Source: Polynucleobacter sp. MWH-UH23A
Lineage (GTDB): Bacteria; Pseudomonadota; Gammaproteobacteria; Burkholderiales; Burkholderiaceae
Length of the DNA: 64,000 nucleotides
NCBI RefSeq assembly: GCF_040409805.1
Contig: NZ_CP099572.1
Location: forward strand, 1,116,001-1,180,000
Direction: 5' to 3'
Shown: positions 1 through 64,000 of the stretch, piece by piece
Layout: each line of letters begins with the position of its first letter
How positions within the stretch are numbered: the first letter of the stretch is position 1
Position numbers and translations under genes: made by a program
Notes under the pieces: model-generated
Databases searched by the model: none
Seen by the model: only the letters and a program-made list of their open reading frames with translations
Told to the model about the DNA's origin: nothing

Positions 1-2
1 AG

Positions 3-1196
3 CAAGCGCCCTTATTCAATGAACTCTTATTTTTTACGGGCTTATGTTTGAAGTTAGGCCTCTGGGTATGGCTGGCCCAGGCTTTTTTGCGTGAATATAC
101 AACGCCACGTTGGTATAAGAGATGCTGTTGGGCCCTTTATGGTCTTGTTGCCACCTCTATAGCCCTTGGTTTTCTAGGAAAAATGGATATTGCCATTCTT
201 CTGATTTTAATTGGCTATACGTTTACTGCTTTAGTGCAAATAATAGCGACCATTAAAACCCCGAGTGCAGGAAAGCCTTTGCAAACGGCGCTGATCACAG
301 GGTTTGGCGTTACCTTAGCACTTATTTACCTCGCAGTTGCCTCCGTATTTTTCCCACTAGAGAGCAATAGCCAAATTCCTTTATATCTTGCGCGACTAAC
401 TGATTTTGTAAATCCTCTCGTTATGCTATCGATAATTGTCTTTCAAAATCGGCTCATTAGAAAAGAATTGGTGCAAATCAAAAATACTCTAACTGAAACA
501 CAACTTCGGGCTGAATTTGAAAGTAAGCTGCTAAAAGATCGTCGAACATTAATCGATATGCTGGCCCATGAACTAAAAAATCCACTGGCATCTATTGGTT
601 TAGCTTCAGAGACATTAAGTCAATCTATTGCAACCAAGAACGACAATGATCAAAAGCGTTTACAAAATATTAATCATGCAATATTAAGCATGGACACCAT
701 CATAGAGCGCTGTAGCCTTATAAATGCAATTGATCAGGGTCCAATTCCACTGAACCCCTCGCTGATTAATATTTGCAGCTTTACAGAGAACCTTCTTGAA
801 AATGCTCACTGCAAAAATCGAGTTAACTTGCTGACAGAGGGAAGTATTGAAATGCGTACTGACTCTCAATTTCTTAAAATTATCCTAACCAATCTCATTG
901 AAAATGGCCTGAAATACTCGCCAGCAGATTCACCAGTCAGGATTACTATTCAAGAACTGATTGATGACGCCGGAACACGTATTCGGATCAGTCTAAGCAA
1001 TTTCATCCAAAAAGATTTTGAGCCAGACCCAAGACTTTTATTCAAGCGATTTTATCGACACCCCTTAGCTAAGCAAACCAGAGGGTCAGGTTTAGGATTG
1101 AGTATCTGCAAAGAATTATGTAACGCTCTCAGTGGAACAATTCAATATCGACTCTTAAATAATGAAGTCACTTTCATCCTCGAGCTACCAAAATGA
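3..1196 (+). CDS. Sensor histidine kinase, 5' end outside window
   Basis: The reading frame is open to the left edge, so the gene begins outside the window; the TTG at 48 is only an internal codon. The visible N-terminal part is a set of hydrophobic membrane helices, followed by a linker helix and a histidine kinase core. The H box reads MLAHELKNPLAS, with the phosphoacceptor His at bases 567-569. The N box NLIENGLKYS starts at base 891, and the G2 box GSGLGLS lies near the C-terminus. The usual DxGxG (G1) box is not recognisable; the sequence there runs ISLSNFIQ. The stop codon overlaps the start of the next gene (ATGA), so kinase and regulator are translationally coupled. The signal sensed is unknown. 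The 7TM-type sensor region is an inference from the hydrophobic segments. Confidence 0.85.
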   Translation, partial: QAPLFNELLFFTGLCLKLGLWVWLAQAFLREYTTPRWYKRCCWALYGLVATSIALGFLGKMDIAILLILIGYTFTALVQIIATIKTPSAGKPLQTALITGFGVTLALIYLAVASVFFPLESNSQIPLYLARLTDFVNPLVMLSIIVFQNRLIRKELVQIKNTLTETQLRAEFESKLLKDRRTLIDMLAHELKNPLASIGLASETLSQSIATKNDNDQKRLQNINHAILSMDTIIERCSLINAIDQGPIPLNPSLINICSFTENLLENAHCKNRVNLLTEGSIEMRTDSQFLKIILTNLIENGLKYSPADSPVRITIQELIDDAGTRIRISLSNFIQKDFEPDPRLLFKRFYRHPLAKQTRGSGLGLSICKELCNALSGTIQYRLLNNEVTFILELPK

Positions 1197-1909
1197 ATCG
1201 CCCGGCTAAATTAATCAGGATTGTCATCGTCGAAGACGATGCGATATTACGAGAAGAATTGAGTCAATTTCTACAGTCTCGAAAATTCATCGTATATGAA
1301 GTAAACAACGGCATAGCCTTGAATGACCTTCTTCTGAGAGAATCCGTAGATCTCGTCATTTTGGACTTAAATTTGCCAGGTCAATCAGGCTTTGTTATTG
1401 CTAAATCAATCCGACATCAATACCCCCAGATGGGCATAGTAATGCTCACTGCACGCACAGGTTTAATTGATCGTATAAATAGCTATGAGTCAGGTGCGGA
1501 TATATACCTACCTAAGCCAACCCCTGCCTTAGAGCTGTTGGCGGCCATAAATAGTCTCACTAGACGCTTTGCCGAAAATGATCTTGAGAATTGGATTTTG
1601 CACAGCCACTCAAGTCAACTCAGCCCTCCGCATGGAGCAAACAGAATTAACCTCATTGCTGCTGAATCCACGTTACTCAAAGCGCTTGCACAAGCCCCCA
1701 ACCGATCGTTAGAGTCTGAAACTATCTGCGAAATTCTTTCAGAGCAATTAGCGGCGGAGCAAATGACAAAACGATCACTAGAAAATGTGATTAGCAGGTT
1801 AAGAAAGAAGCTTCAACCTATACTAGTAGGGCAAGAACGCAGAATTATTCATTCAATATGGGGGACTGGCTACCAACTTTGTCTACCAATAATCGTTGTT
1901 AATAACTAA
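1193..1909 (+). CDS. OmpR/PhoB-type response regulator
   Basis: This is the cognate regulator of the preceding kinase, with a start that overlaps the kinase stop by 4 bases. The N-terminal receiver domain has every key residue: the acidic pair D15/D16, phospho-acceptor D58 (LDLNLPG), T86 (MLTAR) and K108 (LPKP). The C-terminal region, roughly residues 150-235, looks like a winged-helix DNA-binding domain, ending in the family-typical GTGYQL motif. The linker is rather long and its sequence is divergent from the classical OmpR consensus. It ends tail-to-tail with the convergent outer-membrane gene, sharing a few bases. Target genes are unknown; the neighbouring secreted protein is a plausible one, but this is inference. 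Confidence 0.85.
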   Translation: MNRPAKLIRIVIVEDDAILREELSQFLQSRKFIVYEVNNGIALNDLLLRESVDLVILDLNLPGQSGFVIAKSIRHQYPQMGIVMLTARTGLIDRINSYESGADIYLPKPTPALELLAAINSLTRRFAENDLENWILHSHSSQLSPPHGANRINLIAAESTLLKALAQAPNRSLESETICEILSEQLAAEQMTKRSLENVISRLRKKLQPILVGQERRIIHSIWGTGYQLCLPIIVVNN

Positions 1910-2733
1910 AAGAGCACCTTTAAACTTGCTCCCACTGCGTTGTAAAGCGTTCTGTTATTAAACGGTAACTGCCTAAAGTTTTGGGTATAGGTGTATTGAT
2001 TGCTTCCAATGTTGTAATTAACCCCAGCCCATACCCGATCACTAAATTGACGACTGATTTCTACCCCCCCTGAATACAGATAGGATGAGGCAGCATAACC
2101 CGTGGTCATTAAAATAGAGGGAAAGCGGGTAACGCCAACATTGAAATTGATCACGTATAGTCCGACTTGTTTGGATACCGTTCCCAGAATTGAAGGTGCA
2201 CCCCCGTAACCAGCATCATTCGTAGTCTCATTAACACCAATGCTTGACTCCCAGCCATCCGAACTAATAAAAATTGCACTAGCTCCTAAGTTATAGGTAC
2301 TCACACCAGCCTTAACACCTAGATTAGGCTGAACGCTTCCAAGCACTTTTAATAAAACACCGCTATTTATACTCCATAACTTAGCGCCAGAAATTACGGG
2401 ATTCTTAAATCCCGGAGTTGCAGCATTGATATTTAATGGGTTGCTAATAACGGACTGTACATAAAGCTCAGAAATCCCAACTGCAAAGTTATAGGGCAAC
2501 CCCATAGAAAATTTTTGCGCATAATTATTATTAATGGAATTTGCAGAATTCTTTAAAGCGGGTGAATTAATGGTGTAATTGGTTCGAATATTATCAATAT
2601 TGGTATCTGACTCAATCTGATATGGCTTTAAAAAAAAGGATGGCGAATACGGTGATACTTCATCGGCAACCGCAAAGTGCATCAAACCCAATAGGAACAA
2701 GAAGGTTGCAAATTTTTTTTGGGCTGGGAGCAT
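1906..2733 (-). CDS. Secreted, probable outer-membrane beta-barrel protein of unknown function
   Basis: A 275-residue protein with an N-terminal signal peptide (hydrophobic stretch about residues 8-23, possible cleavage after AVA). The mature part has many short alternating strands rich in Asn, Ser, Tyr and Gly, and it ends in a strand finishing LKVLF, with the C-terminal Phe typical of beta-barrel outer-membrane proteins. I do not recognise a named family. It is convergent with the two-component system and their ends overlap by about 4 bases. No clear Shine-Dalgarno sequence is visible before the ATG. Confidence 0.6.
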   Translation of the reverse strand: MLPAQKKFATFLFLLGLMHFAVADEVSPYSPSFFLKPYQIESDTNIDNIRTNYTINSPALKNSANSINNNYAQKFSMGLPYNFAVGISELYVQSVISNPLNINAATPGFKNPVISGAKLWSINSGVLLKVLGSVQPNLGVKAGVSTYNLGASAIFISSDGWESSIGVNETTNDAGYGGAPSILGTVSKQVGLYVINFNVGVTRFPSILMTTGYAASSYLYSGGVEISRQFSDRVWAGVNYNIGSNQYTYTQNFRQLPFNNRTLYNAVGASLKVLF

Positions 2734-2914
2734 TTGAGATCTGTAAATTTAATAATAATTACCAGTATTATGGATGCTAGAGATCTCCTGAACCATTCTT
2801 TGGCACCCCTCTCTGGGGCAAATCCATGCACAATAATAAATTAGTAAGCTAATTCATTTTGAAAATTTGTAGTAATCCGTGGTGTATGGGGTCAGTCAGC
2901 GCTAATCGGCTTTT

Positions 2915-2927
2915 TTAATCCGTTGGT
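2915..2927 (+). repeat. att-like direct repeat, left copy (tRNA-Lys-like context)
   Basis: The 13-mer TTAATCCGTTGGT here matches 12 of 13 bases of TTAATCCGTAGGT at 6592-6604, in the same orientation, inside the broken tRNA-Asn. The wider stretch 2912-2935 resembles the anticodon loop to T-stem of a tRNA-Lys(UUU), recalled from memory, and then diverges. A further TAATCCGT occurs at 2873-2880. The two 13-mers bracket exactly the two McrBC genes, as the left and right ends of an integrated cassette would. Confidence 0.4.
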
Positions 2928-2962
2928 TGTGAGTAAAAATGTCGCCTGATACGCCAACGGAT
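2918..2962. repeat. Inverted repeat downstream of mcrC
   Basis: ATCCGTTGG at 2918-2926 is repeated in inverted form as CCAACGGAT at 2954-2962, with a 27-base spacer. One arm coincides with the att-like direct repeat. There is no T-run after either arm, so it is not an intrinsic terminator. It may be part of a recombination site or just a hairpin. Confidence 0.4.
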
Positions 2963-2985
2963 CACCAACCCAGCGAATTCAACCT

Positions 2986-4011
2986 CTATTTAAGTAGAGC
3001 AAGCATACGCTGGCTGATTTGACTGGAATCCCTTCTCATATCTAAAGCAGCGATAGTTATTGAGTGCTCTCGCACTCTAATTTTGTAGTCAAATTCTTCA
3101 TTAGTTGCCGGGTAAAGCAAGATTCCATCTATCTTTTGGCCTGAGTTACGCGTACGTTCTGTACAGTCCAGGTAAGTGTTAAGTTGGTACAAGTGAGAGC
3201 TATGAAAAGAGCTTTTACCCCAATTGGACTGGAATGCGTCCTGATAGTACTTTGTATCTAAAATTATCTTTCGTGATGGGGAGTTTAAGGTCACATCTGT
3301 ATACATATATGGGAGCAGACTTAAGTCAGTTTCATCGCCACTAGCACCCCAAGATAAACGCTCAGAGTAAACATCGTATTCAGTTTGATTTGTTTTGTAG
3401 AAGTTATATGCAAAGTCTTGAAATACTTTACGCATCTTCACTTCATCGCGGCTAAAGTCACGCATCTTTAACTCCCCCCGCTCGGCATCAGGAGATAAAT
3501 GCAGATAGATTAGCTCGCAAATATTGATCAAAAAGGCATAAAATGCATTGTTCTGATGTATTTGAACTCTCTTAAAAATGGGTGCAGTTAACTTTATCAA
3601 ATCAACATCACGAAAATTCTTTAATACCTTTTCAAGATCACCCCGTATAGATGAATCTATTGATGGGCTTTTTGAAAGTAAATTAATAGTTGATTTAAGA
3701 ATCTGGTTGTGCAGAATGTTATGCGATAACTCATCTACAAATGTAGCAGCCTTCGCTTGCTCAAAAAGCAAACGTGAAATTGAGCCCGCAAAATCAATCC
3801 TTCCTCTTAAACTTGCTGACTCCTCGGCAAGTGCCAAATAACCCCTATCTAATCCATCTTTAAGTACGCGATTTGCACCTTTTATCAATACTCGAGCCAA
3901 TAAATCTTGGGGCGTCTTTATATCGTCTATAGATGCACTTACTAGCTCCCCTTCATCCAACCTACCCCATGAGTAGCAAAGAATGAAGAATAAATTTTTT
4001 ATTGGGATCAT
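2986..4011 (-). CDS. mcrC: McrC-like restriction endonuclease subunit
   Basis: The nuclease partner of McrB in a methylation-dependent restriction system, which cleaves foreign DNA after McrB recognises modified bases and translocates. The 341-residue protein begins IPIKNLFFILCYSW, a start typical of McrC-family (5-methylcytosine restriction subunit) proteins. It carries a PD-(D/E)xK nuclease core: D239 in YTDVTL and D252-T-K254 in ILDTKYY, followed by a helix with QLNTYL. The start ATG overlaps the McrB stop by 4 bases (ATGA), so the two are one operon with fixed stoichiometry. The nuclease residues look intact. Family assignment is firm; the exact modification recognised cannot be told from sequence. 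Confidence 0.88.
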   Translation of the reverse strand: MIPIKNLFFILCYSWGRLDEGELVSASIDDIKTPQDLLARVLIKGANRVLKDGLDRGYLALAEESASLRGRIDFAGSISRLLFEQAKAATFVDELSHNILHNQILKSTINLLSKSPSIDSSIRGDLEKVLKNFRDVDLIKLTAPIFKRVQIHQNNAFYAFLINICELIYLHLSPDAERGELKMRDFSRDEVKMRKVFQDFAYNFYKTNQTEYDVYSERLSWGASGDETDLSLLPYMYTDVTLNSPSRKIILDTKYYQDAFQSNWGKSSFHSSHLYQLNTYLDCTERTRNSGQKIDGILLYPATNEEFDYKIRVREHSITIAALDMRRDSSQISQRMLALLK

Positions 4012-6371
4012 TTAATTAACAGGAGTTCAATTTCCTGATCAACTTCGCTACGCTTCTTATCAAACCAATATTCCCGCAAAAGTGGAGCAATCTCATTTCT
4101 GATTACCCCGTTGTACCAATCAGTGGAGTTTTGGACCTGGTGCGTAGGGACAAAGAAACTATGCCCAACCATGAACCCGGCTCCTAAATCTGGGGAAGCG
4201 TCAATTTTTTTGTTCAATTCACCCATTCTGGCTTGAATGACGTCAATTACTACGTGATCTACCCCCTTAGCTTCAAGCAGAGGCTTAAAGTTAGGACTTA
4301 TAAAGCCGGGGGGAATATCTTTAAATACAAAACGTCTTCTTAGCGCATAGTCAACAATAGCTAGAGACCTATCAGCAGTATTCATCATGCCGAGAATATG
4401 AACATTGGCTGGAATATAAAACTTTTTCGCCACTTCATCAGAGTAAGTTAATGAAACTGCCCAATCAGGGCCACGCTTGTCTGACTCAATTAACAACATA
4501 ACCTCACCAAATATCTTGCTAAGGTTGCCTCGATTAATCTCATCAATCAAAAATACATATGGTTTGCTTGGGTTCTGCAATGCCTGTTGACAAAATCTAT
4601 AAAAAACACCATTACGTAACGCAAAACCGGAAGAATCCTTTTTAGGCCGAAACCCTTGAATAAAATCTTCGTAAGAGAATGATTGATGAAATTGAACGGA
4701 TTGGATGCGGGTATCATCCTTGGAGCCAAGAAGAGTGTAGGCCAAGCGTTTAGCAATAAAACTTTTTCCTGTACCGGGAGGACCCTGAAGAATTAAATTC
4801 TTTTTAATCTTTATTGAATCAATCATCCCCTCAAACTCAGAACGGGAAAGCAACACTCCATTTAATGCATTATCGATACCATACTGCTCTATAGGCGCAA
4901 TCGCTTGATTATTGAATTCATCAGGGGTGATGTATGGAATATTTTCCCCGGCACTCTGTCTGTATATGCGATTGAATAACTCAACAAGCTCCAATGGTGC
5001 AGCTGTTAAATATCCGCCCTGCACAAGATTTAAATCTTTGTTATAAAAAAGGCCGTTATTAGACGCAAGAATAGCCTCAAGTTCGCTTGCATAACTAAAA
5101 ATTTCTTCTCTTGTTATTGGCTTATCTAAAAGCCTATAGTCTTTTAGTGCAATTCGGTAGCCAGGAAGACCTTCCCAATCCGTGCCATTCAAGCACTTAA
5201 ATGTGTCATCAGCTGACTCCGTTGCTATGGAGATACCAGTGATAGCCTTGTTATCGGTGAAATGAAATATTACGTCGCCAGCCTGGACCTTCCTCATGTT
5301 TGCATAAATATCGGCCTGACGCTCACCCTTTGACTTTTGAGGTGACCATAATGCCTGACCTAGACTTTCGCTGCCATACTCTCTATCTGGACGACCCTTT
5401 ACCAAGGTCTTTTCTATCCAATAATGTGAATTTGATTCGCCAGTCTTTGGGGCATCTTTAGGGTGCTCATTAGCGGTTAATTCGGGTTCAAGTTCTTCGC
5501 AAAATTCATCATATGTGACTGGAAAGTTTTTAATAGAACTTACACCCCAGTCAATAAGCTCATCCATAGACATCTTGACCCCCTCTAGCGCCGGGAGTTG
5601 TGCAGTAAACCTTTCTTCGCCACCATGTTCGTTTCTAACTAATTCCACCTTACGCCTAAGATTTAAGTCAGCCTTATCTTCATTAACGCCTAAGGTGATC
5701 CTGAAATAGATCTCGTTATTACTTGAAGTTCTGTCACTCCACAGATAGACCCAATACGAGATAACTGAAGGAGAGTCCGCTGAAGGCTCAAACGTTTGAG
5801 GAAGGTAATCCCTAAAATTCCCACGCTGATTAGTGGCAGTAACGGTCTTATCAGGATTGGTACCATTCGGAAACAACCTATCACGAATTCCTTGAGCCCA
5901 AACCTTAACGAGGCGATGAGCGTCTTTAATAATTATCTGAGCTTCGCGGTTTTCAGAAGGGACATACTTGTTACCTCTTTCGTCCACCAAATTTAACGGC
6001 TTTCCGACATTTTTCTGGTAAATGTTGATGTGATTTTCATTAAACGCACCAACCTGATCATCAATATCATCACCTGGATCACTAAAGTCAGACTCTTGGT
6101 AACTATGATCTGGAACTGCTGAAGACTTAGCTCTAGTCCACATTCCTCTCGCTACCTGCTCAATTTTCTTTTCGGCATGCAATTTAACTAAAATCTTTTT
6201 CAGCACATTGTCGGGTTTTTGCACCCCTTCAACGCCACCATTCTTCGAATGCATTTCAAGCACAGCTTTTGTTAGATCCTCTCTCCGCCAATATTTTTGA
6301 GAATCAAATAACTCCAGCACCAACTTAATGGCGTTGCTTGGCTGCAAGGGAATTCCGGAAACCTCGGTCAT
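4008..6371 (-). CDS. mcrB: McrB-like AAA+ GTPase with EVE-like domain
   Basis: The motor and recognition subunit of an McrBC system. I chose the ATG at 6371 (787 residues) over an upstream TTG at 6386. Order of parts: an N-terminal winged-helix-like segment (about 10-70), a middle region of unknown fold (about 110-290), an EVE/PUA-like domain beginning near SHYWIEK (315-321) and running to about 445, then the AAA+ GTPase. The GTPase has Walker A GPPGTGKS (530-537), Walker B FLIDEINRGN (D610, E611) and the McrB signature MNTADRS (N664 onward) followed by LRRRF. EVE domains are known to bind modified bases, so this is probably the specificity module. It is followed directly by mcrC with an ATGA overlap. 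Confidence 0.88.
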   Translation of the reverse strand: MTEVSGIPLQPSNAIKLVLELFDSQKYWRREDLTKAVLEMHSKNGGVEGVQKPDNVLKKILVKLHAEKKIEQVARGMWTRAKSSAVPDHSYQESDFSDPGDDIDDQVGAFNENHINIYQKNVGKPLNLVDERGNKYVPSENREAQIIIKDAHRLVKVWAQGIRDRLFPNGTNPDKTVTATNQRGNFRDYLPQTFEPSADSPSVISYWVYLWSDRTSSNNEIYFRITLGVNEDKADLNLRRKVELVRNEHGGEERFTAQLPALEGVKMSMDELIDWGVSSIKNFPVTYDEFCEELEPELTANEHPKDAPKTGESNSHYWIEKTLVKGRPDREYGSESLGQALWSPQKSKGERQADIYANMRKVQAGDVIFHFTDNKAITGISIATESADDTFKCLNGTDWEGLPGYRIALKDYRLLDKPITREEIFSYASELEAILASNNGLFYNKDLNLVQGGYLTAAPLELVELFNRIYRQSAGENIPYITPDEFNNQAIAPIEQYGIDNALNGVLLSRSEFEGMIDSIKIKKNLILQGPPGTGKSFIAKRLAYTLLGSKDDTRIQSVQFHQSFSYEDFIQGFRPKKDSSGFALRNGVFYRFCQQALQNPSKPYVFLIDEINRGNLSKIFGEVMLLIESDKRGPDWAVSLTYSDEVAKKFYIPANVHILGMMNTADRSLAIVDYALRRRFVFKDIPPGFISPNFKPLLEAKGVDHVVIDVIQARMGELNKKIDASPDLGAGFMVGHSFFVPTHQVQNSTDWYNGVIRNEIAPLLREYWFDKKRSEVDQEIELLLIK

Positions 6372-6386
6372 ATAATCAACCCACAA

Positions 6387-6588
6387 AGTAATAACGTTCT
6401 AATCAAAGTAGCTCAAAAGCCTGCAATCAATCTTTATTCTACTTTTTATAATGGCTGCTACCGCCTTAAATTTAGATTCAAACAAAACTCGTATTTAAGG
6501 ACACTAACCTATTACAAGTCTTGTAAATTTATACAAATGATTTAGAATCATTTCAGCTAGTTAAATACTTGATTTTTAAGGAAATGCT
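6387..6588. other. Non-coding region between mcrB and the tRNA fragment, with two palindromes
   Basis: No convincing gene is seen. Two perfect inverted repeats lie here: TTACAAG / CTTGTAA around one base at 6512-6526, and AAATGATT / AATCATTT around three bases at 6535-6553. They lie 20-75 bases from the tRNA-derived junction at 6589 and 140-180 bases upstream of mcrB. They could be operator sites for mcrB or arm-type sites of an integrated element. Sequence is AT-rich. Confidence 0.5.
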
Positions 6589-6633
6589 CTGTTAATCCGT
6601 AGGTCCCTGGTTCGAGCCCAGGTCGAGGAGCCA
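6589..6633 (+). pseudogene. 3' half of tRNA-Asn(GUU), element attachment remnant
   Basis: From CTGTTAATCCGT at 6589 to CCA at 6633 the sequence is the 3' half of a tRNA-Asn: the anticodon loop with GTT, 3' anticodon stem, variable loop, T-arm (GGTTCGAGCC) and acceptor strand with encoded CCA. The 5' half (acceptor, D-arm, 5' anticodon stem) is absent; the bases before 6589 do not pair. The break falls in the anticodon loop, a well known crossover point for tyrosine-recombinase islands. The native terminator follows, so this is the chromosomal side of the junction. The intact gene is expected at the other end of the element, outside this window to the left, if the element is still intact. Confidence 0.85.
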
Positions 6634-6643
6634 TATAAAAATT

Positions 6644-6673
6644 AAGCCCCTAAATTACTTTAGGGGCTTTTTT
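6644..6673 (+). terminator. Rho-independent terminator after tRNA-Asn remnant
   Basis: An 11-base stem (AAGCCCCTAAA paired with TTTAGGGGCTT, loop TTAC) is followed by a T-run. It directly follows the tRNA 3' end, as expected of the original tRNA transcription unit. Confidence 0.85.
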
Positions 6674-6702
6674 GTTTCAAAATTTGAAATGCAAAAATAG
6701 TG

Positions 6703-7023
6703 TTACCAAGGCTTTTTGGCAGCCTTTTCAATTGAAATGGCGGTACTAGAAATAAACATTTTCTTGATATCGGGACAAATCAAGACACTGCTTGAGGAAT
6801 TAGGCGTATAGGAATGTGCGGTTCCAGCCACCCGCCAAGAACTTCCGTCAGCTAATTCAAAGCTATCTCCAGACATCCCTAGGAATGCATAGGGATTTTT
6901 AAGTTGGGATAAATAACAAATAACTTGATTTGCATCAGATTTCTGCGCATAAACTTCTGCGGATAAGAGCAGCACAATCAACAATAAAAACTTAGGCAAT
7001 AAACGATTAACTAGGCACTTCAT
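6703..7023 (-). CDS. Small secreted protein of unknown function
   Basis: A 106-residue protein with a clear signal peptide: basic start KCLVNRLLPK, hydrophobic core LLLIVLLLS, and a likely cleavage site AYA-Q after about residue 26. The mature part of about 80 residues has two Cys (QVICYLS and VLICPD) that could form a disulfide. I do not recognise a family. The start ATG shares one base with the stop of the upstream MarR-like gene (TAATG), so the two are co-translated. Confidence 0.6.
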   Translation of the reverse strand: MKCLVNRLLPKFLLLIVLLLSAEVYAQKSDANQVICYLSQLKNPYAFLGMSGDSFELADGSSWRVAGTAHSYTPNSSSSVLICPDIKKMFISSTAISIEKAAKKPW

Positions 7024-7364
7024 TATTTACAGTGATTGCGAATAATAATTTCACACTCTTTTAGGCGTTTTAATGCCAACTTTGTTGGCAATACTAGCTT
7101 TATCCGTCCATCAGTGGGGTCGAACTTCATTTCGACCAGTTTTTTTGCTTGCAAAGACTTCAGAGTTGCATGGAGAGTTGCCTGGGAGGCCAGACCCTCA
7201 AGCAATAAGAGGTCGAGAACGCGTAGCTGAATTTGGTCAAGATAAGCCTCGTAGACCGCATTTAACATGCTTATTTCAAGCTGCTTACTTAGGCCAAAAC
7301 GCTTATTGGCTAACCTTATATCGTTATATATAGCCAAGTAAACAGAGCTATTCTTTCTATTCAT
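7023..7364 (-). CDS. MarR-like winged-helix regulator
   Basis: A 113-residue protein whose residues about 45-105 read as a winged helix: a helix-turn-helix with TLHATLKSLQAKKLVEMK, then the wing DPTDGRIKLVLPT and a closing helix TKLALKRL. The DxxDxRxxxxxLT-like wing is characteristic of the MarR family. It is short for MarR, having little of the N-terminal dimer helices. It is followed immediately (TAATG) by the small secreted protein. The Bug gene starts about 195 bases away in the opposite direction, so the shared upstream region could carry its operator; that is inference. Confidence 0.65.
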   Translation of the reverse strand: MNRKNSSVYLAIYNDIRLANKRFGLSKQLEISMLNAVYEAYLDQIQLRVLDLLLLEGLASQATLHATLKSLQAKKLVEMKFDPTDGRIKLVLPTKLALKRLKECEIIIRNHCK

Positions 7365-7558
7365 GCACCAATTCTAGGCATAGAATAGCCGTATGGCTAT
7401 TATTATCGATTTGAACTTATTGAATTAATTTTTATAAATAGTTAAGGCTTTGTAATAAAGCAAATCTCAATACGCATCTAATCGAAACCCCACTCTATTA
7501 ATCTTTAGGTAATATTTATCATCACAGAGTGCTATTAATAAAAATATGGGAGGCAGTA

Positions 7559-8587
7559 ATGATCCAATTCGAACCATGTAATTTGTTTCGCCGATTTTTT
7601 CAGCTCATCTCACTTTCAATATTTCTACTGATTTCTAGTCAGAGTGTATTTGCCCAATCCGATTACCCCAACAAGCCTATTCGTTTTGTTGTGCCATTTC
7701 CTGCTGGTGGGGCTACTGACAATATCGCAAGACCTTTACAAAATGAACTATTAAATTCCTATAAATGGAGTGTAGTGATTGATAACAAGCCGGGGGCTGG
7801 CGGTAATATCGGTGCGGAAATTGTTTCTAAATCAGCCCCAGATGGTTACACATGGCTAATGGCTTCCGTTGGTACACATGGAATAAATTTACCGCTCTAC
7901 ACACAGGGTGGCGGCAAATTGCCTTTTGACCCCGTCAAAGATTTCACACCGATTTCTTTAGTGGCTGAATTACCAAACGTGCTTGTTCTAAATCCTGAAT
8001 TTGCAGCCAAGAACAACATCAATACTGTGAATGACTTAATCGCCTATGCAAAAGCCAACCCCGGAAAGATCAATATGGCCTCTAGCGGCAATGGCACATC
8101 CATTCATATGGCAGGAGAGCTATTTAAGACAATGACAAAAACCTATATGGTCCACTTGCCTTATAAGGGCAGTCCTCCAGCTGTAACGGATTTATTAGCA
8201 GGCAATGTGGACATCATGTTTGATAATCTACCCTCTTGCATTAATTACATTCGCGCAGGTCGTTTGAAGGCTTTAGCAGTAACCAGCGCAAAACGCTCTC
8301 CCGCATTTCCAGATTTACCAACCATTGCTGAAGCTGCTAACCTTCCTGGCTACGAGGCTACCTCCTGGTTTGGCGTTGTCGGCCCAGCCAACATGCCTGC
8401 GGACATTCTCAATAAAGATAGCACCACATTAATGGCTGCTATTAACAGCCCATCTGTGAAAGAAAAGTATTTGGCTATGGGCGCACAACCAGTAGGTAAT
8501 ACACCTGCCCAGTTTTCAACTTTCATTAAAAATGAAATTACTAAATGGACTAAGGTTGTTAAAGACTCTGGCGCAAAGGTTGACTAA
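7559..8587 (+). CDS. Bug-family tripartite tricarboxylate transporter substrate-binding protein
   Basis: Periplasmic solute-binding protein of the TctC/Bug family, which binds carboxylates and other small acids. I chose the ATG at 7559 (342 residues) because GGGAGG sits just before it at 7548-7553; the frame is open further upstream without such a site. The signal peptide ends near VFAQ. The mature start [21 protein letters not shown] is the family hallmark, and [12 protein letters not shown] follows. Bug proteins are typically abundant and orphan in Burkholderiales; no tctA/tctB membrane genes are seen nearby. The ligand cannot be told from sequence. Confidence 0.9.
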
Positions 8588-8623
8588 ATAACCTGCAAAG
8601 CAATTGAGTCTGCATGATTAAAT

Positions 8624-8654
8624 AAAAAAGAGGGTTACCTGCCCTCTTTTTTTT
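8624..8654. terminator. Bidirectional terminator between Bug gene and TPP enzyme gene
   Basis: An 11-base stem AAAAAAGAGGG / CCCTCTTTTTT with a 7-base loop has an A-run on one side and a T-run on the other. It lies between two convergent genes and can end transcription from both. Confidence 0.85.
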
Positions 8655-8675
8655 ATTGGACAGCCACATCTAAAG

Positions 8676-10334
8676 TTACTTGCCCAATTGCGACAATAGT
8701 TTACTTGGCGATATCACCTCTTGATCTAGGATCAACTCAATAAGAGCGCCATATTTGCTCTCAAGAGCTTTAGCAAACGCAGGTGCAAATTCTTCTGTTT
8801 TACTAACCCTAAATCCAGGGATACCAAAACTATCTGCAAACTTCACAAAATCTGGGTTTGTTAATCCAGTGGCGATTACTCGGGATTTAAATTCACGTTC
8901 TTGATGCATGCGAATCGTACCCAACATATTATTATTAACAATAAAAACTATTGGGAAAGCTTCGTACCTTGCCGCGGTTGCTAGCTCTTGGCAGTTCATC
9001 ATGAAATCTCCATCCCCACAGACTGCTATTGCCACTCTTTCAGGATGAACAATCTTTGCTGCAATTGCTGCTGGCAAGCCATAACCCATAGAGCCATTTG
9101 CTGGAGCTAATTGTGTTTTAAAAGGTCCATATGGATAAAAACGATGCACCCATGTTGCAAAATTTCCTGCACCATTAGTAACAATTGAATCGCGAGGAAT
9201 AGATTTTGGCAAAGAACTCATAATCTGCGCTAATTGCAGATCACCTGGCACAGTTACTGGACTTGAAAAAGCCAGATATTCGGCATGAGCCGAATGCGAA
9301 TCATCTGAACTGTGATTGCTACCCATCGTTACATTACTTAAGGCTGTACAAAAATTTTCTGGACTGCAATTGAGTGCAAAATCAGGGCGATAAACGCGAC
9401 CCAGCTCTTCTGGTCCTGAATGAACATGTATCAAAGTATTTTTAGCTTTAGGCACACTTAATACGCTATATCCTGCAGTCGTCATCTCTCCAAGGCGCTC
9501 ACCAATAACCAATAAAACATCGGCATCCTGAACACGTTTCACCAAGGATGGATTAGCACCAATACCTAAATCGCCAGCGAATGCGGGGTTCAGATTATCC
9601 AAAAGATCTTGTGAACGAAAACTGGTGGCGACAGGAATGCCTTCACGATTAGCCCAAGCGCTCAGAGAATCACATGCAGCACGGCTCCAATTTCCACCAC
9701 CGGCAATAATCATTGGACGTTTAGCACTAGCGAATGCTTTCATTGCCTCATCAAAAGCTTTTATATCAAGGCCTGGCTGCACAACATGGGCTGGTGCAAC
9801 TGGATGCTCTTCTCCAGTCATATAAAGAACATCCTCTGGTAATGCTAGAACAACGGGACCTTTACGTCCCGCTTGTGCCACATGAAATGCGTGGGATACA
9901 AACTCATCAATTCGATCAACGCGATCAATGCTACCAACCCATTTTGCACACTCAGAATACATGCGACGATAGTCGACCTCCTGAAATGCCTCTCGTTCGA
10001 CCATATCAGTTCCTACTTGGCCAACTAATAAGACCATTGGAGTGGAATCTTGATATGCGGTATGCACACCCACCATCGCATTTGATGCGCCTGGACCACG
10101 AGTAACCATCAGCACCCCTGGCTTGCCTGTCAATTTGCCATAGGCCTCTGCCATATAAGCAGCACCACCTTCTTGACGGCAGGTAATAAATTGAAATTCG
10201 GGGTGATCTACCAAGCCATTTAATAAAGGCAGAAAGCTTTCTCCAGGAACGCCAAACGCTACGTCTACGCCCTGCCTCACCAAAGCGTTAGCTAGAATTT
10301 GGCCGCCATTAAGTGACTTACCAGGTGTCTCCAT
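8676..10334 (-). CDS. Thiamine-pyrophosphate enzyme, acetolactate synthase-like
   Basis: A 552-residue member of the ThDP-dependent decarboxylase/synthase family. The N-terminal pyrimidine-binding domain has the catalytic Glu E55 (CRQEGGAA) and the FGVPGE motif near 27-32. A central domain follows, then the pyrophosphate-binding domain with GDGDFMMN from residue 440 and the downstream NNN that closes the metal site. No ilvH-like regulatory gene lies next to it, which argues against the biosynthetic acetolactate synthase. Candidates are catabolic acetolactate synthase, oxalyl-CoA or benzoylformate-type decarboxylases; I cannot choose. It is divergent from the FAH-family gene with a 159-base shared upstream region. 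Confidence 0.85.
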   Translation of the reverse strand: METPGKSLNGGQILANALVRQGVDVAFGVPGESFLPLLNGLVDHPEFQFITCRQEGGAAYMAEAYGKLTGKPGVLMVTRGPGASNAMVGVHTAYQDSTPMVLLVGQVGTDMVEREAFQEVDYRRMYSECAKWVGSIDRVDRIDEFVSHAFHVAQAGRKGPVVLALPEDVLYMTGEEHPVAPAHVVQPGLDIKAFDEAMKAFASAKRPMIIAGGGNWSRAACDSLSAWANREGIPVATSFRSQDLLDNLNPAFAGDLGIGANPSLVKRVQDADVLLVIGERLGEMTTAGYSVLSVPKAKNTLIHVHSGPEELGRVYRPDFALNCSPENFCTALSNVTMGSNHSSDDSHSAHAEYLAFSSPVTVPGDLQLAQIMSSLPKSIPRDSIVTNGAGNFATWVHRFYPYGPFKTQLAPANGSMGYGLPAAIAAKIVHPERVAIAVCGDGDFMMNCQELATAARYEAFPIVFIVNNNMLGTIRMHQEREFKSRVIATGLTNPDFVKFADSFGIPGFRVSKTEEFAPAFAKALESKYGALIELILDQEVISPSKLLSQLGK

Positions 10335-10493
10335 GCCCCTATACCTTCTTCTTTATAACTTCATGCTGAAGTCAATGGTGTGTTTATTGAAAGTTATCAC
10401 ACTTTATCAACTCTACCGTGAATTCGGGGCATTGCCTGACATATACTCTACAAAACAACTACATAACAAACCAATTTAGCTGGAGACAATATT

Positions 10494-11363
10494 ATGAGAC
10501 TGTTCGCCTATCAGGGATCAGATGGTATTGAAAGCATAGGTGCACTTATTAAGAGTGGAACAGATGAGTTTATCGACCTATGTGCCACCGATAACCAGAT
10601 ACCAAGAAGCTTGCAATCGATCATTCAGAGCCCAGACCTATTGAGTCGAGCAAATTCCGCCCTGAGCACTCAAAATACCGTTCGCGGCAATACTAGCTCC
10701 ATTTCTTTTAAGCCCCCGATAGATAGACCAGGAAAAATTGTTTGCATGGGGTTGAATTACGCAGACCACGCTAAAGAAGGTGGCAATGCAAGACCAGAAT
10801 ACCCTAGCTTTTTTATGCGTGGTCCGAGCTCACTCACTGCACACTTATGCCCTATCATCAAGCCTCGCGTTTCTGACAAGCTGGACTATGAGGCAGAGCT
10901 TGCATTTGTGGTTGGCAAAAAGTCACGTCATCTCACTTTAGATAATGCATTAGATTGTGTTGCTGGCTACAGCATTTTTAATGACGGTAGCGTTCGTGAT
11001 TACCAACGCAAGACAACACAATGGACTATCGGCAAAAACTTTGATCAAACCGGTGCGTTTGGTCCATGGCTTGTTACACCAGATGAACTGCCTCCTGGGT
11101 GTCACGGCCTGAACATTCAATCACGACTAAATGGTCAGGTGATGCAGAATGCAAACACCAAAGATTTTCTTTGGGGCATTGCGGAAACGATTGTGCTGAT
11201 CTCTGAATGCATGACCTTAGAGCCAGGTGATGTTGTTATCACTGGGACGCCAGCAGGTGTCGGCTATGCCAGAACCCCACCCGTCTTTATGAAGGCTGGA
11301 GATATTTGCGAGATTGAGATTGAGTCTATTGGCGTCTTGCGCAACACCATTGTTAACGAGTAG
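10494..11363 (+). CDS. Fumarylacetoacetate hydrolase-family protein
   Basis: A 289-residue FAH-family enzyme, which cleaves or decarboxylates beta-diketo or 2-keto acids using a divalent metal. The core begins KIVCMGLNYADHAKE and has the metal-binding ExE in DYEAELAFVVG, the NDGSVRDYQ segment, and the C-terminal GDVVITGTPAGVG motif. A good ribosome site (TGGAGA) lies 8-9 bases before the ATG. Relatives include ureidoglycolate lyase-like proteins and 2,4-diketo-3-deoxy-L-rhamnonate hydrolase. With an IlvD/Edd dehydratase 3 kb downstream, a sugar-acid route is conceivable but not shown. Confidence 0.9.
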   Translation: MRLFAYQGSDGIESIGALIKSGTDEFIDLCATDNQIPRSLQSIIQSPDLLSRANSALSTQNTVRGNTSSISFKPPIDRPGKIVCMGLNYADHAKEGGNARPEYPSFFMRGPSSLTAHLCPIIKPRVSDKLDYEAELAFVVGKKSRHLTLDNALDCVAGYSIFNDGSVRDYQRKTTQWTIGKNFDQTGAFGPWLVTPDELPPGCHGLNIQSRLNGQVMQNANTKDFLWGIAETIVLISECMTLEPGDVVITGTPAGVGYARTPPVFMKAGDICEIEIESIGVLRNTIVNE

Positions 11364-11473
11364 CCAATAAAACTGATGCTGAGTCGACAAAAGCCATATC
11401 TAATGGCCCTCAGAGGCTATTTAGACAGGTTTTAATTCAGGCAAATACCCAAATCAAGCATTAAAATAGCGTC

Positions 11474-12793
11474 ATGATAAAAATGCCTGAACTCCTTGCC
11501 CCAGCGGGCAGCCTACAGATGCTCCAAACTGCTTTTGATTTTGGAGCAGATGCAATTTACGCTGGCCAGCCTCGCTATTCCTTACGCGTCCGAAATAATG
11601 ACTTTGGAAAAATTGAGGTCTTAAAGCAAGGCATCGATACCGCTCATGATTTAGGCAAGAAATTCTACCTAGTCTCAAACCTATTGCCCCATGGAGCGAA
11701 GACTCGCACTTATATTCGCGATATGTCTCCTGTGGTGGCATTAAAACCTGATGCCTTAATCATGTCGGACCCCGGGCTCATCATGATGGCAAGAGAAGCT
11801 TGGCCAGATATGCCAATTCATTTATCAGTACAGGCTAACACTGTAAATGGGGCATCCGCTAAATTCTGGCGCTCTGTTGGCATCAGTCGCGTGATCCTTT
11901 CGCGGGAACTTTCCTTTGATGAAATTGAAGAGGTTCGCCAAGATTGCCCAGAAATGGAGTTAGAAGTTTTTGTTCATGGTGCTTTATGTATTGCTTACTC
12001 TGGACGGTGCCTCCTTTCAGGCTACATGTCTCACCGCGACTCAAATCAAGGCGCCTGCACTAACGCTTGCCGGTGGGACTACAAAGTGAAACCTGGGCAG
12101 CAAAATCAAAGCGGCGATGTTGTCTTACTACAAGAAGCAAGACGACCAGATGAGTTAATACCCATGGAAGAAGATGAGCATGGCACTTACATCATGAATT
12201 CAAAGGATTTACGCGCCATTGAGCACATTGAGCGACTCACCAAAATGGGTGTCGATTCGTTCAAGATTGAGGGTCGCACAAAATCACCATATTACGTAGC
12301 TCGCACTTGCCAGGCCTATCGTGCTGCAATCAATGATGCCGTAGCAGGAAAACCTTTTGATACAACCTTGCTTGGTAATTTAGAAGGTCTAGCCAATCGC
12401 GGCTATACCGATGGGTTTTATGAGCGTCATCACGACAAGGAATATCAGCTCTACATGCGTGGCCACTCCTTATCTGGAAGAAGCCTGTATGTTGGAGAGA
12501 CATTGGAAATCGACCATGAGAATGGACGTGTAAAAGTAGATGTTAAAAATCGTTTTTCTATTGGCGACAAATTAGAAATAATTGAGCCCAATGGCAATCA
12601 AGACATCGTCTTAGATCAGATGTGGAATATGAACGGCGAACCCATATCTGTTGCCCCAGGATCGGGCCACTTTGTTTGGATTAAATTAGATCTCAAGGAT
12701 AGCAAAGCGTATATAGCGCGCTACACCAAGGATCCAGCTCCTATTGAGACTACCTCCTCTTGCTCAAACAGCGAATCCTGCTGCAACGCTTAA
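11474..12793 (+). CDS. trhP: Peptidase U32-family protein, probable tRNA hydroxylation protein TrhP (YegQ)
   Basis: A 439-residue U32-family protein beginning PELLAPAGSLQMLQTAFDFGADAIY, the standard start of the family. The central segment has EVFVHGALCIAYSGRC and the further Cys pair in GACTNACRW, a set of conserved Cys thought to bind an Fe-S cluster in this family. FKIEGR then follows. Length and arrangement match YegQ/TrhP of E. coli, involved in prephenate-dependent 5-hydroxyuridine formation at tRNA position 34, rather than the longer RlhA. The C-terminus is unusual in being Cys-rich (SSCSNSESCCNA), which could be a metal-binding tail. The family assignment is firm and the subfamily probable. 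Confidence 0.75.
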   Translation: MIKMPELLAPAGSLQMLQTAFDFGADAIYAGQPRYSLRVRNNDFGKIEVLKQGIDTAHDLGKKFYLVSNLLPHGAKTRTYIRDMSPVVALKPDALIMSDPGLIMMAREAWPDMPIHLSVQANTVNGASAKFWRSVGISRVILSRELSFDEIEEVRQDCPEMELEVFVHGALCIAYSGRCLLSGYMSHRDSNQGACTNACRWDYKVKPGQQNQSGDVVLLQEARRPDELIPMEEDEHGTYIMNSKDLRAIEHIERLTKMGVDSFKIEGRTKSPYYVARTCQAYRAAINDAVAGKPFDTTLLGNLEGLANRGYTDGFYERHHDKEYQLYMRGHSLSGRSLYVGETLEIDHENGRVKVDVKNRFSIGDKLEIIEPNGNQDIVLDQMWNMNGEPISVAPGSGHFVWIKLDLKDSKAYIARYTKDPAPIETTSSCSNSESCCNA

Positions 12794-12816
12794 CTCAGAT
12801 TTATTGAATCTAGAAC

Positions 12817-13356
12817 ATGAATAATGTCTCAAACGTCAATTTAGCAAAATCCACCTTTAAAGAAAAATTAGTTGACGAGGCAAAGAAAGCATTTGTTCTC
12901 ACCTTATATCTAGGAACATGGTTCTGTGCACTTGCATTTTTGGCGGCAACTTTATTAGATGAGCGCCCTATCCCTCTTAGCATTTTTGGATTTGCATTAA
13001 TCAAAGCTGGTATTACTGCAAAGTTTTTATTGATTGGGCAGGCCATTTATCCAATTACAGTAGATAAAACTCATGGGATTGTGAGATCGCTATTGGTTGA
13101 ATCGCTTATTTATATCGCAATAGTTTTAGGTTTGAACTACCTTGAGGCTGGCATTGATGGCGTTCTACATGGTAAAAACTTTTTAGTTTCCATGACCGCT
13201 TTTGGACAGGCCGACCCATTGAAAATAGTCGCCTTCTCTTTTGTGTATTGGCTCATTATTTGGCCATATCTAATGCTTGCTGGCATGCAATTATTGTTAG
13301 GCAAAGAACATATTTGGAGCCTATTTTTTGGCTCCAAAAATTTAAGTAGCAACTAA
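12817..13356 (+). CDS. Membrane protein of unknown function
   Basis: A 179-residue protein with a soluble, charged N-terminus (about 25 residues) and four predicted hydrophobic helices (about residues 28-47, 55-80, 95-112 and 130-160). No conserved motif is recognised. It lies 23 bases after the trhP-like gene and 4 bases before the next gene, suggesting one transcription unit. The product probably sits in the inner membrane. Confidence 0.6.
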   Translation: MNNVSNVNLAKSTFKEKLVDEAKKAFVLTLYLGTWFCALAFLAATLLDERPIPLSIFGFALIKAGITAKFLLIGQAIYPITVDKTHGIVRSLLVESLIYIAIVLGLNYLEAGIDGVLHGKNFLVSMTAFGQADPLKIVAFSFVYWLIIWPYLMLAGMQLLLGKEHIWSLFFGSKNLSSN

Positions 13357-13360
13357 CTTA

Positions 13361-14275
13361 ATGAATTTGAATTTGCTGTCCAGGTCTTGGTCATCATTTC
13401 AATTACTGTTTTACCAGGCTGGATTTTTATGTGTAGCGCTACTACTTTCAATAAATACATATGCACAAGAAATTGAAGCGCGAGCCTACTCTAATGCCCC
13501 CATTGGCATGAACTTTATTACTGGCGGCCTAGCTCAAGCAAAGAGTGGCTCCTATACACTTAATACGCAAGCCTTAAGCCTTACCCATGTCATTGATGTG
13601 GCAGGTCAATCTGGTAGATTAACCATGGTGCTACCCTATTCCGAGCTTTCAGGAACGGGGCAATTAGGCACACAAACCATTAATGCCTCTGCTGAGGGAC
13701 TATCGGACCCTCTTGTTAAGGCCTCAGTTAACCTCTATGGTGCTCCAGCACTCACCAATAGTGAGTTCATAAAATACAAACAAGATTTAATTATTGGTGC
13801 GAGTATTGCCGCAACCATTCCCTGGGGAAAATACAACAGCAATCAAATGATTAATGTTGGAGCTAATCGGTCACTCATTCAGCCAGCCATGGGACTCTCT
13901 CAAGCAGTCGGGCCTTGGCGATTAGAGCTTGCAGGTATGGCCACAATCTATACCAGCAATAACAACTTCATGGGCAACAATACCCTATCGCAAAATCCAA
14001 TCTACTCAGGCGAGACCCATGTGATTTACTATTTTCCTAATACAGCATGGATTTCTGCTGATGCAACATATTTCACAGGCGGCCAAACCTATGTCAATGG
14101 CTTGGCAATTAATGGCGTTCAAGAGAACTGGCGTTTTGGCAGCACCCTGTCCTATCCAATAGATAAAAACAACTCTATTCGTCTAAGCGGCAGCAAAGGG
14201 GTCTACTCACGGACCGATACTAGTTACAACGCATTAGGCATATCCTGGCAGTACCGCTGGGGTGGCACTCCTTAG
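13361..14275 (+). CDS. Outer-membrane channel, MetA-pathway-of-phenol-degradation type
   Basis: A 304-residue protein with a signal peptide (hydrophobic about 15-32, cleavage near YAQ) and a beta-barrel-like mature part: GMNFITGG, then SLTHVIDVAGQSGRLTMVLP, and alternating aromatic strands to a C-terminal ISWQYRW. This pattern matches the family of putative outer-membrane transporters linked to phenol or aromatic catabolism (Phenol_MetA_deg). It starts 4 bases after the preceding membrane-protein gene. Substrate unknown; the family name reflects context in other bacteria, not a shown role here. Confidence 0.7.
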   Translation: MNLNLLSRSWSSFQLLFYQAGFLCVALLLSINTYAQEIEARAYSNAPIGMNFITGGLAQAKSGSYTLNTQALSLTHVIDVAGQSGRLTMVLPYSELSGTGQLGTQTINASAEGLSDPLVKASVNLYGAPALTNSEFIKYKQDLIIGASIAATIPWGKYNSNQMINVGANRSLIQPAMGLSQAVGPWRLELAGMATIYTSNNNFMGNNTLSQNPIYSGETHVIYYFPNTAWISADATYFTGGQTYVNGLAINGVQENWRFGSTLSYPIDKNNSIRLSGSKGVYSRTDTSYNALGISWQYRWGGTP

Positions 14276-14341
14276 AAACAGCAATACTGCTATCGCTACA
14301 ATTAGACAAAACATAATTACTAGACTGACAACGAGACAAAT

Positions 14342-16090
14342 ATGACCTCCAAACCAAAAGATCCTAAATCTGCAGTAGAAAGTGGTCTACGCAAAGGCTT
14401 AACCAGCTATGGAGATAAAGGCTTCTCCTTGTTTTTGCGTAAAGCTTTCATCAAGGGTGCGGGCTACACCAATAGCGCATTAGACCGCCCTGTGATTGGC
14501 ATTATCAATACTGGTAGCTCTTACAACCCTTGCCACGGCAATATGCCTCAATTGATTGAAGCGGTGAAGCGTGGAGTCATGTTGGCTGGCGGCCTACCAA
14601 TGGACTTCCCCACCATCTCCATTCATGAGAGTTTTTCATCGCCCACATCAATGTACCTACGTAACCTGATGTCAATGGATACGGAAGAAATGTTGCGCGC
14701 ACAACCCATGGATGCGGTTGTCATGATTGGGGGTTGCGACAAGACCGTGCCAGCACAAATGATGGGTGCAGCGTCTGCAGGATTGCCCGCCATTCAACTC
14801 ATTACCGGCTCTATGCTTACCGGATCACACCGTAGCGAACGTGTTGGAGCCTGCACAGACTGTCGTCGCTATTGGGGCAAATTCCGCGCCGGCGAGATTG
14901 ACGAGGTCGAAAAAGATGAAGTAAACGATCAGCTTGTTGCCAGCGTTGGCACCTGCTCTGTAATGGGTACGGCTAGCACAATGGCTTGCATATCTGAGGC
15001 ACTTGGAATGACTGTGCCCGGTGGTGCATCACCACCAGCGGTAACCGCAGATCGTATCCGGATTGCGGAAGAAACCGGGGCCAGAGCCGTGCAAATGGCA
15101 AAAGATGGTCTCACTATTGACAAAATTCTGACAGCAGATGCCTTTGAGAATGCCATGCGTGTTCTGTTAGCAATCGGTGGATCAACCAACGGCATTGTTC
15201 ATTTGGCTGCCATTGCGGGACGTATGGGGCTTGAAATTGATCTAGATGCCCTAGACAAGATGGGCGATGAAACCCCAGTACTGCTTGATCTCAAACCATC
15301 AGGCGATCATTACATGGAGAACTTCCATGATGCTGGTGGTATGACTACTTTGCTACGTGAACTCAAACCACTTCTTAAGCTCAATGCCATGACTGTGACA
15401 GGCAGAACCTTGGGCGAAGAGATCGATGCAGGTCCGCCTAGCTTTAAACAAGATGTTGTTCGCCAGTTTAATAATCCAATCTATCCAAGAGGCAGTATTG
15501 CGGTTTTACATGGAAATTTGGCTCCTGGTGGTGCGATCATTAAACAGTCTGCCGCTAATGAAAAGCTCATGGAGCATGAGGGTCGTGCCGTAGTATTCGA
15601 AAATGCAGAAGATCTAGCAAACCGTATTGATAGCCAAGACTTAGACGTGACCGCTGATGATATTTTGGTGTTAAAGAATATCGGCCCTAAGGGTGCTCCT
15701 GGAATGCCGGAAGCTGGATACATCCCCATTCCGATGAAACTAGCTCGTGCTGGGGTTAAAGATATTGTGCGTATTTCTGACGGTCGTATGAGTGGTACCG
15801 CATTTGGAACTATTGTTTTACACGTTACGCCTGAGTCAGCCATTGGTGGGCCATTGGCTTTTGTTCGCAATGGCGACCGTATTCGTTTATCAGTCAAGAA
15901 TCGCGAGATTAGCCTACTCATCTCTGAAGAAGAATTTGCTAAGCGGGCTAAAGACAATCCAGTAGTTGAGCCAACAGCTGAACGTGGCTACAAGAAATTA
16001 TTCCTCGATACTGTTACTCAAGCAGATAAAGGCGTTGATTTCGACTTCCTGAGGGCACCAAAAATCATCGGCAAAACGCCTAAAAAATAG
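14342..16090 (+). CDS. IlvD/Edd-family dehydratase, probably sugar-acid dehydratase
   Basis: A 582-residue Fe-S dehydratase. Cluster and metal Cys residues occur in NPCHGN, GGCDKTVPA and GTCSVMGTAST; the C-terminal half has GDHYMENFHDAGG and the RISDGRMSGTAFG substrate/Ser motif. The GGCDKT-PA variant and the GACTDCRRYW insert resemble L-arabinonate/pentonate-type dehydratases more than biosynthetic IlvD (GCDKITPGM). The reaction would be removal of water from an aldonic acid to give a 2-keto-3-deoxy acid. It stands alone in its orientation after the barrel gene. A role in branched-chain amino-acid synthesis is not excluded. Confidence 0.8.
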   Translation: MTSKPKDPKSAVESGLRKGLTSYGDKGFSLFLRKAFIKGAGYTNSALDRPVIGIINTGSSYNPCHGNMPQLIEAVKRGVMLAGGLPMDFPTISIHESFSSPTSMYLRNLMSMDTEEMLRAQPMDAVVMIGGCDKTVPAQMMGAASAGLPAIQLITGSMLTGSHRSERVGACTDCRRYWGKFRAGEIDEVEKDEVNDQLVASVGTCSVMGTASTMACISEALGMTVPGGASPPAVTADRIRIAEETGARAVQMAKDGLTIDKILTADAFENAMRVLLAIGGSTNGIVHLAAIAGRMGLEIDLDALDKMGDETPVLLDLKPSGDHYMENFHDAGGMTTLLRELKPLLKLNAMTVTGRTLGEEIDAGPPSFKQDVVRQFNNPIYPRGSIAVLHGNLAPGGAIIKQSAANEKLMEHEGRAVVFENAEDLANRIDSQDLDVTADDILVLKNIGPKGAPGMPEAGYIPIPMKLARAGVKDIVRISDGRMSGTAFGTIVLHVTPESAIGGPLAFVRNGDRIRLSVKNREISLLISEEEFAKRAKDNPVVEPTAERGYKKLFLDTVTQADKGVDFDFLRAPKIIGKTPKK

Positions 16091-16135
16091 CTGGAAATTA
16101 GCTGCCGCTCTTTTTATAGCGTTTGACCTGAAGGA

Positions 16136-17803
16136 TTAAATATTGCGGAGCTCTCGCCGCAATATCTTACCTACATTAGATTTAGGCAGCTCGTGTACAA
16201 ATACAACCTTTCTAGGCCTCTTATAGCTAGTAAGCGTGTCTTTGCAATATTGCATGATATCGGCCTCGGTCAAATGACGATCAGACTTAACGACATATGC
16301 TTTAACAATCTCACCAAGTTTACGGTGTGGTATGCCTATAACTGCACACTCACGTACCCCAGGCATTTGAGCTAAAACATCTTCAACATCATTTGGAAAT
16401 ACCTTGAATCCAGCGACAACAATCATATCCTTCTTACGATCTACGATTTGGATATGCCCGCTTTCAGTAATTAAACCAATATCACCAGATTTAAAATAAC
16501 CATCAGCCGTCATACAATGCGCTGTCTCATCTGGTTTATTCCAATATCCAGCCATCACCTGGGGGCCTTTGATACAAATCTCTCCTGGAGTGCCATCGGG
16601 AAGCTGAACCCCATCATCATCCAAGATAATGACATCTGTACTTGGCATCGGAGGTCCAATATGACCAGTGAAATGAGTTTCTAGCGGGCTATTTACGCAA
16701 ACAACGGGGGATGTTTCTGATAAACCATAACCTTGAGCGATTGGGCATCCTGTTATGGCCTGCCAATGGTCGGCGGTCTTGCGGTGAACCGCCATGCCAC
16801 CACCAATAGTAACCAGTAAGTTTGCAAACTTCACTTTTTTAAACTCTGGTCGGTGAATTAGCGCATGAAATAGAGTATTCACGCCAGGAAAAATGTTGAT
16901 TTTAGGGTGCTTAATAAGTAACTTTATAAAGCCATCTATATCTCGCGGGTTAGCAACTAAGATAAGCATGGCGCCTTTTGCAATCCCAAGAAAAGCACAA
17001 GCAGTTAATGCAAAGATATGCGTCATCGGTAGTGCGCACAAAAATTGTAATTGTTCATCCACCTTCTTAAGGCCTGGATTCAACCACATTTCTATTTGCG
17101 CTACATTCGATAGAATATTTCTATGAAGCAATACTGCGCCTTTTGAAATCCCAGTTGTTCCGCCAGTGTATTGTAGAAAAGCAATATCACTCAATGAAAT
17201 AGCAGGCTTATGAAAAGCGCTTTTTTGCCCAATTCCGAGCGCCTCATTAAAGGCAATATGATCGATATTCCATTTTGGAATAAGTCTTTTGACATTGCGC
17301 GCAACCCAATTAACAAGATAGCCTTTAAGACCCAATAATTCACCGGGGCTACTCACGATAACTTTACTAACAGGGGCTGCAACAGTAATTTGCTCATAGA
17401 TATGAGCAAAATTTTCCATCATGACCAATACACTTGCGCCACTATCGAGTAATTGCAATTCCAGCTCGCGCGCTGTGTATAGAGGATTAATGTTCACTAC
17501 CACGTAGCCAGCTCGCAATACGCCAATCATCGCGACCATATACTCGATAACATTTGGATACATCAAGGCAATTCGAGCACCCTTCTCCAAATTTAGGCTC
17601 TGCAAATAGGATGCAAAGTCGATTGACAGACGATCAATCTGCCGATACGTAAAGGATTTTCCCATTGACTCAGCAATCTTGCGATTACCGAAGCGATCAA
17701 ACGAAGTTTCAAAGAATTCTACAAGAGATGAATATGCCAATGGACTGATTTCCGGATCCACTCCAGAGGGATAATTCTTAATCCATGGTTTTGAGGCGCT
17801 CAT
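16136..17803 (-). CDS. fadD: Long-chain fatty-acid--CoA ligase
   Basis: A 555-residue adenylate-forming enzyme that activates fatty acids to acyl-CoA. The phosphate-binding loop YTGGTTGISKGAVL is near residue 212, GYGLSETSP is in the middle, and the C-terminal part has the hinge IVDRKKDMIVVAGFKVFP and the catalytic-Lys end SNVGKILRRELR. Length and motifs match FadD. The gene is convergent with the dehydratase gene, only 45 bases apart, with no visible terminator between them. With phasin, CoA-transferase and ETF-QO in the window it fits fatty-acid use. Confidence 0.9.
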   Translation of the reverse strand: MSASKPWIKNYPSGVDPEISPLAYSSLVEFFETSFDRFGNRKIAESMGKSFTYRQIDRLSIDFASYLQSLNLEKGARIALMYPNVIEYMVAMIGVLRAGYVVVNINPLYTARELELQLLDSGASVLVMMENFAHIYEQITVAAPVSKVIVSSPGELLGLKGYLVNWVARNVKRLIPKWNIDHIAFNEALGIGQKSAFHKPAISLSDIAFLQYTGGTTGISKGAVLLHRNILSNVAQIEMWLNPGLKKVDEQLQFLCALPMTHIFALTACAFLGIAKGAMLILVANPRDIDGFIKLLIKHPKINIFPGVNTLFHALIHRPEFKKVKFANLLVTIGGGMAVHRKTADHWQAITGCPIAQGYGLSETSPVVCVNSPLETHFTGHIGPPMPSTDVIILDDDGVQLPDGTPGEICIKGPQVMAGYWNKPDETAHCMTADGYFKSGDIGLITESGHIQIVDRKKDMIVVAGFKVFPNDVEDVLAQMPGVRECAVIGIPHRKLGEIVKAYVVKSDRHLTEADIMQYCKDTLTSYKRPRKVVFVHELPKSNVGKILRRELRNI

Positions 17804-17844
17804 GCCGTATTTAAATATCAGTAAGTAGCTAATTAGTCAGCAGC

Positions 17845-18126
17845 CTAAACAAACTTTTTGGCACCCTTAAAGACTTTTATAGCACCCCATCCTAAAGCCA
17901 AAACCTTGCTAGCCAATTTAGGCTTGTAATGCGCTAGAGCAGCAAAAGCACTTGTCCAAAGCAAAGGATTATCTCTAACGAAATGAAATGCGTCGATAGT
18001 CTTGTCAGCCCATGATAAAGGCTTTACCCAAGGCTCAAAGTGCCTTGCAAAATCAAGTCGCTCTCTCTGAGACTGCATTTGTAACTCAGAGCGTCTAAGT
18101 AGTAGACCTTTTATCTTTTGATTCAT
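17845..18126 (-). CDS. YqjK-like small protein
   Basis: A 93-residue protein with a basic, charged N-terminal half (LLLRRSELQMQSQRERLDFA) and a hydrophobic segment near the middle. It lies 3 bases after the holin-like YqjE gene and is the last of three tightly spaced genes, as in the yqjD-yqjE-yqjK locus of E. coli. The assignment rests mostly on position and general composition. Confidence 0.6.
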   Translation of the reverse strand: MNQKIKGLLLRRSELQMQSQRERLDFARHFEPWVKPLSWADKTIDAFHFVRDNPLLWTSAFAALAHYKPKLASKVLALGWGAIKVFKGAKKFV

Positions 18127-18129
18127 AAA

Positions 18130-18498
18130 TTAGCGATTTAGCTCTTCAGCATCTTTTGCCAACTCAGCGATAGATGCCTCAAATAGTTTAGGCATCGTAC
18201 GCAAAGACCGAATCACAATTAGAGCCAAAATAATGCCAATGGTTATAAATGCGCCAGTCAATAAACCAAGCACCAGGGTTCTGTCAGACTCCCAGCTATA
18301 AATCACGATTAATAGAGCAAGCATCACTAATCCAAAAAATAAAAAAAATAATGCGGACACTACCATCACAAGAGATTGCAGAAATTTACTTCTAGCAATT
18401 TGCACATCTATCGAGAGCAACTCTAAACGCGTTTGCGCAATCGATGCGCCTGTTGCCGCCAGATTTTTTATTGAGGACAGTAAGTTTTCTTGAGACAT
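18130..18498 (-). CDS. YqjE/phage-holin-family membrane protein
   Basis: A 122-residue protein with two strong membrane helices (about residues 37-67 and 75-97), a soluble N-terminus TRLELLSIDVQIAR and a charged C-terminus. The pattern ATGASIAQTRLELLSIDVQ is typical of YqjE-like proteins of the phage holin superfamily. It follows the DUF883 gene by 6 bases. Confidence 0.75.
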   Translation of the reverse strand: MSQENLLSSIKNLAATGASIAQTRLELLSIDVQIARSKFLQSLVMVVSALFFLFFGLVMLALLIVIYSWESDRTLVLGLLTGAFITIGIILALIVIRSLRTMPKLFEASIAELAKDAEELNR

Positions 18499-18504
18499 AA
18501 TTAC

Positions 18505-18816
18505 CTAGCGTCGACGAATAAATAATCCAATTAATAGACCCAATCCAGCAGCCACACCAATCGCCTCCCAAGGGTTTCGATGCACAAAATCATCCGCACC
18601 GGCAGCCACAACTTTTGCCTTATCGGCCAGATCACCCTCTAAGCTAGATATCTTTTCTTTTGCACCGGAAATTGTTTCCAACGCCTTGTTACGTAGGTTG
18701 CCAATGGTTTCGTCTGGATGATCCTGGGTTGCCTTGATTAACGTCTCCGCATCCGCAACTAGGGATTTAAATTCATCGATCAGTTGATCTGCTTGCTCTA
18801 TTTTTTTTGCTGTCAT
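18505..18816 (-). CDS. DUF883 (YqjD/ElaB/YgaM-family) membrane-anchored protein
   Basis: A 103-residue protein: a long helical, charged N-terminal part, then HRNPWEAIGVAAGLGLLIGLFIRRR at the C-terminus, a single tail anchor typical of YqjD/ElaB. Family members in E. coli associate with the membrane and ribosomes in stationary phase. It is the first gene of a three-gene cluster with YqjE- and YqjK-like proteins. Confidence 0.85.
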   Translation of the reverse strand: MTAKKIEQADQLIDEFKSLVADAETLIKATQDHPDETIGNLRNKALETISGAKEKISSLEGDLADKAKVVAAGADDFVHRNPWEAIGVAAGLGLLIGLFIRRR

Positions 18817-18842
18817 GATAATTTCCTATGGTCATAGCTATT

Positions 18843-19304
18843 CTAAGCACTTCTGTAGCCAGACCCTAACAGCAATACAGTCATACCAGCGTTTGAGGCC
18901 TTGAAATGCCTCAAATACCGCTTCAGGCCGGGTCGTTTCTTTATTAACTCCAGATAGGCAGGGCTGCCATACGGCACATTTTCTCCGTAAATATACTCGT
19001 CCACTCGGTCTGCATAACGATTATTTTCTAAGGCCTCATGTATCGCCCTCTTGATATGCCCGCCCTGGCCAGATGAGCCATACCCATGAATGAGGATAAC
19101 AGCCTTCACACCTAGCTCTAGAAATTCGCGAATTTTTACTGCGAGTATTTCTAATGCATCATCTACGCTAGGATTGCCGAGTTTTATATTGAATTCAATC
19201 ACATCAACTGCCAATAACGGAATCTGAGGACTTCCACAGTGAGGGCAATCGCCAAATAGACTGCGAGCATTTCCACACTCAGAACATTCTGCTATCTGAG
19301 CCAT
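18843..19304 (-). CDS. Zinc-ribbon plus Smr-domain protein
   Basis: A 153-residue protein. Residues 7-23 contain CSECGNARSLFGDCPHCG, two CxxC pairs making a zinc ribbon. The rest is an Smr-like domain, with the family-type pattern of a helix (VDDALEILAVKIREFLE), strand AVILIHGYGSSGQGG and helix IKRAIHEAL; the HGYGSSGQGGH segment corresponds to the HGxGxG motif. Smr domains are nucleases or nucleic-acid binding modules. The zinc ribbon in front is a somewhat unusual arrangement. It follows the small secreted-protein gene by 17 bases. Confidence 0.75.
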   Translation of the reverse strand: MAQIAECSECGNARSLFGDCPHCGSPQIPLLAVDVIEFNIKLGNPSVDDALEILAVKIREFLELGVKAVILIHGYGSSGQGGHIKRAIHEALENNRYADRVDEYIYGENVPYGSPAYLELIKKRPGLKRYLRHFKASNAGMTVLLLGSGYRSA

Positions 19305-19321
19305 AAAAGCTTAAATGCAAC

Positions 19322-19618
19322 TTAAGAGCAGTATTTTGATTCGAGCGTGGCGGCGTTACTTGACTTGTCATCCACCATCAAGTTCAACTTCTTGTAGGCT
19401 ATCTCCTTATTTTCCGGTGTCTTGAGATGACGCTCAATCAAGCTAGCCACATCCTTGCGAATGGATGTATTGCCATACTGTAAGCCCTTTAATGTAGATA
19501 CAGCCTCAGCGGAAATCTTGCACTGTTGACTAACTAACGCTGATGAATCAGACGATGTGCTTGCGTATGCAAATGCCGCAAGCGAAATTGTTACGCCTGC
19601 TAATAGAGTTTTTTTCAT
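19322..19618 (-). CDS. Small secreted protein of unknown function
   Basis: A 98-residue protein with a signal peptide (KKTLLAGVTISLAAFAYA, probable cleavage after residue 19-20). The mature chain is helical and charged and has only two Cys, one near the start (QQCKIS) and one next to the last residue (KYCS), suggesting one disulfide. No family is recognised. The start is coupled to the upstream 59-codon HTH gene: stop and start are TAAGATG, and AAGGAA within the end of that gene serves as ribosome site. So regulator and secreted protein form one operon. Confidence 0.65.
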   Translation of the reverse strand: MKKTLLAGVTISLAAFAYASTSSDSSALVSQQCKISAEAVSTLKGLQYGNTSIRKDVASLIERHLKTPENKEIAYKKLNLMVDDKSSNAATLESKYCS

Positions 19619-19619
19619 C

Positions 19620-19799
19620 TTAGTTCCTTATTTTGTGACCACATGTTGGACAGCAACCCATATCTTTTGCTCTCGTTTTTCTGAGAGCGGCATACACGCT
19701 GGATTCTGAAATTTCCATCTTTCTTGCGGCTTGAGCTGCGCTCATACCCTTCCCTATCCACTCCAAAGCTTGATGTGTTTTCGGTATTCGTCTTTTCAT
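19620..19799 (-). CDS. 59-residue helix-turn-helix protein with C-terminal zinc knuckle
   Basis: A very small gene, start MKRRIPKTHQALEWIGKGMS, preceded by GGGAG 5 bases before its ATG. Residues about 18-42 (GMSAAQAARKMEISESSVYA) read as a helix-turn-helix of the homeodomain-like/resolvase type, followed by basic residues. The end, CCPTCGHKI, has C50, C53 and H55 as likely zinc ligands. The start is 20 bases downstream of the -10 box of a promoter containing a 29-base perfect palindrome, so it probably controls itself. The next gene starts 1 base after its stop. I know of no name for this protein. Confidence 0.75.
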   Translation of the reverse strand: MKRRIPKTHQALEWIGKGMSAAQAARKMEISESSVYAALRKTRAKDMGCCPTCGHKIRN

Positions 19800-19818
19800 T
19801 TCATCTCCCAGTTCTAAG

Positions 19819-19861
19819 ACTATATCACAACTTCACAACTTGTGAAGTTGTGAAGTATAGT
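19819..19861. promoter_or_regulatory. Palindromic operator with back-to-back promoter elements
   Basis: A perfect palindrome covers 19825-19853: arm TCACAACTTCACAA, one central C, arm TTGTGAAGTTGTGA. Each arm is itself a tandem repeat (CACAACTT twice; GTGAAGTT twice). On the minus strand -35 TTCACA (19846-19841) and -10 TATAGT (19824-19819, preceded by TG) are 16 bases apart, with the palindrome covering the space between. On the plus strand there are a matching TTCACA (19832-19837) and TATAGT (19856-19861) 18 bases apart. This is the layout of a repressor-controlled divergent promoter. Confidence 0.7.
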
Positions 19862-19990
19862 AATTTCATCATGACAAACCCTAATAAACGGAGCCTTTGA
19901 AATGAATTACGGAACGAAAGTTAGATAAATAGCCAGAAAAGCCAATGAGGTAATGGCAATAGTATGATTTGGAAAACTAAGGAGCTATAT
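19862..19990 (+). other. Non-coding stretch with short broken reading frames
   Basis: Downstream of the plus-strand promoter only very short frames exist: ATG at 19871 (9 codons), and ATG at 19902 with a GGAG site before it, which stops after 8 codons. The frame after that stop reads IARKANEVMAIV and then stops again. It may be the remnant of a small partner gene of the HTH protein, or simply a leader for the lipoprotein gene. Confidence 0.35.
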
Positions 19991-20539
19991 ATGTACCGAC
20001 TTTCACGTCTTGTTTTAATCACTTCCATCGCCCTGGGCCTTAACGCATGCGCAAATAACGATAAAAAGATCAGCTCATGGGAGATAAATGATGTTTACCA
20101 ATCCACAACAGTTACCCCAAATCCCACAACCGGCGGTAAAACATATCTAGGGCCTTCAATTAATACAATGGATAAAGCTAACACCTATGAAATGTTTAAT
20201 ATTCGTACGGCTGAATCCCAACAAGGAATGAAAACGTATGAGCTACAGATTCACCTCACCTATTTCAATCAGGTGCGTGACTACAACTCTGCTAGCCTCA
20301 TTAATGGTCCAGTAAACAGCTTTAAAGTAATTTCCAAAGAAGCCGGTCTTTGTGAATCTAGAGGTTGCATGTTTAAGGAATTGCTATCCATCAAAGTGAC
20401 CGATGCGTTCTTAAAACAGAACATGAAAACTGGTTTTGAACTAAAGATTGGCTCTAAGGCTGGGGTTACAAGCGTTGTATACATTCCACCACAGTACATC
20501 CAGGGATACTTAAAGGCAGTAGATGGAGTCGCCTACTAG
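19991..20539 (+). CDS. Lipoprotein of unknown function
   Basis: I chose the ATG at 19991 (182 residues) because AAGGAG lies 7 bases before it; an in-frame ATG at 19964 has no such site and would spoil the signal. Residues 1-20 form a lipoprotein signal ending LNAC, with C20 as the lipidated Cys. The mature domain is beta-rich (MKTYELQIHLTYFNQVRDYNSA, VTSVVYIPPQYIQGYLKAV) with a Cys pair CESRGC that may be oxidised. It ends 93 bases before the convergent phasin gene. Family not recognised. Confidence 0.7.
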   Translation: MYRLSRLVLITSIALGLNACANNDKKISSWEINDVYQSTTVTPNPTTGGKTYLGPSINTMDKANTYEMFNIRTAESQQGMKTYELQIHLTYFNQVRDYNSASLINGPVNSFKVISKEAGLCESRGCMFKELLSIKVTDAFLKQNMKTGFELKIGSKAGVTSVVYIPPQYIQGYLKAVDGVAY

Positions 20540-20586
20540 GCCACAGAGTTAAAGGGCTTGCCCTTATTTGATTTCATTGGAGCAAT

Positions 20587-20612
20587 AAAAAACCGCCCGA
20601 AGGCGGTTTTTT
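20587..20612. terminator. Bidirectional terminator between lipoprotein and phasin genes
   Basis: Stem AACCGCC / GGCGGTT with loop CGAA is flanked by an A-run and a T-run. It sits between two convergent genes and can serve both. Confidence 0.9.
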
Positions 20613-20632
20613 AATTAAACAATTACTAATAA

Positions 20633-21208
20633 TTAAGCAGCAGCTTTACGGCTTTTAGCAGCTGGCTTAGCTACAGCGTATTGACCTTGAAAGTTAGCCA
20701 ATGCAGCGTCAACATTCTTTTCAAAAGTAGCGAATGCATCAGTAGCAGTTGCACGCACTTGGTCAAATTGTTGAATAGAAGCTTCGAAAGCTGTTTTGAA
20801 TGCAGATACAAATGCCTCAGAACCAGCAGGAGCAGATTTAGTAGCTTCTTTAACAAACTTAACTAAGTCATCGCGTGCGTCATCGATAGAAGCATCAACA
20901 ACTTGAGCAACTTCTTTGTTACCGTTGCGAACAACTTTGTTAACTTTTGCCTGGTATGCAGCAGCATACTTAGCAGCTTCTTGAGCAGCTTCAGGTTGAG
21001 CCAATTTAGCTAATTGCTGTGCATCTTTGATAGCCAACAACTGTGAGCTAGCATCTTGTGCAGCAGCCAATGCATCTTTAGCAGCGGCTTGGTTGATTTC
21101 TGCTAATTCTTGAGCACTTTCAACAGCTACTTGTGCCAAATGTTTAGCATTCTCAACAGCTTTAGCTTGAGCTTGAGCGATTTGATCGTTTAATTGATTC
21201 TGGAACAT
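20633..21208 (-). CDS. phaP: Phasin (PHB granule-associated protein)
   Basis: A 191-residue, Ala/Gln/Lys-rich, almost wholly helical protein starting MFQNQLNDQIAQAQAKAVENA. I chose the ATG at 21208 because AAAGGA lies 6 bases upstream; the frame remains open further up but without a ribosome site. It has long amphipathic helices without Cys and a basic tail KSRKAAA, typical of Phasin_2 proteins that coat polyhydroxybutyrate granules. Two TTGC-N6-GCAA sites lie upstream and may bind a PhaR-type repressor. phaC/A/B are not in the window. Confidence 0.88.
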   Translation of the reverse strand: MFQNQLNDQIAQAQAKAVENAKHLAQVAVESAQELAEINQAAAKDALAAAQDASSQLLAIKDAQQLAKLAQPEAAQEAAKYAAAYQAKVNKVVRNGNKEVAQVVDASIDDARDDLVKFVKEATKSAPAGSEAFVSAFKTAFEASIQQFDQVRATATDAFATFEKNVDAALANFQGQYAVAKPAAKSRKAAA

Positions 21209-21270
21209 GATTAATCCTTTAAAAAATGTGGTTACGTTTCTTGTTGCGATGCACCATTGTTCCAAACTTT

Positions 21271-21305
21271 TTGCTGTATTGCAACAATTATTTGCTGCTA
21301 AGCAA
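21271..21305 (-). promoter_or_regulatory. Paired TTGC-N6-GCAA operators upstream of phasin gene
   Basis: Two copies of TTGC-N6-GCAA occur at 21271-21284 and 21292-21305, exactly 21 bases apart, i.e. two helical turns. The second is also embedded in a longer inverted repeat with arms ATTATTTG / CAAATAAT. They are about 63-97 bases upstream of the phasin start. PhaR repressors of polyhydroxybutyrate metabolism bind TGC/GCA-type inverted repeats in other bacteria. Confidence 0.6.
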
Positions 21306-21420
21306 CAAATAATTTAAATATTTTACTTTTTACCTTTATTTTCAATGGCTTAAGACTAACTAGGAGACAACAAAAAACCCAGAAAATCATTAAATTTACT
21401 GGGTTTTATTGAAAAAGTAC

Positions 21421-21515
21421 TGGCGGAGACGAGAGGATTCGAACCTCCGATCAGAGTTTTAGCCCCGATGCTCCCTTAGCAGGGGAGTGCCTTCGACCAG
21501 CTCGGCCACGTCTCC
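21421..21515 (-). tRNA. tRNA-Ser(GCU)
   Basis: On the minus strand the sequence starts GGAGACGTGGCCGAG, has anticodon GCT in a CCCCTGCTAAGGG arm, a long variable arm typical of serine tRNAs, the T-loop GGTTCGAATCC and an encoded CCA. About 95 nt long. It lies between the phasin gene and lysC. Confidence 0.95.
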
Positions 21516-21585
21516 GTACTTTTTATCCGCCCCACAGTTTAACGGATAACCGCCTCTGAGGGGTTTTATTAACCTTTTAATGCGT

Positions 21586-22836
21586 TTACTTCTGATCCAA
21601 CTCAAACGCTTTATGCAAGGCGCGTACTGCTAACTCCATATATTTCTCATCGATCACTACAGAAATTTTGATTTCACTAGTAGAAATCATAAGGATGTTG
21701 ATGCCCTCTTCTGATAGGGTGCGGAACATTTTGCTAGCAATGCCAACGTGAGAGCGCATGCCAACACCTACAACTGATACTTTAGAAACCTTGGGATCCC
21801 CTGAAATTTCTTTAGCCTCGATATGAGCCTGTACAGTTCCTTTGAGAATGTCCAAGGCTTTTTGATAATCAGCGCGCGGTACAGTGAATGTGAAATCAGT
21901 TTTACCTTCAACTGATTGATTCTGAATAATGATGTCTACATCAATATTCGCATCAGCGATTGGGCCTAGGATTTGATATGCAATACCTGGGCGATCAGGA
22001 ACTCCAAGTACGGTAATCTTAGCTTCATCGCGAGCAAAGGCGATACCGGAAATAACGGCGGCTTCCATAGTGCTGTCCTCTTCAAATGTAATCAAGGTGC
22101 CCGACTTCATCTCTTGGTCTAAGGGCATCAATGGATCTGTCAGTGATGACAGAACGCGGGTTTTAACTTTGTACTTACCAGCAAACTCAACTGAGCGAAT
22201 TTGCAACACCTTTGAGCCTAAGCTTGCCATCTCAAGCATCTCTTCAAAGGTAATCTTATCTAGGCGACGCGCATCCTCACAGACACGTGGATCAGTTGTA
22301 TAAACACCATCAACGTCTGTATAGATAAGGCACTCATCCGCTTTTAACGCAGCAGCCATGGCAACTGCAGATGTATCAGAACCACCACGACCTAATGTAG
22401 TGATATTGCCTTCTGGATCTACCCCTTGAAATCCAGTAACAACAACTGCTCGACCGGCATTCAGATCATTCAAAATCTTTTTACTATCGATGCTTTTAAT
22501 GCGCGCTTTAGTAAACGATGAGTCCGTGTTCACGGCTACTTGCCAACCAGCATAACTAACCGCATCAATACCCTCTTTCATCAATGCCAATGCCAACAAA
22601 CCAGAGCTGACTTGCTCACCCGTAGAAGCAATTTGATCAAGCTCGCGAGGACTTGGGTTGGGATTGATTTCTTTTGCCAACCCTAGCAAGCGATTGGTTT
22701 CGCCTGACATAGCTGATGGCACAACTACTACTTGATGGCCAGCACGCATCCATTTAGCAACGCGTTTTGCAACGTTCGCGATACGCTCAACCGAACCCAT
22801 CGAGGTGCCACCATACTTATGAACAATAAGAGCCAT
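21586..22836 (-). CDS. lysC: Aspartate kinase
   Basis: A 416-residue enzyme that phosphorylates aspartate, the first step towards lysine/diaminopimelate, threonine and methionine. The N-terminal catalytic domain begins VHKYGGTSMGS and has TTLGRGGSDTSA and TDVDGVYTTDPR. Residues from about 265 form two ACT domains (ITVLGVPDRPGIAYQI, VSVVGVGMRSHVGIA) for feedback control. Length and single catalytic domain match the monofunctional, lysine/threonine-sensitive type. It stands alone between tRNA-Ser and tilS; dapA is 13 kb away in the window. Confidence 0.95.
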   Translation of the reverse strand: MALIVHKYGGTSMGSVERIANVAKRVAKWMRAGHQVVVVPSAMSGETNRLLGLAKEINPNPSPRELDQIASTGEQVSSGLLALALMKEGIDAVSYAGWQVAVNTDSSFTKARIKSIDSKKILNDLNAGRAVVVTGFQGVDPEGNITTLGRGGSDTSAVAMAAALKADECLIYTDVDGVYTTDPRVCEDARRLDKITFEEMLEMASLGSKVLQIRSVEFAGKYKVKTRVLSSLTDPLMPLDQEMKSGTLITFEEDSTMEAAVISGIAFARDEAKITVLGVPDRPGIAYQILGPIADANIDVDIIIQNQSVEGKTDFTFTVPRADYQKALDILKGTVQAHIEAKEISGDPKVSKVSVVGVGMRSHVGIASKMFRTLSEEGINILMISTSEIKISVVIDEKYMELAVRALHKAFELDQK

Positions 22837-22915
22837 AAAAACCGTTTGCCGTCTATTAAGCAGGAATGTAATTCCTGATGATCTAAAAAGGCTATATTTT
22901 ACAGGGTTTTACCCC

Positions 22916-24223
22916 CTAGTTTGACGTCCGCTGCCACTCTGGCCAAACCCTAGACCCCGAATGAACCAAATGCGGGTAACTTACCCCAACACCAGCAACA
23001 GCAATTAACTCCTGACCAATGTAGAGAAGTGGCGCATGACGCTGCCAGGGGGGAACATTGCCTTCTTGAAACAGATTTTTAAGGGTTCTACGTGGCGCAT
23101 TTGCCTTGATCTGCAATTTTTCAGCACCCGACCTCACCTTCGCGGAGACTAAGCCGTCTTTTTGAGCTTTCTTAAACCAGGCAGCACTTAATCCTGGTTT
23201 TTTACTCTTACTCGAAATGGATCTAAAAACCCACTGCCCTTCTTGATTTGAGGCTAACTGCAGCTGGCCTCGCCAAAGCCGAATGACTTGTCCATCATGC
23301 ACCCACTCTAACTGGGCATCTGACTTAACCGTCTCAAGGTCTTTCCACCACGCACTAAGCCTGTCTTGTGAAGGCATAGGAAGTCCTTTGGTTTTTAGCC
23401 AATAACGCAATACATTATTTGCGGCTGGCAGATCATGACTTGCCAGAGCCTTAAATGGTTTTATAGCAATACCCTCTTCTTGGTAAATATTCTGACCGTC
23501 AACTCGAGCCAAGCGATCTAATAAGATCTGAGAATCACCGATTAAGCCAGCGCTTCTGGCAAGATTTGCAACTGCTTCTGGTTGTAGTTTTTCAAGTCTG
23601 GGGATAATTTGTTTGCGAATAGCATTACGCTTAAACATATCGTCCTGATTGCTTGGATCCTCTACCCACTTGAGCTTATGCTCTCTCGCGTAAGACTCTA
23701 ATTCAGCGCGACTTTGATTGAGTAACGGTCTCCATAAGGTGATTTGCTTATTAGACAACCTCAGCTCGCGGGCATTGGGCATTCCAGATAATCCAGCAAC
23801 ACCAGAACCTCGTAGTAGCTGCAAGAGAATGGTCTCCGCTTGATCGTTTTGGTGGTGCGCCAACAGCAAGTCCGCGATTCCATACTGTTCACAAAGCTCC
23901 GCTAAAGCTTCATATCGTGCCTTGCGAGCTCGGCCCTCTAAATTGCCGCTACTTTTTTGATTGCCAAGGTGTAGCAATCGAAAATCGAATTTAATTTGAT
24001 ATTTTTTGGCAAGCTTTTCACAAAAAAGCAGCCAATCATCTGCAGGCTTTTGCAAGCCATGATGAATATGAAAAGCGTAGATTTCTACGGTAGGTTTTTT
24101 ACCAACGGTTTTTGATCGACAAACCGTATCAAGCAACACCACAGAATCGAGGCCACCACTTAAAGCAACCGCAATTCGTTTTGGTGATTTAGGACTTTGC
24201 TGCAACTTCCTTGAACTTGCCAT
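22916..24223 (-). CDS. tilS: tRNA(Ile)-lysidine synthase
   Basis: A 435-residue enzyme that converts C34 of tRNA-Ile(CAU) to lysidine so it reads AUA. The PP-loop ATPase motif SGGLDS is at residues 21-26, [19 protein letters not shown] is the family signature, and the C-terminal domain has [18 protein letters not shown]. The start overlaps the end of accA by 35 bases; no later Met precedes the PP-loop, so the overlap appears real and couples the two genes. Confidence 0.93.
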
Positions 24224-25160
24224 AACTCATTAGGCGCTCATGGCGACGCTCAAGCAAAGCATCTGTTTTCATGCCATCAAAAGTTTTTAGAGATTCAGCA
24301 AGTGCTTTGCGCATATTGCCCATCATCACATCGTAATCACGATGTGCACCGCCAATAGGCTCGGCAACAATCTTGTCGATCAAACCCAGCGCTTTTAACC
24401 GCTGAGCAGTCAAACCCAGCTGTTCAGCCGCCTCTGAAGCCTTATCGGCAGTCTTCCACAAAATCGAGGCGCAGCCCTCAGGAGAAATCACAGAATAGGT
24501 AGAGTTTTGCAGCATCAGAACTACGTCACCCATCGCAATCGCCAAAGCTCCTCCAGAACCGCCTTCACCAATGATGGTAGCGATGATGGGTACTTCTAAC
24601 TCTGCCTGAACATAAAGATTGCGACCAATCGCTTCAGATTGATTACGCTCTTCCGCATCAATTCCTGGAAAGGCACCTGGTGTATCTACAAATGTAAATA
24701 CTGGGATGCCAAATTTTTCTGCAAGGCGCATCAAACGCATTGCCTTGCGATAACCCTCAGGGCGACTCATGCCAAAGTTGCGCAATGCACGCTCTTTAGT
24801 ATCGCGACCCTTTTGGTGGCCAATCACCATGCACGGTTGATTATCGAAACGCGCTAAACCTCCGATGATAGATTGATCATCTGCAAAACTACGGTCGCCA
24901 TGCAATTCATGAAAATCTGTAAATAGTGCGCCTACATAATCTAACGTGTAAGGTCTTTGAGGATGTCGTGCAACTTGAGACACTTGCCATGGAGTTAAAT
25001 TGGCGTAAACATCTTTAGTAAGCTGCAGACTTTTTTCAGAAAGCGTTTTGATCTCATCGGATATATCCACCGATGACTCATCTTGCACAAAACGCAGCTC
25101 TTCAATCTTTGACTCTAATTCGGCGATTTGCTGCTCAAAATCCAGGAAAGTCGTTTTCAT
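24189..25160 (-). CDS. accA: Acetyl-CoA carboxylase carboxyltransferase subunit alpha
   Basis: A 323-residue subunit which with AccD transfers CO2 from carboxybiotin to acetyl-CoA to make malonyl-CoA for fatty acid synthesis. It begins [18 protein letters not shown] and has [34 protein letters not shown] and the [11 protein letters not shown] oxyanion region. Length matches the family. Its last 35 bases overlap tilS, and alkA/cysS lie upstream on the same strand. Confidence 0.96.
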
Positions 25161-25169
25161 AGTCTGATT

Positions 25170-25826
25170 TTAATATTCAACTGGAATGGGGTCGATACTT
25201 CTCCACATATACCAGGTGGCAACCGTACGCCATGGGGCCCAGTTAGCCGCCACCTCTCTAGCCTCATGGCGACTTACAGGCTCGCCACTAAAGTAATTGA
25301 GGGAAATGGCCTTAATTAGCCCCACATCATCCAAAGGAAGGATATTGGGGCGTATCAGGTTAAAAATGAGGAACATTTCCGCGGTCCAGCGCCCAATGCC
25401 CCGAATAGCGCTCAATTCCTGAATGACGCTCTCATCATCCATATTTTTCCATTGATTGGCGTGAAGACGACCAGAATCAAAATGATCAGCTAAATCCCGA
25501 ATATATTCGACTTTGCGACCAGATAAGCCCGCAGCGCGCAATTCCTCAACCGATAAAGCTAAGATATTTTTGGGATTCATCTTTCTCTTGCTGGCGACAA
25601 GAACTCGATCCCAAACTGCTTGAGCCGCCGCCACAGAAATTTGCTGACCTACAATCGCTCTTGCGAGAGTTGTAAATGCATCGCCTCGTGTAACCAAAAA
25701 ACCAGAGCCATATTTGGGAATGATTTTTTTCATGATGCGATCTTGTTTCATTAAATCACGACAAGCTTGCCCCCAATAATCTGGGGCGCCATCAATTGAT
25801 GCAACTTTTTCTTTTGCAGTCGACAC
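25170..25826 (-). CDS. alkA: DNA-3-methyladenine glycosylase (AlkA-like, HhH-GPD)
   Basis: A 218-residue base-excision enzyme with the HhH-GPD fold: helix-hairpin-helix AIRGIGRWTAEMFL followed by LPLDDVGLIKAI, where the second Asp is the catalytic one. No C-terminal Fe-S Cys set is present. It starts with GTG, which overlaps the cysS stop by one base (TAGTG), and it ends 9 bases before accA. It lacks the N-terminal domain of E. coli AlkA and resembles the shorter AlkA/MagIII-like forms. Confidence 0.85.
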   Translation of the reverse strand: MSTAKEKVASIDGAPDYWGQACRDLMKQDRIMKKIIPKYGSGFLVTRGDAFTTLARAIVGQQISVAAAQAVWDRVLVASKRKMNPKNILALSVEELRAAGLSGRKVEYIRDLADHFDSGRLHANQWKNMDDESVIQELSAIRGIGRWTAEMFLIFNLIRPNILPLDDVGLIKAISLNYFSGEPVSRHEAREVAANWAPWRTVATWYMWRSIDPIPVEY

Positions 25827-27247
25827 TACGCTCTACGCCATTCAGTAATGCCGCCCGGCTTGTCTTCCAAAACGATACCTTGCTCAAGCAAGGTCTTTCT
25901 AATGAGATCTGCCTTTACAAAATCTTTTGCTTGTTTAGCAGCAGCACGGGCAGCAATTTGATCTTCAATATCTTGCGCTTGTAATCCATCCTCACTCTTC
26001 GATCCCATTTGCAAAAATGTGGTTGGATCTCTTTGCAAGAAATGAAGCATGCCACCAAGAGCCTTAAGTGTGGCAGCTAGAGCAACTTTATCTTGACCTT
26101 GAGCGCGATTGACTTCACTTGCCAACTCAAAAAGTACAGCTATCGCTTCTGGCGTATTGAAATCATCATTCATCGCCTCAGTAAAGCGCTGAACCCAAGA
26201 GCTCTTAGCATCTAATGAAAAGTTGCTGGAAGATGGCACTTGAGCAAGAGCGGTATATAAACGCACTAAGCCTGCACGCGCCTCTTCTAACTGCGCATTA
26301 CTATAGTTGATTGGACTACGGTAATGCGCTTTGAGCATGAAGAATCTTAATACCTCTGGATCAAAGCTTTTTAGAACATCTCGAATCAAAAAGAAATTGC
26401 CTAATGATTTAGACATCTTTTCTTCATTTACGCGAATATGTCCGTTATGCATCCAATAATTTACAAATGGAGCATCGCCCTCTTTTCGATTCTGACCATA
26501 CAAAGCACCTTCGCTCTGAGCGATCTCATTCTCATGATGAGGAAACTGCAAATCGGCACCACCGCCATGAATGTCAAAATGTTCGCCTAACAAGTCGCAT
26601 GACATGGCTGAGCACTCAATGTGCCAGCCCGGCCTACCCTCACCCCATGGGGAAGCCCAGCGAGTATCAACTGGCTCCTCAGGCTTGGCAGTCTTCCACA
26701 AAACGAAGTCGAGGGGATCACGTTTACCACCACCGACCGCTACACGTTCACCCGCATTTAGTTCATCTAAAGTTTTGCCAGATAGTTGACCATAATGAGG
26801 AAGTAAGCGAACTGCAAAATTTACATCGCCGTCTTCTGCCTGATAGGCAAGCTCATTTTCAATAAGTTTGCCAATCATCCCTTGCATTTGTTTGATGTAA
26901 TCCGTTGCTCGAGGCTCCAGATCTGGATGCATTAAACCTAATTCATCCGAATCAGCATGCATGGCGTCAATAAAGCGATTGGTTAAGGCTGAGATTGGTT
27001 CGCCATTCTCTAATGCGCGATTAATAATCTTGTCGTCGATGTCCGTGATATTACGAACATAAAGCACTTCATATCCACTTGCCCTTAACCAGCGAACCAC
27101 CATATCAAAGACAATCATGACCCTAGCATGACCAATATGACAAAAATCATAGACTGTCATGCCGCAGACATACATCTTTACCTTACCCGGCTCGATGGGC
27201 TTAAAAACCTGCTTAGAACGGTTAAGTGTGTTATAGATTTGCAGCAT
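25826..27247 (-). CDS. cysS: Cysteinyl-tRNA synthetase
   Basis: A 473-residue class I synthetase charging tRNA-Cys. The HIGH motif is in FCHIGHARV, the zinc ligands are in [19 protein letters not shown] and HHENEIAQ, and KMSKSLGNF is the KMSKS loop. The length is standard. It is first of a block cysS-alkA-accA-tilS, and is divergent from the TPR lipoprotein gene with a 61-base gap. Confidence 0.96.
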
Positions 27248-27308
27248 AGGGCTATAAAGGAAGGGTAAGACGGTGCTAATTTGTTAGACTGAGCGCTGAG
27301 TATATCGA

Positions 27309-28160
27309 ATGAGCCAGTTTTCCACCGTCAGCCCTATGATTGAGTCCCGAAAAGTACTGTTTTCCAGCCCTATCAAGGCTTTAACCACTTTTGCCACTGT
27401 GGCGGCACTTCTTGGCTGCAGCACTCCAGCGCAGCAGCTTGCAGATGCTCAAATTGCAGCTCTGAACAAACAAGAAGCAAAGTCTCCAGAGGCACAAACG
27501 CAACCCTATTTGGGTGGCTATGGTCCAAACGATCCGCCACGCCTTTCTACTGACGCTCCTTACGATCCTTTAAACCCTGAGCTATCAGAAACTGTTGGCG
27601 TTCCCTTTTTATCATTTCTGATAATTGAACCAGACCCAGTAACCAAAAATGCAGTGCCGTCTGATATTGAAAAACTTGTTAAAGCGCGCAAATATCAAGA
27701 TGCGATTAATGCGATCAATGATCGACTGAAAAAGACTCCACGTAATGTGCAACTGCGTTACGTAAAAGCACGTTTACAAATTGAATTGCGTGACTTTGAT
27801 GGTGCCAAGAAAACCTTAATTGAAATTACCCAACAATTTCCAGAGCTTCCAGAGCCCTATAACAATCTCGCAGCAATTGCCGCCAACCAGGGAAAATGGA
27901 TTGAAGCTCGCGACTATCTTGAGTTGGCGCTCAAGCTTCGACCTAGTTATAGCCTTGCCGCCGCTAACTTAGGCGAAGTCTATGTCCGCCTTGGTGCAAA
28001 AGCCTACGAAGATGCAGCCGCCAATACCCAGTTAAATCAGCGCCTCTATTCCAATCGCGCTAAATTCTTATTAAATTTATTGAAGCCTCAAACCAAAGGC
28101 ATCAATAACACCGTTAATCCCGCATCAAATTCTTCCACTAACACACAAGAAGGTAAATAA
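27309..28160 (+). CDS. TPR-repeat lipoprotein
   Basis: A protein of 283 residues (or 274 if the ATG at 27336 is used). The hydrophobic stretch ends in ALLGCST, a lipobox; with the first ATG the Cys is residue 36, with the second it is 27, which is more usual. Residues about 118-255 hold TPR-type helices ([69 protein letters not shown]). It is probably a periplasmic scaffold. It is followed 4 bases later by ppiB and then lpxH, all on the same strand. Confidence 0.75.
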
Positions 28161-28164
28161 AGCA

Positions 28165-28668
28165 ATGGCGAAGGTACTCCTAAAAACTAATAAGGGCGAC
28201 ATCACCCTCTCCCTCGATTCCGCTAAGGCACCAAAAAGCGTTGCCAATTTTTTACAGTATGTAAAAAGTGGTCACTACGATGGCACAATCTTCCATCGCG
28301 TTATTGATAACTTTATGATTCAGGGTGGCGGTATGGCTCCTGGCATGAAACAAAAACCAACAGGGGCTGAAATTGAAAATGAAGCCAACAACGGTCTTAA
28401 AAATGAGCGTGGCACTATTGCAATGGCTCGCACTAGCGATCCCCACTCTGCAACCGCGCAATTTTTTATCAACGTAAATAACAATGATTTCTTAAACCAT
28501 ACCGCACCAAATGCTCAAGGTTGGGGCTATGCGGTATTTGGCAAGGTAAGCGATGGTATGGATGTTGTTGACGCTATTCGTAAGGTGAAAACTGGTAATG
28601 CGGGCTTTCATCAGGATGTTCCAACAGAAGATGTCGTCATTGAGAAGGCTACCGTTCTCGAGGAATGA
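28165..28668 (+). CDS. ppiB: Cytoplasmic peptidyl-prolyl isomerase (cyclophilin)
   Basis: A 167-residue cyclophilin catalysing cis-trans isomerisation of Xaa-Pro bonds. There is no signal peptide. Core motifs: [14 protein letters not shown], with the catalytic Arg, and [17 protein letters not shown] and WGYAVFGKV. It starts 4 bases after the TPR lipoprotein gene, with a GAAGG site, and its stop overlaps the lpxH start (ATGA). Confidence 0.94.
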
Positions 28669-29453
28669 TTCCGCAACACGCGAGCGCACTGCTCATTTCA
28701 GATATCCATCTGACGCCGTCAATGCCTTTGACGGCTCAACGTTTCTTTGACTTCTGTGAAAAGGATGCCCCCCAAGCGGAGGCTGTCTTCATATTAGGAG
28801 ATCTCTTTGAATACTGGGTTGGCGATGATGCAGCAAGTCACTCACCCTTCCAGCATGAGGTAAAGCAGGCGCTCTCAAATCTATCAAGCAAGGTTAAGAC
28901 CTACTATATCCACGGCAACCGGGATTTTTTATTGGGCTCTGCGTTTCTGAAAAAAACCTGCCTGACTTTACTGGCCGACCCCTCACTGGTAGAAATTGCA
29001 GGAAATAAATATCTTCTTGCCCATGGTGATGCACTTTGCACTGCTGATATTGGCTATCAAATATTTCGTGGTTGGGTCAGAAAACCTTGGTTGCAAAAAT
29101 TATTTCTCGCTCTGCCAATTACCTGGAGACGTTCAATTGCAAACCAATTGCGCACTAATAGTCATGCTAACTACACACGTGGTGCCCAAGCATCCCGCCA
29201 GCAGAATCAAATAAAAACTGATGTCACCAAAGAAGCTTGCGCAGCAATCTTACGTGAACACTCTAGCGAAAAATTGATTCATGGTCATACACATAGACCA
29301 TCGCATCATCGAGAATCTTTAGAAAATCAATCTTGGCAACGCTGGGTTCTGTCCGACTGGGACTTAGATCACCCAGATGCCACCGCTCCACGCGCAAATG
29401 CGCTTTTGATCGATGCGCAAGGAGTGCATGCAATTGATTTAATTAACTCTTAG
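28665..29453 (+). CDS. lpxH: UDP-2,3-diacylglucosamine diphosphatase
   Basis: A 262-residue metallophosphoesterase that hydrolyses UDP-2,3-diacylglucosamine to lipid X in lipid A synthesis. Metal-binding motifs: [40 protein letters not shown] and LIHGHTHRP. It overlaps ppiB by 4 bases and its 3' end overlaps the convergent suhB by 4 bases. The presence of this enzyme is expected for a Gram-negative organism. Confidence 0.93.
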
Positions 29454-30238
29454 GATTTGGAGTATTTAGAAAGGCACTGCACCATTTGCGCATAAATTCG
29501 TGGATTAGCGGCCATGACTTCACCGCTCTTAAGGAATCCCTCTTCTCCACGATAGTTACCGATCAAGCCACCTGCTTCAGTCACAAGCAAAGCCCCTGCA
29601 GCCATATCCCAAGGTTTCAGGTCGCTTTCAAAAAAGCCATCATAACGACCCGCTGCAACATAGGCCAAATCCAATGAGGCTGCGCCTGGACGACGTAAGC
29701 CAGCACATTGACGTGACATCTCCGCAAAAATCTTCAAGTACTTTTCCAAGTCCTGATCTTCGCGATAAGGGAAGCCTGTTCCGATTAGTGAATTGCTCAA
29801 GCGATCTTGTGTCGCTACGCGCAAACGGCGGCGATCAAGATAAGCGCCAGCTCCGCGGGTTGCTGTAAATAATTCATCGCGGTTAGGGTCATACACAACC
29901 GCTTGCTGAGTGACACCGTTTACTGCTAATGCAATAGAGACTGCGTACTGAGGGAATCCGTGTATGAAATTAGTTGTGCCATCCAGTGGATCTATGATCC
30001 AAACATTTTCGGCATTGATGTTTTGTTCACCTGTTTCTTCAGCCAAAAAACCATGGGTTGGATACGCCTCACTTAAGGTCTCAATGATGGCTGCTTCAGC
30101 AGCTTTGTCCACCTCTGTCACAAAATCATTGTGCTGCTTGCGATCCACCTGAAGCCTCTCTAAATTAAGAGATGCACGATTAATTACAGTTCCTGCGCGA
30201 CGGGCGGCCTTGACGGCCACATTTAACATGGGATGCAT
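29450..30238 (-). CDS. suhB: Inositol-1-monophosphatase family protein (SuhB)
   Basis: I chose the ATG at 30238 (262 residues, [16 protein letters not shown]), the usual start of SuhB; the frame is open 20 codons further, overlapping the divergent promoter. Metal-binding motifs: [23 protein letters not shown], and [15 protein letters not shown]. SuhB dephosphorylates inositol-1-phosphate in vitro and acts in rRNA antitermination in E. coli. It is divergent from trmJ. Confidence 0.93.
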
Positions 30239-30358
30239 AGTTTGGATGGACAAATTAAATAAGAACAGGGCTGAAATATTGCCGAAACTGCATGACAATA
30301 CAAAGCTAATACTATGATTCTAAACGATTTACTCTTTCGCTGTCTCGGCGCATAAACC

Positions 30359-31108
30359 ATGAACCTTAATAAAGCCCATTTGCTACGCTGGATTATGGTG
30401 GAAACCAGCCACCCTGGGAATGTTGGGTCTGCTGCCAGGGCCATGAAAACCATGGGTTTTCAGGATTTACATTTAGTTAATCCGAAAATTCAGGGAATCG
30501 CCAAAGAGCCTGAAGCCATTGCCCTTGCCAGTGGTGCGGTGGATCTTCTTGAGCCAGCTATTGAACATACGTCACTTGAGCAAGCTGTGGAAGGATGCTC
30601 CTTGGTATTGGGTCTAACTAGCAGAGATCGGGAGTTTGGGCCGCCTGCAATGGATTGGCAGTCTGCACTAAATTTGATTTCTGAAAATATTCAGAATCAA
30701 GGTAAAACTGCTCTGGTATTTGGCCCAGAAAGAACCGGACTAGAAAATCACCACTTATCCTTATGCACTCATCGCATATGGCTTGATGCTAACCCAGATT
30801 ACCCCTCCCTAAATCTGGCTCAGGCTCTCATGGTCTGCGCCTATACCCTGCGGCAAGCTCTTCAAAGCTCGAGCCTTATTGATGCGCCTAAAAGTCACGA
30901 CTCTAGAATCGATTTAGCAGACCCAGTTGCTATTAATGCGATGTTGGAGCATTGGCAGGCAGGTCTTGAAGCCATTGGCTACCTCGATCCAGCCAATCCT
31001 AAGAAGTTGATGCCTCGGCTGGAGGCCCTATTTGCACGCAGTAGACTGCACAAGGAGGAAATCGATCTTTTGAGGGGCATCGCAAAACAGATGCTCCTGA
31101 GAAAATAA
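30359..31108 (+). CDS. trmJ: tRNA (cytidine/uridine-32-2'-O)-methyltransferase TrmJ
   Basis: A 249-residue SPOUT methyltransferase. N-terminal WIMVETSHPGNVGSAARAMKTMG and DLHLVNPK, then ALVFGPERTGLEN and the knot segment PSLNLAQALMVCAYTL with the SAM-binding residues. Length and motifs fit TrmJ, which methylates the ribose of tRNA position 32. It is divergent from suhB and followed 23 bases later by cysE; the suhB/trmJ pairing also occurs in E. coli. Confidence 0.92.
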   Translation: MNLNKAHLLRWIMVETSHPGNVGSAARAMKTMGFQDLHLVNPKIQGIAKEPEAIALASGAVDLLEPAIEHTSLEQAVEGCSLVLGLTSRDREFGPPAMDWQSALNLISENIQNQGKTALVFGPERTGLENHHLSLCTHRIWLDANPDYPSLNLAQALMVCAYTLRQALQSSSLIDAPKSHDSRIDLADPVAINAMLEHWQAGLEAIGYLDPANPKKLMPRLEALFARSRLHKEEIDLLRGIAKQMLLRK

Positions 31109-31131
31109 TCTAGCCCCGTTAAAATCAAGTT

Positions 31132-31890
31132 ATGTTTAATTCACTATTCGACCAAGTCGACTCCATCATCGTCCGAGATCCGGCTGCAAGAAACCGTCTT
31201 GAGGTAATTACCTGCTATCCGGGTTTGCATGCAGTTTGGTTACATCGCGTCTCTCATTTTTTTTGGAATCTTGGCTTAAAGTGGATTGCACGATTTCTGT
31301 CGATGTTTTCTAGACTAATTACCGGCATTGAAATCCATCCTGGCGCAAAGATTGGTCGTCGCGTATTTTTAGATCATGGTTTAGGAATTGTGATTGGTGA
31401 GACCACTGAAATTGGTGATGACTGCACAATCTATCAAGGTGTCACCTTAGGCGGCACATCCCTCTATAAAGGTGTAAAACGTCACCCTACTTTAGGCAAT
31501 GGTGTTGTGGTTAGCGCTGGCGCAAAAGTACTAGGTGGTTTTACTGTTGGAGATGGTGCACGCATTGGTTCGAATGCGGTTGTTCTTAAAGAAATTCCGC
31601 CTGGCGCTACTGCAGTTGGTATTCCTGCGCGTATTCTGCATCCAGATTTACCACAAAGTGCTGATAGCAAAACTAAAGAATACTTTTCTGCATATGGCGT
31701 TACACCAAATGTGGATGACCCTGTATCCATGGCTCTCAAAGGCTTAATCGATGCAACGATTGAACAAGAGCTAAAGATCGCTCAATTAGAAAAAGCGCTA
31801 GCTAAGTTCAGCAATACGCCCACTGATGTTGGCGGCAATACTGATACAAAACGAGATCTTGGCGCCATCAAAGAATGGCTTAAAGAATAG
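31132..31890 (+). CDS. cysE: Serine O-acetyltransferase
   Basis: A 252-residue enzyme that makes O-acetylserine for cysteine synthesis. The family signature DHGLGIVIGETTEIGDD is followed by left-handed beta-helix hexapeptide repeats (IYQGVTLGGTS, GVVVSAGAKVLGG, IGSNAVVLKEIPPGATAVG). The N-terminal helical domain contains HRVSHFFWN. The protein is slightly short at the N-terminus compared with E. coli CysE, as in the EpsC-like group. Convergent with the FKBP-type gene, 10 bases apart. Confidence 0.93.
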   Translation: MFNSLFDQVDSIIVRDPAARNRLEVITCYPGLHAVWLHRVSHFFWNLGLKWIARFLSMFSRLITGIEIHPGAKIGRRVFLDHGLGIVIGETTEIGDDCTIYQGVTLGGTSLYKGVKRHPTLGNGVVVSAGAKVLGGFTVGDGARIGSNAVVLKEIPPGATAVGIPARILHPDLPQSADSKTKEYFSAYGVTPNVDDPVSMALKGLIDATIEQELKIAQLEKALAKFSNTPTDVGGNTDTKRDLGAIKEWLKE

Positions 31891-31900
31891 TTGAGACTAA

Positions 31901-32527
31901 TTAGTGAAGCGTTCTTGAGGTATGGCCTTGAAGGCCAAGAGCCTTCTCTAAAAACTCTTCCTCCTCATCATCTTCAGCATCATTAGGCATGCCAAAAGTG
32001 AAACTCTCGCCACCCTCTGGATGACGATTTTCAATTTCATCTTCAGTAGCAGCTCGGACATCTTCTACCTGAACCCAAAAACGTAAAGCCATTCCGGCTA
32101 GTGGATGATTACCATCCAACACCACTTGATTATCAGCAACATCAGTAACGGTATAAATCAAAGGCTCTGTATCGGCATCCTCATCCTCTTCTGCGCCTGC
32201 AACTTGCCCAGCATCCTCAGGCTCGGCATCAATATCCGGAACACCCTCAAACTGCATCCCTACTTCTAGCGGCTCAGGAAAACGTGCACGTGGCTCAATC
32301 TTGAGTAACTCTGGGTCATACTCACCAAAAGCCTCATTAGGCTCCAACTGAATTGTGGCTTCGTAGCCAATATCCTGACCATCAACCAATGCCTCAATTT
32401 TTGGAAAAGTACCCTCATACCCCCCATGCAAATAGATCATTGGAGCATCTGGCTCTTCAATCACATTATTTTGTGCATCGGTGAGCTTGTAACGAAGGGA
32501 TACGATCGTATTTTTTTGAATCTTCAT
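31901..32527 (-). CDS. FKBP-type peptidyl-prolyl isomerase, SlyD/SlpA-like
   Basis: I chose the ATG at 32527 (208 residues, MKIQKNTIVSLRYKLTDAQ) by family resemblance; an ATG 6 codons earlier is possible, and neither has a clear ribosome site. The FKBP part has EPDAPMIYLHGG, KIEALVDGQDIGYEATIQLEPNEAFGEYDP and the insert-in-flap region, and the later GNHPLAGMALRFWVQV. An acidic loop (about 110-130) is rich in Asp/Glu. The last 30 residues are acidic with LGLQGHTSRTLH. SlyD-type chaperone role is likely. Confidence 0.85.
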   Translation of the reverse strand: MKIQKNTIVSLRYKLTDAQNNVIEEPDAPMIYLHGGYEGTFPKIEALVDGQDIGYEATIQLEPNEAFGEYDPELLKIEPRARFPEPLEVGMQFEGVPDIDAEPEDAGQVAGAEEDEDADTEPLIYTVTDVADNQVVLDGNHPLAGMALRFWVQVEDVRAATEDEIENRHPEGGESFTFGMPNDAEDDEEEEFLEKALGLQGHTSRTLH

Positions 32528-32611
32528 GCGCAAATTGCCGTACATTTATTTTTTAATGATTTATCACTGCTTTACACTGACCTCTCCAGTCAGCCTTTTT
32601 GCCTTTAACTT

Positions 32612-33847
32612 ATGAGTTCATTTTACTTGAGCAAGCCCTATCAGCCACCTCCAGCACCTAAAAACCTGCCCATTAGCGATCCATGGGCCTTATTTGGTGG
32701 AATTAGCCCCGAGCGCTTTATGAAGGAATGCTGGCAAAAGAAACCACTACTAGTTCGAGGCGCAATTCCCGCATTCTCTCTTGCCTCTCAAAATGGCAGC
32801 TCTTGTTTAGCAAGCCCGATTTCTTATGAAGAGTTGGTTGAGCTGTCAGGGAGTGAAGATGTTGAAAGTCGCTTAATCCAATCTCAACCATGGCGTTTTC
32901 AACAGGGCCCATTTCAAAAGAAAGTTATTCCAAGCCTAAAGAAGTCAAGCTGGACCCTACTCTTGCAGGGGATGGAAGCGCATCACCAGGCTGCAGCAAA
33001 TATTCTTTCTTGGTTTCGCTTTATACCGGATGCCCGTCTTGATGACCTCATGATTAGTATTGCTGGTATTGGCGGTGGAGTTGGGCCGCATTTTGATTCA
33101 TACGATGTTTTCTTAATTCAGATGTCTGGACGTAGAAAGTGGCGCATCTCTGAGCAAAAGGATTTAAGCCTCAACCCAAAACTACCTCTAAAGATTTTGC
33201 GCAACTTTCAATGTGCGCAGGAATGGGTTTTAGAACCAGGCGATATGCTTTATCTACCACCTCATGTTGCCCACGATGGGGTTGCATTGGATGCTGGCTG
33301 TCAAACCTGGTCTGTTGGGTTTCGCTCCCCTAGCTTTAAAGAGCTTCTTCAAGAAGGCCTTTGGCGTCTTGCTGAGTCTCTTGAGGATTTTCCAGAATTG
33401 GAGGAAAAATTTGCGGACCCAAAACAGGCGGCAACCAAGAATGCTGAGCAACTTCCCGCGGAACTCATCAAGCAGCTGACTGCTCAGGTTCAAAAACTCA
33501 AGCTGCACCAAATAGATGCATTTCTACCAGGGGTTGCAGCCTATCTTTCCGAGCCAAAACAGCAGGCGTTTTTCGATGGACCTGCTAAACCTCTGAATCC
33601 AAAAGCTTTTCTAAATAAACTAGCTCAAAAACACCTAAAACCAAGCCCTCAAACTCGGATCTTAAGCCTAGGAAAATCGGTGTATTGCAATGGGGATGAT
33701 GTAACAAAAAACCAAGCCCCCAAGATTGCCTCGGCATGGAACACCCTATCTGCAAAGAAGGCTCTAAAGACCTCAAAACTGAGCCCTATTTATGCTTCTA
33801 GTCTTTATGATGCCTACCTAGCAGGATGGCTTATTTTCGATCAATGA
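32612..33847 (+). CDS. roxA: Ribosomal protein arginine hydroxylase (RoxA/YcfD-like JmjC/cupin)
   Basis: A 411-residue 2-oxoglutarate/Fe(II) oxygenase. The JmjC-type iron site is in GVGPHFDSYDVFLIQMSGRRKW (HxD) with the later His in LPPHVAHDGVAL. The N-terminal SPERFMKECWQKKPLLVRGA is typical of the YcfD/MINA53 group, and the C-terminus has a winged-helix part. E. coli YcfD hydroxylates an Arg of L16. It stands alone between two other-strand genes. Somewhat longer than the E. coli form. Confidence 0.87.
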   Translation: MSSFYLSKPYQPPPAPKNLPISDPWALFGGISPERFMKECWQKKPLLVRGAIPAFSLASQNGSSCLASPISYEELVELSGSEDVESRLIQSQPWRFQQGPFQKKVIPSLKKSSWTLLLQGMEAHHQAAANILSWFRFIPDARLDDLMISIAGIGGGVGPHFDSYDVFLIQMSGRRKWRISEQKDLSLNPKLPLKILRNFQCAQEWVLEPGDMLYLPPHVAHDGVALDAGCQTWSVGFRSPSFKELLQEGLWRLAESLEDFPELEEKFADPKQAATKNAEQLPAELIKQLTAQVQKLKLHQIDAFLPGVAAYLSEPKQQAFFDGPAKPLNPKAFLNKLAQKHLKPSPQTRILSLGKSVYCNGDDVTKNQAPKIASAWNTLSAKKALKTSKLSPIYASSLYDAYLAGWLIFDQ

Positions 33848-33860
33848 ACCAAGACGTGGC

Positions 33861-33866
33861 TATAAT
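33861..33866 (+). promoter_or_regulatory. -10 box of the small lipoprotein gene promoter
   Basis: A perfect TATAAT at 33861-33866 lies about 93 bases before the ATG of the Ala/Pro-rich lipoprotein gene. The -35 region shows no good match. A long leader would result. Confidence 0.4.
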
Positions 33867-33958
33867 ATTTACAGGAAAATACTTAAGGATTTGCCCTTAG
33901 TTTCTCCAACAACAATTATCGATAATTGATGTTTAATTTTTTTAAGAGGAAATTACAA

Positions 33959-34150
33959 ATGAAGAAGTCACTCGTATTCGCTGCTATGTTAGCTATTGCT
34001 TTGGCCGCTTGCGGTAAAAAAGAAGAAGCAAAACCTGCTGAAGCTCCTGCTGCCGCTCCTGCTGCACCTGCTGCTGACGCTGCTAAAGATGCTGCTCCAG
34101 CTGCTCCTGCTGCCGCTCCTGCTGCACCTGCTGCTGACGCTAAGAAGTAA
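33959..34150 (+). CDS. Small Ala/Pro-rich lipoprotein
   Basis: A 63-residue protein starting MKKSLVFAAMLAIALAAC at 33959, preceded by AAGAGGA about 8 bases upstream; the in-frame ATG at 33926 has no ribosome site. C18 is the lipid-bearing Cys. The mature part is GKKEEAKPAEAP followed by an Ala-Pro repeat with two copies of a 13-residue unit, ending AADAKK. This is a low-complexity, disordered, cell-envelope tether-like protein. Function unknown. A 39-base DNA repeat underlies it. Confidence 0.75.
   Translation: MKKSLVFAAMLAIALAACGKKEEAKPAEAPAAAPAAPAADAAKDAAPAAPAAAPAAPAADAKK
34043..34141 (+). repeat. 39-bp direct repeat, 60-bp period, in the small lipoprotein gene
   Basis: The 39 bases at 34043-34081 occur again identically at 34103-34141. 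The copy number is two, in frame (period 60 = 20 codons). Such repeats can change in number by slippage. Confidence 0.85.
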
Positions 34151-34165
34151 TCTTCTTCTTAAAAG

Positions 34166-34193
34166 AAAAAGCCGCTCTAGAGCGGCTTTTTTT
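34166..34193. terminator. Bidirectional terminator between lipoprotein gene and bamC
   Basis: Perfect palindrome AAAAAGCCGCTCT / AGAGCGGCTTTTT at 34166-34191 with a T-run on the plus strand; convergent genes lie on both sides. Confidence 0.9.
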
Positions 34194-34239
34194 ATTATCT
34201 AAATTATTTGATTGCTTAGTTTTTCGCAGTTATACGCAA

Positions 34240-35388
34240 TTATTTAGTTAGCTGATCAGTCAAGATCGTCAGCAACTGTATACCAGCAGGAGTATTTTCA
34301 GGTTTACCATCAGCGTCCTGAACATACACATTCGCTGAATTTTCACCGGTGCCCTTGACTATAACTTGATATTTCTTCGCCTGTAGTTTCGAATCATCTT
34401 TACTACTAAAAAGATTGCTAAAGAAACCTTTCGAATCACCCACATCCTTGGCATTGACGTAGCGAACAAAATAAACGCCTGCTGAGCGATTGCGATCTTC
34501 TACAGTGAAATTGGAACGGTCGAGCGCCAAGCCAACATCCCTCCAAGAACGATCAAAACCAGCACTCAGCTCAATATGGGCCTTGTTGCCACCCTCTTCA
34601 ATGAACTTCGCTTTTGGTGTTTTTGGACCCAATGGCGTTGCAACCATAGCTTTAGCTTGCTCTTGGGTCATGCCAAGACGTTCCATCAAGCGCGCCAAGA
34701 AAACAGCCTCAAGCTCAGGATCATTCGGGCGTGGAGTCCAAATGGTTGAGAGGCAGGCACCGGTTGAATCAGTTGTACATTTCTCGATCGCGCCACGCTG
34801 AGTGATGTAAATCTCGGTTTCACCAGGCTTAGTCACCTCTAAACGTGTCTTATATTTATCGCGCTCACCGGTGTCGTAAATAGAATCTCCGAACACACCA
34901 AGCACGTTGGTGCGAATCCAGTCTTGCGCAATTTTGGCGCGATTCTCTGCCCAATCGGTTTCCATGATTCCGGTAGAAGGAGAGTCAACCACCAACAAAA
35001 ATCCGTTCTCCTGCCAGAAGTCTTTAACCTGTGGATATAGTTCACTCGCAGGCTTTTCAACCACTAACCAGCGACGCTCACCATCTTTAGCAATCCGCAT
35101 GCCTGGGATACCAGTCATCACATTGCTACGCATCTGAGCGGATTTCTTCACTGCCGCGTTGTACTCAGACATCGTTGCAGTGCCGTCTTGAACGATATAG
35201 CGACGATCAGCCTGTGCGGTAATCAAGTCTGGTGGATAAGATAAATTGGGTCCACGAACCGCACCCGAACTCTTGTAGTCAACAGTATCGTTGCTTGTAA
35301 CTGATTTACATGAACTCAACACTAGAGCGATTGCTAGCACCGCCAGAATTGAAGTCAATAGACGCGACAAGGAAAACACATTCTTCAT
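34240..35388 (-). CDS. bamC: Outer-membrane assembly lipoprotein BamC
   Basis: A 382-residue lipoprotein (lipobox LSSC, C27) of the BAM complex that inserts beta-barrel proteins into the outer membrane. The N-terminal lasso segment [21 protein letters not shown] matches the part of BamC that binds BamD. Two helix-grip domains follow (about 100-220 and 260-380). Overlaps dapA by 4 bases at its start; the dapA-bamC pair is conserved in E. coli too. Confidence 0.88.
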
Positions 35389-36308
35389 AATAAATTAGCC
35401 TGTTTTAATGCCGCCTTCAAAGGTTCTCTTAATGCGTTACTTAAAGGGGTTAAAGGCAAACGAATACCTGCGGTAATCTTGCCCATTTCATGAAGGGCCC
35501 ACTTCACTGGTATTGGATTTGCTTCGGTGAACATGGCTTTATGAACCGCAATGAGTCGATACTGTATTTCACGAGTGCGCTTCACATCATCCGACATAGC
35601 GGCAACACAGAGTTCATGCATCAAACGAGGTGCAACGTTTGCAGTAACTGAAATATTTCCTTTGCCGCCCATCAACATCAACATAGCGGCAGTAAGATCA
35701 TCCCCTGAAAACACAGAAAAATCGCTATGACCAGCACGCTTGAGGGCATCTATTAGCAAAGTCCCACGCTCCAAACTACCAGTTGCATCCTTGATGCCAA
35801 TAATGCCTGGCACAGCAGCCAAGCGAACAACAGTATCACCGGCTAAATCCGCTACAGTACGGCCGGGAACGTTGTACAAAATAACTGGCAACTCAACTGA
35901 TTCCGCAATTTTTTTGAAGTGGGCATACATGCCTTCTTGCGTAGGCTTGTTGTAATACGGCACCACCTGGAGACTCGCATCAGCACCAACTTTCTTGGCA
36001 AACTCAGTCAACTCTATTGCTTCAGCTGTGGAATTGCCCCCTGTTCCAGCTATCACTGGAATACGTCCTGCAATGTGTTCCACAGTCACACGAATCAACT
36101 CACAATGCTCTTCAACTGAAACCGTAGGAGACTCACCGCTAGTTCCCACGATCACAATGCCATCAGAGCCCTCGGCTACATGCCAATCCAATAATGATTT
36201 GAGACCATCAAAGTCGAGACTACCATCCTCAAACATTGGCGTCACGATGGCTGGCATGCTGCCAGAAATGGTCTTTTTGCTACCTTTGGATTGAGCTGTG
36301 TTTGTCAC
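35385..36308 (-). CDS. dapA: 4-hydroxy-tetrahydrodipicolinate synthase
   Basis: A 307-residue enzyme condensing pyruvate and aspartate semialdehyde in the lysine/diaminopimelate pathway. [10 protein letters not shown], the catalytic Tyr in [10 protein letters not shown], and the Schiff-base Lys in [11 protein letters not shown] are all present. The GTG start gives an N-terminal extension of about 15 residues before MPAIVTPM; the ATG at 36257 is an alternative. Followed by bamC with a 4-base overlap. Confidence 0.94.
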
Positions 36309-36367
36309 CGAATGTATACCGATTCTTAGCTATCTTAACCTTGAAATTGTAACGGAATGTGCGCTTT

Positions 36368-36937
36368 TTACCCCTCTTTTACAGCGCATAGGCGTTGAAC
36401 CAGAGCTGGTTTAGGCTCACCCTGGTAAATATCCTCGTAGGCAAGGACTTTAAGGCCATGACGTTGGGATAACCCTAGCAATTCCCCTGTTTTTAGAAGG
36501 AAATTGGGGTTGGAAGGTTTCCCAAATTGCTCGTTTCCCTGGGCAAAGGTTTCGTAGATCAAAACCCCATGCTTCTCCAGCATTTCTGGCAAACGATCTA
36601 AGTGGGGTCTATAAAGGTAATTAGTCACCACAATGCCAGTAAATTTGTCACCCCCTAGCGGCCAAATTTCCTCTTCAAGATTTAGCTCTTTTGAGTATAT
36701 AAAGGGGTTTGCAGTTTTTTCAATCTCGCTAATGTTTTGGTCAACCGCCAATACTGAATAGCCCATTTCAGCCAGCAGAAAAGAATGGCGACCTCCTCCA
36801 CATGCGAGATCTAAAACAGTACCTGTTTTTGGAATCTGAGAAACAAAACGCCTCACCCATGGTGAAGCGTTGTCTACCGAAACATGAGCAATCGTCAAGG
36901 CATCCTCATTAGTCGTATGCCAGACCCATGGCTTCAC
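36368..36937 (-). CDS. SAM-dependent methyltransferase, TehB-like
   Basis: A 189-residue class I methyltransferase with motif I VLDLACGGGRHSFLLAEMGY and the acidic ribose-binding AVDQN. VTNYLYRP occurs where the catalytic region is expected, and a small C-terminal domain closes the fold. It begins with GTG and overlaps the end of trpS by 29 bases. The substrate is unknown; the TehB likeness is by general sequence pattern. Confidence 0.75.
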   Translation of the reverse strand: MKPWVWHTTNEDALTIAHVSVDNASPWVRRFVSQIPKTGTVLDLACGGGRHSFLLAEMGYSVLAVDQNISEIEKTANPFIYSKELNLEEEIWPLGGDKFTGIVVTNYLYRPHLDRLPEMLEKHGVLIYETFAQGNEQFGKPSNPNFLLKTGELLGLSQRHGLKVLAYEDIYQGEPKPALVQRLCAVKEG

Positions 36938-38111
36938 GCACCTCTCTCATAGTCTCTTGCGCAACCTTACGAGCTTTATCGCAACCATCGGCAATAATCG
37001 ATCTGAGTAGACTTGGGTCATCCAAATATTTCTGGGCACGCTCAAACATCGGCTGTTGTTCAGCCAGAATGGCATCAATCACTGGTTGCTTGCACTCCAA
37101 GCAGCCAATACCTGCAGACTTACATCCTTTGTCAACCCACTGCTTGGTTTCTTCATTCGAATAAACCGTGTGCAATTGCCATACCGGACAGCGAGCAGGA
37201 TCACCCACATCAGTCCTACGCACCCGTGCAGGATCAGTTGGCATAGTCCGAATCTTTTTAATCACATCTTCAGGTTGCTCGCGAACACTAATCGTATTGC
37301 TATAGGACTTAGACATTTTCTGACCGTCAATGCCTGGCATGCGGGATGCTGTTGTTAGGAGAGCCTGAGGTTCGGGAAGAATAATTTTGCGTGCGCCTTC
37401 CAAGAAGCCAAAAAGTCTTTCGCGATCGGCCATAGATAAACTTTGTGACTCTTGTAGCAATGCCTTTGCTTGCTCCAAAGCCTCTTCGTCGCCGCGCTCT
37501 TGAAACGCTACTCGCAACTCCAAGTACATCTTGGCTCGTTTGCTACCCAATTTCTTGGCAGCCTCTAGTGCCTTCTCCTCAAAACCAGGCTCGCGACCAT
37601 AGAGGTAATTAAAGCGACGAGCAACTTCACGAGTCATCTCTACGTGTGGAACTTGATCTTCGCCTACAGGCACATGTTGAGCCCGATAAATCAAAATATC
37701 TGCCGCCTGAAGCAAAGGGTAGCCCAAGAACCCATAGGTTTGCAGGTCTTTTTCCTTGAGCTTCTCAATTTGATCTTTATAGGTCGGCACACGCTCTAAC
37801 CAACCCAAAGGCGTGCCCATAGAGAGCAGCAAAAATAACTCTGCATGCTCAGGCACTTTGCTTTGAATAAACAGGGTGGCTTGATTTGGATCAACTCCAG
37901 CAGCCAGCCAATCAATCACCATATCCCAAACGGATTGCTCGATGACTTCAGGAGATTCGTAATGTGTAGTTAATGCATGCCAATCAGCGACAAAGAAAAA
38001 GCATGGGTACTCTGATTGCAATCGCACCCAGTTTTTTAATACTCCGTGGTAATGGCCAAGGTGCAAATTACCCGTAGGTCGCATGCCAGAGAGAACACGT
38101 TCAGCAAACAT
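36909..38111 (-). CDS. trpS: Tryptophanyl-tRNA synthetase
   Basis: A 400-residue class I synthetase. The HIGH-like motif is in RPTGNLHLGHYHG and the KMSKS motif in GQKMSKSYSN. It is about 60 residues longer than E. coli TrpS, mostly through an insert between those motifs (ALEAAKKLGSKRAKMYLELRV); C-terminal Cys residues (CKSAGIGCLECK) could bind zinc or an Fe-S cluster, as in some longer TrpS. It overlaps the methyltransferase gene by 29 bases and lies 30 bases after a PHP gene. Confidence 0.93.
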   Translation of the reverse strand: MFAERVLSGMRPTGNLHLGHYHGVLKNWVRLQSEYPCFFFVADWHALTTHYESPEVIEQSVWDMVIDWLAAGVDPNQATLFIQSKVPEHAELFLLLSMGTPLGWLERVPTYKDQIEKLKEKDLQTYGFLGYPLLQAADILIYRAQHVPVGEDQVPHVEMTREVARRFNYLYGREPGFEEKALEAAKKLGSKRAKMYLELRVAFQERGDEEALEQAKALLQESQSLSMADRERLFGFLEGARKIILPEPQALLTTASRMPGIDGQKMSKSYSNTISVREQPEDVIKKIRTMPTDPARVRRTDVGDPARCPVWQLHTVYSNEETKQWVDKGCKSAGIGCLECKQPVIDAILAEQQPMFERAQKYLDDPSLLRSIIADGCDKARKVAQETMREVREAMGLAYD

Positions 38112-38141
38112 TGTTTTTCTTTATCGTTAGTGTGAAATGAA

Positions 38142-38990
38142 TTAATGAAATACTGACCAAACAGGGGTCAGGTGATCTGGTAGGTGTGGCAAGGTACCCA
38201 GGTCAATATGACTTTCGCCTGGATCATGAAAATCAGATCCGCGAGAGGCTAAAAAGCCATACTTTTGTGCAATCTTTCCGTAAGTCGTATATTGGTCTGG
38301 ACTATGACTGCCCGTTATGACTTCGATACCAAGACCACCAATATCCCTAAAGTGCTCATATAGCTCGTTCATCTGCAGAGCATTTAGGTTATATCTACCA
38401 GGGTGAGCAATAACCGCCACACCACCAGCGGCTCTAATCCATGCCACAGCGTCATCCAGAGTCGCCCACTGATGCGGAACAAATCCTGGTTTATTTTCAA
38501 CCAAATAATTTTTAAACACCTCTTCCGTATCGCGACAGACACCCTGCTCTACTAAATATCTTGCAAAGTGTGTTCTAGAAATGAGTTCAGGATTTCCTGC
38601 AAAATGCAGAGCGCCCTCGTAAGCTCCCGGAATACCCGCCTTTGATAACTGCTCCGCCATCAGCTTTGCGCGGTCTCCACGTCCACCACGAGTACGACGC
38701 AAACCTTCGACAATGCCAAGATGATTGGCATCAATACCAAGGCCTACGATGTGAATGGTTTGTCCTGCCCAGGTAACTGAAATTTCAACGCCGGATACGT
38801 AATCGATATTGAGCGTTTTTGCAGCCTCACGAGCTCGTTGCTGACCACCCAACTCATCGTGATCAGTAAGCGCCCATAAATGAACGCCATTAGCTTTTGC
38901 GCGTTCAGCTAAGGCTTCAGGCGTTAGCGTGCCATCAGAGACCACAGAGTGGCAATGGAGATCGGCATTTAGGGTAGAAAAACTGCTCAT
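38142..38990 (-). CDS. PHP-domain phosphoesterase (RNase AM/YciV-like)
   Basis: A 282-residue protein with PHP metal-binding motifs: NADLHCHSVVSDG, LTDHDELGG, GVEISVTW, GGVAVIAHPGRY and SRGSDFHDPGE. YciV family members act as 5'-3' exoribonucleases or 3',5'-nucleotide bisphosphatases. The assignment to this family is firm. Clustered with zapE (9 bases apart) and trpS on the minus strand. Confidence 0.9.
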   Translation of the reverse strand: MSSFSTLNADLHCHSVVSDGTLTPEALAERAKANGVHLWALTDHDELGGQQRAREAAKTLNIDYVSGVEISVTWAGQTIHIVGLGIDANHLGIVEGLRRTRGGRGDRAKLMAEQLSKAGIPGAYEGALHFAGNPELISRTHFARYLVEQGVCRDTEEVFKNYLVENKPGFVPHQWATLDDAVAWIRAAGGVAVIAHPGRYNLNALQMNELYEHFRDIGGLGIEVITGSHSPDQYTTYGKIAQKYGFLASRGSDFHDPGESHIDLGTLPHLPDHLTPVWSVFH

Positions 38991-38999
38991 ACCCTTATT

Positions 39000-40103
39000 T
39001 TAGGTCAAGCTGGTATCGATGACACGGCGAGGCGCATCTAGATAGTCTCGGGACTGCATCTCAATCAAGCGGGAGACTGTTCTAGAGAATTCAGCTGTAA
39101 TTTGACCTTCTGTATACAAATCGGGCGCCGGCACATCAGCCGACATAATCAACTTGATTTTATGGTCATATAAAACATCAATTAACCAGATAAACCGGCG
39201 CGCCTCATTGGTCATTTTAGGGGGCATATAAGGTACCCCGGACAAGATGACCGTATGAAATTGATTGGCGATTTCTAAATAATCATTCTGGGAACGTGGA
39301 CCACAACAGAGCGTCTGGAAATCAAACCACACTACACCATCAGCCATGTGCAATGGTCTCAGTTCACGAGATTCAATATGTAAGACGGGGTTACGAGTCT
39401 CTTTTTGATTTCCAATTAGCATTTGAAACATCTGCCCAAGAGCTGCATGAGTTTGGGCATTCACTGGTGTGAGGTAAGCCTCTACTTGAGCCATCTGCAC
39501 ACGGCGATAATCATTACCAGCATCCACATTGAGAACATCAAGTTTTTCTTCTAGCAACTTAATTGCAGGAAGTAAACGATCTCGATGCAAACCATTGGGA
39601 TAGAGCTGATCAGGCCGATAATTAGAGGTCATCACAAACTGCACACGATCAGCAAATAATGCATTGAGCAAGCGATACAGAATCATCGCATCAGCAATAT
39701 CATTAATGTGAAACTCATCAAAGCAAATCAAGCGGTAGCGTTTGGCGATCCGCTTAGAAAGCTCATCCAAAGGATCCGACAGTCCCGAGAGTTCATGCAA
39801 CTCACGATGCACTTCTCTCATGAATTCATGAAAATGAATGCGAATCTTTTTTTCTAAAGGAGATGCAGCATAAAAACAGTCCATTAAGAAGGACTTGCCG
39901 CGCCCTACCCCACCCCAAAGATATAAACCCCTTGGTAGGGTTGGTTTAAATAATTTCTTTTTGAGATTGTTGCTGCGGATTTCTTTATAGGCAATCCACT
40001 CATCTTCGCATTTTTGTAAACGCTCAACAGCACGAAGCTGCGCGGGATCACTTTGATACCCGCGCGCTTTTAACTCCTGTTGGTAAAACTCAATGGTTTT
40101 CAA
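39000..40103 (-). CDS. zapE: Cell division ATPase ZapE (AFG1-like)
   Basis: A 367-residue AAA-type ATPase of the ZapE/AFG1 family that acts on the FtsZ ring. Walker A LWGGVGRGKSFLMD and Walker B RLICFDEFHINDIADAMI are typical, as is the Sensor-1-like FVMTSNYRP. The start is a TTG directly after the lpdA stop. The downstream gene is the PHP phosphoesterase 9 bases on. It is read with lpdA. Confidence 0.92.
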   Translation of the reverse strand: MKTIEFYQQELKARGYQSDPAQLRAVERLQKCEDEWIAYKEIRSNNLKKKLFKPTLPRGLYLWGGVGRGKSFLMDCFYAASPLEKKIRIHFHEFMREVHRELHELSGLSDPLDELSKRIAKRYRLICFDEFHINDIADAMILYRLLNALFADRVQFVMTSNYRPDQLYPNGLHRDRLLPAIKLLEEKLDVLNVDAGNDYRRVQMAQVEAYLTPVNAQTHAALGQMFQMLIGNQKETRNPVLHIESRELRPLHMADGVVWFDFQTLCCGPRSQNDYLEIANQFHTVILSGVPYMPPKMTNEARRFIWLIDVLYDHKIKLIMSADVPAPDLYTEGQITAEFSRTVSRLIEMQSRDYLDAPRRVIDTSLT

Positions 40104-41540
40104 TTACATATTGAGTGCACGTTGATCTGTCGCCAATGCTGCTTCGCGCACCACTTCCGACAAGCTTGGATGTGGATGACAGATACGTGCAATATCTTCA
40201 GCTGCTGCCTTGAACTCCATTGCAACTGCTGCTTCAGCAATTAAGTCTGAGGCATTTGGCCCAATAATGTGAACACCCAGAATTTCATCGGTTTTCGCAT
40301 CAGCCAATACTTTGACAAAACCATCGGAGCGGCCCATGCCCAAAGCACGACCGTTAGCCATGAATGGGAACTGACCAGCCTTGTATGCAACACCCGCTTC
40401 TTTAAGAGCCTGTTCTGTTTTGCCAACCCAAGCGATTTCTGGATCGGTATAAATTACCCAAGGAATACAGTTGTAATCGATGTGTGGTTTCTGTCCTGCA
40501 ATCACTTCTGCAGCCAAAACACCTTCATCCTCTGCTTTATGAGCCAACATCGGGCCACGAACTACGTCACCTACCGCATACACGCCAGGAGCCGCAGTTG
40601 CACAGGTATGATCGTCAATTGGAATAAAGCCACGCTCATCCACCTTGAGACCAATCTTGTCTAGGCCTAATTTATCGGTATTCGGTACGCGTCCAACAGA
40701 AACGATCAAGCGATCGCACTCCAACTTCGCAGCTTTACCAGCACTATCAGTGTAATTAACCACTACACCTTTTTTATCCGCTTTCACATCGCCAATCTTC
40801 ACACCCATATTGATGTTCAAGCCTTGCTTAGTGAAAAGCTTTTGCGCTTCTTTAGCAATGCTGACATCGCAAGCAGCTAAGAATGAAGGCAATGCTTCAA
40901 GCACTGTAACTTCAGAGCCCAAACGACGCCAAACGGAGCCAAGCTCAAGACCAATCACTCCCGCACCAATCACGCCTAACTTCTTAGGCACAGAATCAAA
41001 CTTCAATGCGCCTTCGTTATCGCAAATCAACACGTTATCTACCGGCAAACCTGGTAAATGACGCGCTTTAGATCCAGTTGCAATGATGACGTTCTTCGCA
41101 GTAACGGTTTCTTTATCTTTGCCATCAATCTTGACTTGATATCCGTCACCGCCCTTGCCCTCAAATGAAGCATGGCCTTTTAACAAAGTAATTTTGTTTT
41201 TACGGAATAAGAACTGAATGCCGCCAGTCATTTTGGTGACGATGTCATCTTTGCGTTGAACCATCTTTTTGGAATCAATGCTGACAGAGCCAACCTTAAT
41301 ACCATGGTCTGCTGCGTGATGACCAATCTTCTCGAACTCTTCAGATGAGGCTAATAAAGCTTTAGAAGGAATACAGCCAACATTCAAGCATGTGCCGCCC
41401 AAACGTGGCTCACCTTTTGGATCATCATAGGCATTGGATTCAGCGCACGCAACCTTGAAACCCAATTGCGCTGCACGAATTGCGGCGATGTAGCCACCAG
41501 GGCCACCGCCGATTACGAGTACATCAAAAGCTTGACTCAT
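40104..41540 (-). CDS. lpdA: Dihydrolipoamide dehydrogenase (E3)
   Basis: A 478-residue flavoenzyme that reoxidises lipoyl groups. FAD motif [19 protein letters not shown] at the N-terminus, the redox Cys pair [16 protein letters not shown] site [20 protein letters not shown], and the C-terminal catalytic His in HPHPSLSE. It is third in the odhA-odhB-odhL set, 12 bases after odhB, so serving 2-oxoglutarate dehydrogenase; it may also serve pyruvate dehydrogenase. Confidence 0.96.
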
Positions 41541-41552
41541 GATCTTCCCTTC

Positions 41553-42755
41553 TTACAAATCAAGGAGGAGACGTGAAGGATCTTCTAATGCATCCTTCAT
41601 AGCAACCAAGCCAAGCACTGCTTCGCGACCATCAATAATGCGGTGGTCATAAGACAAGGCGAGATAGTTGATTGGACGAACAACCACTTGTCCATTCTCA
41701 ACTACTGCACGATCCTTAGTCGCATGGATACCCAAAATTGCAGACTGTGGAGGATTAATAATTGGGGTTGAGAGCATAGAGCCGAACACACCGCCGTTAG
41801 AAATAGAGAATGTACCGCCGGTCAACTCTTCAATCGATAGCTTACCTTCGCGTGCTTTAACACCAAATTCAGCAATCTTCTTCTCAATATCAGCCAAGTT
41901 CATCTGATCAACATCACGCAAAATTGGCACTACCAGGCCGCGTGGTGAGCTAACAGCGATACCAATATCAAAGTAGCCGTGATAAACGATATCGTTTCCA
42001 TCAACAGATGCGTTCAACAATGGGAACTTCTTCAGGGCATGGGTTGCTGCCTTAACAAAGAAAGACATAAAGCCGAGCTTTACGCCATGGGTTTTCTCAA
42101 ACTGATCTTTGTATTTATTGCGCAATGCAATCACTGGCCCCATATTGACTTCATTGAATGTCGTCAAAATTGCGTTGTTCGCTTGTGACTCCAACAAACG
42201 TTCTGCAATACGAGCGCGCAAGCGGCTCATTGGCACACGCTCTTCAGGACGATCGCCTGTTGGAATTGGTGCGCTTGGCAATGCGGCTGACTTAGCACCA
42301 CCAGCAGAGGCATTTAATGCATCGCCTTTAGTGATACGGCCATCGCGACCAGAACCAGCTACCTGACTTGCATCCACATTCTTTTCAGCAAGAATTTTTG
42401 CTGCTGAGGGTGAAGCAGCTGCGCCAGTAGCTTTAGTTGGAGCTGCTGCTTTTGCTGGTGCTGCCGCAGGAGCGGGAGCAGGCGCCGCAGCAGCTGGTGC
42501 AGCTGCTGCAACAGCAGTGCTATCGATCTTCGCGATTAACTGATCAGCCACTACAGTACCGCCATCAGCAACAACGATTTCTGTTAATACGCCAGCAGAT
42601 GGAGCTGGCACCTCGAGAACCACTTTATCTGTTTCGATTTCAATCAAAATCTCATCTTGACCGACTGCATCACCAACCTTCTTCTTCCATTGCAACAATG
42701 TTGCTTCAGCAACTGACTCGGAGAGTTGTGGAACTTTAACTTCGAAAATAGCCAT
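41553..42755 (-). CDS. sucB: Dihydrolipoamide succinyltransferase (E2 of 2-oxoglutarate dehydrogenase)
   Basis: A 400-residue E2. Lipoyl domain ([17 protein letters not shown], with lipoyl Lys), a flexible Ala/Pro linker of about 35 residues near 85-120, the E3/E1-binding domain with [21 protein letters not shown], and the catalytic domain ending [16 protein letters not shown] (catalytic His). One lipoyl domain is standard for SucB/OdhB. The Ala/Pro linker causes long open frames on the other strand, which are not genes. Confidence 0.96.
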
Positions 42756-42803
42756 GATTAATCCTGTTTATCTATATGTGTATGAGTATTGGTTTGCGAT
42801 TGA

Positions 42804-45659
42804 TTATTTAGTAATCACATAACCCTTTAATTTGGCAAATGCCGCGTTGAGAAGAGATTTCTGCTGCTCTTGGTGCAAATGGGCATATCCACAAGCAGGA
42901 GAAGCAGATGCGGGACGTCCTGCATATGCCAACTTCATACCATCAGACATGTTTTCCAAAATGTTGTGCTGAACAAAGAACCACGCACCTTGGTTTTGTG
43001 GCTCATCTTGACACCAAACAACCTCTTCCAGCTTTGGATACTTCTTCAACTCTGAGGCTAAAGCCTTGTGCGGGAATGGATACAACTGCTCAACACGAAT
43101 GATTGCAACATCAGTCGCTTTCTTTTCAGTGCGCTGCTTCACTAAGTCGTAATAGACTTTTCCAGAACAAGCAATCAAACGGGTCACTTGCTTAGCGTCG
43201 ATTGTTTCATCACGCTCGCCAATAACAGTTTGAAAACCACCCTTAGTAAATTCTGAAAGCGGTGAAGCAGCATCTTTGTTGCGCAACAATGATTTTGGCG
43301 TAAACAAAATAAGTGGCTTGCGGAACTGGCGAATCATTTGACGACGCAGCACATGGAAAATTTGTGATGCGGTCGTCGGCTGAATAACCTGCATATTGGT
43401 ATCAGCACATAATTGCATGAAACGTTCCAAACGCGCAGATGAGTGCTCAGGGCCCTGACCTTCGTAACCGTGCGGCAACATCATGACCAAGCCATTTGCA
43501 CGGCCCCACTTCACTTCGCCTGAGGCGATGAACTGGTCAATCACCACCTGTGCGCCATTTGCGAAGTCGCCAAACTGAGCTTCCCAAATGGTTAAGGTAT
43601 TTGGCTCTGCCGCTGCATATCCATATTCAAAACCAAGAACCGCTTCTTCAGAAAGAATGGAATCAATCACAACAAATGGTGCCTGGTCTTTAGTTACATG
43701 CTGCAAGGCTACATACGTCCCGGTATCCCACTTTTCGCGATTTTGATCATGAAGAACTGCATGGCGGTGGGTAAATGTACCGCGACCACTGTCCTCGCCC
43801 GATAGACGAATTGGATAGCCGCTCGCAACCAGAGAGGCGAAAGCCATATGCTCGCCCATACCCCAGTCGATATTCGCCTCACCGCGACCCATCGCAGCAC
43901 GATCGTTGTAAACCTTCGCTACCAATGGGTGCGCTTTGAAACCTTCTGGAATCGTAGAAATCTTTTCCGCCAAGCGCTTCCACTCTGTTAATGGAATGGA
44001 GGTATCGGCCTCATCAGTCCACTTCTTGTTTAAGAATGGAGACCAATCTACCGCAAACTTACCTTTGAAATTACTCAGTACCGGATCGGAGGTTTGCTTA
44101 CCTGCATCCATTGCGGCGCGGTACTCTTTAACCATCAAGTCACCAGTGCCGGCGGGCAATACACCTTGAGTTTCTAACTTGTCGGCATATAACTTACGAG
44201 TACCAGGGTGGGCTGCAATGATTTTGTACATCAAAGGCTGAGTCATTGCAGGCGTATCTTGCTCGTTATGACCCAACTTACGGAAACAGATGATATCGAT
44301 TGCGACATCTTTATGGAACTTGGTGCGGAACTCTACTGCCAGCTTCGTTGCAAGAACTACCGCCTCAGGATCATCACCATTCACATGAAGAACTGGGGCA
44401 TCGACCACCTTCATGATGTCGGTGCAGTACAAGCTCGAACGCAAGTCACGCGGATCAGATGTCGTAAAACCAATCTGGTTGTTAATCACGATATGAACCG
44501 TGCCACCAGTGGAGTAGCCGCGAACCTCGGACATTGCCAAAGTTTCTTGCATCACGCCCTGACCCGCAATCGCAGCATCGCCGTGTACTAAAACTGGCAT
44601 CACTTGCTCGCCTAACATATCACCACGTCGCTCCATACGCGCACGTGCTGAACCCTCAACGACTGGATTAACAATCTCAAGGTGCGATGGATTAAATGCA
44701 AGTGATAAATGAACAGGGCCGCCTGGAGTAGATATATCGCTTGAGAAACCTTGGTGATACTTCACGTCACCGGCAGGCAATGTCTCAGGACCTTTGTGCT
44801 CAAATTCGGCAAATAAGTCTTTAGGCATCTTGCCCAAGGTGTTCACTAATACGTTCAGACGACCACGGTGCGCCATACCAATAACGATTTCTTGTACGCC
44901 TTTGCTACCAGCATCACGAATGAGCTCGTCCATGCAGGCAATAAAGCTTTCACCCCCCTCTAGAGAGAAGCGCTTTTGACCGACATACTTAGCCTGCAGA
45001 TAACGCTCCAGACCCTCTGCTGCTGTGAGGCGATCCAAGATTTGACGCTTCTCCTCTACATTGAAACTTGCAGTAGAGCGAATCGATTCCAACTTTTCTT
45101 GCCACCACTTCTTAATTTTCTGATCAGCAATAAACATGAACTCGGCGCCAATCGTGCCGCAGTAAGTCTCGCGTAATGCCTGTAGCAAATCACGCAAGGT
45201 CATTTCTGACTTACCAAAGAATGTATTACTTGTGTTGAAGACGATATCCATATCGCCATCAGTAAAGCCATAGAAAGCAGGATCCAATTCAGGGATATCC
45301 TGACGCTCAGTCCGCTTTAATGGATCAAGATTGGCCCAGCGATTGCCAACGTTTCGATACGCTGCAATTAATTGCTGGACCGCAACGCGCTTACGTCCCA
45401 ACTCGGAATCAGCTGAATCCGAAATCGTTCTAATCGGACCTTGTTTAGCGCGCTCAGCAAATGAGGCAACAATTGGTCCGTGAGCAATATCAGTTCGCGA
45501 TGAACCATCGACTGCTGGAACTTGTTTCACGTTATCGAAATAGTCACGCCAATGATCCTCAACGGAAGCAGGGTCGTGCAAATAAGATTCGTAGAGCTCC
45601 TCTACGTAGGGGGCGTTTCCGCCGAAGAGATAGGATTTATCTCTTTGGTCCTGCATCAT
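42804..45659 (-). CDS. sucA: 2-oxoglutarate dehydrogenase E1
   Basis: A 951-residue thiamine enzyme, the first of the complex, decarboxylating 2-oxoglutarate to give succinyl-E2. I chose the ATG at 45659 as it has GGTGAG a few bases upstream (an in-frame GTG is 3 codons earlier). The N-terminal region SYLFGGNAPYVEELYESYL is typical, and then GMAHRGRLNVLVNTLGK, GDAAIAGQGVMQE (ThDP), and SSARLERFMQL in the C-terminal half. It leads the operon, with sucB 48 bases and lpdA behind. Confidence 0.96.
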   Translation of the reverse strand: MMQDQRDKSYLFGGNAPYVEELYESYLHDPASVEDHWRDYFDNVKQVPAVDGSSRTDIAHGPIVASFAERAKQGPIRTISDSADSELGRKRVAVQQLIAAYRNVGNRWANLDPLKRTERQDIPELDPAFYGFTDGDMDIVFNTSNTFFGKSEMTLRDLLQALRETYCGTIGAEFMFIADQKIKKWWQEKLESIRSTASFNVEEKRQILDRLTAAEGLERYLQAKYVGQKRFSLEGGESFIACMDELIRDAGSKGVQEIVIGMAHRGRLNVLVNTLGKMPKDLFAEFEHKGPETLPAGDVKYHQGFSSDISTPGGPVHLSLAFNPSHLEIVNPVVEGSARARMERRGDMLGEQVMPVLVHGDAAIAGQGVMQETLAMSEVRGYSTGGTVHIVINNQIGFTTSDPRDLRSSLYCTDIMKVVDAPVLHVNGDDPEAVVLATKLAVEFRTKFHKDVAIDIICFRKLGHNEQDTPAMTQPLMYKIIAAHPGTRKLYADKLETQGVLPAGTGDLMVKEYRAAMDAGKQTSDPVLSNFKGKFAVDWSPFLNKKWTDEADTSIPLTEWKRLAEKISTIPEGFKAHPLVAKVYNDRAAMGRGEANIDWGMGEHMAFASLVASGYPIRLSGEDSGRGTFTHRHAVLHDQNREKWDTGTYVALQHVTKDQAPFVVIDSILSEEAVLGFEYGYAAAEPNTLTIWEAQFGDFANGAQVVIDQFIASGEVKWGRANGLVMMLPHGYEGQGPEHSSARLERFMQLCADTNMQVIQPTTASQIFHVLRRQMIRQFRKPLILFTPKSLLRNKDAASPLSEFTKGGFQTVIGERDETIDAKQVTRLIACSGKVYYDLVKQRTEKKATDVAIIRVEQLYPFPHKALASELKKYPKLEEVVWCQDEPQNQGAWFFVQHNILENMSDGMKLAYAGRPASASPACGYAHLHQEQQKSLLNAAFAKLKGYVITK

Positions 45660-45963
45660 GATGCTCACCTTTCATCGGGTTTCCCGAATAAAAACTGTGG
45701 TTATAACCATCCGTTACACGGCTGTACCGCTTCACGAATTGATCTGTGCAAATACTGGTACTACGACAGTAATTTAACACGAGTGACCATAGGCACATAA
45801 AGGGCTTTCCCTGATTTCAGGGGATTTGGGGGTATATCCCTATAAATAACAGAAACTGAATAAGAAATTTCCTACTGCTCTTTCAATATATACGGACAGA
45901 TTCCAACGAAATTCGTTTTTATTCTCTAAATCTTCAAATGAATTAATGAAATCAAGGGAGAAT
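45660..45963. other. Intergenic region between odhA and the HTH regulator gene (divergent)
   Basis: About 300 bases with no convincing gene. It must hold promoters in both directions. The only element I can name is the GGGAG ribosome site at 45955-45959. A GC-rich patch with the near-palindromic stretches CCCTGATTTCAGGGG and GGGTATATCCC occurs around 45807-45840 and may be an operator or hairpin. Confidence 0.4.
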
Positions 45964-46662
45964 ATGAAAGCAATTACGCCAGAAATGGAATATCTAAGCA
46001 CTAGACAAAGCGCCAAAGTTTTACAAGTTTCTCTGGGAACAGTGCAAAAAATGGTGGAATTAGGTGAATTAATCGCCTGGAAAACCCGTGGCGGACATCG
46101 ACGCATTTTGGCAAGCTCCTTAGAGCAGCAATTACAAAGGCGTAAACGGGCTATGCGCCAAAAAAGTACCCAAAATTGTGTTGCCATGGGAATCTTTCGC
46201 CGCAGCGAAAATAGCATAGCGCTTTTAGAGGCTATTGGCGATTGGCAACTCAAAGTAGAAATGGAGGTTGCGGTAGATAGTCTAGAAGGCCTAATGAAGG
46301 CAGTATCAATTGCCCCCGATCTCATCTATTTAGATGCACTAATTCCGCCTGTAGAGCAGGTACATCTGATTCATTATTTGAGCAAAAACAAAGACACACA
46401 GCGTATTCCTATACTAGTAGATGAAGGTTTTATTAAACTTCATCCAGGAGTCGTTACCCTAGCGGATGAAAACGCTGGAACTAGATCGAGCATCCCAGAG
46501 GCACTCAAAGAGGAGCTGGAGAATGGCTTAATCGAACTCAATCCATTGATTATTGGCTACCCAGCCACTGACCCGGAAATGGATGCGGCACTTAACCCCG
46601 ATAACCGGCATGAACTACTCGAGCCCCTGTTTTTAGAAGCACTATCGAGAAAGTGCTTTTAA
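45964..46662 (+). CDS. Excisionase-type HTH protein with degenerate receiver-like domain
   Basis: I chose the ATG at 45964 (232 residues) as GGGAG lies just upstream. Residues 11-48 are an excisionase/MerR-like helix-turn-helix: LSTRQSAKVLQVSLGTVQKMVELGE, then the wing AWKTRGGHRRI. The part from about 68 to 170 looks like a receiver fold: PDLIYLDALIP with D124 where the phospho-Asp sits, but the acidic pair at the first strand and the Thr and Lys of an active receiver are not seen. It ends with an unassigned 70-residue tail. Regulator role is likely; its targets are unknown. It ends at a bidirectional terminator. Confidence 0.75.
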   Translation: MKAITPEMEYLSTRQSAKVLQVSLGTVQKMVELGELIAWKTRGGHRRILASSLEQQLQRRKRAMRQKSTQNCVAMGIFRRSENSIALLEAIGDWQLKVEMEVAVDSLEGLMKAVSIAPDLIYLDALIPPVEQVHLIHYLSKNKDTQRIPILVDEGFIKLHPGVVTLADENAGTRSSIPEALKEELENGLIELNPLIIGYPATDPEMDAALNPDNRHELLEPLFLEALSRKCF

Positions 46663-46672
46663 GGGAAGCAAC

Positions 46673-46699
46673 AAAAAGGCCACATTTGTGGCCTTTTTT
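46673..46699. terminator. Bidirectional terminator between HTH regulator and H-NS-like gene
   Basis: Stem GGCCACA / TGTGGCC around two T bases, with an A-run before and T-run after. Confidence 0.92.
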
Positions 46700-46722
46700 A
46701 ATAACTCAATTAAATCAAATAG

Positions 46723-47007
46723 TTATATAAGGTAATTACTGCGATCTCTACCCTCGATCCACTTAGGAGCCTTGCCACGACCAGTCCAGGTTTCGCCGGT
46801 CGATGGATTGCGATACTTTGGTGCTACCTTGCCGCCTGCACTTTTGCCGCCTGCTTTACGACTAAATAGGTCTGAAGCTGACAAGCCATATTGTTCAATA
46901 ATGAGCTTAGCTTTTGCAATTCCATCCGCTTTTTCACGGGCAATTGCCTCTTTAATTTGCTTATCTAATTGCTCACGTTGAGCCAATAGTTCTTTGTAGG
47001 AAGACAT
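46723..47007 (-). CDS. H-NS-family nucleoid protein
   Basis: A 94-residue protein of the H-NS histone family. N-terminal coiled-coil (YKELLAQREQLDKQIKEAI), a linker rich in Gly, Lys and Ala, then the DNA-binding end YRNPSTGETWTGRGKAPKWI, which matches the R-GR-type hook of the family. It is typical of short betaproteobacterial H-NS-like proteins (BpH3-like). An AT-rich 210-base region upstream may bind the protein itself. Confidence 0.92.
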   Translation of the reverse strand: MSSYKELLAQREQLDKQIKEAIAREKADGIAKAKLIIEQYGLSASDLFSRKAGGKSAGGKVAPKYRNPSTGETWTGRGKAPKWIEGRDRSNYLI

Positions 47008-47223
47008 TTATGGGTTTCTCCAGATAATAAGTTATAGAAACACGTATTAATCTTGCAATACAGTATTTTAAGCAAATATTATATATAGAAAAAATATTAT
47101 GGGTAAATATTCTGAAAATTGAGTATTAACCTATATTTATCATGGATTTATGTTTATCAAAAATAATCAAATAAGCATAATCATTATAAATAATATTATT
47201 AATTAAACCATTAACAGAATAAA
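47008..47223. promoter_or_regulatory. AT-rich upstream region of H-NS-like gene
   Basis: About 215 bases of very AT-rich sequence with repeated runs of A/T and TATATATA-like tracts (for example AATATTATATATAG near 47077-47090). This is the promoter region of the H-NS-like gene and also lies just past the end of the thioesterase gene. The composition suits H-NS autorepression. No single box can be chosen with confidence. Confidence 0.45.
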
Positions 47224-47643
47224 TTAACGCCTTAAAACAAATGTACCGCTCGCCTTAGCGGTAATCTCCCCTGCCTCGTTAAGAGCCACTGCCTCACAGT
47301 AGTTAATCGATTTTCCCGCCTTTAGTAATCTACCCTCGACAGTGATCTTGCCAAGGCTTGGGCGCAAGAAACTGGTTGTCATATCGATGGTGATGGCGCC
47401 AAGCTGATGATTTGAAGCCGTTCGAGCTGCAGCCCCCATTGCAAAGTCTAAAAGAGTCATGATGACTCCACCTTGAGCCACATGAAAGCTATTGGTGTGC
47501 TCAGGCTTGACTACATAACTAATGCGCACCTTCCCATTTTCTGCAGACTCAGGCACAACGCCTAAATGATCTAAAAAAGGAATATCCAAACCAAAAAAGA
47601 TGGTTCGTTGAGGTTTTTGAGAATTGGGGTTAGTTGTAGTCAT
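47224..47643 (-). CDS. PaaI-type thioesterase (hotdog fold)
   Basis: A 139-residue protein (from the ATG at 47643; a GTG two codons earlier is possible). The hotdog signature is VAQGGVIMTLLDFAMGAAAR, and the later part has TTSFLRPSLGKITVEGRLLKAGKSINYCEA. It lacks a catalytic Asn/Asp set that would separate subtypes for me. It probably hydrolyses acyl-CoA of some aromatic or medium-chain type. It precedes the tRNA-Pro gene on the same strand. Confidence 0.85.
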   Translation of the reverse strand: MTTTNPNSQKPQRTIFFGLDIPFLDHLGVVPESAENGKVRISYVVKPEHTNSFHVAQGGVIMTLLDFAMGAAARTASNHQLGAITIDMTTSFLRPSLGKITVEGRLLKAGKSINYCEAVALNEAGEITAKASGTFVLRR

Positions 47644-47671
47644 GCTCACTAGATTAACGTAATTAGCTTAA

Positions 47672-47748
<77 letters not shown>

Positions 47749-47773
47749 ACGAAAGACGAAATTGTATCAGCTA

Positions 47774-48124
47774 CTACTTGGATAGAATTTGCAAGACCGC
47801 AAGTAACTCATCACGCAAACGAAGCTCTCCGCGAGCTTCTTCAAGACGATTTCTGGCACCGGAAATCGTAAAACCCTCTTCATAAAGCAAGGCACGAATT
47901 TTACGAATCAATACCACTTCATGGTGTTGATAGTAGCGGCGGTTGCCACGACGTTTTTGAGGACTTAGCTGAGAGAACTCCTGTTCCCAGTAACGCAGGA
48001 CATGGGAGCGAACACCACACAGATCCGCCACTTCACCAATCGTGAAATAGCGCTTTGCTGGTATAGGGGGAAGTTGAGAGCTCGGTAGTGCCGAGCTAGC
48101 ATCAAACTCGGTTTTCTCGAGCAT
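47774..48124 (-). CDS. MerR-family transcriptional regulator
   Basis: A 116-residue protein with a MerR DNA-binding domain: [25 protein letters not shown] (HTH), wing [23 protein letters not shown], then a short helix. No metal-binding Cys is seen and there is only a short dimer helix, so it is not a metal sensor of the classical type. It overlaps the 3' end of ihfA by 23 bases. Such a MerR gene after ihfA occurs in other betaproteobacteria. Residues about 1-20 form an unstructured leader. Confidence 0.88.
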
Positions 48125-48425
48125 GTGACTCCACTACATCTTTGAGCTTTTGACTTGCATGAAATGTCACTACACGTCTAGCAGCGATTGGAATCATTTG
48201 ACCTGTCTTTGGATTTCGGCCAGGACGAGCCGATTTATTGCGCAACTGGAAATTACCAAAACCGGAAATCTTCACTTCAGTGCCAGACTCAAGCGACTGA
48301 CCAATTCGATCAAAAAAAGCATCGATCATATCTTTGGCTTCACGCTTATTCAGACCCACTTGATCAAAGAGCGCTTCAGATAGCTCATTTTTTGTTACGG
48401 TATCGTTGGAATTAAACTCACTCAT
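48102..48425 (-). CDS. ihfA: Integration host factor subunit alpha
   Basis: A 107-residue HU/IHF-family DNA-bending protein. It has [42 protein letters not shown] and [23 protein letters not shown], the beta-arm with PRNPKTG-like Pro tip. It belongs with the pheS-pheT cluster, as in E. coli. The stop overlaps the MerR gene by 23 bases. Confidence 0.94.
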
Positions 48426-48484
48426 CGTCGGATTCTTTTTTTTGAAGTGTCTCTATTTTTATTAAGTATTTCGTAATAGTAAAC

Positions 48485-50941
48485 CTAGCGCAGACGGGCT
48501 GCACACTTTTTCTCAACGGCACCTAACAAGGCGCTCATTACAGCATCAATTTGAGCATCTTGTAAAGTTTCGGCGGGATTTAATAGGGTTACTCGGAATG
48601 CCAAGCTCTTTTCATCATCTGCCATACTGTTAGAAGCTGCTTTTGGCTTAAATTCATCAAACAACTCAATGGCGCACACAAAATTTTGCTTGCTGTCAGC
48701 CATAGCATCTAACAATGATTGAGCAGATACACCCTGCTTCACTACCAATGCTAAATCACGTTGCACTGCGGGAAATTTGCTTAATTCTTGTGGCACGGGC
48801 AAACCAAGCTCACGAATTGGATCCAAATCTAACTCAAACAATACTGGAGCTTGAGGCAATTCATAAGCCTGTTGTAGACCTGGATGCAATTCACCAATCC
48901 AGCCTATATCAATTCGATTTTTAGGTCCAGCCAAGAAAACCTTTGCGCTACGGCCAGGATGCAATGCGGGATGTTGTGCTGCTTCAGTAACAATACGCAA
49001 AGGATCAAGAACTCGCTCTAGATCGCCTTTGACATCGAAGAAATCTACCGCTCTCGTAGCGCTAGCCCACTGCTCCGGTACAAATGCGCCGTAAGCAATA
49101 CCGCCTACTTTCTGTGGCTGTAGGAAACCAGCAACTTTGCCTGCCGCTTCCTGAACATTGGAATCTCGCTTAAATACTCGTCCTGTTTCAAATAAACGAA
49201 CACGACCCGCTCCACGATTGAGGTTTGATTTAAGGTTTGATAGTAAACCGCCCCACAAGGTACTGCGCATGACACCATACTGATTGGCGATTGGATTTAG
49301 AACCGCAATCACATCCTTATCAGTTGCTCCAGTTAACCGCTGCTCGCTCTCAAGGTCGGTAAATCCAAAATTTACGGCCTCTTGATAGCCTTGCAGCGCT
49401 AAACGTTGACGCAGCAAATGAGTGCCACGCTTGGCCTCATCCTTGGCACTCATCTTGAGTGACGCAACTGGCGGTTGATCAGGGATATTTTCAAAGCCGT
49501 ACAGACGCGCGACTTCTTCAATCAAGTCTTCTTCAATTTCGATATCAAAGCGATAGCTTGGTGGCGTAACAACAAAAGTATCGCCCTCTTGCTTGAACTC
49601 AAAACCAAGACGCTTGAATACGTCCGCGACGATTTCATTTGTTAACTGAATACCAATTACTTTCTGGGCTCTGGCCAAGCGCATTTTGACTGACTTTCGC
49701 TCAGGCACATTCAAAATCTGATCGTCGACTGGGCCTGCTTGACCGCCACAAACTTCGGTAATTAATGCAGAAAGGTATTCAAGACAATTTACGGTATTTT
49801 GAGGGTCAACACCACGCTCAAAACGATGTGCTGCATCCGTGCTGAAATTAAAGCGACGAGCACGACCTTGAATGGCCGACGGGAGCCAGTAAGCCGCCTC
49901 TACATAAACATTCTTGGTGTCATCGCTTACCGCGCAATGATTGCCGCCCATAATTCCAGCAAGCGCAACTGGGCCTTTTTGATCGGCCACTACTCCAGCA
50001 TCCTGAAGTTTTCCAGCTGCATCGGAACCCTGCAAAGTTACTGTCTGCTCATTTAATAACTCAAGTGTCTCACCTGCTTTAGCCCAGCGAACAGTGATAT
50101 CACCGTCAAGCTTATCAATATCAAATACATGGGTTGGCTGACCCATTTCTAGCATGATGTAGTTTGATAAATCCACCAAAGCAGAAATACTTCTTTGGCC
50201 TGCACGAGATAAGCGCTTCACAATCCAATCTGGCGTTTTCGCTTGAGGATTTACACCACGAATGACGCGCCCAGCAAATCGTCCGCAAAGCTCTTTATTT
50301 TCAACAGTAACTTTGCGCTTCTCATTGATTGCAGCTGCAGGAGCATTCCATTTGGGAGTACATAATGCAGCCCCCGTAATTGCAGACACCTCCCTAGCAA
50401 CACCAATTAAAGAAAGGCAGTCTGCTTTGTTAGGAGTTAACTTAATAACAAAGATTTGATCATCTAAGTCGAGGTATTGACGAATATCCTCGCCCACTGG
50501 AGCATCGGCAGGCAATTCTAGGATGCCTTCATGGTCATCACCCAAGCCAAGCTCACGGCCTGAACACAACATTCCTTGGCTCTCTACGCCACGAAGCTTG
50601 CCCACCTTAATCACAAAAGGCTTGCCACCCGCTTCCGCTGGAGGCAGTTCAGCGCCAACCATGGCACAAGGGATCTTGATACCAGCGCGTGCATTTGGAG
50701 CACCACAAACAATTTGTAACTCTTGACCGGTGCCAGCATCGACTTTGCAAACCCGCAAACGATCTGCATCAGGATGTTGCTCGGCAGACAGAATTTGCGC
50801 AACAACGACTTTAGTAAATGGAGGTGCAACAGAGTGCTGTTCTTCGACTTCAAGGCCAGCCATCGTCAAGGCATGACCTAAAGCCTCGCTATCAAGCGAT
50901 GGATTTACATATTGACGAAGCCAAGATTCTGAAAATTGCAT
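48485..50941 (-). CDS. pheT: Phenylalanyl-tRNA synthetase beta subunit
   Basis: An 818-residue subunit. The N-terminal region MQFSESWLRQYVNP is typical, and an OB-fold RNA-binding part (VVVAQILSAEQHPDADRLRVCKVD) lies near residue 40-110. The B3/B4 and B5 domains follow, and the C-terminal anticodon-binding FDX-ACB domain ends KKCAARLR. It lies 21 bases after pheS. Confidence 0.96.
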   Translation of the reverse strand: MQFSESWLRQYVNPSLDSEALGHALTMAGLEVEEQHSVAPPFTKVVVAQILSAEQHPDADRLRVCKVDAGTGQELQIVCGAPNARAGIKIPCAMVGAELPPAEAGGKPFVIKVGKLRGVESQGMLCSGRELGLGDDHEGILELPADAPVGEDIRQYLDLDDQIFVIKLTPNKADCLSLIGVAREVSAITGAALCTPKWNAPAAAINEKRKVTVENKELCGRFAGRVIRGVNPQAKTPDWIVKRLSRAGQRSISALVDLSNYIMLEMGQPTHVFDIDKLDGDITVRWAKAGETLELLNEQTVTLQGSDAAGKLQDAGVVADQKGPVALAGIMGGNHCAVSDDTKNVYVEAAYWLPSAIQGRARRFNFSTDAAHRFERGVDPQNTVNCLEYLSALITEVCGGQAGPVDDQILNVPERKSVKMRLARAQKVIGIQLTNEIVADVFKRLGFEFKQEGDTFVVTPPSYRFDIEIEEDLIEEVARLYGFENIPDQPPVASLKMSAKDEAKRGTHLLRQRLALQGYQEAVNFGFTDLESEQRLTGATDKDVIAVLNPIANQYGVMRSTLWGGLLSNLKSNLNRGAGRVRLFETGRVFKRDSNVQEAAGKVAGFLQPQKVGGIAYGAFVPEQWASATRAVDFFDVKGDLERVLDPLRIVTEAAQHPALHPGRSAKVFLAGPKNRIDIGWIGELHPGLQQAYELPQAPVLFELDLDPIRELGLPVPQELSKFPAVQRDLALVVKQGVSAQSLLDAMADSKQNFVCAIELFDEFKPKAASNSMADDEKSLAFRVTLLNPAETLQDAQIDAVMSALLGAVEKKCAARLR

Positions 50942-50962
50942 AGCGCTTTCTAGTAATGATTT

Positions 50963-52009
50963 TTATGCAGGGAACTGCGCCAAGAAACGCAGATCATTTT
51001 CAAAGAAGAGACGCAAGTCATCGATGCCATAGCGCAACATAGTTAAGCGCTCAAGACCTGATCCGAAGGCAAAGCCAGTGTATCGCTCAGGGTCGATACC
51101 CATGTTGCGTAACACATTTGGGTGAACCTGCCCTGCCCCGGAGATTTCTAACCAACGGCCTGCTAACTTGCCAGAGCCAAATGCCATATCGATTTCAGCC
51201 GATGGCTCTGTAAATGGGAAATAGGATGGACGGAAACGCACTTGCAACTCATTCGTTTCAAAAAAGGTTCTCAAGAAATCGGTATAGACGCCTTTGAGAT
51301 CAGCGAATGAAACACTCTCTGCGATCCACAATCCTTCTACTTGATGGAACATTGGAGAGTGAGTTGCATCACTATCAACGCGATATGTTCTTCCAGGCGC
51401 AATAACCTTAATAGGAGGCATCGCATCAGCATTAGCGAATTTCTTGACGTGCTCACTGGCATAACGAACCTGAATTGGGCTGGTATGCGTACGTAACAGT
51501 AAAGGCTTCCCTAAAGAGTCTTTGCCATCGATATAAAAGGTATCCTGCATTGAACGGGCAGGATGATTTTCTGGGCTATTAAGTGCCGTGAAATTAAACC
51601 AGTCAGTTTCAATTTCAGGGCCATCAGCCACATCAAAACCAATGGAACGGAAGATTTCTTCTACTCGTTCCCAAGTACGCATCACCGGATGCAAACTACC
51701 AACTGCTTGACCGCGCCCTGGCAAGGACACATCAATCGATTCTGCAGCGAGACGCTGTTGCAATACAGCATCAGCCAATGCTTGGCGACGCTCTTGTAAT
51801 GCAGCCTCTACTTGAGTTTTGATTTGATTAATTTGGGCGCCAGCACTCTTGCGCTCCTCAGGCGACATTCCACCAAGCGCTTTTAAACGCTCAGTAAGAA
51901 CACCTGATTTACCGAGATACCTGGCTTTCGCGTCCTCAAGAGCGGCCGAATCGGAAGCTCTTGAGAAATCACATTTGGCATCCTCGACAATTTGGTCGAG
52001 AGAAACCAT
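50963..52009 (-). CDS. pheS: Phenylalanyl-tRNA synthetase alpha subunit
   Basis: A 348-residue catalytic subunit. N-terminal coiled-coil, then class II motifs: [13 protein letters not shown] (motif region), [21 protein letters not shown] (motif 2), and [22 protein letters not shown] (motif 3). It charges tRNA-Phe together with PheT. Located 29 bases after rplT. Confidence 0.97.
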
Positions 52010-52038
52010 TGCAGCTTAGTTCGCTTAGAAACTAAGAA

Positions 52039-52404
52039 TTAAGCTGCAGCGTTTACTACGGATCTGATCCGAGTAACCAAAGCAGCGAAAGCTGCTTTGT
52101 CAGCAATAGCCATATCAGAAAGCACTTTGCGGTCGAGCTCGATCGCAGCTTTCTTCATACCATTCATGAATACGCTATAGGTCATGTCGTGCTCACGCAC
52201 TGCCGCATTGATACGGGCAATCCACAGAGCGCGGAATACACGTTTCTTATTACGACGATCACGATATGCATATTGACCAGCACGCATAACCGCTTGCTTA
52301 GCAATACGGAATACGTTTTTACGACGACCGCGGTAACCTGTTGCGGCATCGGTAATTTTCTTATGACGGGCTCTTGCTGTAACCCCACGTTTGACTCTTG
52401 GCAT
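52039..52404 (-). CDS. rplT: Ribosomal protein L20
   Basis: A 121-residue basic protein with the L20 signature [16 protein letters not shown] and [24 protein letters not shown]. Besides its role in the 50S subunit, L20 represses its own operon in E. coli. It is 25 bases after rpmI. Confidence 0.97.
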
Positions 52405-52429
52405 TGAATTCTCCTAATCTAGTCTGAGG

Positions 52430-52627
52430 TTAAGCGTATGGAAGCATGGAGCGAATTGACTTGATGTCAGATTTCGCAACTTCAGCGGAACCACGCAAAT
52501 GACGCTTGTTCTTTGTGGTCTTCTTGGTGAGGATGTGGCGTTTGAAAGCCTGACCCCGTTTAATCGATCCGCCTGCGCGAACCGTGAAGCGCTTTTTCGC
52601 GCTACTCTTGCTCTTCATCTTGGGCAT
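52430..52627 (-). CDS. rpmI: Ribosomal protein L35
   Basis: A 65-residue basic protein: [20 protein letters not shown] and [24 protein letters not shown]. The start is preceded by a strong AAGGAGG site. It comes between infC and rplT, the widely conserved order. Confidence 0.97.
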
Positions 52628-52774
52628 AAAGCACCCCTCCTTCTACTTGTGCAACATAGGTGGTAACCGACGGTTACTCTTCCTGTACCCAGAAGCACTT
52701 CTTAACTGCCAGCGCCTTCGTTATTCACTCAGAACGCCTCCCTACATAAGAACTGGGTCTTATTAATTCCCTAG
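52628..52774 (-). promoter_or_regulatory. infC-rpmI leader region
   Basis: A 147-base gap holds the rpmI ribosome site and a perfect palindrome GTAACCG / CGGTTAC (52663-52677) around one base. In other bacteria this gap holds an L20-binding control element for rpmI-rplT. No match to a known L20 motif could be made by eye. Confidence 0.3.
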
Positions 52775-53299
52775 TTACTTAGCCTTACGAACGGGGGCCA
52801 ATACCATCACCATTTGACGACCCTCCATCTTTGGAAACTGTTCAACTTGGCCGTACTCTTGTAGGTCCAACTTCAAACGCTCCAACATTCTTGCTCCGAT
52901 TTCTTGGTGAGCCATTTCACGACCACGAAAACGTAAAGTAATCTTTGTCTTATCGCCATCTTCTAAAAAGCGGATCAGATTGCGTAGCTTCACACCATAG
53001 TCACCATCGTCAGTACCAGGGCGGAATTTCACTTCCTTCACCTGAATTACTTTTTGCTTCAGCTTAGCTTCATGCTGACGCTTGGCTTCTTGGTATTTGA
53101 ATTTGCCAAAGTCCATGATGCGGACTACAGGTGGAACAGCTGTTGGAGCAATTTCAACCAAATCGGTATCTTTCTCTTCTGCTGCAGCCAAGGCTTCACT
53201 CAACTTAACTACACCAATGGGTTCCCCATCGATTCCAATCAAACGCACTTCAGGAGCGGTAATTTCCCGATTAATGCGCTGCAATTTTTCAGTAGCGAT
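52775..53299 (-). CDS. infC: Translation initiation factor IF-3, with AUC start
   Basis: A 175-codon gene for IF-3, which prevents premature 70S formation and checks start codons. By family the protein begins at the residue before [21 protein letters not shown], i.e. at the ATC codon 53299-53297, with AAAGGA about 9 bases upstream. The open frame continues upstream to a TTG at 53323, but its reading would run through the ribosome site. Rare start codons (AUU in E. coli, AUC elsewhere) are the basis of IF-3 autoregulation. The next two genes are rpmI and rplT. Confidence 0.9.
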
Positions 53300-53340
53300 C
53301 TTCTTAATTCCTTTAAAAAACAATAAATACCGTTCTAACC

Positions 53341-55263
53341 CTAGCTAGGCTCGGGTCCGACTTTCTGGGAAATATCCTGCTGGAGTCGGGCAACGAAGGC
53401 ATCAATAGGCATTACACCCAAATCCACTCCGCCACGGGCACGAACAGCCACCGAATTACTTTCTGATTCCTTATCTCCTACAACGAGTAAAAATGGGATC
53501 TTCTGTAATGCGTGCTCGCGTATTTTATACGTAATTTTCTCGTTCCGCAAATCCGCCTCGACTCTAAACCCTTGTTTTTTCAGGATTTGCTGGACTTGTT
53601 GTGCATATGCAGCAGAATTTCCTGAAATATTAAGGACTACAGCCTGAGTCGGGGCGAGCCAAACTGGCATATTTCCAGCATGGTTTTCGATCAAAATACC
53701 GATAAAACGCTCTAAAGATCCCACAATAGCCCTATGGAGCATGACCGGAGTCTTACGGCTATTGTCCTCAGCCACATATTCCGCTCCTAAACGGGCCGGC
53801 ATTGAAAAATCTACCTGAATGGTGCCGCACTGCCAAGTACGCCCAATTGAGTCTTTGAGGTGATATTCGATCTTAGGACCATAAAATGCACCCTCGCCCG
53901 GCAACTCTTCCCACTCTTGCCCTGATGCCTTCAACGCCCCACGGAGAGCCTCTTCAGCTTTATCCCAAATAGCATCATCGCCAACACGCTTGTCTGGACG
54001 CAAAGCCAGCTTGACCGCAACCTCGGTAAAGCCAAAGTCCTGATAAACAGCGCGTACCGCTTTATCGAAGTCCGCCACCTCAGACTGAATTTGATCCTCA
54101 GTGCAGAAAATGTGTCCGTCATCTTGAGTAAAGCCGCGAACACGCATCAAGCCATGCAGTGCGCCTGAGGGTTCATTACGATGACACTGACCAAACTCAC
54201 CGAAGCGCAAAGGCAGTTCGCGATAACTATGCAAACCAGAGTTATAAATTTGCACATGCCCAGGACAGTTCATCGGCTTTAATGCATAAGCGCGATTTTC
54301 CGACTCTGTCGTAAACATATTTTCTTTATAGTTTTCCCAGTGGCCAGACTTTTCCCATAGCGCGCGATCCAAAATTTGTGGGGCCTTCACTTCTTGGTAG
54401 CCTTCTTGTTGATACACGCGACGCATGTATTGCTCAACTTCTTGCCAGATTGACCAGCCTTTTGGATGCCAGAAAATTAATCCTGGCGCCTCTTCCTGGA
54501 AATGGAATAAATCGAGTTGCTTACCTAAGCGGCGATGATCACGCTTTTCAGATTCTTCGAGCATGTGCAAGTAAGCGTCTTGATCCTCCTTGCGCAACCA
54601 TGCAGTTCCATAAATACGCTGGAGCATCTCATTCTTGCTATCACCACGCCAGTAAGCACCAGCAAGCTTCATGAGCTTAAATACCTTTAACTTACCAGTG
54701 GACGGTACGTGTGGGCCACGGCATAGATCTGTGAACTTGCCTTCCGCGTAAAGCGAAACATCTTCGCCCTGTGGAATGCTGGCAATAATTTCGGCCTTGT
54801 AATGCTCGCCCTGATCCTTAAAGAATTTCACTGCTTCATCACGAGGCAAAACACTACGCACTACTGGCTCATCTTTTTTAGCCAGCTCAACCATCTTCTT
54901 TTCTAGCGCGACTAAATCATCAGGAGTGAATGGACGGTGATATGAGAAGTCGTAGTAAAAACCATTCTCGACAACAGGACCAATGGTTACCTGCGCTTCT
55001 GGAAATAATTCTTTAACAGCATATGCCAACAAGTGCGCAGTAGAGTGACGCACAATGTCTAAAGCTTCTGGGCTCTTGTCAGTGATGATGGCGAGTTGAC
55101 TATCTTTGTCAATCACAAAACTGGTATCGACCATCTTGCCATCAACGATTCCACCTAAGGCGGCTTTTGCTAGACCACTACCGATGCTTTGCGCCACATC
55201 CGCTACGCGAACTGGGGCCTCAAACTCTCGTTTTGATCCATCTGGCAGAGTAACTACTGGCAT
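53341..55263 (-). CDS. thrS: Threonyl-tRNA synthetase
   Basis: A 640-residue class II synthetase with N-terminal TGS and editing domains ([22 protein letters not shown] with the HxxxH-type zinc/editing His residues), catalytic motifs (motif 2 [20 protein letters not shown], motif 3 [12 protein letters not shown]), and a C-terminal anticodon-binding domain. First gene of the thrS-infC-rpmI-rplT-pheST-ihfA block. The stop is 17 bases before the upstream limit of infC. Confidence 0.97.
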
Positions 55264-55364
55264 GACAACTCCATCTTCTTAACTGAACTCCAGTTTCACT
55301 TCACAGACCTAAAAAGAAAGCGCGGGAGCTTGTGGGCAACCGCGCATCTTGGGTCATTATTCGT

Positions 55365-55441
55365 TGGTAGGCTCGATTGGACTCGAACCAACGACCCCCA
55401 CCATGTCAAGGTGGTGCTCTAACCAGCTGAGCTACGAGCCT
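55365..55441 (-). tRNA. tRNA-Val(GAC)
   Basis: On the minus strand AGGCTCGTAGCTCAGCTGG starts the gene; anticodon arm CCACC-TTGACAT-GGTGG with anticodon GAC; T-loop GGTTCGAGTCC; acceptor CGAGCCT and an encoded CCA. 77 nt. Confidence 0.95.
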
Positions 55442-55459
55442 ATACAGCCCTAGAGTTTA

Positions 55460-57478
55460 TCACCGGCGACGTACTTGCGTGACCCCTTTAAGCTCTTCTA
55501 GGCTATTCTGAACCACCCTCAGTACCTCAGAGTCTTTGACCTCCACAGTCAAAAGGATCTGGGCTAAGCCCTTTTTTACGGATTTCCGTAAATCAATCAC
55601 ATGCACACCCTGACGAGTCAGGATTTCGAATAACTCGCGCATGAGCTCAGGTCGATCCAGCCCCGAAACCAGCAAATCAGCAGGAAAGACGCGCTTTTGA
55701 TCTGTCTTAGCATCTGGATCAACGGCTGCCGCTGTCCAAGCCGTTTGAATCACTCGCTCAGGCGCTCTTTCCAATAAACCCCTGAATGTTTTGCATGAGC
55801 GACGATGGATCGAGACCCCTCTTCCTTGCGTAACAAAACCAGCAATAGCATCAGGTGGTACAGGACGACAACATCTTGCCAATTGCGTCAGCAATGAGTC
55901 CACTCCCACTACCAATACATCACCGCCTTGACCTGCCTTGCGGCTACTATGGCGCAGAATAATTTCAGGAGTAATTGGTTTTGCTTCTGTTGAAGTCTCT
56001 GATTTTGCTTCAATCCCTTTTGAAGCTGGAGGAGCATCCACATCGTCCAATGCGTTAAACCAGGCACGTACACGCTGACGAGCACGTTGCGAGCCAACAT
56101 AATGCTTATCGGGGCTAATCCAATCACGCGAAGGACCACCATCTTTTACAGCAATGATTTCAATGGTTTGCCCATTCTTGAGAGCAGTCTCCAAGGGCAC
56201 CATGGCACCGTCTACGCGAGCACCCCGACAACGATGGCCCAGATTTGTATGAACTGCATATGCAAAATCAATTGGTGTTGATCCCTTCTCCAATGAGATT
56301 ACTTTACCCAATGGCGTTAACACATATATGTGGTTATCAATCTCATGATGCTTAAGCTGATCCCATGCATCCTCTTTCCAAGAAATGAGCTGTCTTGCCC
56401 AAGCAATTTGGCGTTCATAAGCAACTTCCGCACTATGAGTTCCAGGTTGATAGGCTTTATTACCCTGACTAGCTTTAGCTTGGTTTGGGGGAGTCGCCAT
56501 CCCAATGTATGCCCCTTCCTTATAGCGCCAGTGCGCAGCCAAACCATACTCCGCCTGTTGATGCATATCATGAGTACGTAGTTGAATCTCAAATGCGGTG
56601 CCATCTTCATTCATTACTACGGTATGAAGCGATTGATATCCATTTGGTTTTGGTCTAGCGATGTAATCATCAAACTCTCGTGGCACTGGCTGCCAAATGT
56701 TGTGCACAATTCCCAAAACAGCGTAGCAAGTTTTTATATCATCAACCAACACCCGAAAAGCACGGACGTCATATAAATTTGCAAAGTCCAATGACTTGCC
56801 TTGCATTTTTTTCCAAATACTATAGATGTGTTTTGGTCTACCAAATACCTCGCCTGAAATTTGTGCTGCTTTTAATTCTTCTTGAAGTTGCTGGACAATC
56901 TTCTCAATAAATACTTGGCGTTCTATACGCTTGGCATCAAGCATCTTGGCGATATCGCGATAGATTTCAGGAGAAAGTGCTCTGAAGGCAAGATCCTCCA
57001 TCTCCCATTTCATCTGCCATATACCTAGACGATTGGCTAATGACGCATCAATATCTAAGATCTCTTGAGCCCATGGCGCTGGCACCGAAATTTTTTCTTG
57101 AGTAATCCAACGCAATGTCTGAAGACGTGAGGCAAGATAAATCAATACCACCCGAAGATCATCGCCAAATGCTAATAGCATCTTGCGCAACATCTCTTCT
57201 TGCCCTGAGACGCTAAGACCACCATCATCACGAACTAGCTTTGCTTGAGCCTGTCGGAGCCCACGATAGCCAATCAATAGCTTGGCAGACTCCTCACCAA
57301 TTAATTTAACCAGCGCCTCTTTATTGTATGTGCGCGCAATATTACTAGCGGCAAGCAAAGTGGCTTCATCTAGATTAAGCCCTTGCAAAATTTGTGAGAC
57401 CCCCAAAGCATGGGTTTCAGAAGGCTCACCGTACCATGCATCTACGAAAATGGTGGGTTTACTGGGGGAATTTGCCAT
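55460..57478 (-). CDS. relA: (p)ppGpp synthetase RelA
   Basis: A 672-residue RelA/SpoT-family enzyme making (p)ppGpp in the stringent response. The N-terminal half has no HD-phosphohydrolase motif, so it is a synthetase-only RelA. The synthetase domain has RPKHIYSIWKKMQGKSLDF, DVRAFRVLV, and PKPNGYQSLHTVV; the TGS domain contains HIYVLTPLGKVISL, and an ACT domain lies at the C-terminus. I chose the ATG at 57478 over a TTG two codons upstream. A separate SpoT should be elsewhere. Confidence 0.93.
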   Translation of the reverse strand: MANSPSKPTIFVDAWYGEPSETHALGVSQILQGLNLDEATLLAASNIARTYNKEALVKLIGEESAKLLIGYRGLRQAQAKLVRDDGGLSVSGQEEMLRKMLLAFGDDLRVVLIYLASRLQTLRWITQEKISVPAPWAQEILDIDASLANRLGIWQMKWEMEDLAFRALSPEIYRDIAKMLDAKRIERQVFIEKIVQQLQEELKAAQISGEVFGRPKHIYSIWKKMQGKSLDFANLYDVRAFRVLVDDIKTCYAVLGIVHNIWQPVPREFDDYIARPKPNGYQSLHTVVMNEDGTAFEIQLRTHDMHQQAEYGLAAHWRYKEGAYIGMATPPNQAKASQGNKAYQPGTHSAEVAYERQIAWARQLISWKEDAWDQLKHHEIDNHIYVLTPLGKVISLEKGSTPIDFAYAVHTNLGHRCRGARVDGAMVPLETALKNGQTIEIIAVKDGGPSRDWISPDKHYVGSQRARQRVRAWFNALDDVDAPPASKGIEAKSETSTEAKPITPEIILRHSSRKAGQGGDVLVVGVDSLLTQLARCCRPVPPDAIAGFVTQGRGVSIHRRSCKTFRGLLERAPERVIQTAWTAAAVDPDAKTDQKRVFPADLLVSGLDRPELMRELFEILTRQGVHVIDLRKSVKKGLAQILLTVEVKDSEVLRVVQNSLEELKGVTQVRRR

Positions 57479-57499
57479 AGGCAAAATTAATTAATGAAA

Positions 57500-59368
57500 T
57501 TAACTGAAGAATTCTTTTGCCAGCGCTATTTGCTCAGGCTTAACAAATGCTGGGGCATGACCCACATTCGGAATCTCAATACTGCGAGCATATGGATTAA
57601 CCTTACACATTTCAGCGACTGTCGCCGCTGAAAGTAAGTCAGAATCAGCGCCGCGCACGATCAACATCGGAATGTGTATTTGCTTGAATGCATGCCACAT
57701 CGCGACTTCACCTGCTTTAGCCATAATGGGATTAACGGAGGCAAAAGGAACGGCGATACTAGGGTCGTAATGCATTACCCACATTCCATCACGTTGCACT
57801 AACATCGGCCCGTTATACACTTCCCACTCCTCAGGGGTATGTTCACCAAAAGTAGCGCAGATTTGATTTAAGCGGTTTAATGCATCGGCACGATTGGCAA
57901 ATGCAAAAGGTTGGCCAACGTAAGAACCTAAGCGCTTAATCGCGTCTGGTTCAATTCTGGGACCTACATCATTGATCAACATTCTGCGTATAGGTGAATT
58001 TGGCATTGCCGCATACACCATACCAATCAAGCCACCCATCGAAGTACCTAGCCAATCGACTTGTGCTACCCCAAGTTGCTTTACCAGTTGCGCAATATCC
58101 GCAACATACTGGGGAACAGCATATTGCATTGGGTTGCTTAAGCGATCAGAGTCGCCACGACCTACTACATCTGGACAGACTACGTAATAGTCTTTACACA
58201 TTGCTTGAGCGAGAGTCTTAAAATCACTACCACGACGCGTTAAGCCATGCACACATAAGAGAACTTTAGAATTTCTGGGGTCACCCCAGGCGTGGTATGC
58301 CATGCGATGCGTGGATTCACCGCTGGTACATTGCACATAGAAAGTGTCGCCCGCATGAATTACATCGGCTTGCTGATGAAAATGGTGTGCATCACCATCC
58401 TCAACACAATCAATCACCGCATGCACTTCTTCTGGTTGCAGAGTGACGTGATCGATCCCGTGCTTATCTAGCAGCATCTGATTTATTCTGGTCATGATTT
58501 CTGGCCACTCTTTTATATCAGCAATTTCGATATGACCAATCAGCGCTGGAAAACTAGGCGTCATCTCCCAAACATGCAAATCATGGACCGCAAGAACTCC
58601 AGGCACGCTCTTTAAATCTTTCCCCACTTGCAAGTAATCAATGTGTAATGGGACACCCTCCATTAAGAAGTGATATGACTCATGCAGGATTGAAATGGTG
58701 GACTTGAGGATCAGCAAAGATACCAAAATGGATAGGATCGCATCGATTGGCATCCAGCCAGTCAGTTGAATCACCACGCCAGCCACTAATGCTGCAATCG
58801 AGCCTAATAAGTCACCCATGACATGGATTAGTGCTGCGCGTGTATTAACACTTTTCTTATCTCGTGATAGAACCCAAGCTACCACGATGTTCATTAGCAG
58901 ACCAATCGCAGCAACCACCGTTACCGTAAGACCATCCACCTTATGCGGATCGTAAAAGCGACTGATAGCCTCAACGACAATCCAAATTACTAAGCCGAGC
59001 ATCGCAATACTATTAACAAAGGCGGCAAGAGCCTCCGCCCTGCCAAAACCAAATGAATGTTTGGGAGATGGCGGACGACGAGAAATAATTTGTGCCAACA
59101 GCGCGAGACCTAATGCAGCTGCATCGGTCACCATATGACCGGCATCTGATATTAAGGCTAGTGAATTTGCAAAATACGCTGCGGCACCTTCAACACCAGA
59201 AAAGCCGAGTGTCAGTACTAAGGCAATTAGCAGCAAATTTTGATTAGAGACCTCTTTGCTATGAGAGTGTTTTGCATCACCCTTCTTATGCGCATGCAGA
59301 GAAGGATCAACACCAGAATGACTTTGGTGCTTATGCGACCTTGAATGGAAATGATGGGATCCCGACAT
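57500..59368 (-). CDS. Fusion of cation-diffusion-facilitator transporter and alpha/beta-hydrolase
   Basis: A 622-residue protein with two complete domains. Residues 1-45 are His-rich (SHHFHSRSHKHQSHSG), as in zinc-exporting CDF proteins. Residues about 45-250 have six membrane helices with the CDF metal-site motifs SDAGHMVTDAAAL and LIHVMGDLLGS. A CDF C-terminal domain runs to about 320. Residues about 335-622 are an alpha/beta-hydrolase: LLCVHGLTRRG, nucleophile GTSMGG (S443), and the end VGHAPAFV with the catalytic His. No stop or frameshift is seen between them. Placed 15 bases before relA; its role is unknown, metal export and an esterase activity being likely. Confidence 0.88.
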   Translation of the reverse strand: MSGSHHFHSRSHKHQSHSGVDPSLHAHKKGDAKHSHSKEVSNQNLLLIALVLTLGFSGVEGAAAYFANSLALISDAGHMVTDAAALGLALLAQIISRRPPSPKHSFGFGRAEALAAFVNSIAMLGLVIWIVVEAISRFYDPHKVDGLTVTVVAAIGLLMNIVVAWVLSRDKKSVNTRAALIHVMGDLLGSIAALVAGVVIQLTGWMPIDAILSILVSLLILKSTISILHESYHFLMEGVPLHIDYLQVGKDLKSVPGVLAVHDLHVWEMTPSFPALIGHIEIADIKEWPEIMTRINQMLLDKHGIDHVTLQPEEVHAVIDCVEDGDAHHFHQQADVIHAGDTFYVQCTSGESTHRMAYHAWGDPRNSKVLLCVHGLTRRGSDFKTLAQAMCKDYYVVCPDVVGRGDSDRLSNPMQYAVPQYVADIAQLVKQLGVAQVDWLGTSMGGLIGMVYAAMPNSPIRRMLINDVGPRIEPDAIKRLGSYVGQPFAFANRADALNRLNQICATFGEHTPEEWEVYNGPMLVQRDGMWVMHYDPSIAVPFASVNPIMAKAGEVAMWHAFKQIHIPMLIVRGADSDLLSAATVAEMCKVNPYARSIEIPNVGHAPAFVKPEQIALAKEFFS

Positions 59369-59403
59369 GGTGAACCCATTATTCCATTAATTGATGACGC
59401 TTG

Positions 59404-60054
59404 TTAGAAACCCGCTGTATCAACAGGGGCACCCGTCTTGGCGATAACCTCTTCCTTAGTAACACCAGGAGCCAACTCGACCAACTTCAGCCCTTTTGGA
59501 GTGATATCTAAAACACAGAGATCCGTGATGATCTTGCTGATGACCTTTACACCTGTCAGGGGTAATGTGCACTTAGGCAAAATTTTGAGCTCTTCTGTGC
59601 CATCTTTCTTTTTGGCAACGTGCTCCATCAAAACGACCACGTGCTTTACACCGGCAACCAAATCCATTGCACCGCCCATACCCTTCACCATTTTTCCTGG
59701 AATCATCCAGTTGGCTAGGTCGCCATGCTCGCTCACTTGCATCGCACCCAAAATAGCAATGTTGATTTTTCCGCCACGAATCATTCCAAAAGAATCGGCA
59801 GAAGAAAAGATAGAAGAGCCTGGCAAGGTTGTAACAGTTTGTTTGCCAGCGTTAATCAAATCAGCATCAATAGTCGCTTCAGTTGGGAATGGTCCAATAC
59901 CCAACAAACCGTTCTCTGACTGAAGCCATACTTCCATATCTTTTGGCACATGATTAGCCACCAATGTAGGCATACCAATACCTAGGTTCACGTAGTAACC
60001 GTCTTTTAATTCTTTCGCAGCACGTGCTGCCATCTCATCTCTATTCCAAGGCAT
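59404..60054 (-). CDS. scoB: 3-oxoacid CoA-transferase subunit B
   Basis: A 216-residue subunit. Motifs: [22 protein letters not shown] and [12 protein letters not shown], with the catalytic Glu in SENG, and [13 protein letters not shown]. Succinyl-CoA:3-ketoacid (acetoacetate) type or 3-oxoadipate type cannot be told apart with certainty. It is 27 bases after scoA; together they make the two-chain transferase. Confidence 0.92.
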
Positions 60055-60081
60055 ATCGATCTCTCTAATTCTTTCTAATAA

Positions 60082-60780
60082 TTAAGAAGCTGAAAGCGTA
60101 CGTTGCTCAATACGCTTCTCTGGAGTTTTATTAATCACTAAGCGGTGCACATAAATGCCTGGAGTATGAATCTCATCAGGATGCAATTGTCCGTTCTCCA
60201 CAATCTCCTCTACTTCAGCCACGGTAATCTTGCCCGCCATTGCCACCACCGGATTGAAGTTACGTGCGGTATAGCGATAAACCAAGTTACCAGACTTGTC
60301 TGCCTTCCATGCTTTCACTAAAGAAATATCTGAGACGATAGAACGCTCCATGATGTATTTCTCGCCATCGAATTCTTTTTCTTCTTTACCTTCGGCAACT
60401 AATGTACCTACGCCCGTTTTTGTGTAAAACGCAGGAATGCCGCAACCTCCAGCGCGTAATTTTTCTGCCAATGTTCCCTGCGGCGTAAATTCCAGCTCTA
60501 ACTCACCCGCTAAGTATTGACGCTCAAATTCTTTGTTTTCGCCAACATAAGATGCAACCATTTTCTTTACTTGGCGAGAATTCAATAACAAGCCCAAGCC
60601 AAAGCCATCGACGCCAGCATTATTTGCAATAGCAGTAAGATTTTGTGCGCCAAGATCCTTCACTGCCTGAATCAATGCTTCAGGAATGCCGCACAAACCA
60701 AAACCACCAACGGCAATTTTTTGGCCGTCCTTCAAAATATCCCGCAGGGCATCAACTGCCGATGGGTAAGTTTTATTCAT
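60082..60780 (-). CDS. scoA: 3-oxoacid CoA-transferase subunit A
   Basis: A 232-residue subunit. I chose the ATG at 60780 because AGGA lies 8 bases upstream and the protein then begins [16 protein letters not shown] as in the family; the frame is open 33 codons further. Motifs: [16 protein letters not shown] and [11 protein letters not shown], plus [15 protein letters not shown]. With subunit B it activates acetoacetate or 3-oxoadipate to the CoA form. Divergent from the ETF-QO gene. Confidence 0.93.
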
Positions 60781-60939
60781 AACTTTTGTCCTAATATTGC
60801 CGAAAATGGTAAAAAAGTAATCATAATGCTTTAGGCGCCCAAGCCCAGCCAGTCTTGGCACCAAACTAGTTTTAGGCACTTGGAACTAAACTATCTAAGC
60901 TTAAATACCCCATTTTTTAAGAAATCTCGGAGAAATTGC

Positions 60940-62610
60940 ATGAATCCAGCGCAGTTATTAGAACAGTTCGGGCCTCGCGAATCCATGGACTATGACCTTG
61001 TGATCGTAGGGGGCGGACCCGCTGGTTTATCAGCTGCAATCCGAGCAAAGCAGCTCGCTAATGAATCCGGAAAAGAAATTAGCGTCTGCGTATTGGAAAA
61101 AGGCTCTGAAATTGGTGCGCATATTTTGTCTGGCGCCGTTATGGACCCCAGAGCCTTATCCGAATTATTTCCCAATTGGAAAGAATTAGGTGCCCCACTC
61201 CATACTGAAGTTACTCAAGATCAGTTCCTCTTTTTAACAAAAAACAATTCCTATCAAGTACCAAACTGGATGTTGCCGCATTGCTTCCAGAATGAGGGTA
61301 ACTACATCATCAGCCTTGCAAATGTCACCCGCTGGTTAGGAGAGCAAGCGGAGGCGCTTGGTGTAGAAATTTTCCCAGGCTTTCCTGCTGCAGAAGTTTT
61401 ATATAACGAACAAGGTGCTGTTGCTGGAGTAATCACTGGTGCAATGGGTTTAGATAAAGAGGGCAACCCAACCGACCAGTTTCAGCTCGGCATGGAATTG
61501 CGTGGCAAATACACCTTATTCGCAGAGGGCGCTCGTGGCCACCTAGGTAGGCAATTAATTTCTAAGTTCGCATTGGATAAGGACTCTGATCCACAAAGCT
61601 ATGGTATTGGAATCAAAGAGCTCTGGGAAGTTGAGCCATCCAAGAGTAAGCCTGGTTTAGTGGTTCATACCGCCGGTTGGCCTTTAGAGAACGACACCTA
61701 TGGTGGATCATTCCTTTATCACTTAGGGGACAACAAAGTGGCTGTGGGTCTGGTTGTTGGCCTCTCCTACAAGAACCCCTACCTCTCTCCGTTTGAAGAA
61801 TTCCAAAGATATAAGTTGCATCCGAAGATTCGCGAAACCTTTGAGGGTGGTAAACGCATTGCCTATGGTGCACGCGCATTAACTGCTGGTGGTTTGAATA
61901 GCTTGCCTAAGACAGTCTTTCCTGGTGGCGCGCTCATCGGTTGTGATGCAGGCTTCTTAAACGCATCTCGTATTAAAGGTAGTCATGCTGCTATCAAGAC
62001 AGGCATGCTGGCTGCTGAAGCAGCTATTGCTGCATTGGCTGATAACCGCTCAGCAGATGTGCTTGCAGGCTACCCAACTGCCTTCCAAAATAGCTGGTTA
62101 CACACCGAACTTAACCAGGCCCGTAACTTCAAAGCTTGGATGTCAAAAGGCCTTTATCTAGGCACGCTAATGGTGGGTCTTGAACAGAAAGTACTGGGTG
62201 GCAATATGCCATGGACCGTACATCTTAAGCACGCTGACCATGAGTGCCTTGAGCCAGCTTCACAGCACAAGCCAATTGATTATCCAAAGCCTGATGGCAA
62301 GATTAGTTTTGATCGCCTGTCCTCAGTATTTATCTCCAATACCAATCATGCAGAGAGTCAGCCAGTTCACCTCACTCTGAAAGATGCAGCTATTCCGGTA
62401 AGCCTTAATCTGAAGACTTACGCTGGGCCGGAGCAGCGATATTGCCCTGCCGGTGTTTATGAATATGTTGAAGCAGATGGTCACCCTAAACTGCAGATCA
62501 ACTCGCAGAACTGTGTGCACTGCAAAACCTGTGATATCAAAGACCCAAGTCAAAACATTGTTTGGGTAACACCTGAAGGTGGTGGCGGACCAAACTACGG
62601 AGCGATGTAA
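60940..62610 (+). CDS. Electron-transfer flavoprotein:ubiquinone oxidoreductase
   Basis: A 556-residue membrane-associated flavoprotein passing electrons from ETF to ubiquinone in fatty-acid and amino-acid oxidation. I chose the ATG at 60940 as CGGAGA lies upstream. FAD motif VIVGGGPAGLSAAIRA, ubiquinone/FAD part GARGHLGRQLI, and the C-terminal 4Fe-4S ferredoxin-type segment with Cys in RYCPAGVYEY and NCVHCKTCDIKDPSQNI. The ETF subunits themselves are not in the window. Next comes gloA, 3 bases after its stop. Confidence 0.94.
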   Translation: MNPAQLLEQFGPRESMDYDLVIVGGGPAGLSAAIRAKQLANESGKEISVCVLEKGSEIGAHILSGAVMDPRALSELFPNWKELGAPLHTEVTQDQFLFLTKNNSYQVPNWMLPHCFQNEGNYIISLANVTRWLGEQAEALGVEIFPGFPAAEVLYNEQGAVAGVITGAMGLDKEGNPTDQFQLGMELRGKYTLFAEGARGHLGRQLISKFALDKDSDPQSYGIGIKELWEVEPSKSKPGLVVHTAGWPLENDTYGGSFLYHLGDNKVAVGLVVGLSYKNPYLSPFEEFQRYKLHPKIRETFEGGKRIAYGARALTAGGLNSLPKTVFPGGALIGCDAGFLNASRIKGSHAAIKTGMLAAEAAIAALADNRSADVLAGYPTAFQNSWLHTELNQARNFKAWMSKGLYLGTLMVGLEQKVLGGNMPWTVHLKHADHECLEPASQHKPIDYPKPDGKISFDRLSSVFISNTNHAESQPVHLTLKDAAIPVSLNLKTYAGPEQRYCPAGVYEYVEADGHPKLQINSQNCVHCKTCDIKDPSQNIVWVTPEGGGGPNYGAM

Positions 62611-62613
62611 TTC

Positions 62614-63000
62614 ATGATGCTATTGCACACCATGTTGCGTGTTGGCGACCTCCAGCGCTCGATTGATTTTTACACCAAAGTATTGGGCATGAATCTCTTG
62701 CGCACCACTGAGCGACCAACACAAAAATACTCATTAGCCTTTGTTGGATTCGGTAAAGGCAACGCAGATGGCCAAGCGGAAATTGAGCTGACCTATAACT
62801 ATGGCGTTGACTCCTATGACTTGGGCAGTGCTTACGGCCATATTGCGATTGGAGTACCTGATGCCTATGCTGCTTGCGAAAAGATTAAAGCGGCTGGCGG
62901 TAATGTGACTCGCGAAGCTGGCCCTGTAGCCGGGGGAGATACCATCATCGCCTTTATAACCGATCCAGACGGCTACAAAATCGAACTGATTCAACGATAG
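62614..63000 (+). CDS. gloA: Lactoylglutathione lyase (glyoxalase I)
   Basis: A 128-residue enzyme that makes S-lactoylglutathione from methylglyoxal and glutathione. [22 protein letters not shown] is the family start with the first metal His; GHIAIGV gives the second His, and KIELIQR gives a metal Glu. The length fits the small nickel-type GlxI. It starts 3 bases after the ETF-QO stop and ends 2 bases before the next start. Confidence 0.93.
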
Positions 63001-63002
63001 TA

Positions 63003-64000
63003 GTGACAGAGTCTGGGCAATTTCATCTCGAGATACTCACCAAGATATCTGATGTAACGTCACCAGAATGGAATGGCCTACTTTCAGATGATGCAGGCCC
63101 TTTCCTAAAACATGAATTTCTGTCCTCACTAGAAGAGACAGCTTGCGTTGGCAACAATACTGGATGGCAAATCGCCCATCTAGTTCTCAGGTGTAATGAT
63201 GAAATAGTTGGCGCTATTCCCTTGTATTTGAAGCAACACTCATACGGTGAATATGTCTTTGATTGGTCGTGGGCGCAGGCCTATGAGCAGCAAGGTATGA
63301 ACTATTACCCAAAAGTACTCTGCGCTATTCCATTTACGCCTGTTCAGGGCTCTCGCCTACTATCCAAACCAGGATTTAATAAAGCGTTAATTTATTCGAA
63401 ACTAATTTCTGGTCTGAAGTCCTTGGTCATAGACAATCAGTTATCTTCAGCACATGTCTTATTCCCCCAGAAGCATGAGGTTGACATACTCAATACACAA
63501 GGATTTTTACTAAGAGACTCCGTTCAGTTTCATTGGCATAACCAGGGTTATCAATCCTTTGAACAATTTTTATCATCTCTCACCATGAAGAGGCGGAAAA
63601 ATATACGTCGCGAACGAGAGTCTGTTGCAAGACAAAACATTTCATTTAGACATATCCCTGGAAGAGTCTCGACCGATCATGATTGGGAATTTTTCTACGC
63701 ATGTTATGCAAACACCTATTTTGAACATCAATCACAGCCCTATCTCAATGAATCGTTCTTTAAACTTTGGGGTAAACGTCTCCCAGAAAATCTACATTTA
63801 ATTGTGGCTGAGAGAAATGGTGCTCCAATTGCATCCTCATTACTTGTTGTAGATGCCGTTATGTCGAAGGCATATGGTCGCTATTGGGGTGCGCTTGAGC
63901 ATATTCCTCTTTTGCATTTTGAAACCGCCTACTACCAAGCAATTGAATATTGCATAGCTGCAGGTATTCAAACCTTTGAGGGTGGCGCACAAGGCGAGCA
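63003..64000 (+). CDS. FemAB-like GNAT-fold acyltransferase, 3' end outside window
   Basis: This frame starts with GTG at 63003, 2 bases after the gloA stop, and runs through the right edge, so the gene is partial. The 332 visible residues match the peptidogalycan biosynthesis/recognition (DUF482) group: QFHLEILTKISDVTSPEWN, GAIPLYLKQHSYGEYVFDW, and the segment LTMKRRKNIRRERESV. The tail visible here reads IQTFEGGAQGE, also typical of that family. Function in detail is unknown; the fold suggests transfer of an acyl or aminoacyl group. Confidence 0.8.
   Translation, partial: MTESGQFHLEILTKISDVTSPEWNGLLSDDAGPFLKHEFLSSLEETACVGNNTGWQIAHLVLRCNDEIVGAIPLYLKQHSYGEYVFDWSWAQAYEQQGMNYYPKVLCAIPFTPVQGSRLLSKPGFNKALIYSKLISGLKSLVIDNQLSSAHVLFPQKHEVDILNTQGFLLRDSVQFHWHNQGYQSFEQFLSSLTMKRRKNIRRERESVARQNISFRHIPGRVSTDHDWEFFYACYANTYFEHQSQPYLNESFFKLWGKRLPENLHLIVAERNGAPIASSLLVVDAVMSKAYGRYWGALEHIPLLHFETAYYQAIEYCIAAGIQTFEGGAQGE

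Follow-up and report, generated by a model that had tools for sequence, protein, structure and literature searches.

A putative self-repressing helix-turn-helix protein and tandem 8-bp repeats on the -35 box of its promoter in Polynucleobacter

Genes and promoter of the locus

The window, i.e. the whole 64-kb stretch of DNA that was analysed, comes from a Polynucleobacter genome assembled as one contig of 2.07 Mb. On its minus strand, positions 19854 to 19322 hold a compact unit consisting of a promoter, a helix-turn-helix (HTH) gene and a second small gene. The HTH gene (19620..19799), with a ribosome-binding site GGGAG read by eye at 19805..19809, encodes a protein of 59 residues and is joined through the junction TAA-G-ATG to the reading frame of a 98-residue protein (19322..19618), the coupling that a first-pass annotation of this DNA had described.

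The structure model of the 59-residue protein shows three helices up to residue 46 and an irregular tail (pLDDT 83.5). The match of the window protein to sigma-70 region 4 (PF08281) scores 24.2 bits and is below the curated cut-off of 25.7, and the same family is matched at E up to 0.001 by 31 of 34 members of the HTH family. Sigma-70 region 2 is not among the Pfam matches of this reading frame, PHROGs and NCBIfam gave weak HTH matches at most, and sequence searches of the PDB returned nothing firm. The tail, called a zinc knuckle in the first-pass annotation, reads C49-C50-x2-C53; its three cysteines are present in 66 of 66 copies and residue 55 is a histidine in 61 of them, while one metagenomic relative (P0036) carries Y49. 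The CCxxC arrangement suggests, as a guess, a metal- or thiol-linked pair.

The 98-residue protein has C33 and C97, four predicted helices and, judged by eye, a signal-peptide-like start (model pLDDT 76.7; best Foldseek match at E 1.1). Two cysteines after residue 22 occur in all 66 copies, and signal-peptide-like starts were seen by eye in the second proteins of the copies compared. We infer that this protein is probably exported; of the small secreted protein annotated before, the reading frame is confirmed and secretion is suggested by the start as read by eye. The Pfam family VWA was matched by 3 of 18 family members (best E 0.0003) and other families weakly, and PHROGs and NCBIfam gave zero matches. 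DUF1090, the family of YqjC, was matched neither by the window protein nor among the 18 members at E up to 1; by Pfam, the 98-residue protein is no YqjC homologue.

The promoter can be read in steps of 8 bases on the minus strand: TTCACAAC (putative operator unit 1, 19847..19854), TTCACAAG (putative unit 2, 19839..19846), the inverted-orientation unit TTGTGAAG (19831..19838) and TTGTGATA, which runs into TATAGT. The TTCACA of unit 2 (19846-19841) is the -35 box, and TATAGT (19819..19824), extended by TG, is the -10 box. Both boxes had been named earlier and were found again by a consensus scan, with a spacer of 16 and 10 of 12 consensus matches together with the extended -10. The same scan finds a mirror promoter pair on the plus strand. 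As it yields 3 promoter-like sites in all, against 4.5 expected from shuffles, the scan by itself proves nothing.

Two direct and two inverted units together form a perfect 29-base palindrome (19825..19853) with arms of 14, a centre of 1, 100% complementarity and a tandem 8-mer in each arm, just as annotated. It exceeds chance, since 40 first-order Markov resamples of the window contained 0 perfect palindromes with arms of at least 14 and a loop of at most 3. Its placement had been given as between the two boxes; in fact it includes the -35 box and borders directly on the -10 box.

Distribution and duplication of the gene pair

Of the 101 Polynucleobacter genomes searched, 63 have the HTH gene (55 of the 79 of good quality), and the 98-residue protein is present in the same 63. 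These genomes carry 66 copies of the pair, in 61 of which the two genes are separated by 1 nt. For the HTH gene, 322 pairs gave a median dN/dS of 0.085. The 98-residue protein falls into two length classes, whose medians were 0.045 (70 pairs) and 0.052 (138 pairs); pairs with dS of 0.1-1.5 were retained from up to 400 drawn. By this measure, both genes are under purifying selection.

Beyond the genus, the HTH query matched 6 of 300 genomes of the order, four of them Polynucleobacter and two distant (37-41%; L065, L066), and the 98-residue profile matched 4 of the 300, all of this genus. At the level of the family, the HTH profile matched 19 of 200 genomes, 17 of which belong to this genus. Homologues that carry a genus name are from Polynucleobacter; the remainder bear no more than the label betaproteobacteria, Burkholderiaceae or Pseudomonadota. 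A single match of 26 residues came from a Desulfovibrio record. Searches with the HTH protein by tblastn covered 50,697 phage records at E up to 0.1 and 72,556 plasmid records at E up to 0.01 and gave zero matches in both.

One genome, G030, has two copies on different contigs (L099, L100). Comparison by blastn of the two 8.2-kb stretches around them revealed one common block of 560 columns with 99.5% identity and no other match between the two. The block reaches from 78 bases ahead of the start codon through both genes to a few bases past the stop, and terminal repeats or a transposase were not seen at it. Duplication and gene conversion both fit this picture. On these comparisons, the pair is a real and selected regulatory unit that is restricted to the genus as far as searched. 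A search of open-licence PMC literature for Polynucleobacter regulators, operators, small proteins and palindromes brought up no description of the pair; the accessible part of PMC8632094 concerns other motifs.

Conservation of the promoter repeats

The promoters of all 66 copies from the 63 genomes were compared, with at least two units of TTCACA, each with at most 1 mismatch, counted as a tandem. The tandem direct repeat TTCACAAC-TTCACAAC, with one unit serving as the -35 box, is present in 60 of the 66 promoters, 58 of which have an exact TATAGT. Two registers are seen among these 60: 27 promoters have a spacer of 16, with units 24 and 16 bases before the -10 box, and 33 have a spacer of 18, with units at 18 and 10 or at 26 and 18 bases. 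Repeat-block identity was 0.84 and 0.98 in the first class and 0.99 and 0.95 in the second, as compared with 0.28 in both classes at -110 to -80. A tree built from 480 columns of the two genes implies at least 7 switches of register among 60 labelled rows, a count that is uncertain because inner branches are weak (24 of 63 are starred and 17 open).

The palindrome fared differently from the repeats. Arms of 14 occur in 1 of the 66 copies, arms of 13 in 3 and arms of 10 in 8, which makes the palindrome an elaboration of one lineage, produced by inverted units. In a partly overlapping set of named records, L160 shows a second perfect palindrome. The first-pass expectation of conservation in relatives therefore holds for the reading frames and the repeats, and the palindrome as a conserved operator was rejected. 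Likewise rejected was a conserved divergent promoter on the plus strand: the mirror boxes noted before do exist in the window, and 6 of the 66 copies have ACTATA immediately upstream of their repeats.

A further element, TTAGGGTTTGTCAT (19871..19884, minus strand; consensus TTAGGGTwTnTCAy), lies some 16 bases upstream of the repeats and is conserved in the spacer-16 class: mean identity of the block -60 to -45 was 0.73 in the 27 spacer-16 promoters versus 0.27 in the 33 with a spacer of 18. Perhaps it is the site of a second regulator or the end of a cassette. A search with the TTAGGG element for a wider regulon gave 13 places, versus 10 for the control.

A search for the 20-base repeat with up to 2 mismatches, in which overlapping and inverted matches were counted as one, gave 59 of the 101 genomes with one place each, and 57 of these 59 sites are just upstream of the HTH gene. 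The other two sites are in G067 and G089; neither genome yielded an HTH gene, and the contigs stop 31 and 70 bases, respectively, beyond the site. Conversely, six genomes have the gene without a match to the 20-mer: in G017 the promoter is lost, in G022 and G030 it is changed, and G026, G034 and G093 have standard tandem units with more than 2 mismatches to the 20-mer. The genome of the window has no second place for the repeat at up to 3 mismatches. Of the 38 genomes in which the HTH gene was not detected, 36 also lack the tandem and the other 2 have it at a contig end. Use of the site once per genome, at the promoter of the regulator itself, points to the HTH protein. A wider regulon was considered and rejected: when one mismatch is allowed, the own genome has 6 further places for the 13-mer half-site (7 in all), which is near chance as the reversed pattern gave 4.

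Promoters that deviate from the tandem

In five copies (G022, both of G030, G048b and G083b), residue 34, close to where the recognition helix begins, is glycine instead of serine, and all five lack the standard tandem; the sixth exception is G017. In the S34G copies, units such as TTCAGTAC-TTCTGTAG precede TATAGT, one standard TTCACAAC unit being kept in G083b, and the start codon lies 7 nt behind the -10 box in all five, a distance that suggests leaderless transcripts. The 18-base tandem consensus is matched with 0-2 mismatches in 60 of 61 S34 copies (44, 14 and 2 copies, respectively), with 3-7 mismatches in the five G34 copies and with 9 in G017; 64 flank controls had 7-11. In the named-record set of 57 loci, part of which comes from the same genomes as the 66 copies, 54 of 54 standard promoters go with S34 (13 in one register, 41 in the other). 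G34 goes with the changed promoters, 3 of 3, two of these from one genome. The five S34G copies form one starred clade and so amount to a single event, and their proteins differ elsewhere too, Q9 being common to all five.

Four copies of this clade, in G030b, G048b, G083b and G022, lie directly before a gene for a membrane histidine kinase of about 480 residues, identified as such in a Pfam run on the G083b gene; 85 of the 101 genomes contain relatives of this gene (E up to 1e-20). In G017 (L086), both reading frames are intact and the operator and -10 box are gone, which looks like promoter loss before gene loss.

Downstream genes and neighbourhood

In the window, the pair is followed on the same strand by four genes. 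The first (18843..19304), starting 17 nt after the gene for the 98-residue protein, encodes an Smr-like/zinc-ribbon protein (Smr 25.2 bits, just under the cut-off of 25.7). Behind it are genes for a DUF883 (YqjD/ElaB-like) protein (18505..18816; PF05957 and PF19029), for a membrane protein of family PF07332 (18130..18498), which we take to be YqjE-like, also from the place of its gene, and for a YqjK-like protein (17845..18126; PF13997).

This gene order is widely kept. Inspection by eye of 40 copies for which flanks were fetched showed the Smr-like gene following on the same strand in 36, and in 37 the pair is also followed by genes of the DUF883 and YqjE-like kinds, Pfam having been run on the window genes. 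Among the 66 copies, 49 have an Smr start motif 14-69 nt past the stop codon of the second gene. In 7 of the 40 contexts, a gene for 363-364 residues intervenes on the reverse strand, in G034 together with a second gene; in the one scanned (L068), it codes for an alpha/beta hydrolase. A YqjE-like match was obtained in 70 genomes, 9 of which miss the pair; 8 of these 9 were inspected and all keep Smr-, YqjE- and YqjK-like genes. In these 8 genomes the zinc-ribbon/Smr-like gene also keeps its place at the head of the YqjD/YqjE/YqjK block.

On the other side of the pair, within 2 kb of it, a tRNA-Ser gene (GCT; 21421-21515) is located beside lysC. Genes for tRNA-Ser are a common integration site, and the genes between lysC and the pair vary by genome, as they do at an integration hotspot. 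Outside the pair, inspection by eye suggests a hairpin with a T run at 20587-20659 (minus strand), where a sub-threshold match to rsmX was obtained (25.1 versus 56 bits, E 0.03). An RNA element was not retained as a candidate, this match probably being due to chance.

Proposed mechanism and alternatives

We consider it probable, from comparison of the sequences, that the 59-residue protein is a self-repressor acting on the TTCACAAC tandem and that in most genomes, that of the window among them, it also controls the downstream genes. The self-repressing switch of the first-pass annotation thus remains the best reading, with comparative support from the single site per genome and from the clade in which recognition helix and site are both changed. 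The recognition helix of the HTH, which is distantly like sigma region 4, would read TTCACAAC, and two or more molecules of the protein would sit side by side on the head-to-tail 8-bp array. With one unit being the -35 box, bound protein would exclude sigma region 4 and block RNA polymerase, whereby the HTH gene and the gene for the 98-residue protein would be held down. The Smr-like, YqjD/ElaB-like, YqjE-like and YqjK-like genes would probably be controlled too by sharing the transcript. Such an array could shift relative to the -10 box while some unit stays on the -35 box, which would explain how two registers arose repeatedly, and inverted units like those seen here would provide further sites of opposite orientation. 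The CxxC tail may mediate pairing or sensing.

A fuller picture is offered more tentatively, as one that is less likely than not to hold. It is that of a minimal chromosomal repressor, in which unspaced 8-bp units resembling the -35 box lie under a head-to-tail filament of a sigma-region-4-like HTH protein. The array would slide with respect to the -10 box (spacer 16 or 18) without losing control, the 560-bp cassette could be copied and, in most species, the unit would cap a YqjD/YqjE/YqjK operon of the ribosome-hibernation type.

Repression is preferred over activation because the promoter seems to need no helper. Some activators do bind at -35, and a protein recruiting polymerase there would make the unit a positive-feedback switch; the restriction to two registers (16 or 18) agrees with the often strict geometry of activators. 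This is nevertheless unlikely, as the boxes are already good, with 10 of 12 consensus positions and an extended -10, and the units cover the -35 hexamer itself. Slightly more doubtful is a role of the repeats as the target of some other regulator with a wide range of action, the HTH protein acting elsewhere. Binding by the 59-residue protein is a prediction and half-sites do occur at 6 other places, but these are near the number given by the reversed control (4), the full tandem is confined to the HTH promoter, and the tandem is missing from 36 of 38 genomes without the gene.

With the HTH protein as a DNA-binding antitoxin and the second protein as a toxin, the pair would resemble a toxin-antitoxin system in being small, coupled, regulator-first and equipped with a repeat operator, and both its patchy presence (63 of 101) and the duplicated unit would suit this. 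The signal-peptide-like start (by eye) would, however, keep the toxin from meeting the antitoxin, purifying selection on both genes is strong, and PADLOC gave zero for the 98-residue protein and weak HTH-type matches for the regulator (best E 0.0095), all of which makes this improbable. The suggestion of a phage- or plasmid-like leftover, to which the distant relatives (37-41%) in two other genomes of the order and the nearby tRNA-Ser gene might be related, is very improbable in view of the zero matches in phage and plasmid collections, the dN/dS values of 0.085 and about 0.05 and the same downstream genes in 37 of 40 contexts.

The family supplies natural promoter variants by the dozen: they come in two registers, with two or three direct units and with or without inverted ones, and in one clade both the recognition helix and the units are changed. 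They would make a ready data set for studying the recognition of tandem sites at a -35 box by a protein of very small size.

Comparison with known systems

The genes behind the pair recall the yqjCDEK operon of E. coli, which likewise has a small first gene followed by the genes for a DUF883 protein (YqjD), YqjE and YqjK in this order. In the accessible part of the report on that operon, YqjD and its paralogue ElaB are said to bind ribosomes, with expression going up in stationary phase, and sigma-S promoters and CsrA are described as its means of control (PMC10746276). An HTH or Smr gene, as present in the window, is not part of the operon as set out there. Excess YqjD or YqjE stops growth of E. 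coli, so expression must be held in check (PMC10746276); the unit described here suggests how a freshwater genus may control a block of genes whose relatives have this effect when overproduced.

Like the target of a solitary sigma-70 region 4 domain (PF08281), the putative operator unit resembles a -35 box; unlike members of the sigma-70 family, the 59 residues hold no further part of a sigma factor. Contiguous short repeats as a putative operator are a feature shared with MetJ and ParB/Omega, although these two are ribbon-helix-helix proteins and the 59-residue protein is an HTH protein by Pfam and by its model. MetJ uses arrays of 8-bp met boxes, which are themselves palindromic, whereas TTCACAAC is not. 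For ParB/Omega of pSM19035, the text available describes contiguous heptad arrays bound side by side (PMC9499535).

A parallel to the proposed mode of action is ArdK of plasmid R388, a small HTH repressor of the KorA family. As far as the accessible part of the report goes, it was crystallised on an operator in which TTGACA is directly repeated and one of the copies forms the -35 box, its HTH resembles that of sigma-70, inverted repeats are bound as well, and direct-repeat binding is described as restricted to few regulators (PMC9723621). Direct repeats overlap the -35 box in a similar way in 60 of 66 promoters of the 59-residue protein. By our own count, the repeat starts are 10 bp apart in the printed ArdK operator, as opposed to 8 bp here; ArdK has a strand-helix dimerization domain where the 59-residue protein has a CCxxC tail; and ArdK represses five plasmid genes (PMC9723621), whereas one chromosomal site was found here. 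KorA is absent from the 16 Pfam families that match the 59-residue protein at E up to 1 and, given also that the dimerization domain is missing, this protein is not an ArdK. In conclusion, it most likely works like the plasmid-borne ArdK without being one: repressors of the ArdK type are already known, and what the Polynucleobacter unit would add is a chromosomal variant of a small HTH repressor on direct repeats at the -35 box.
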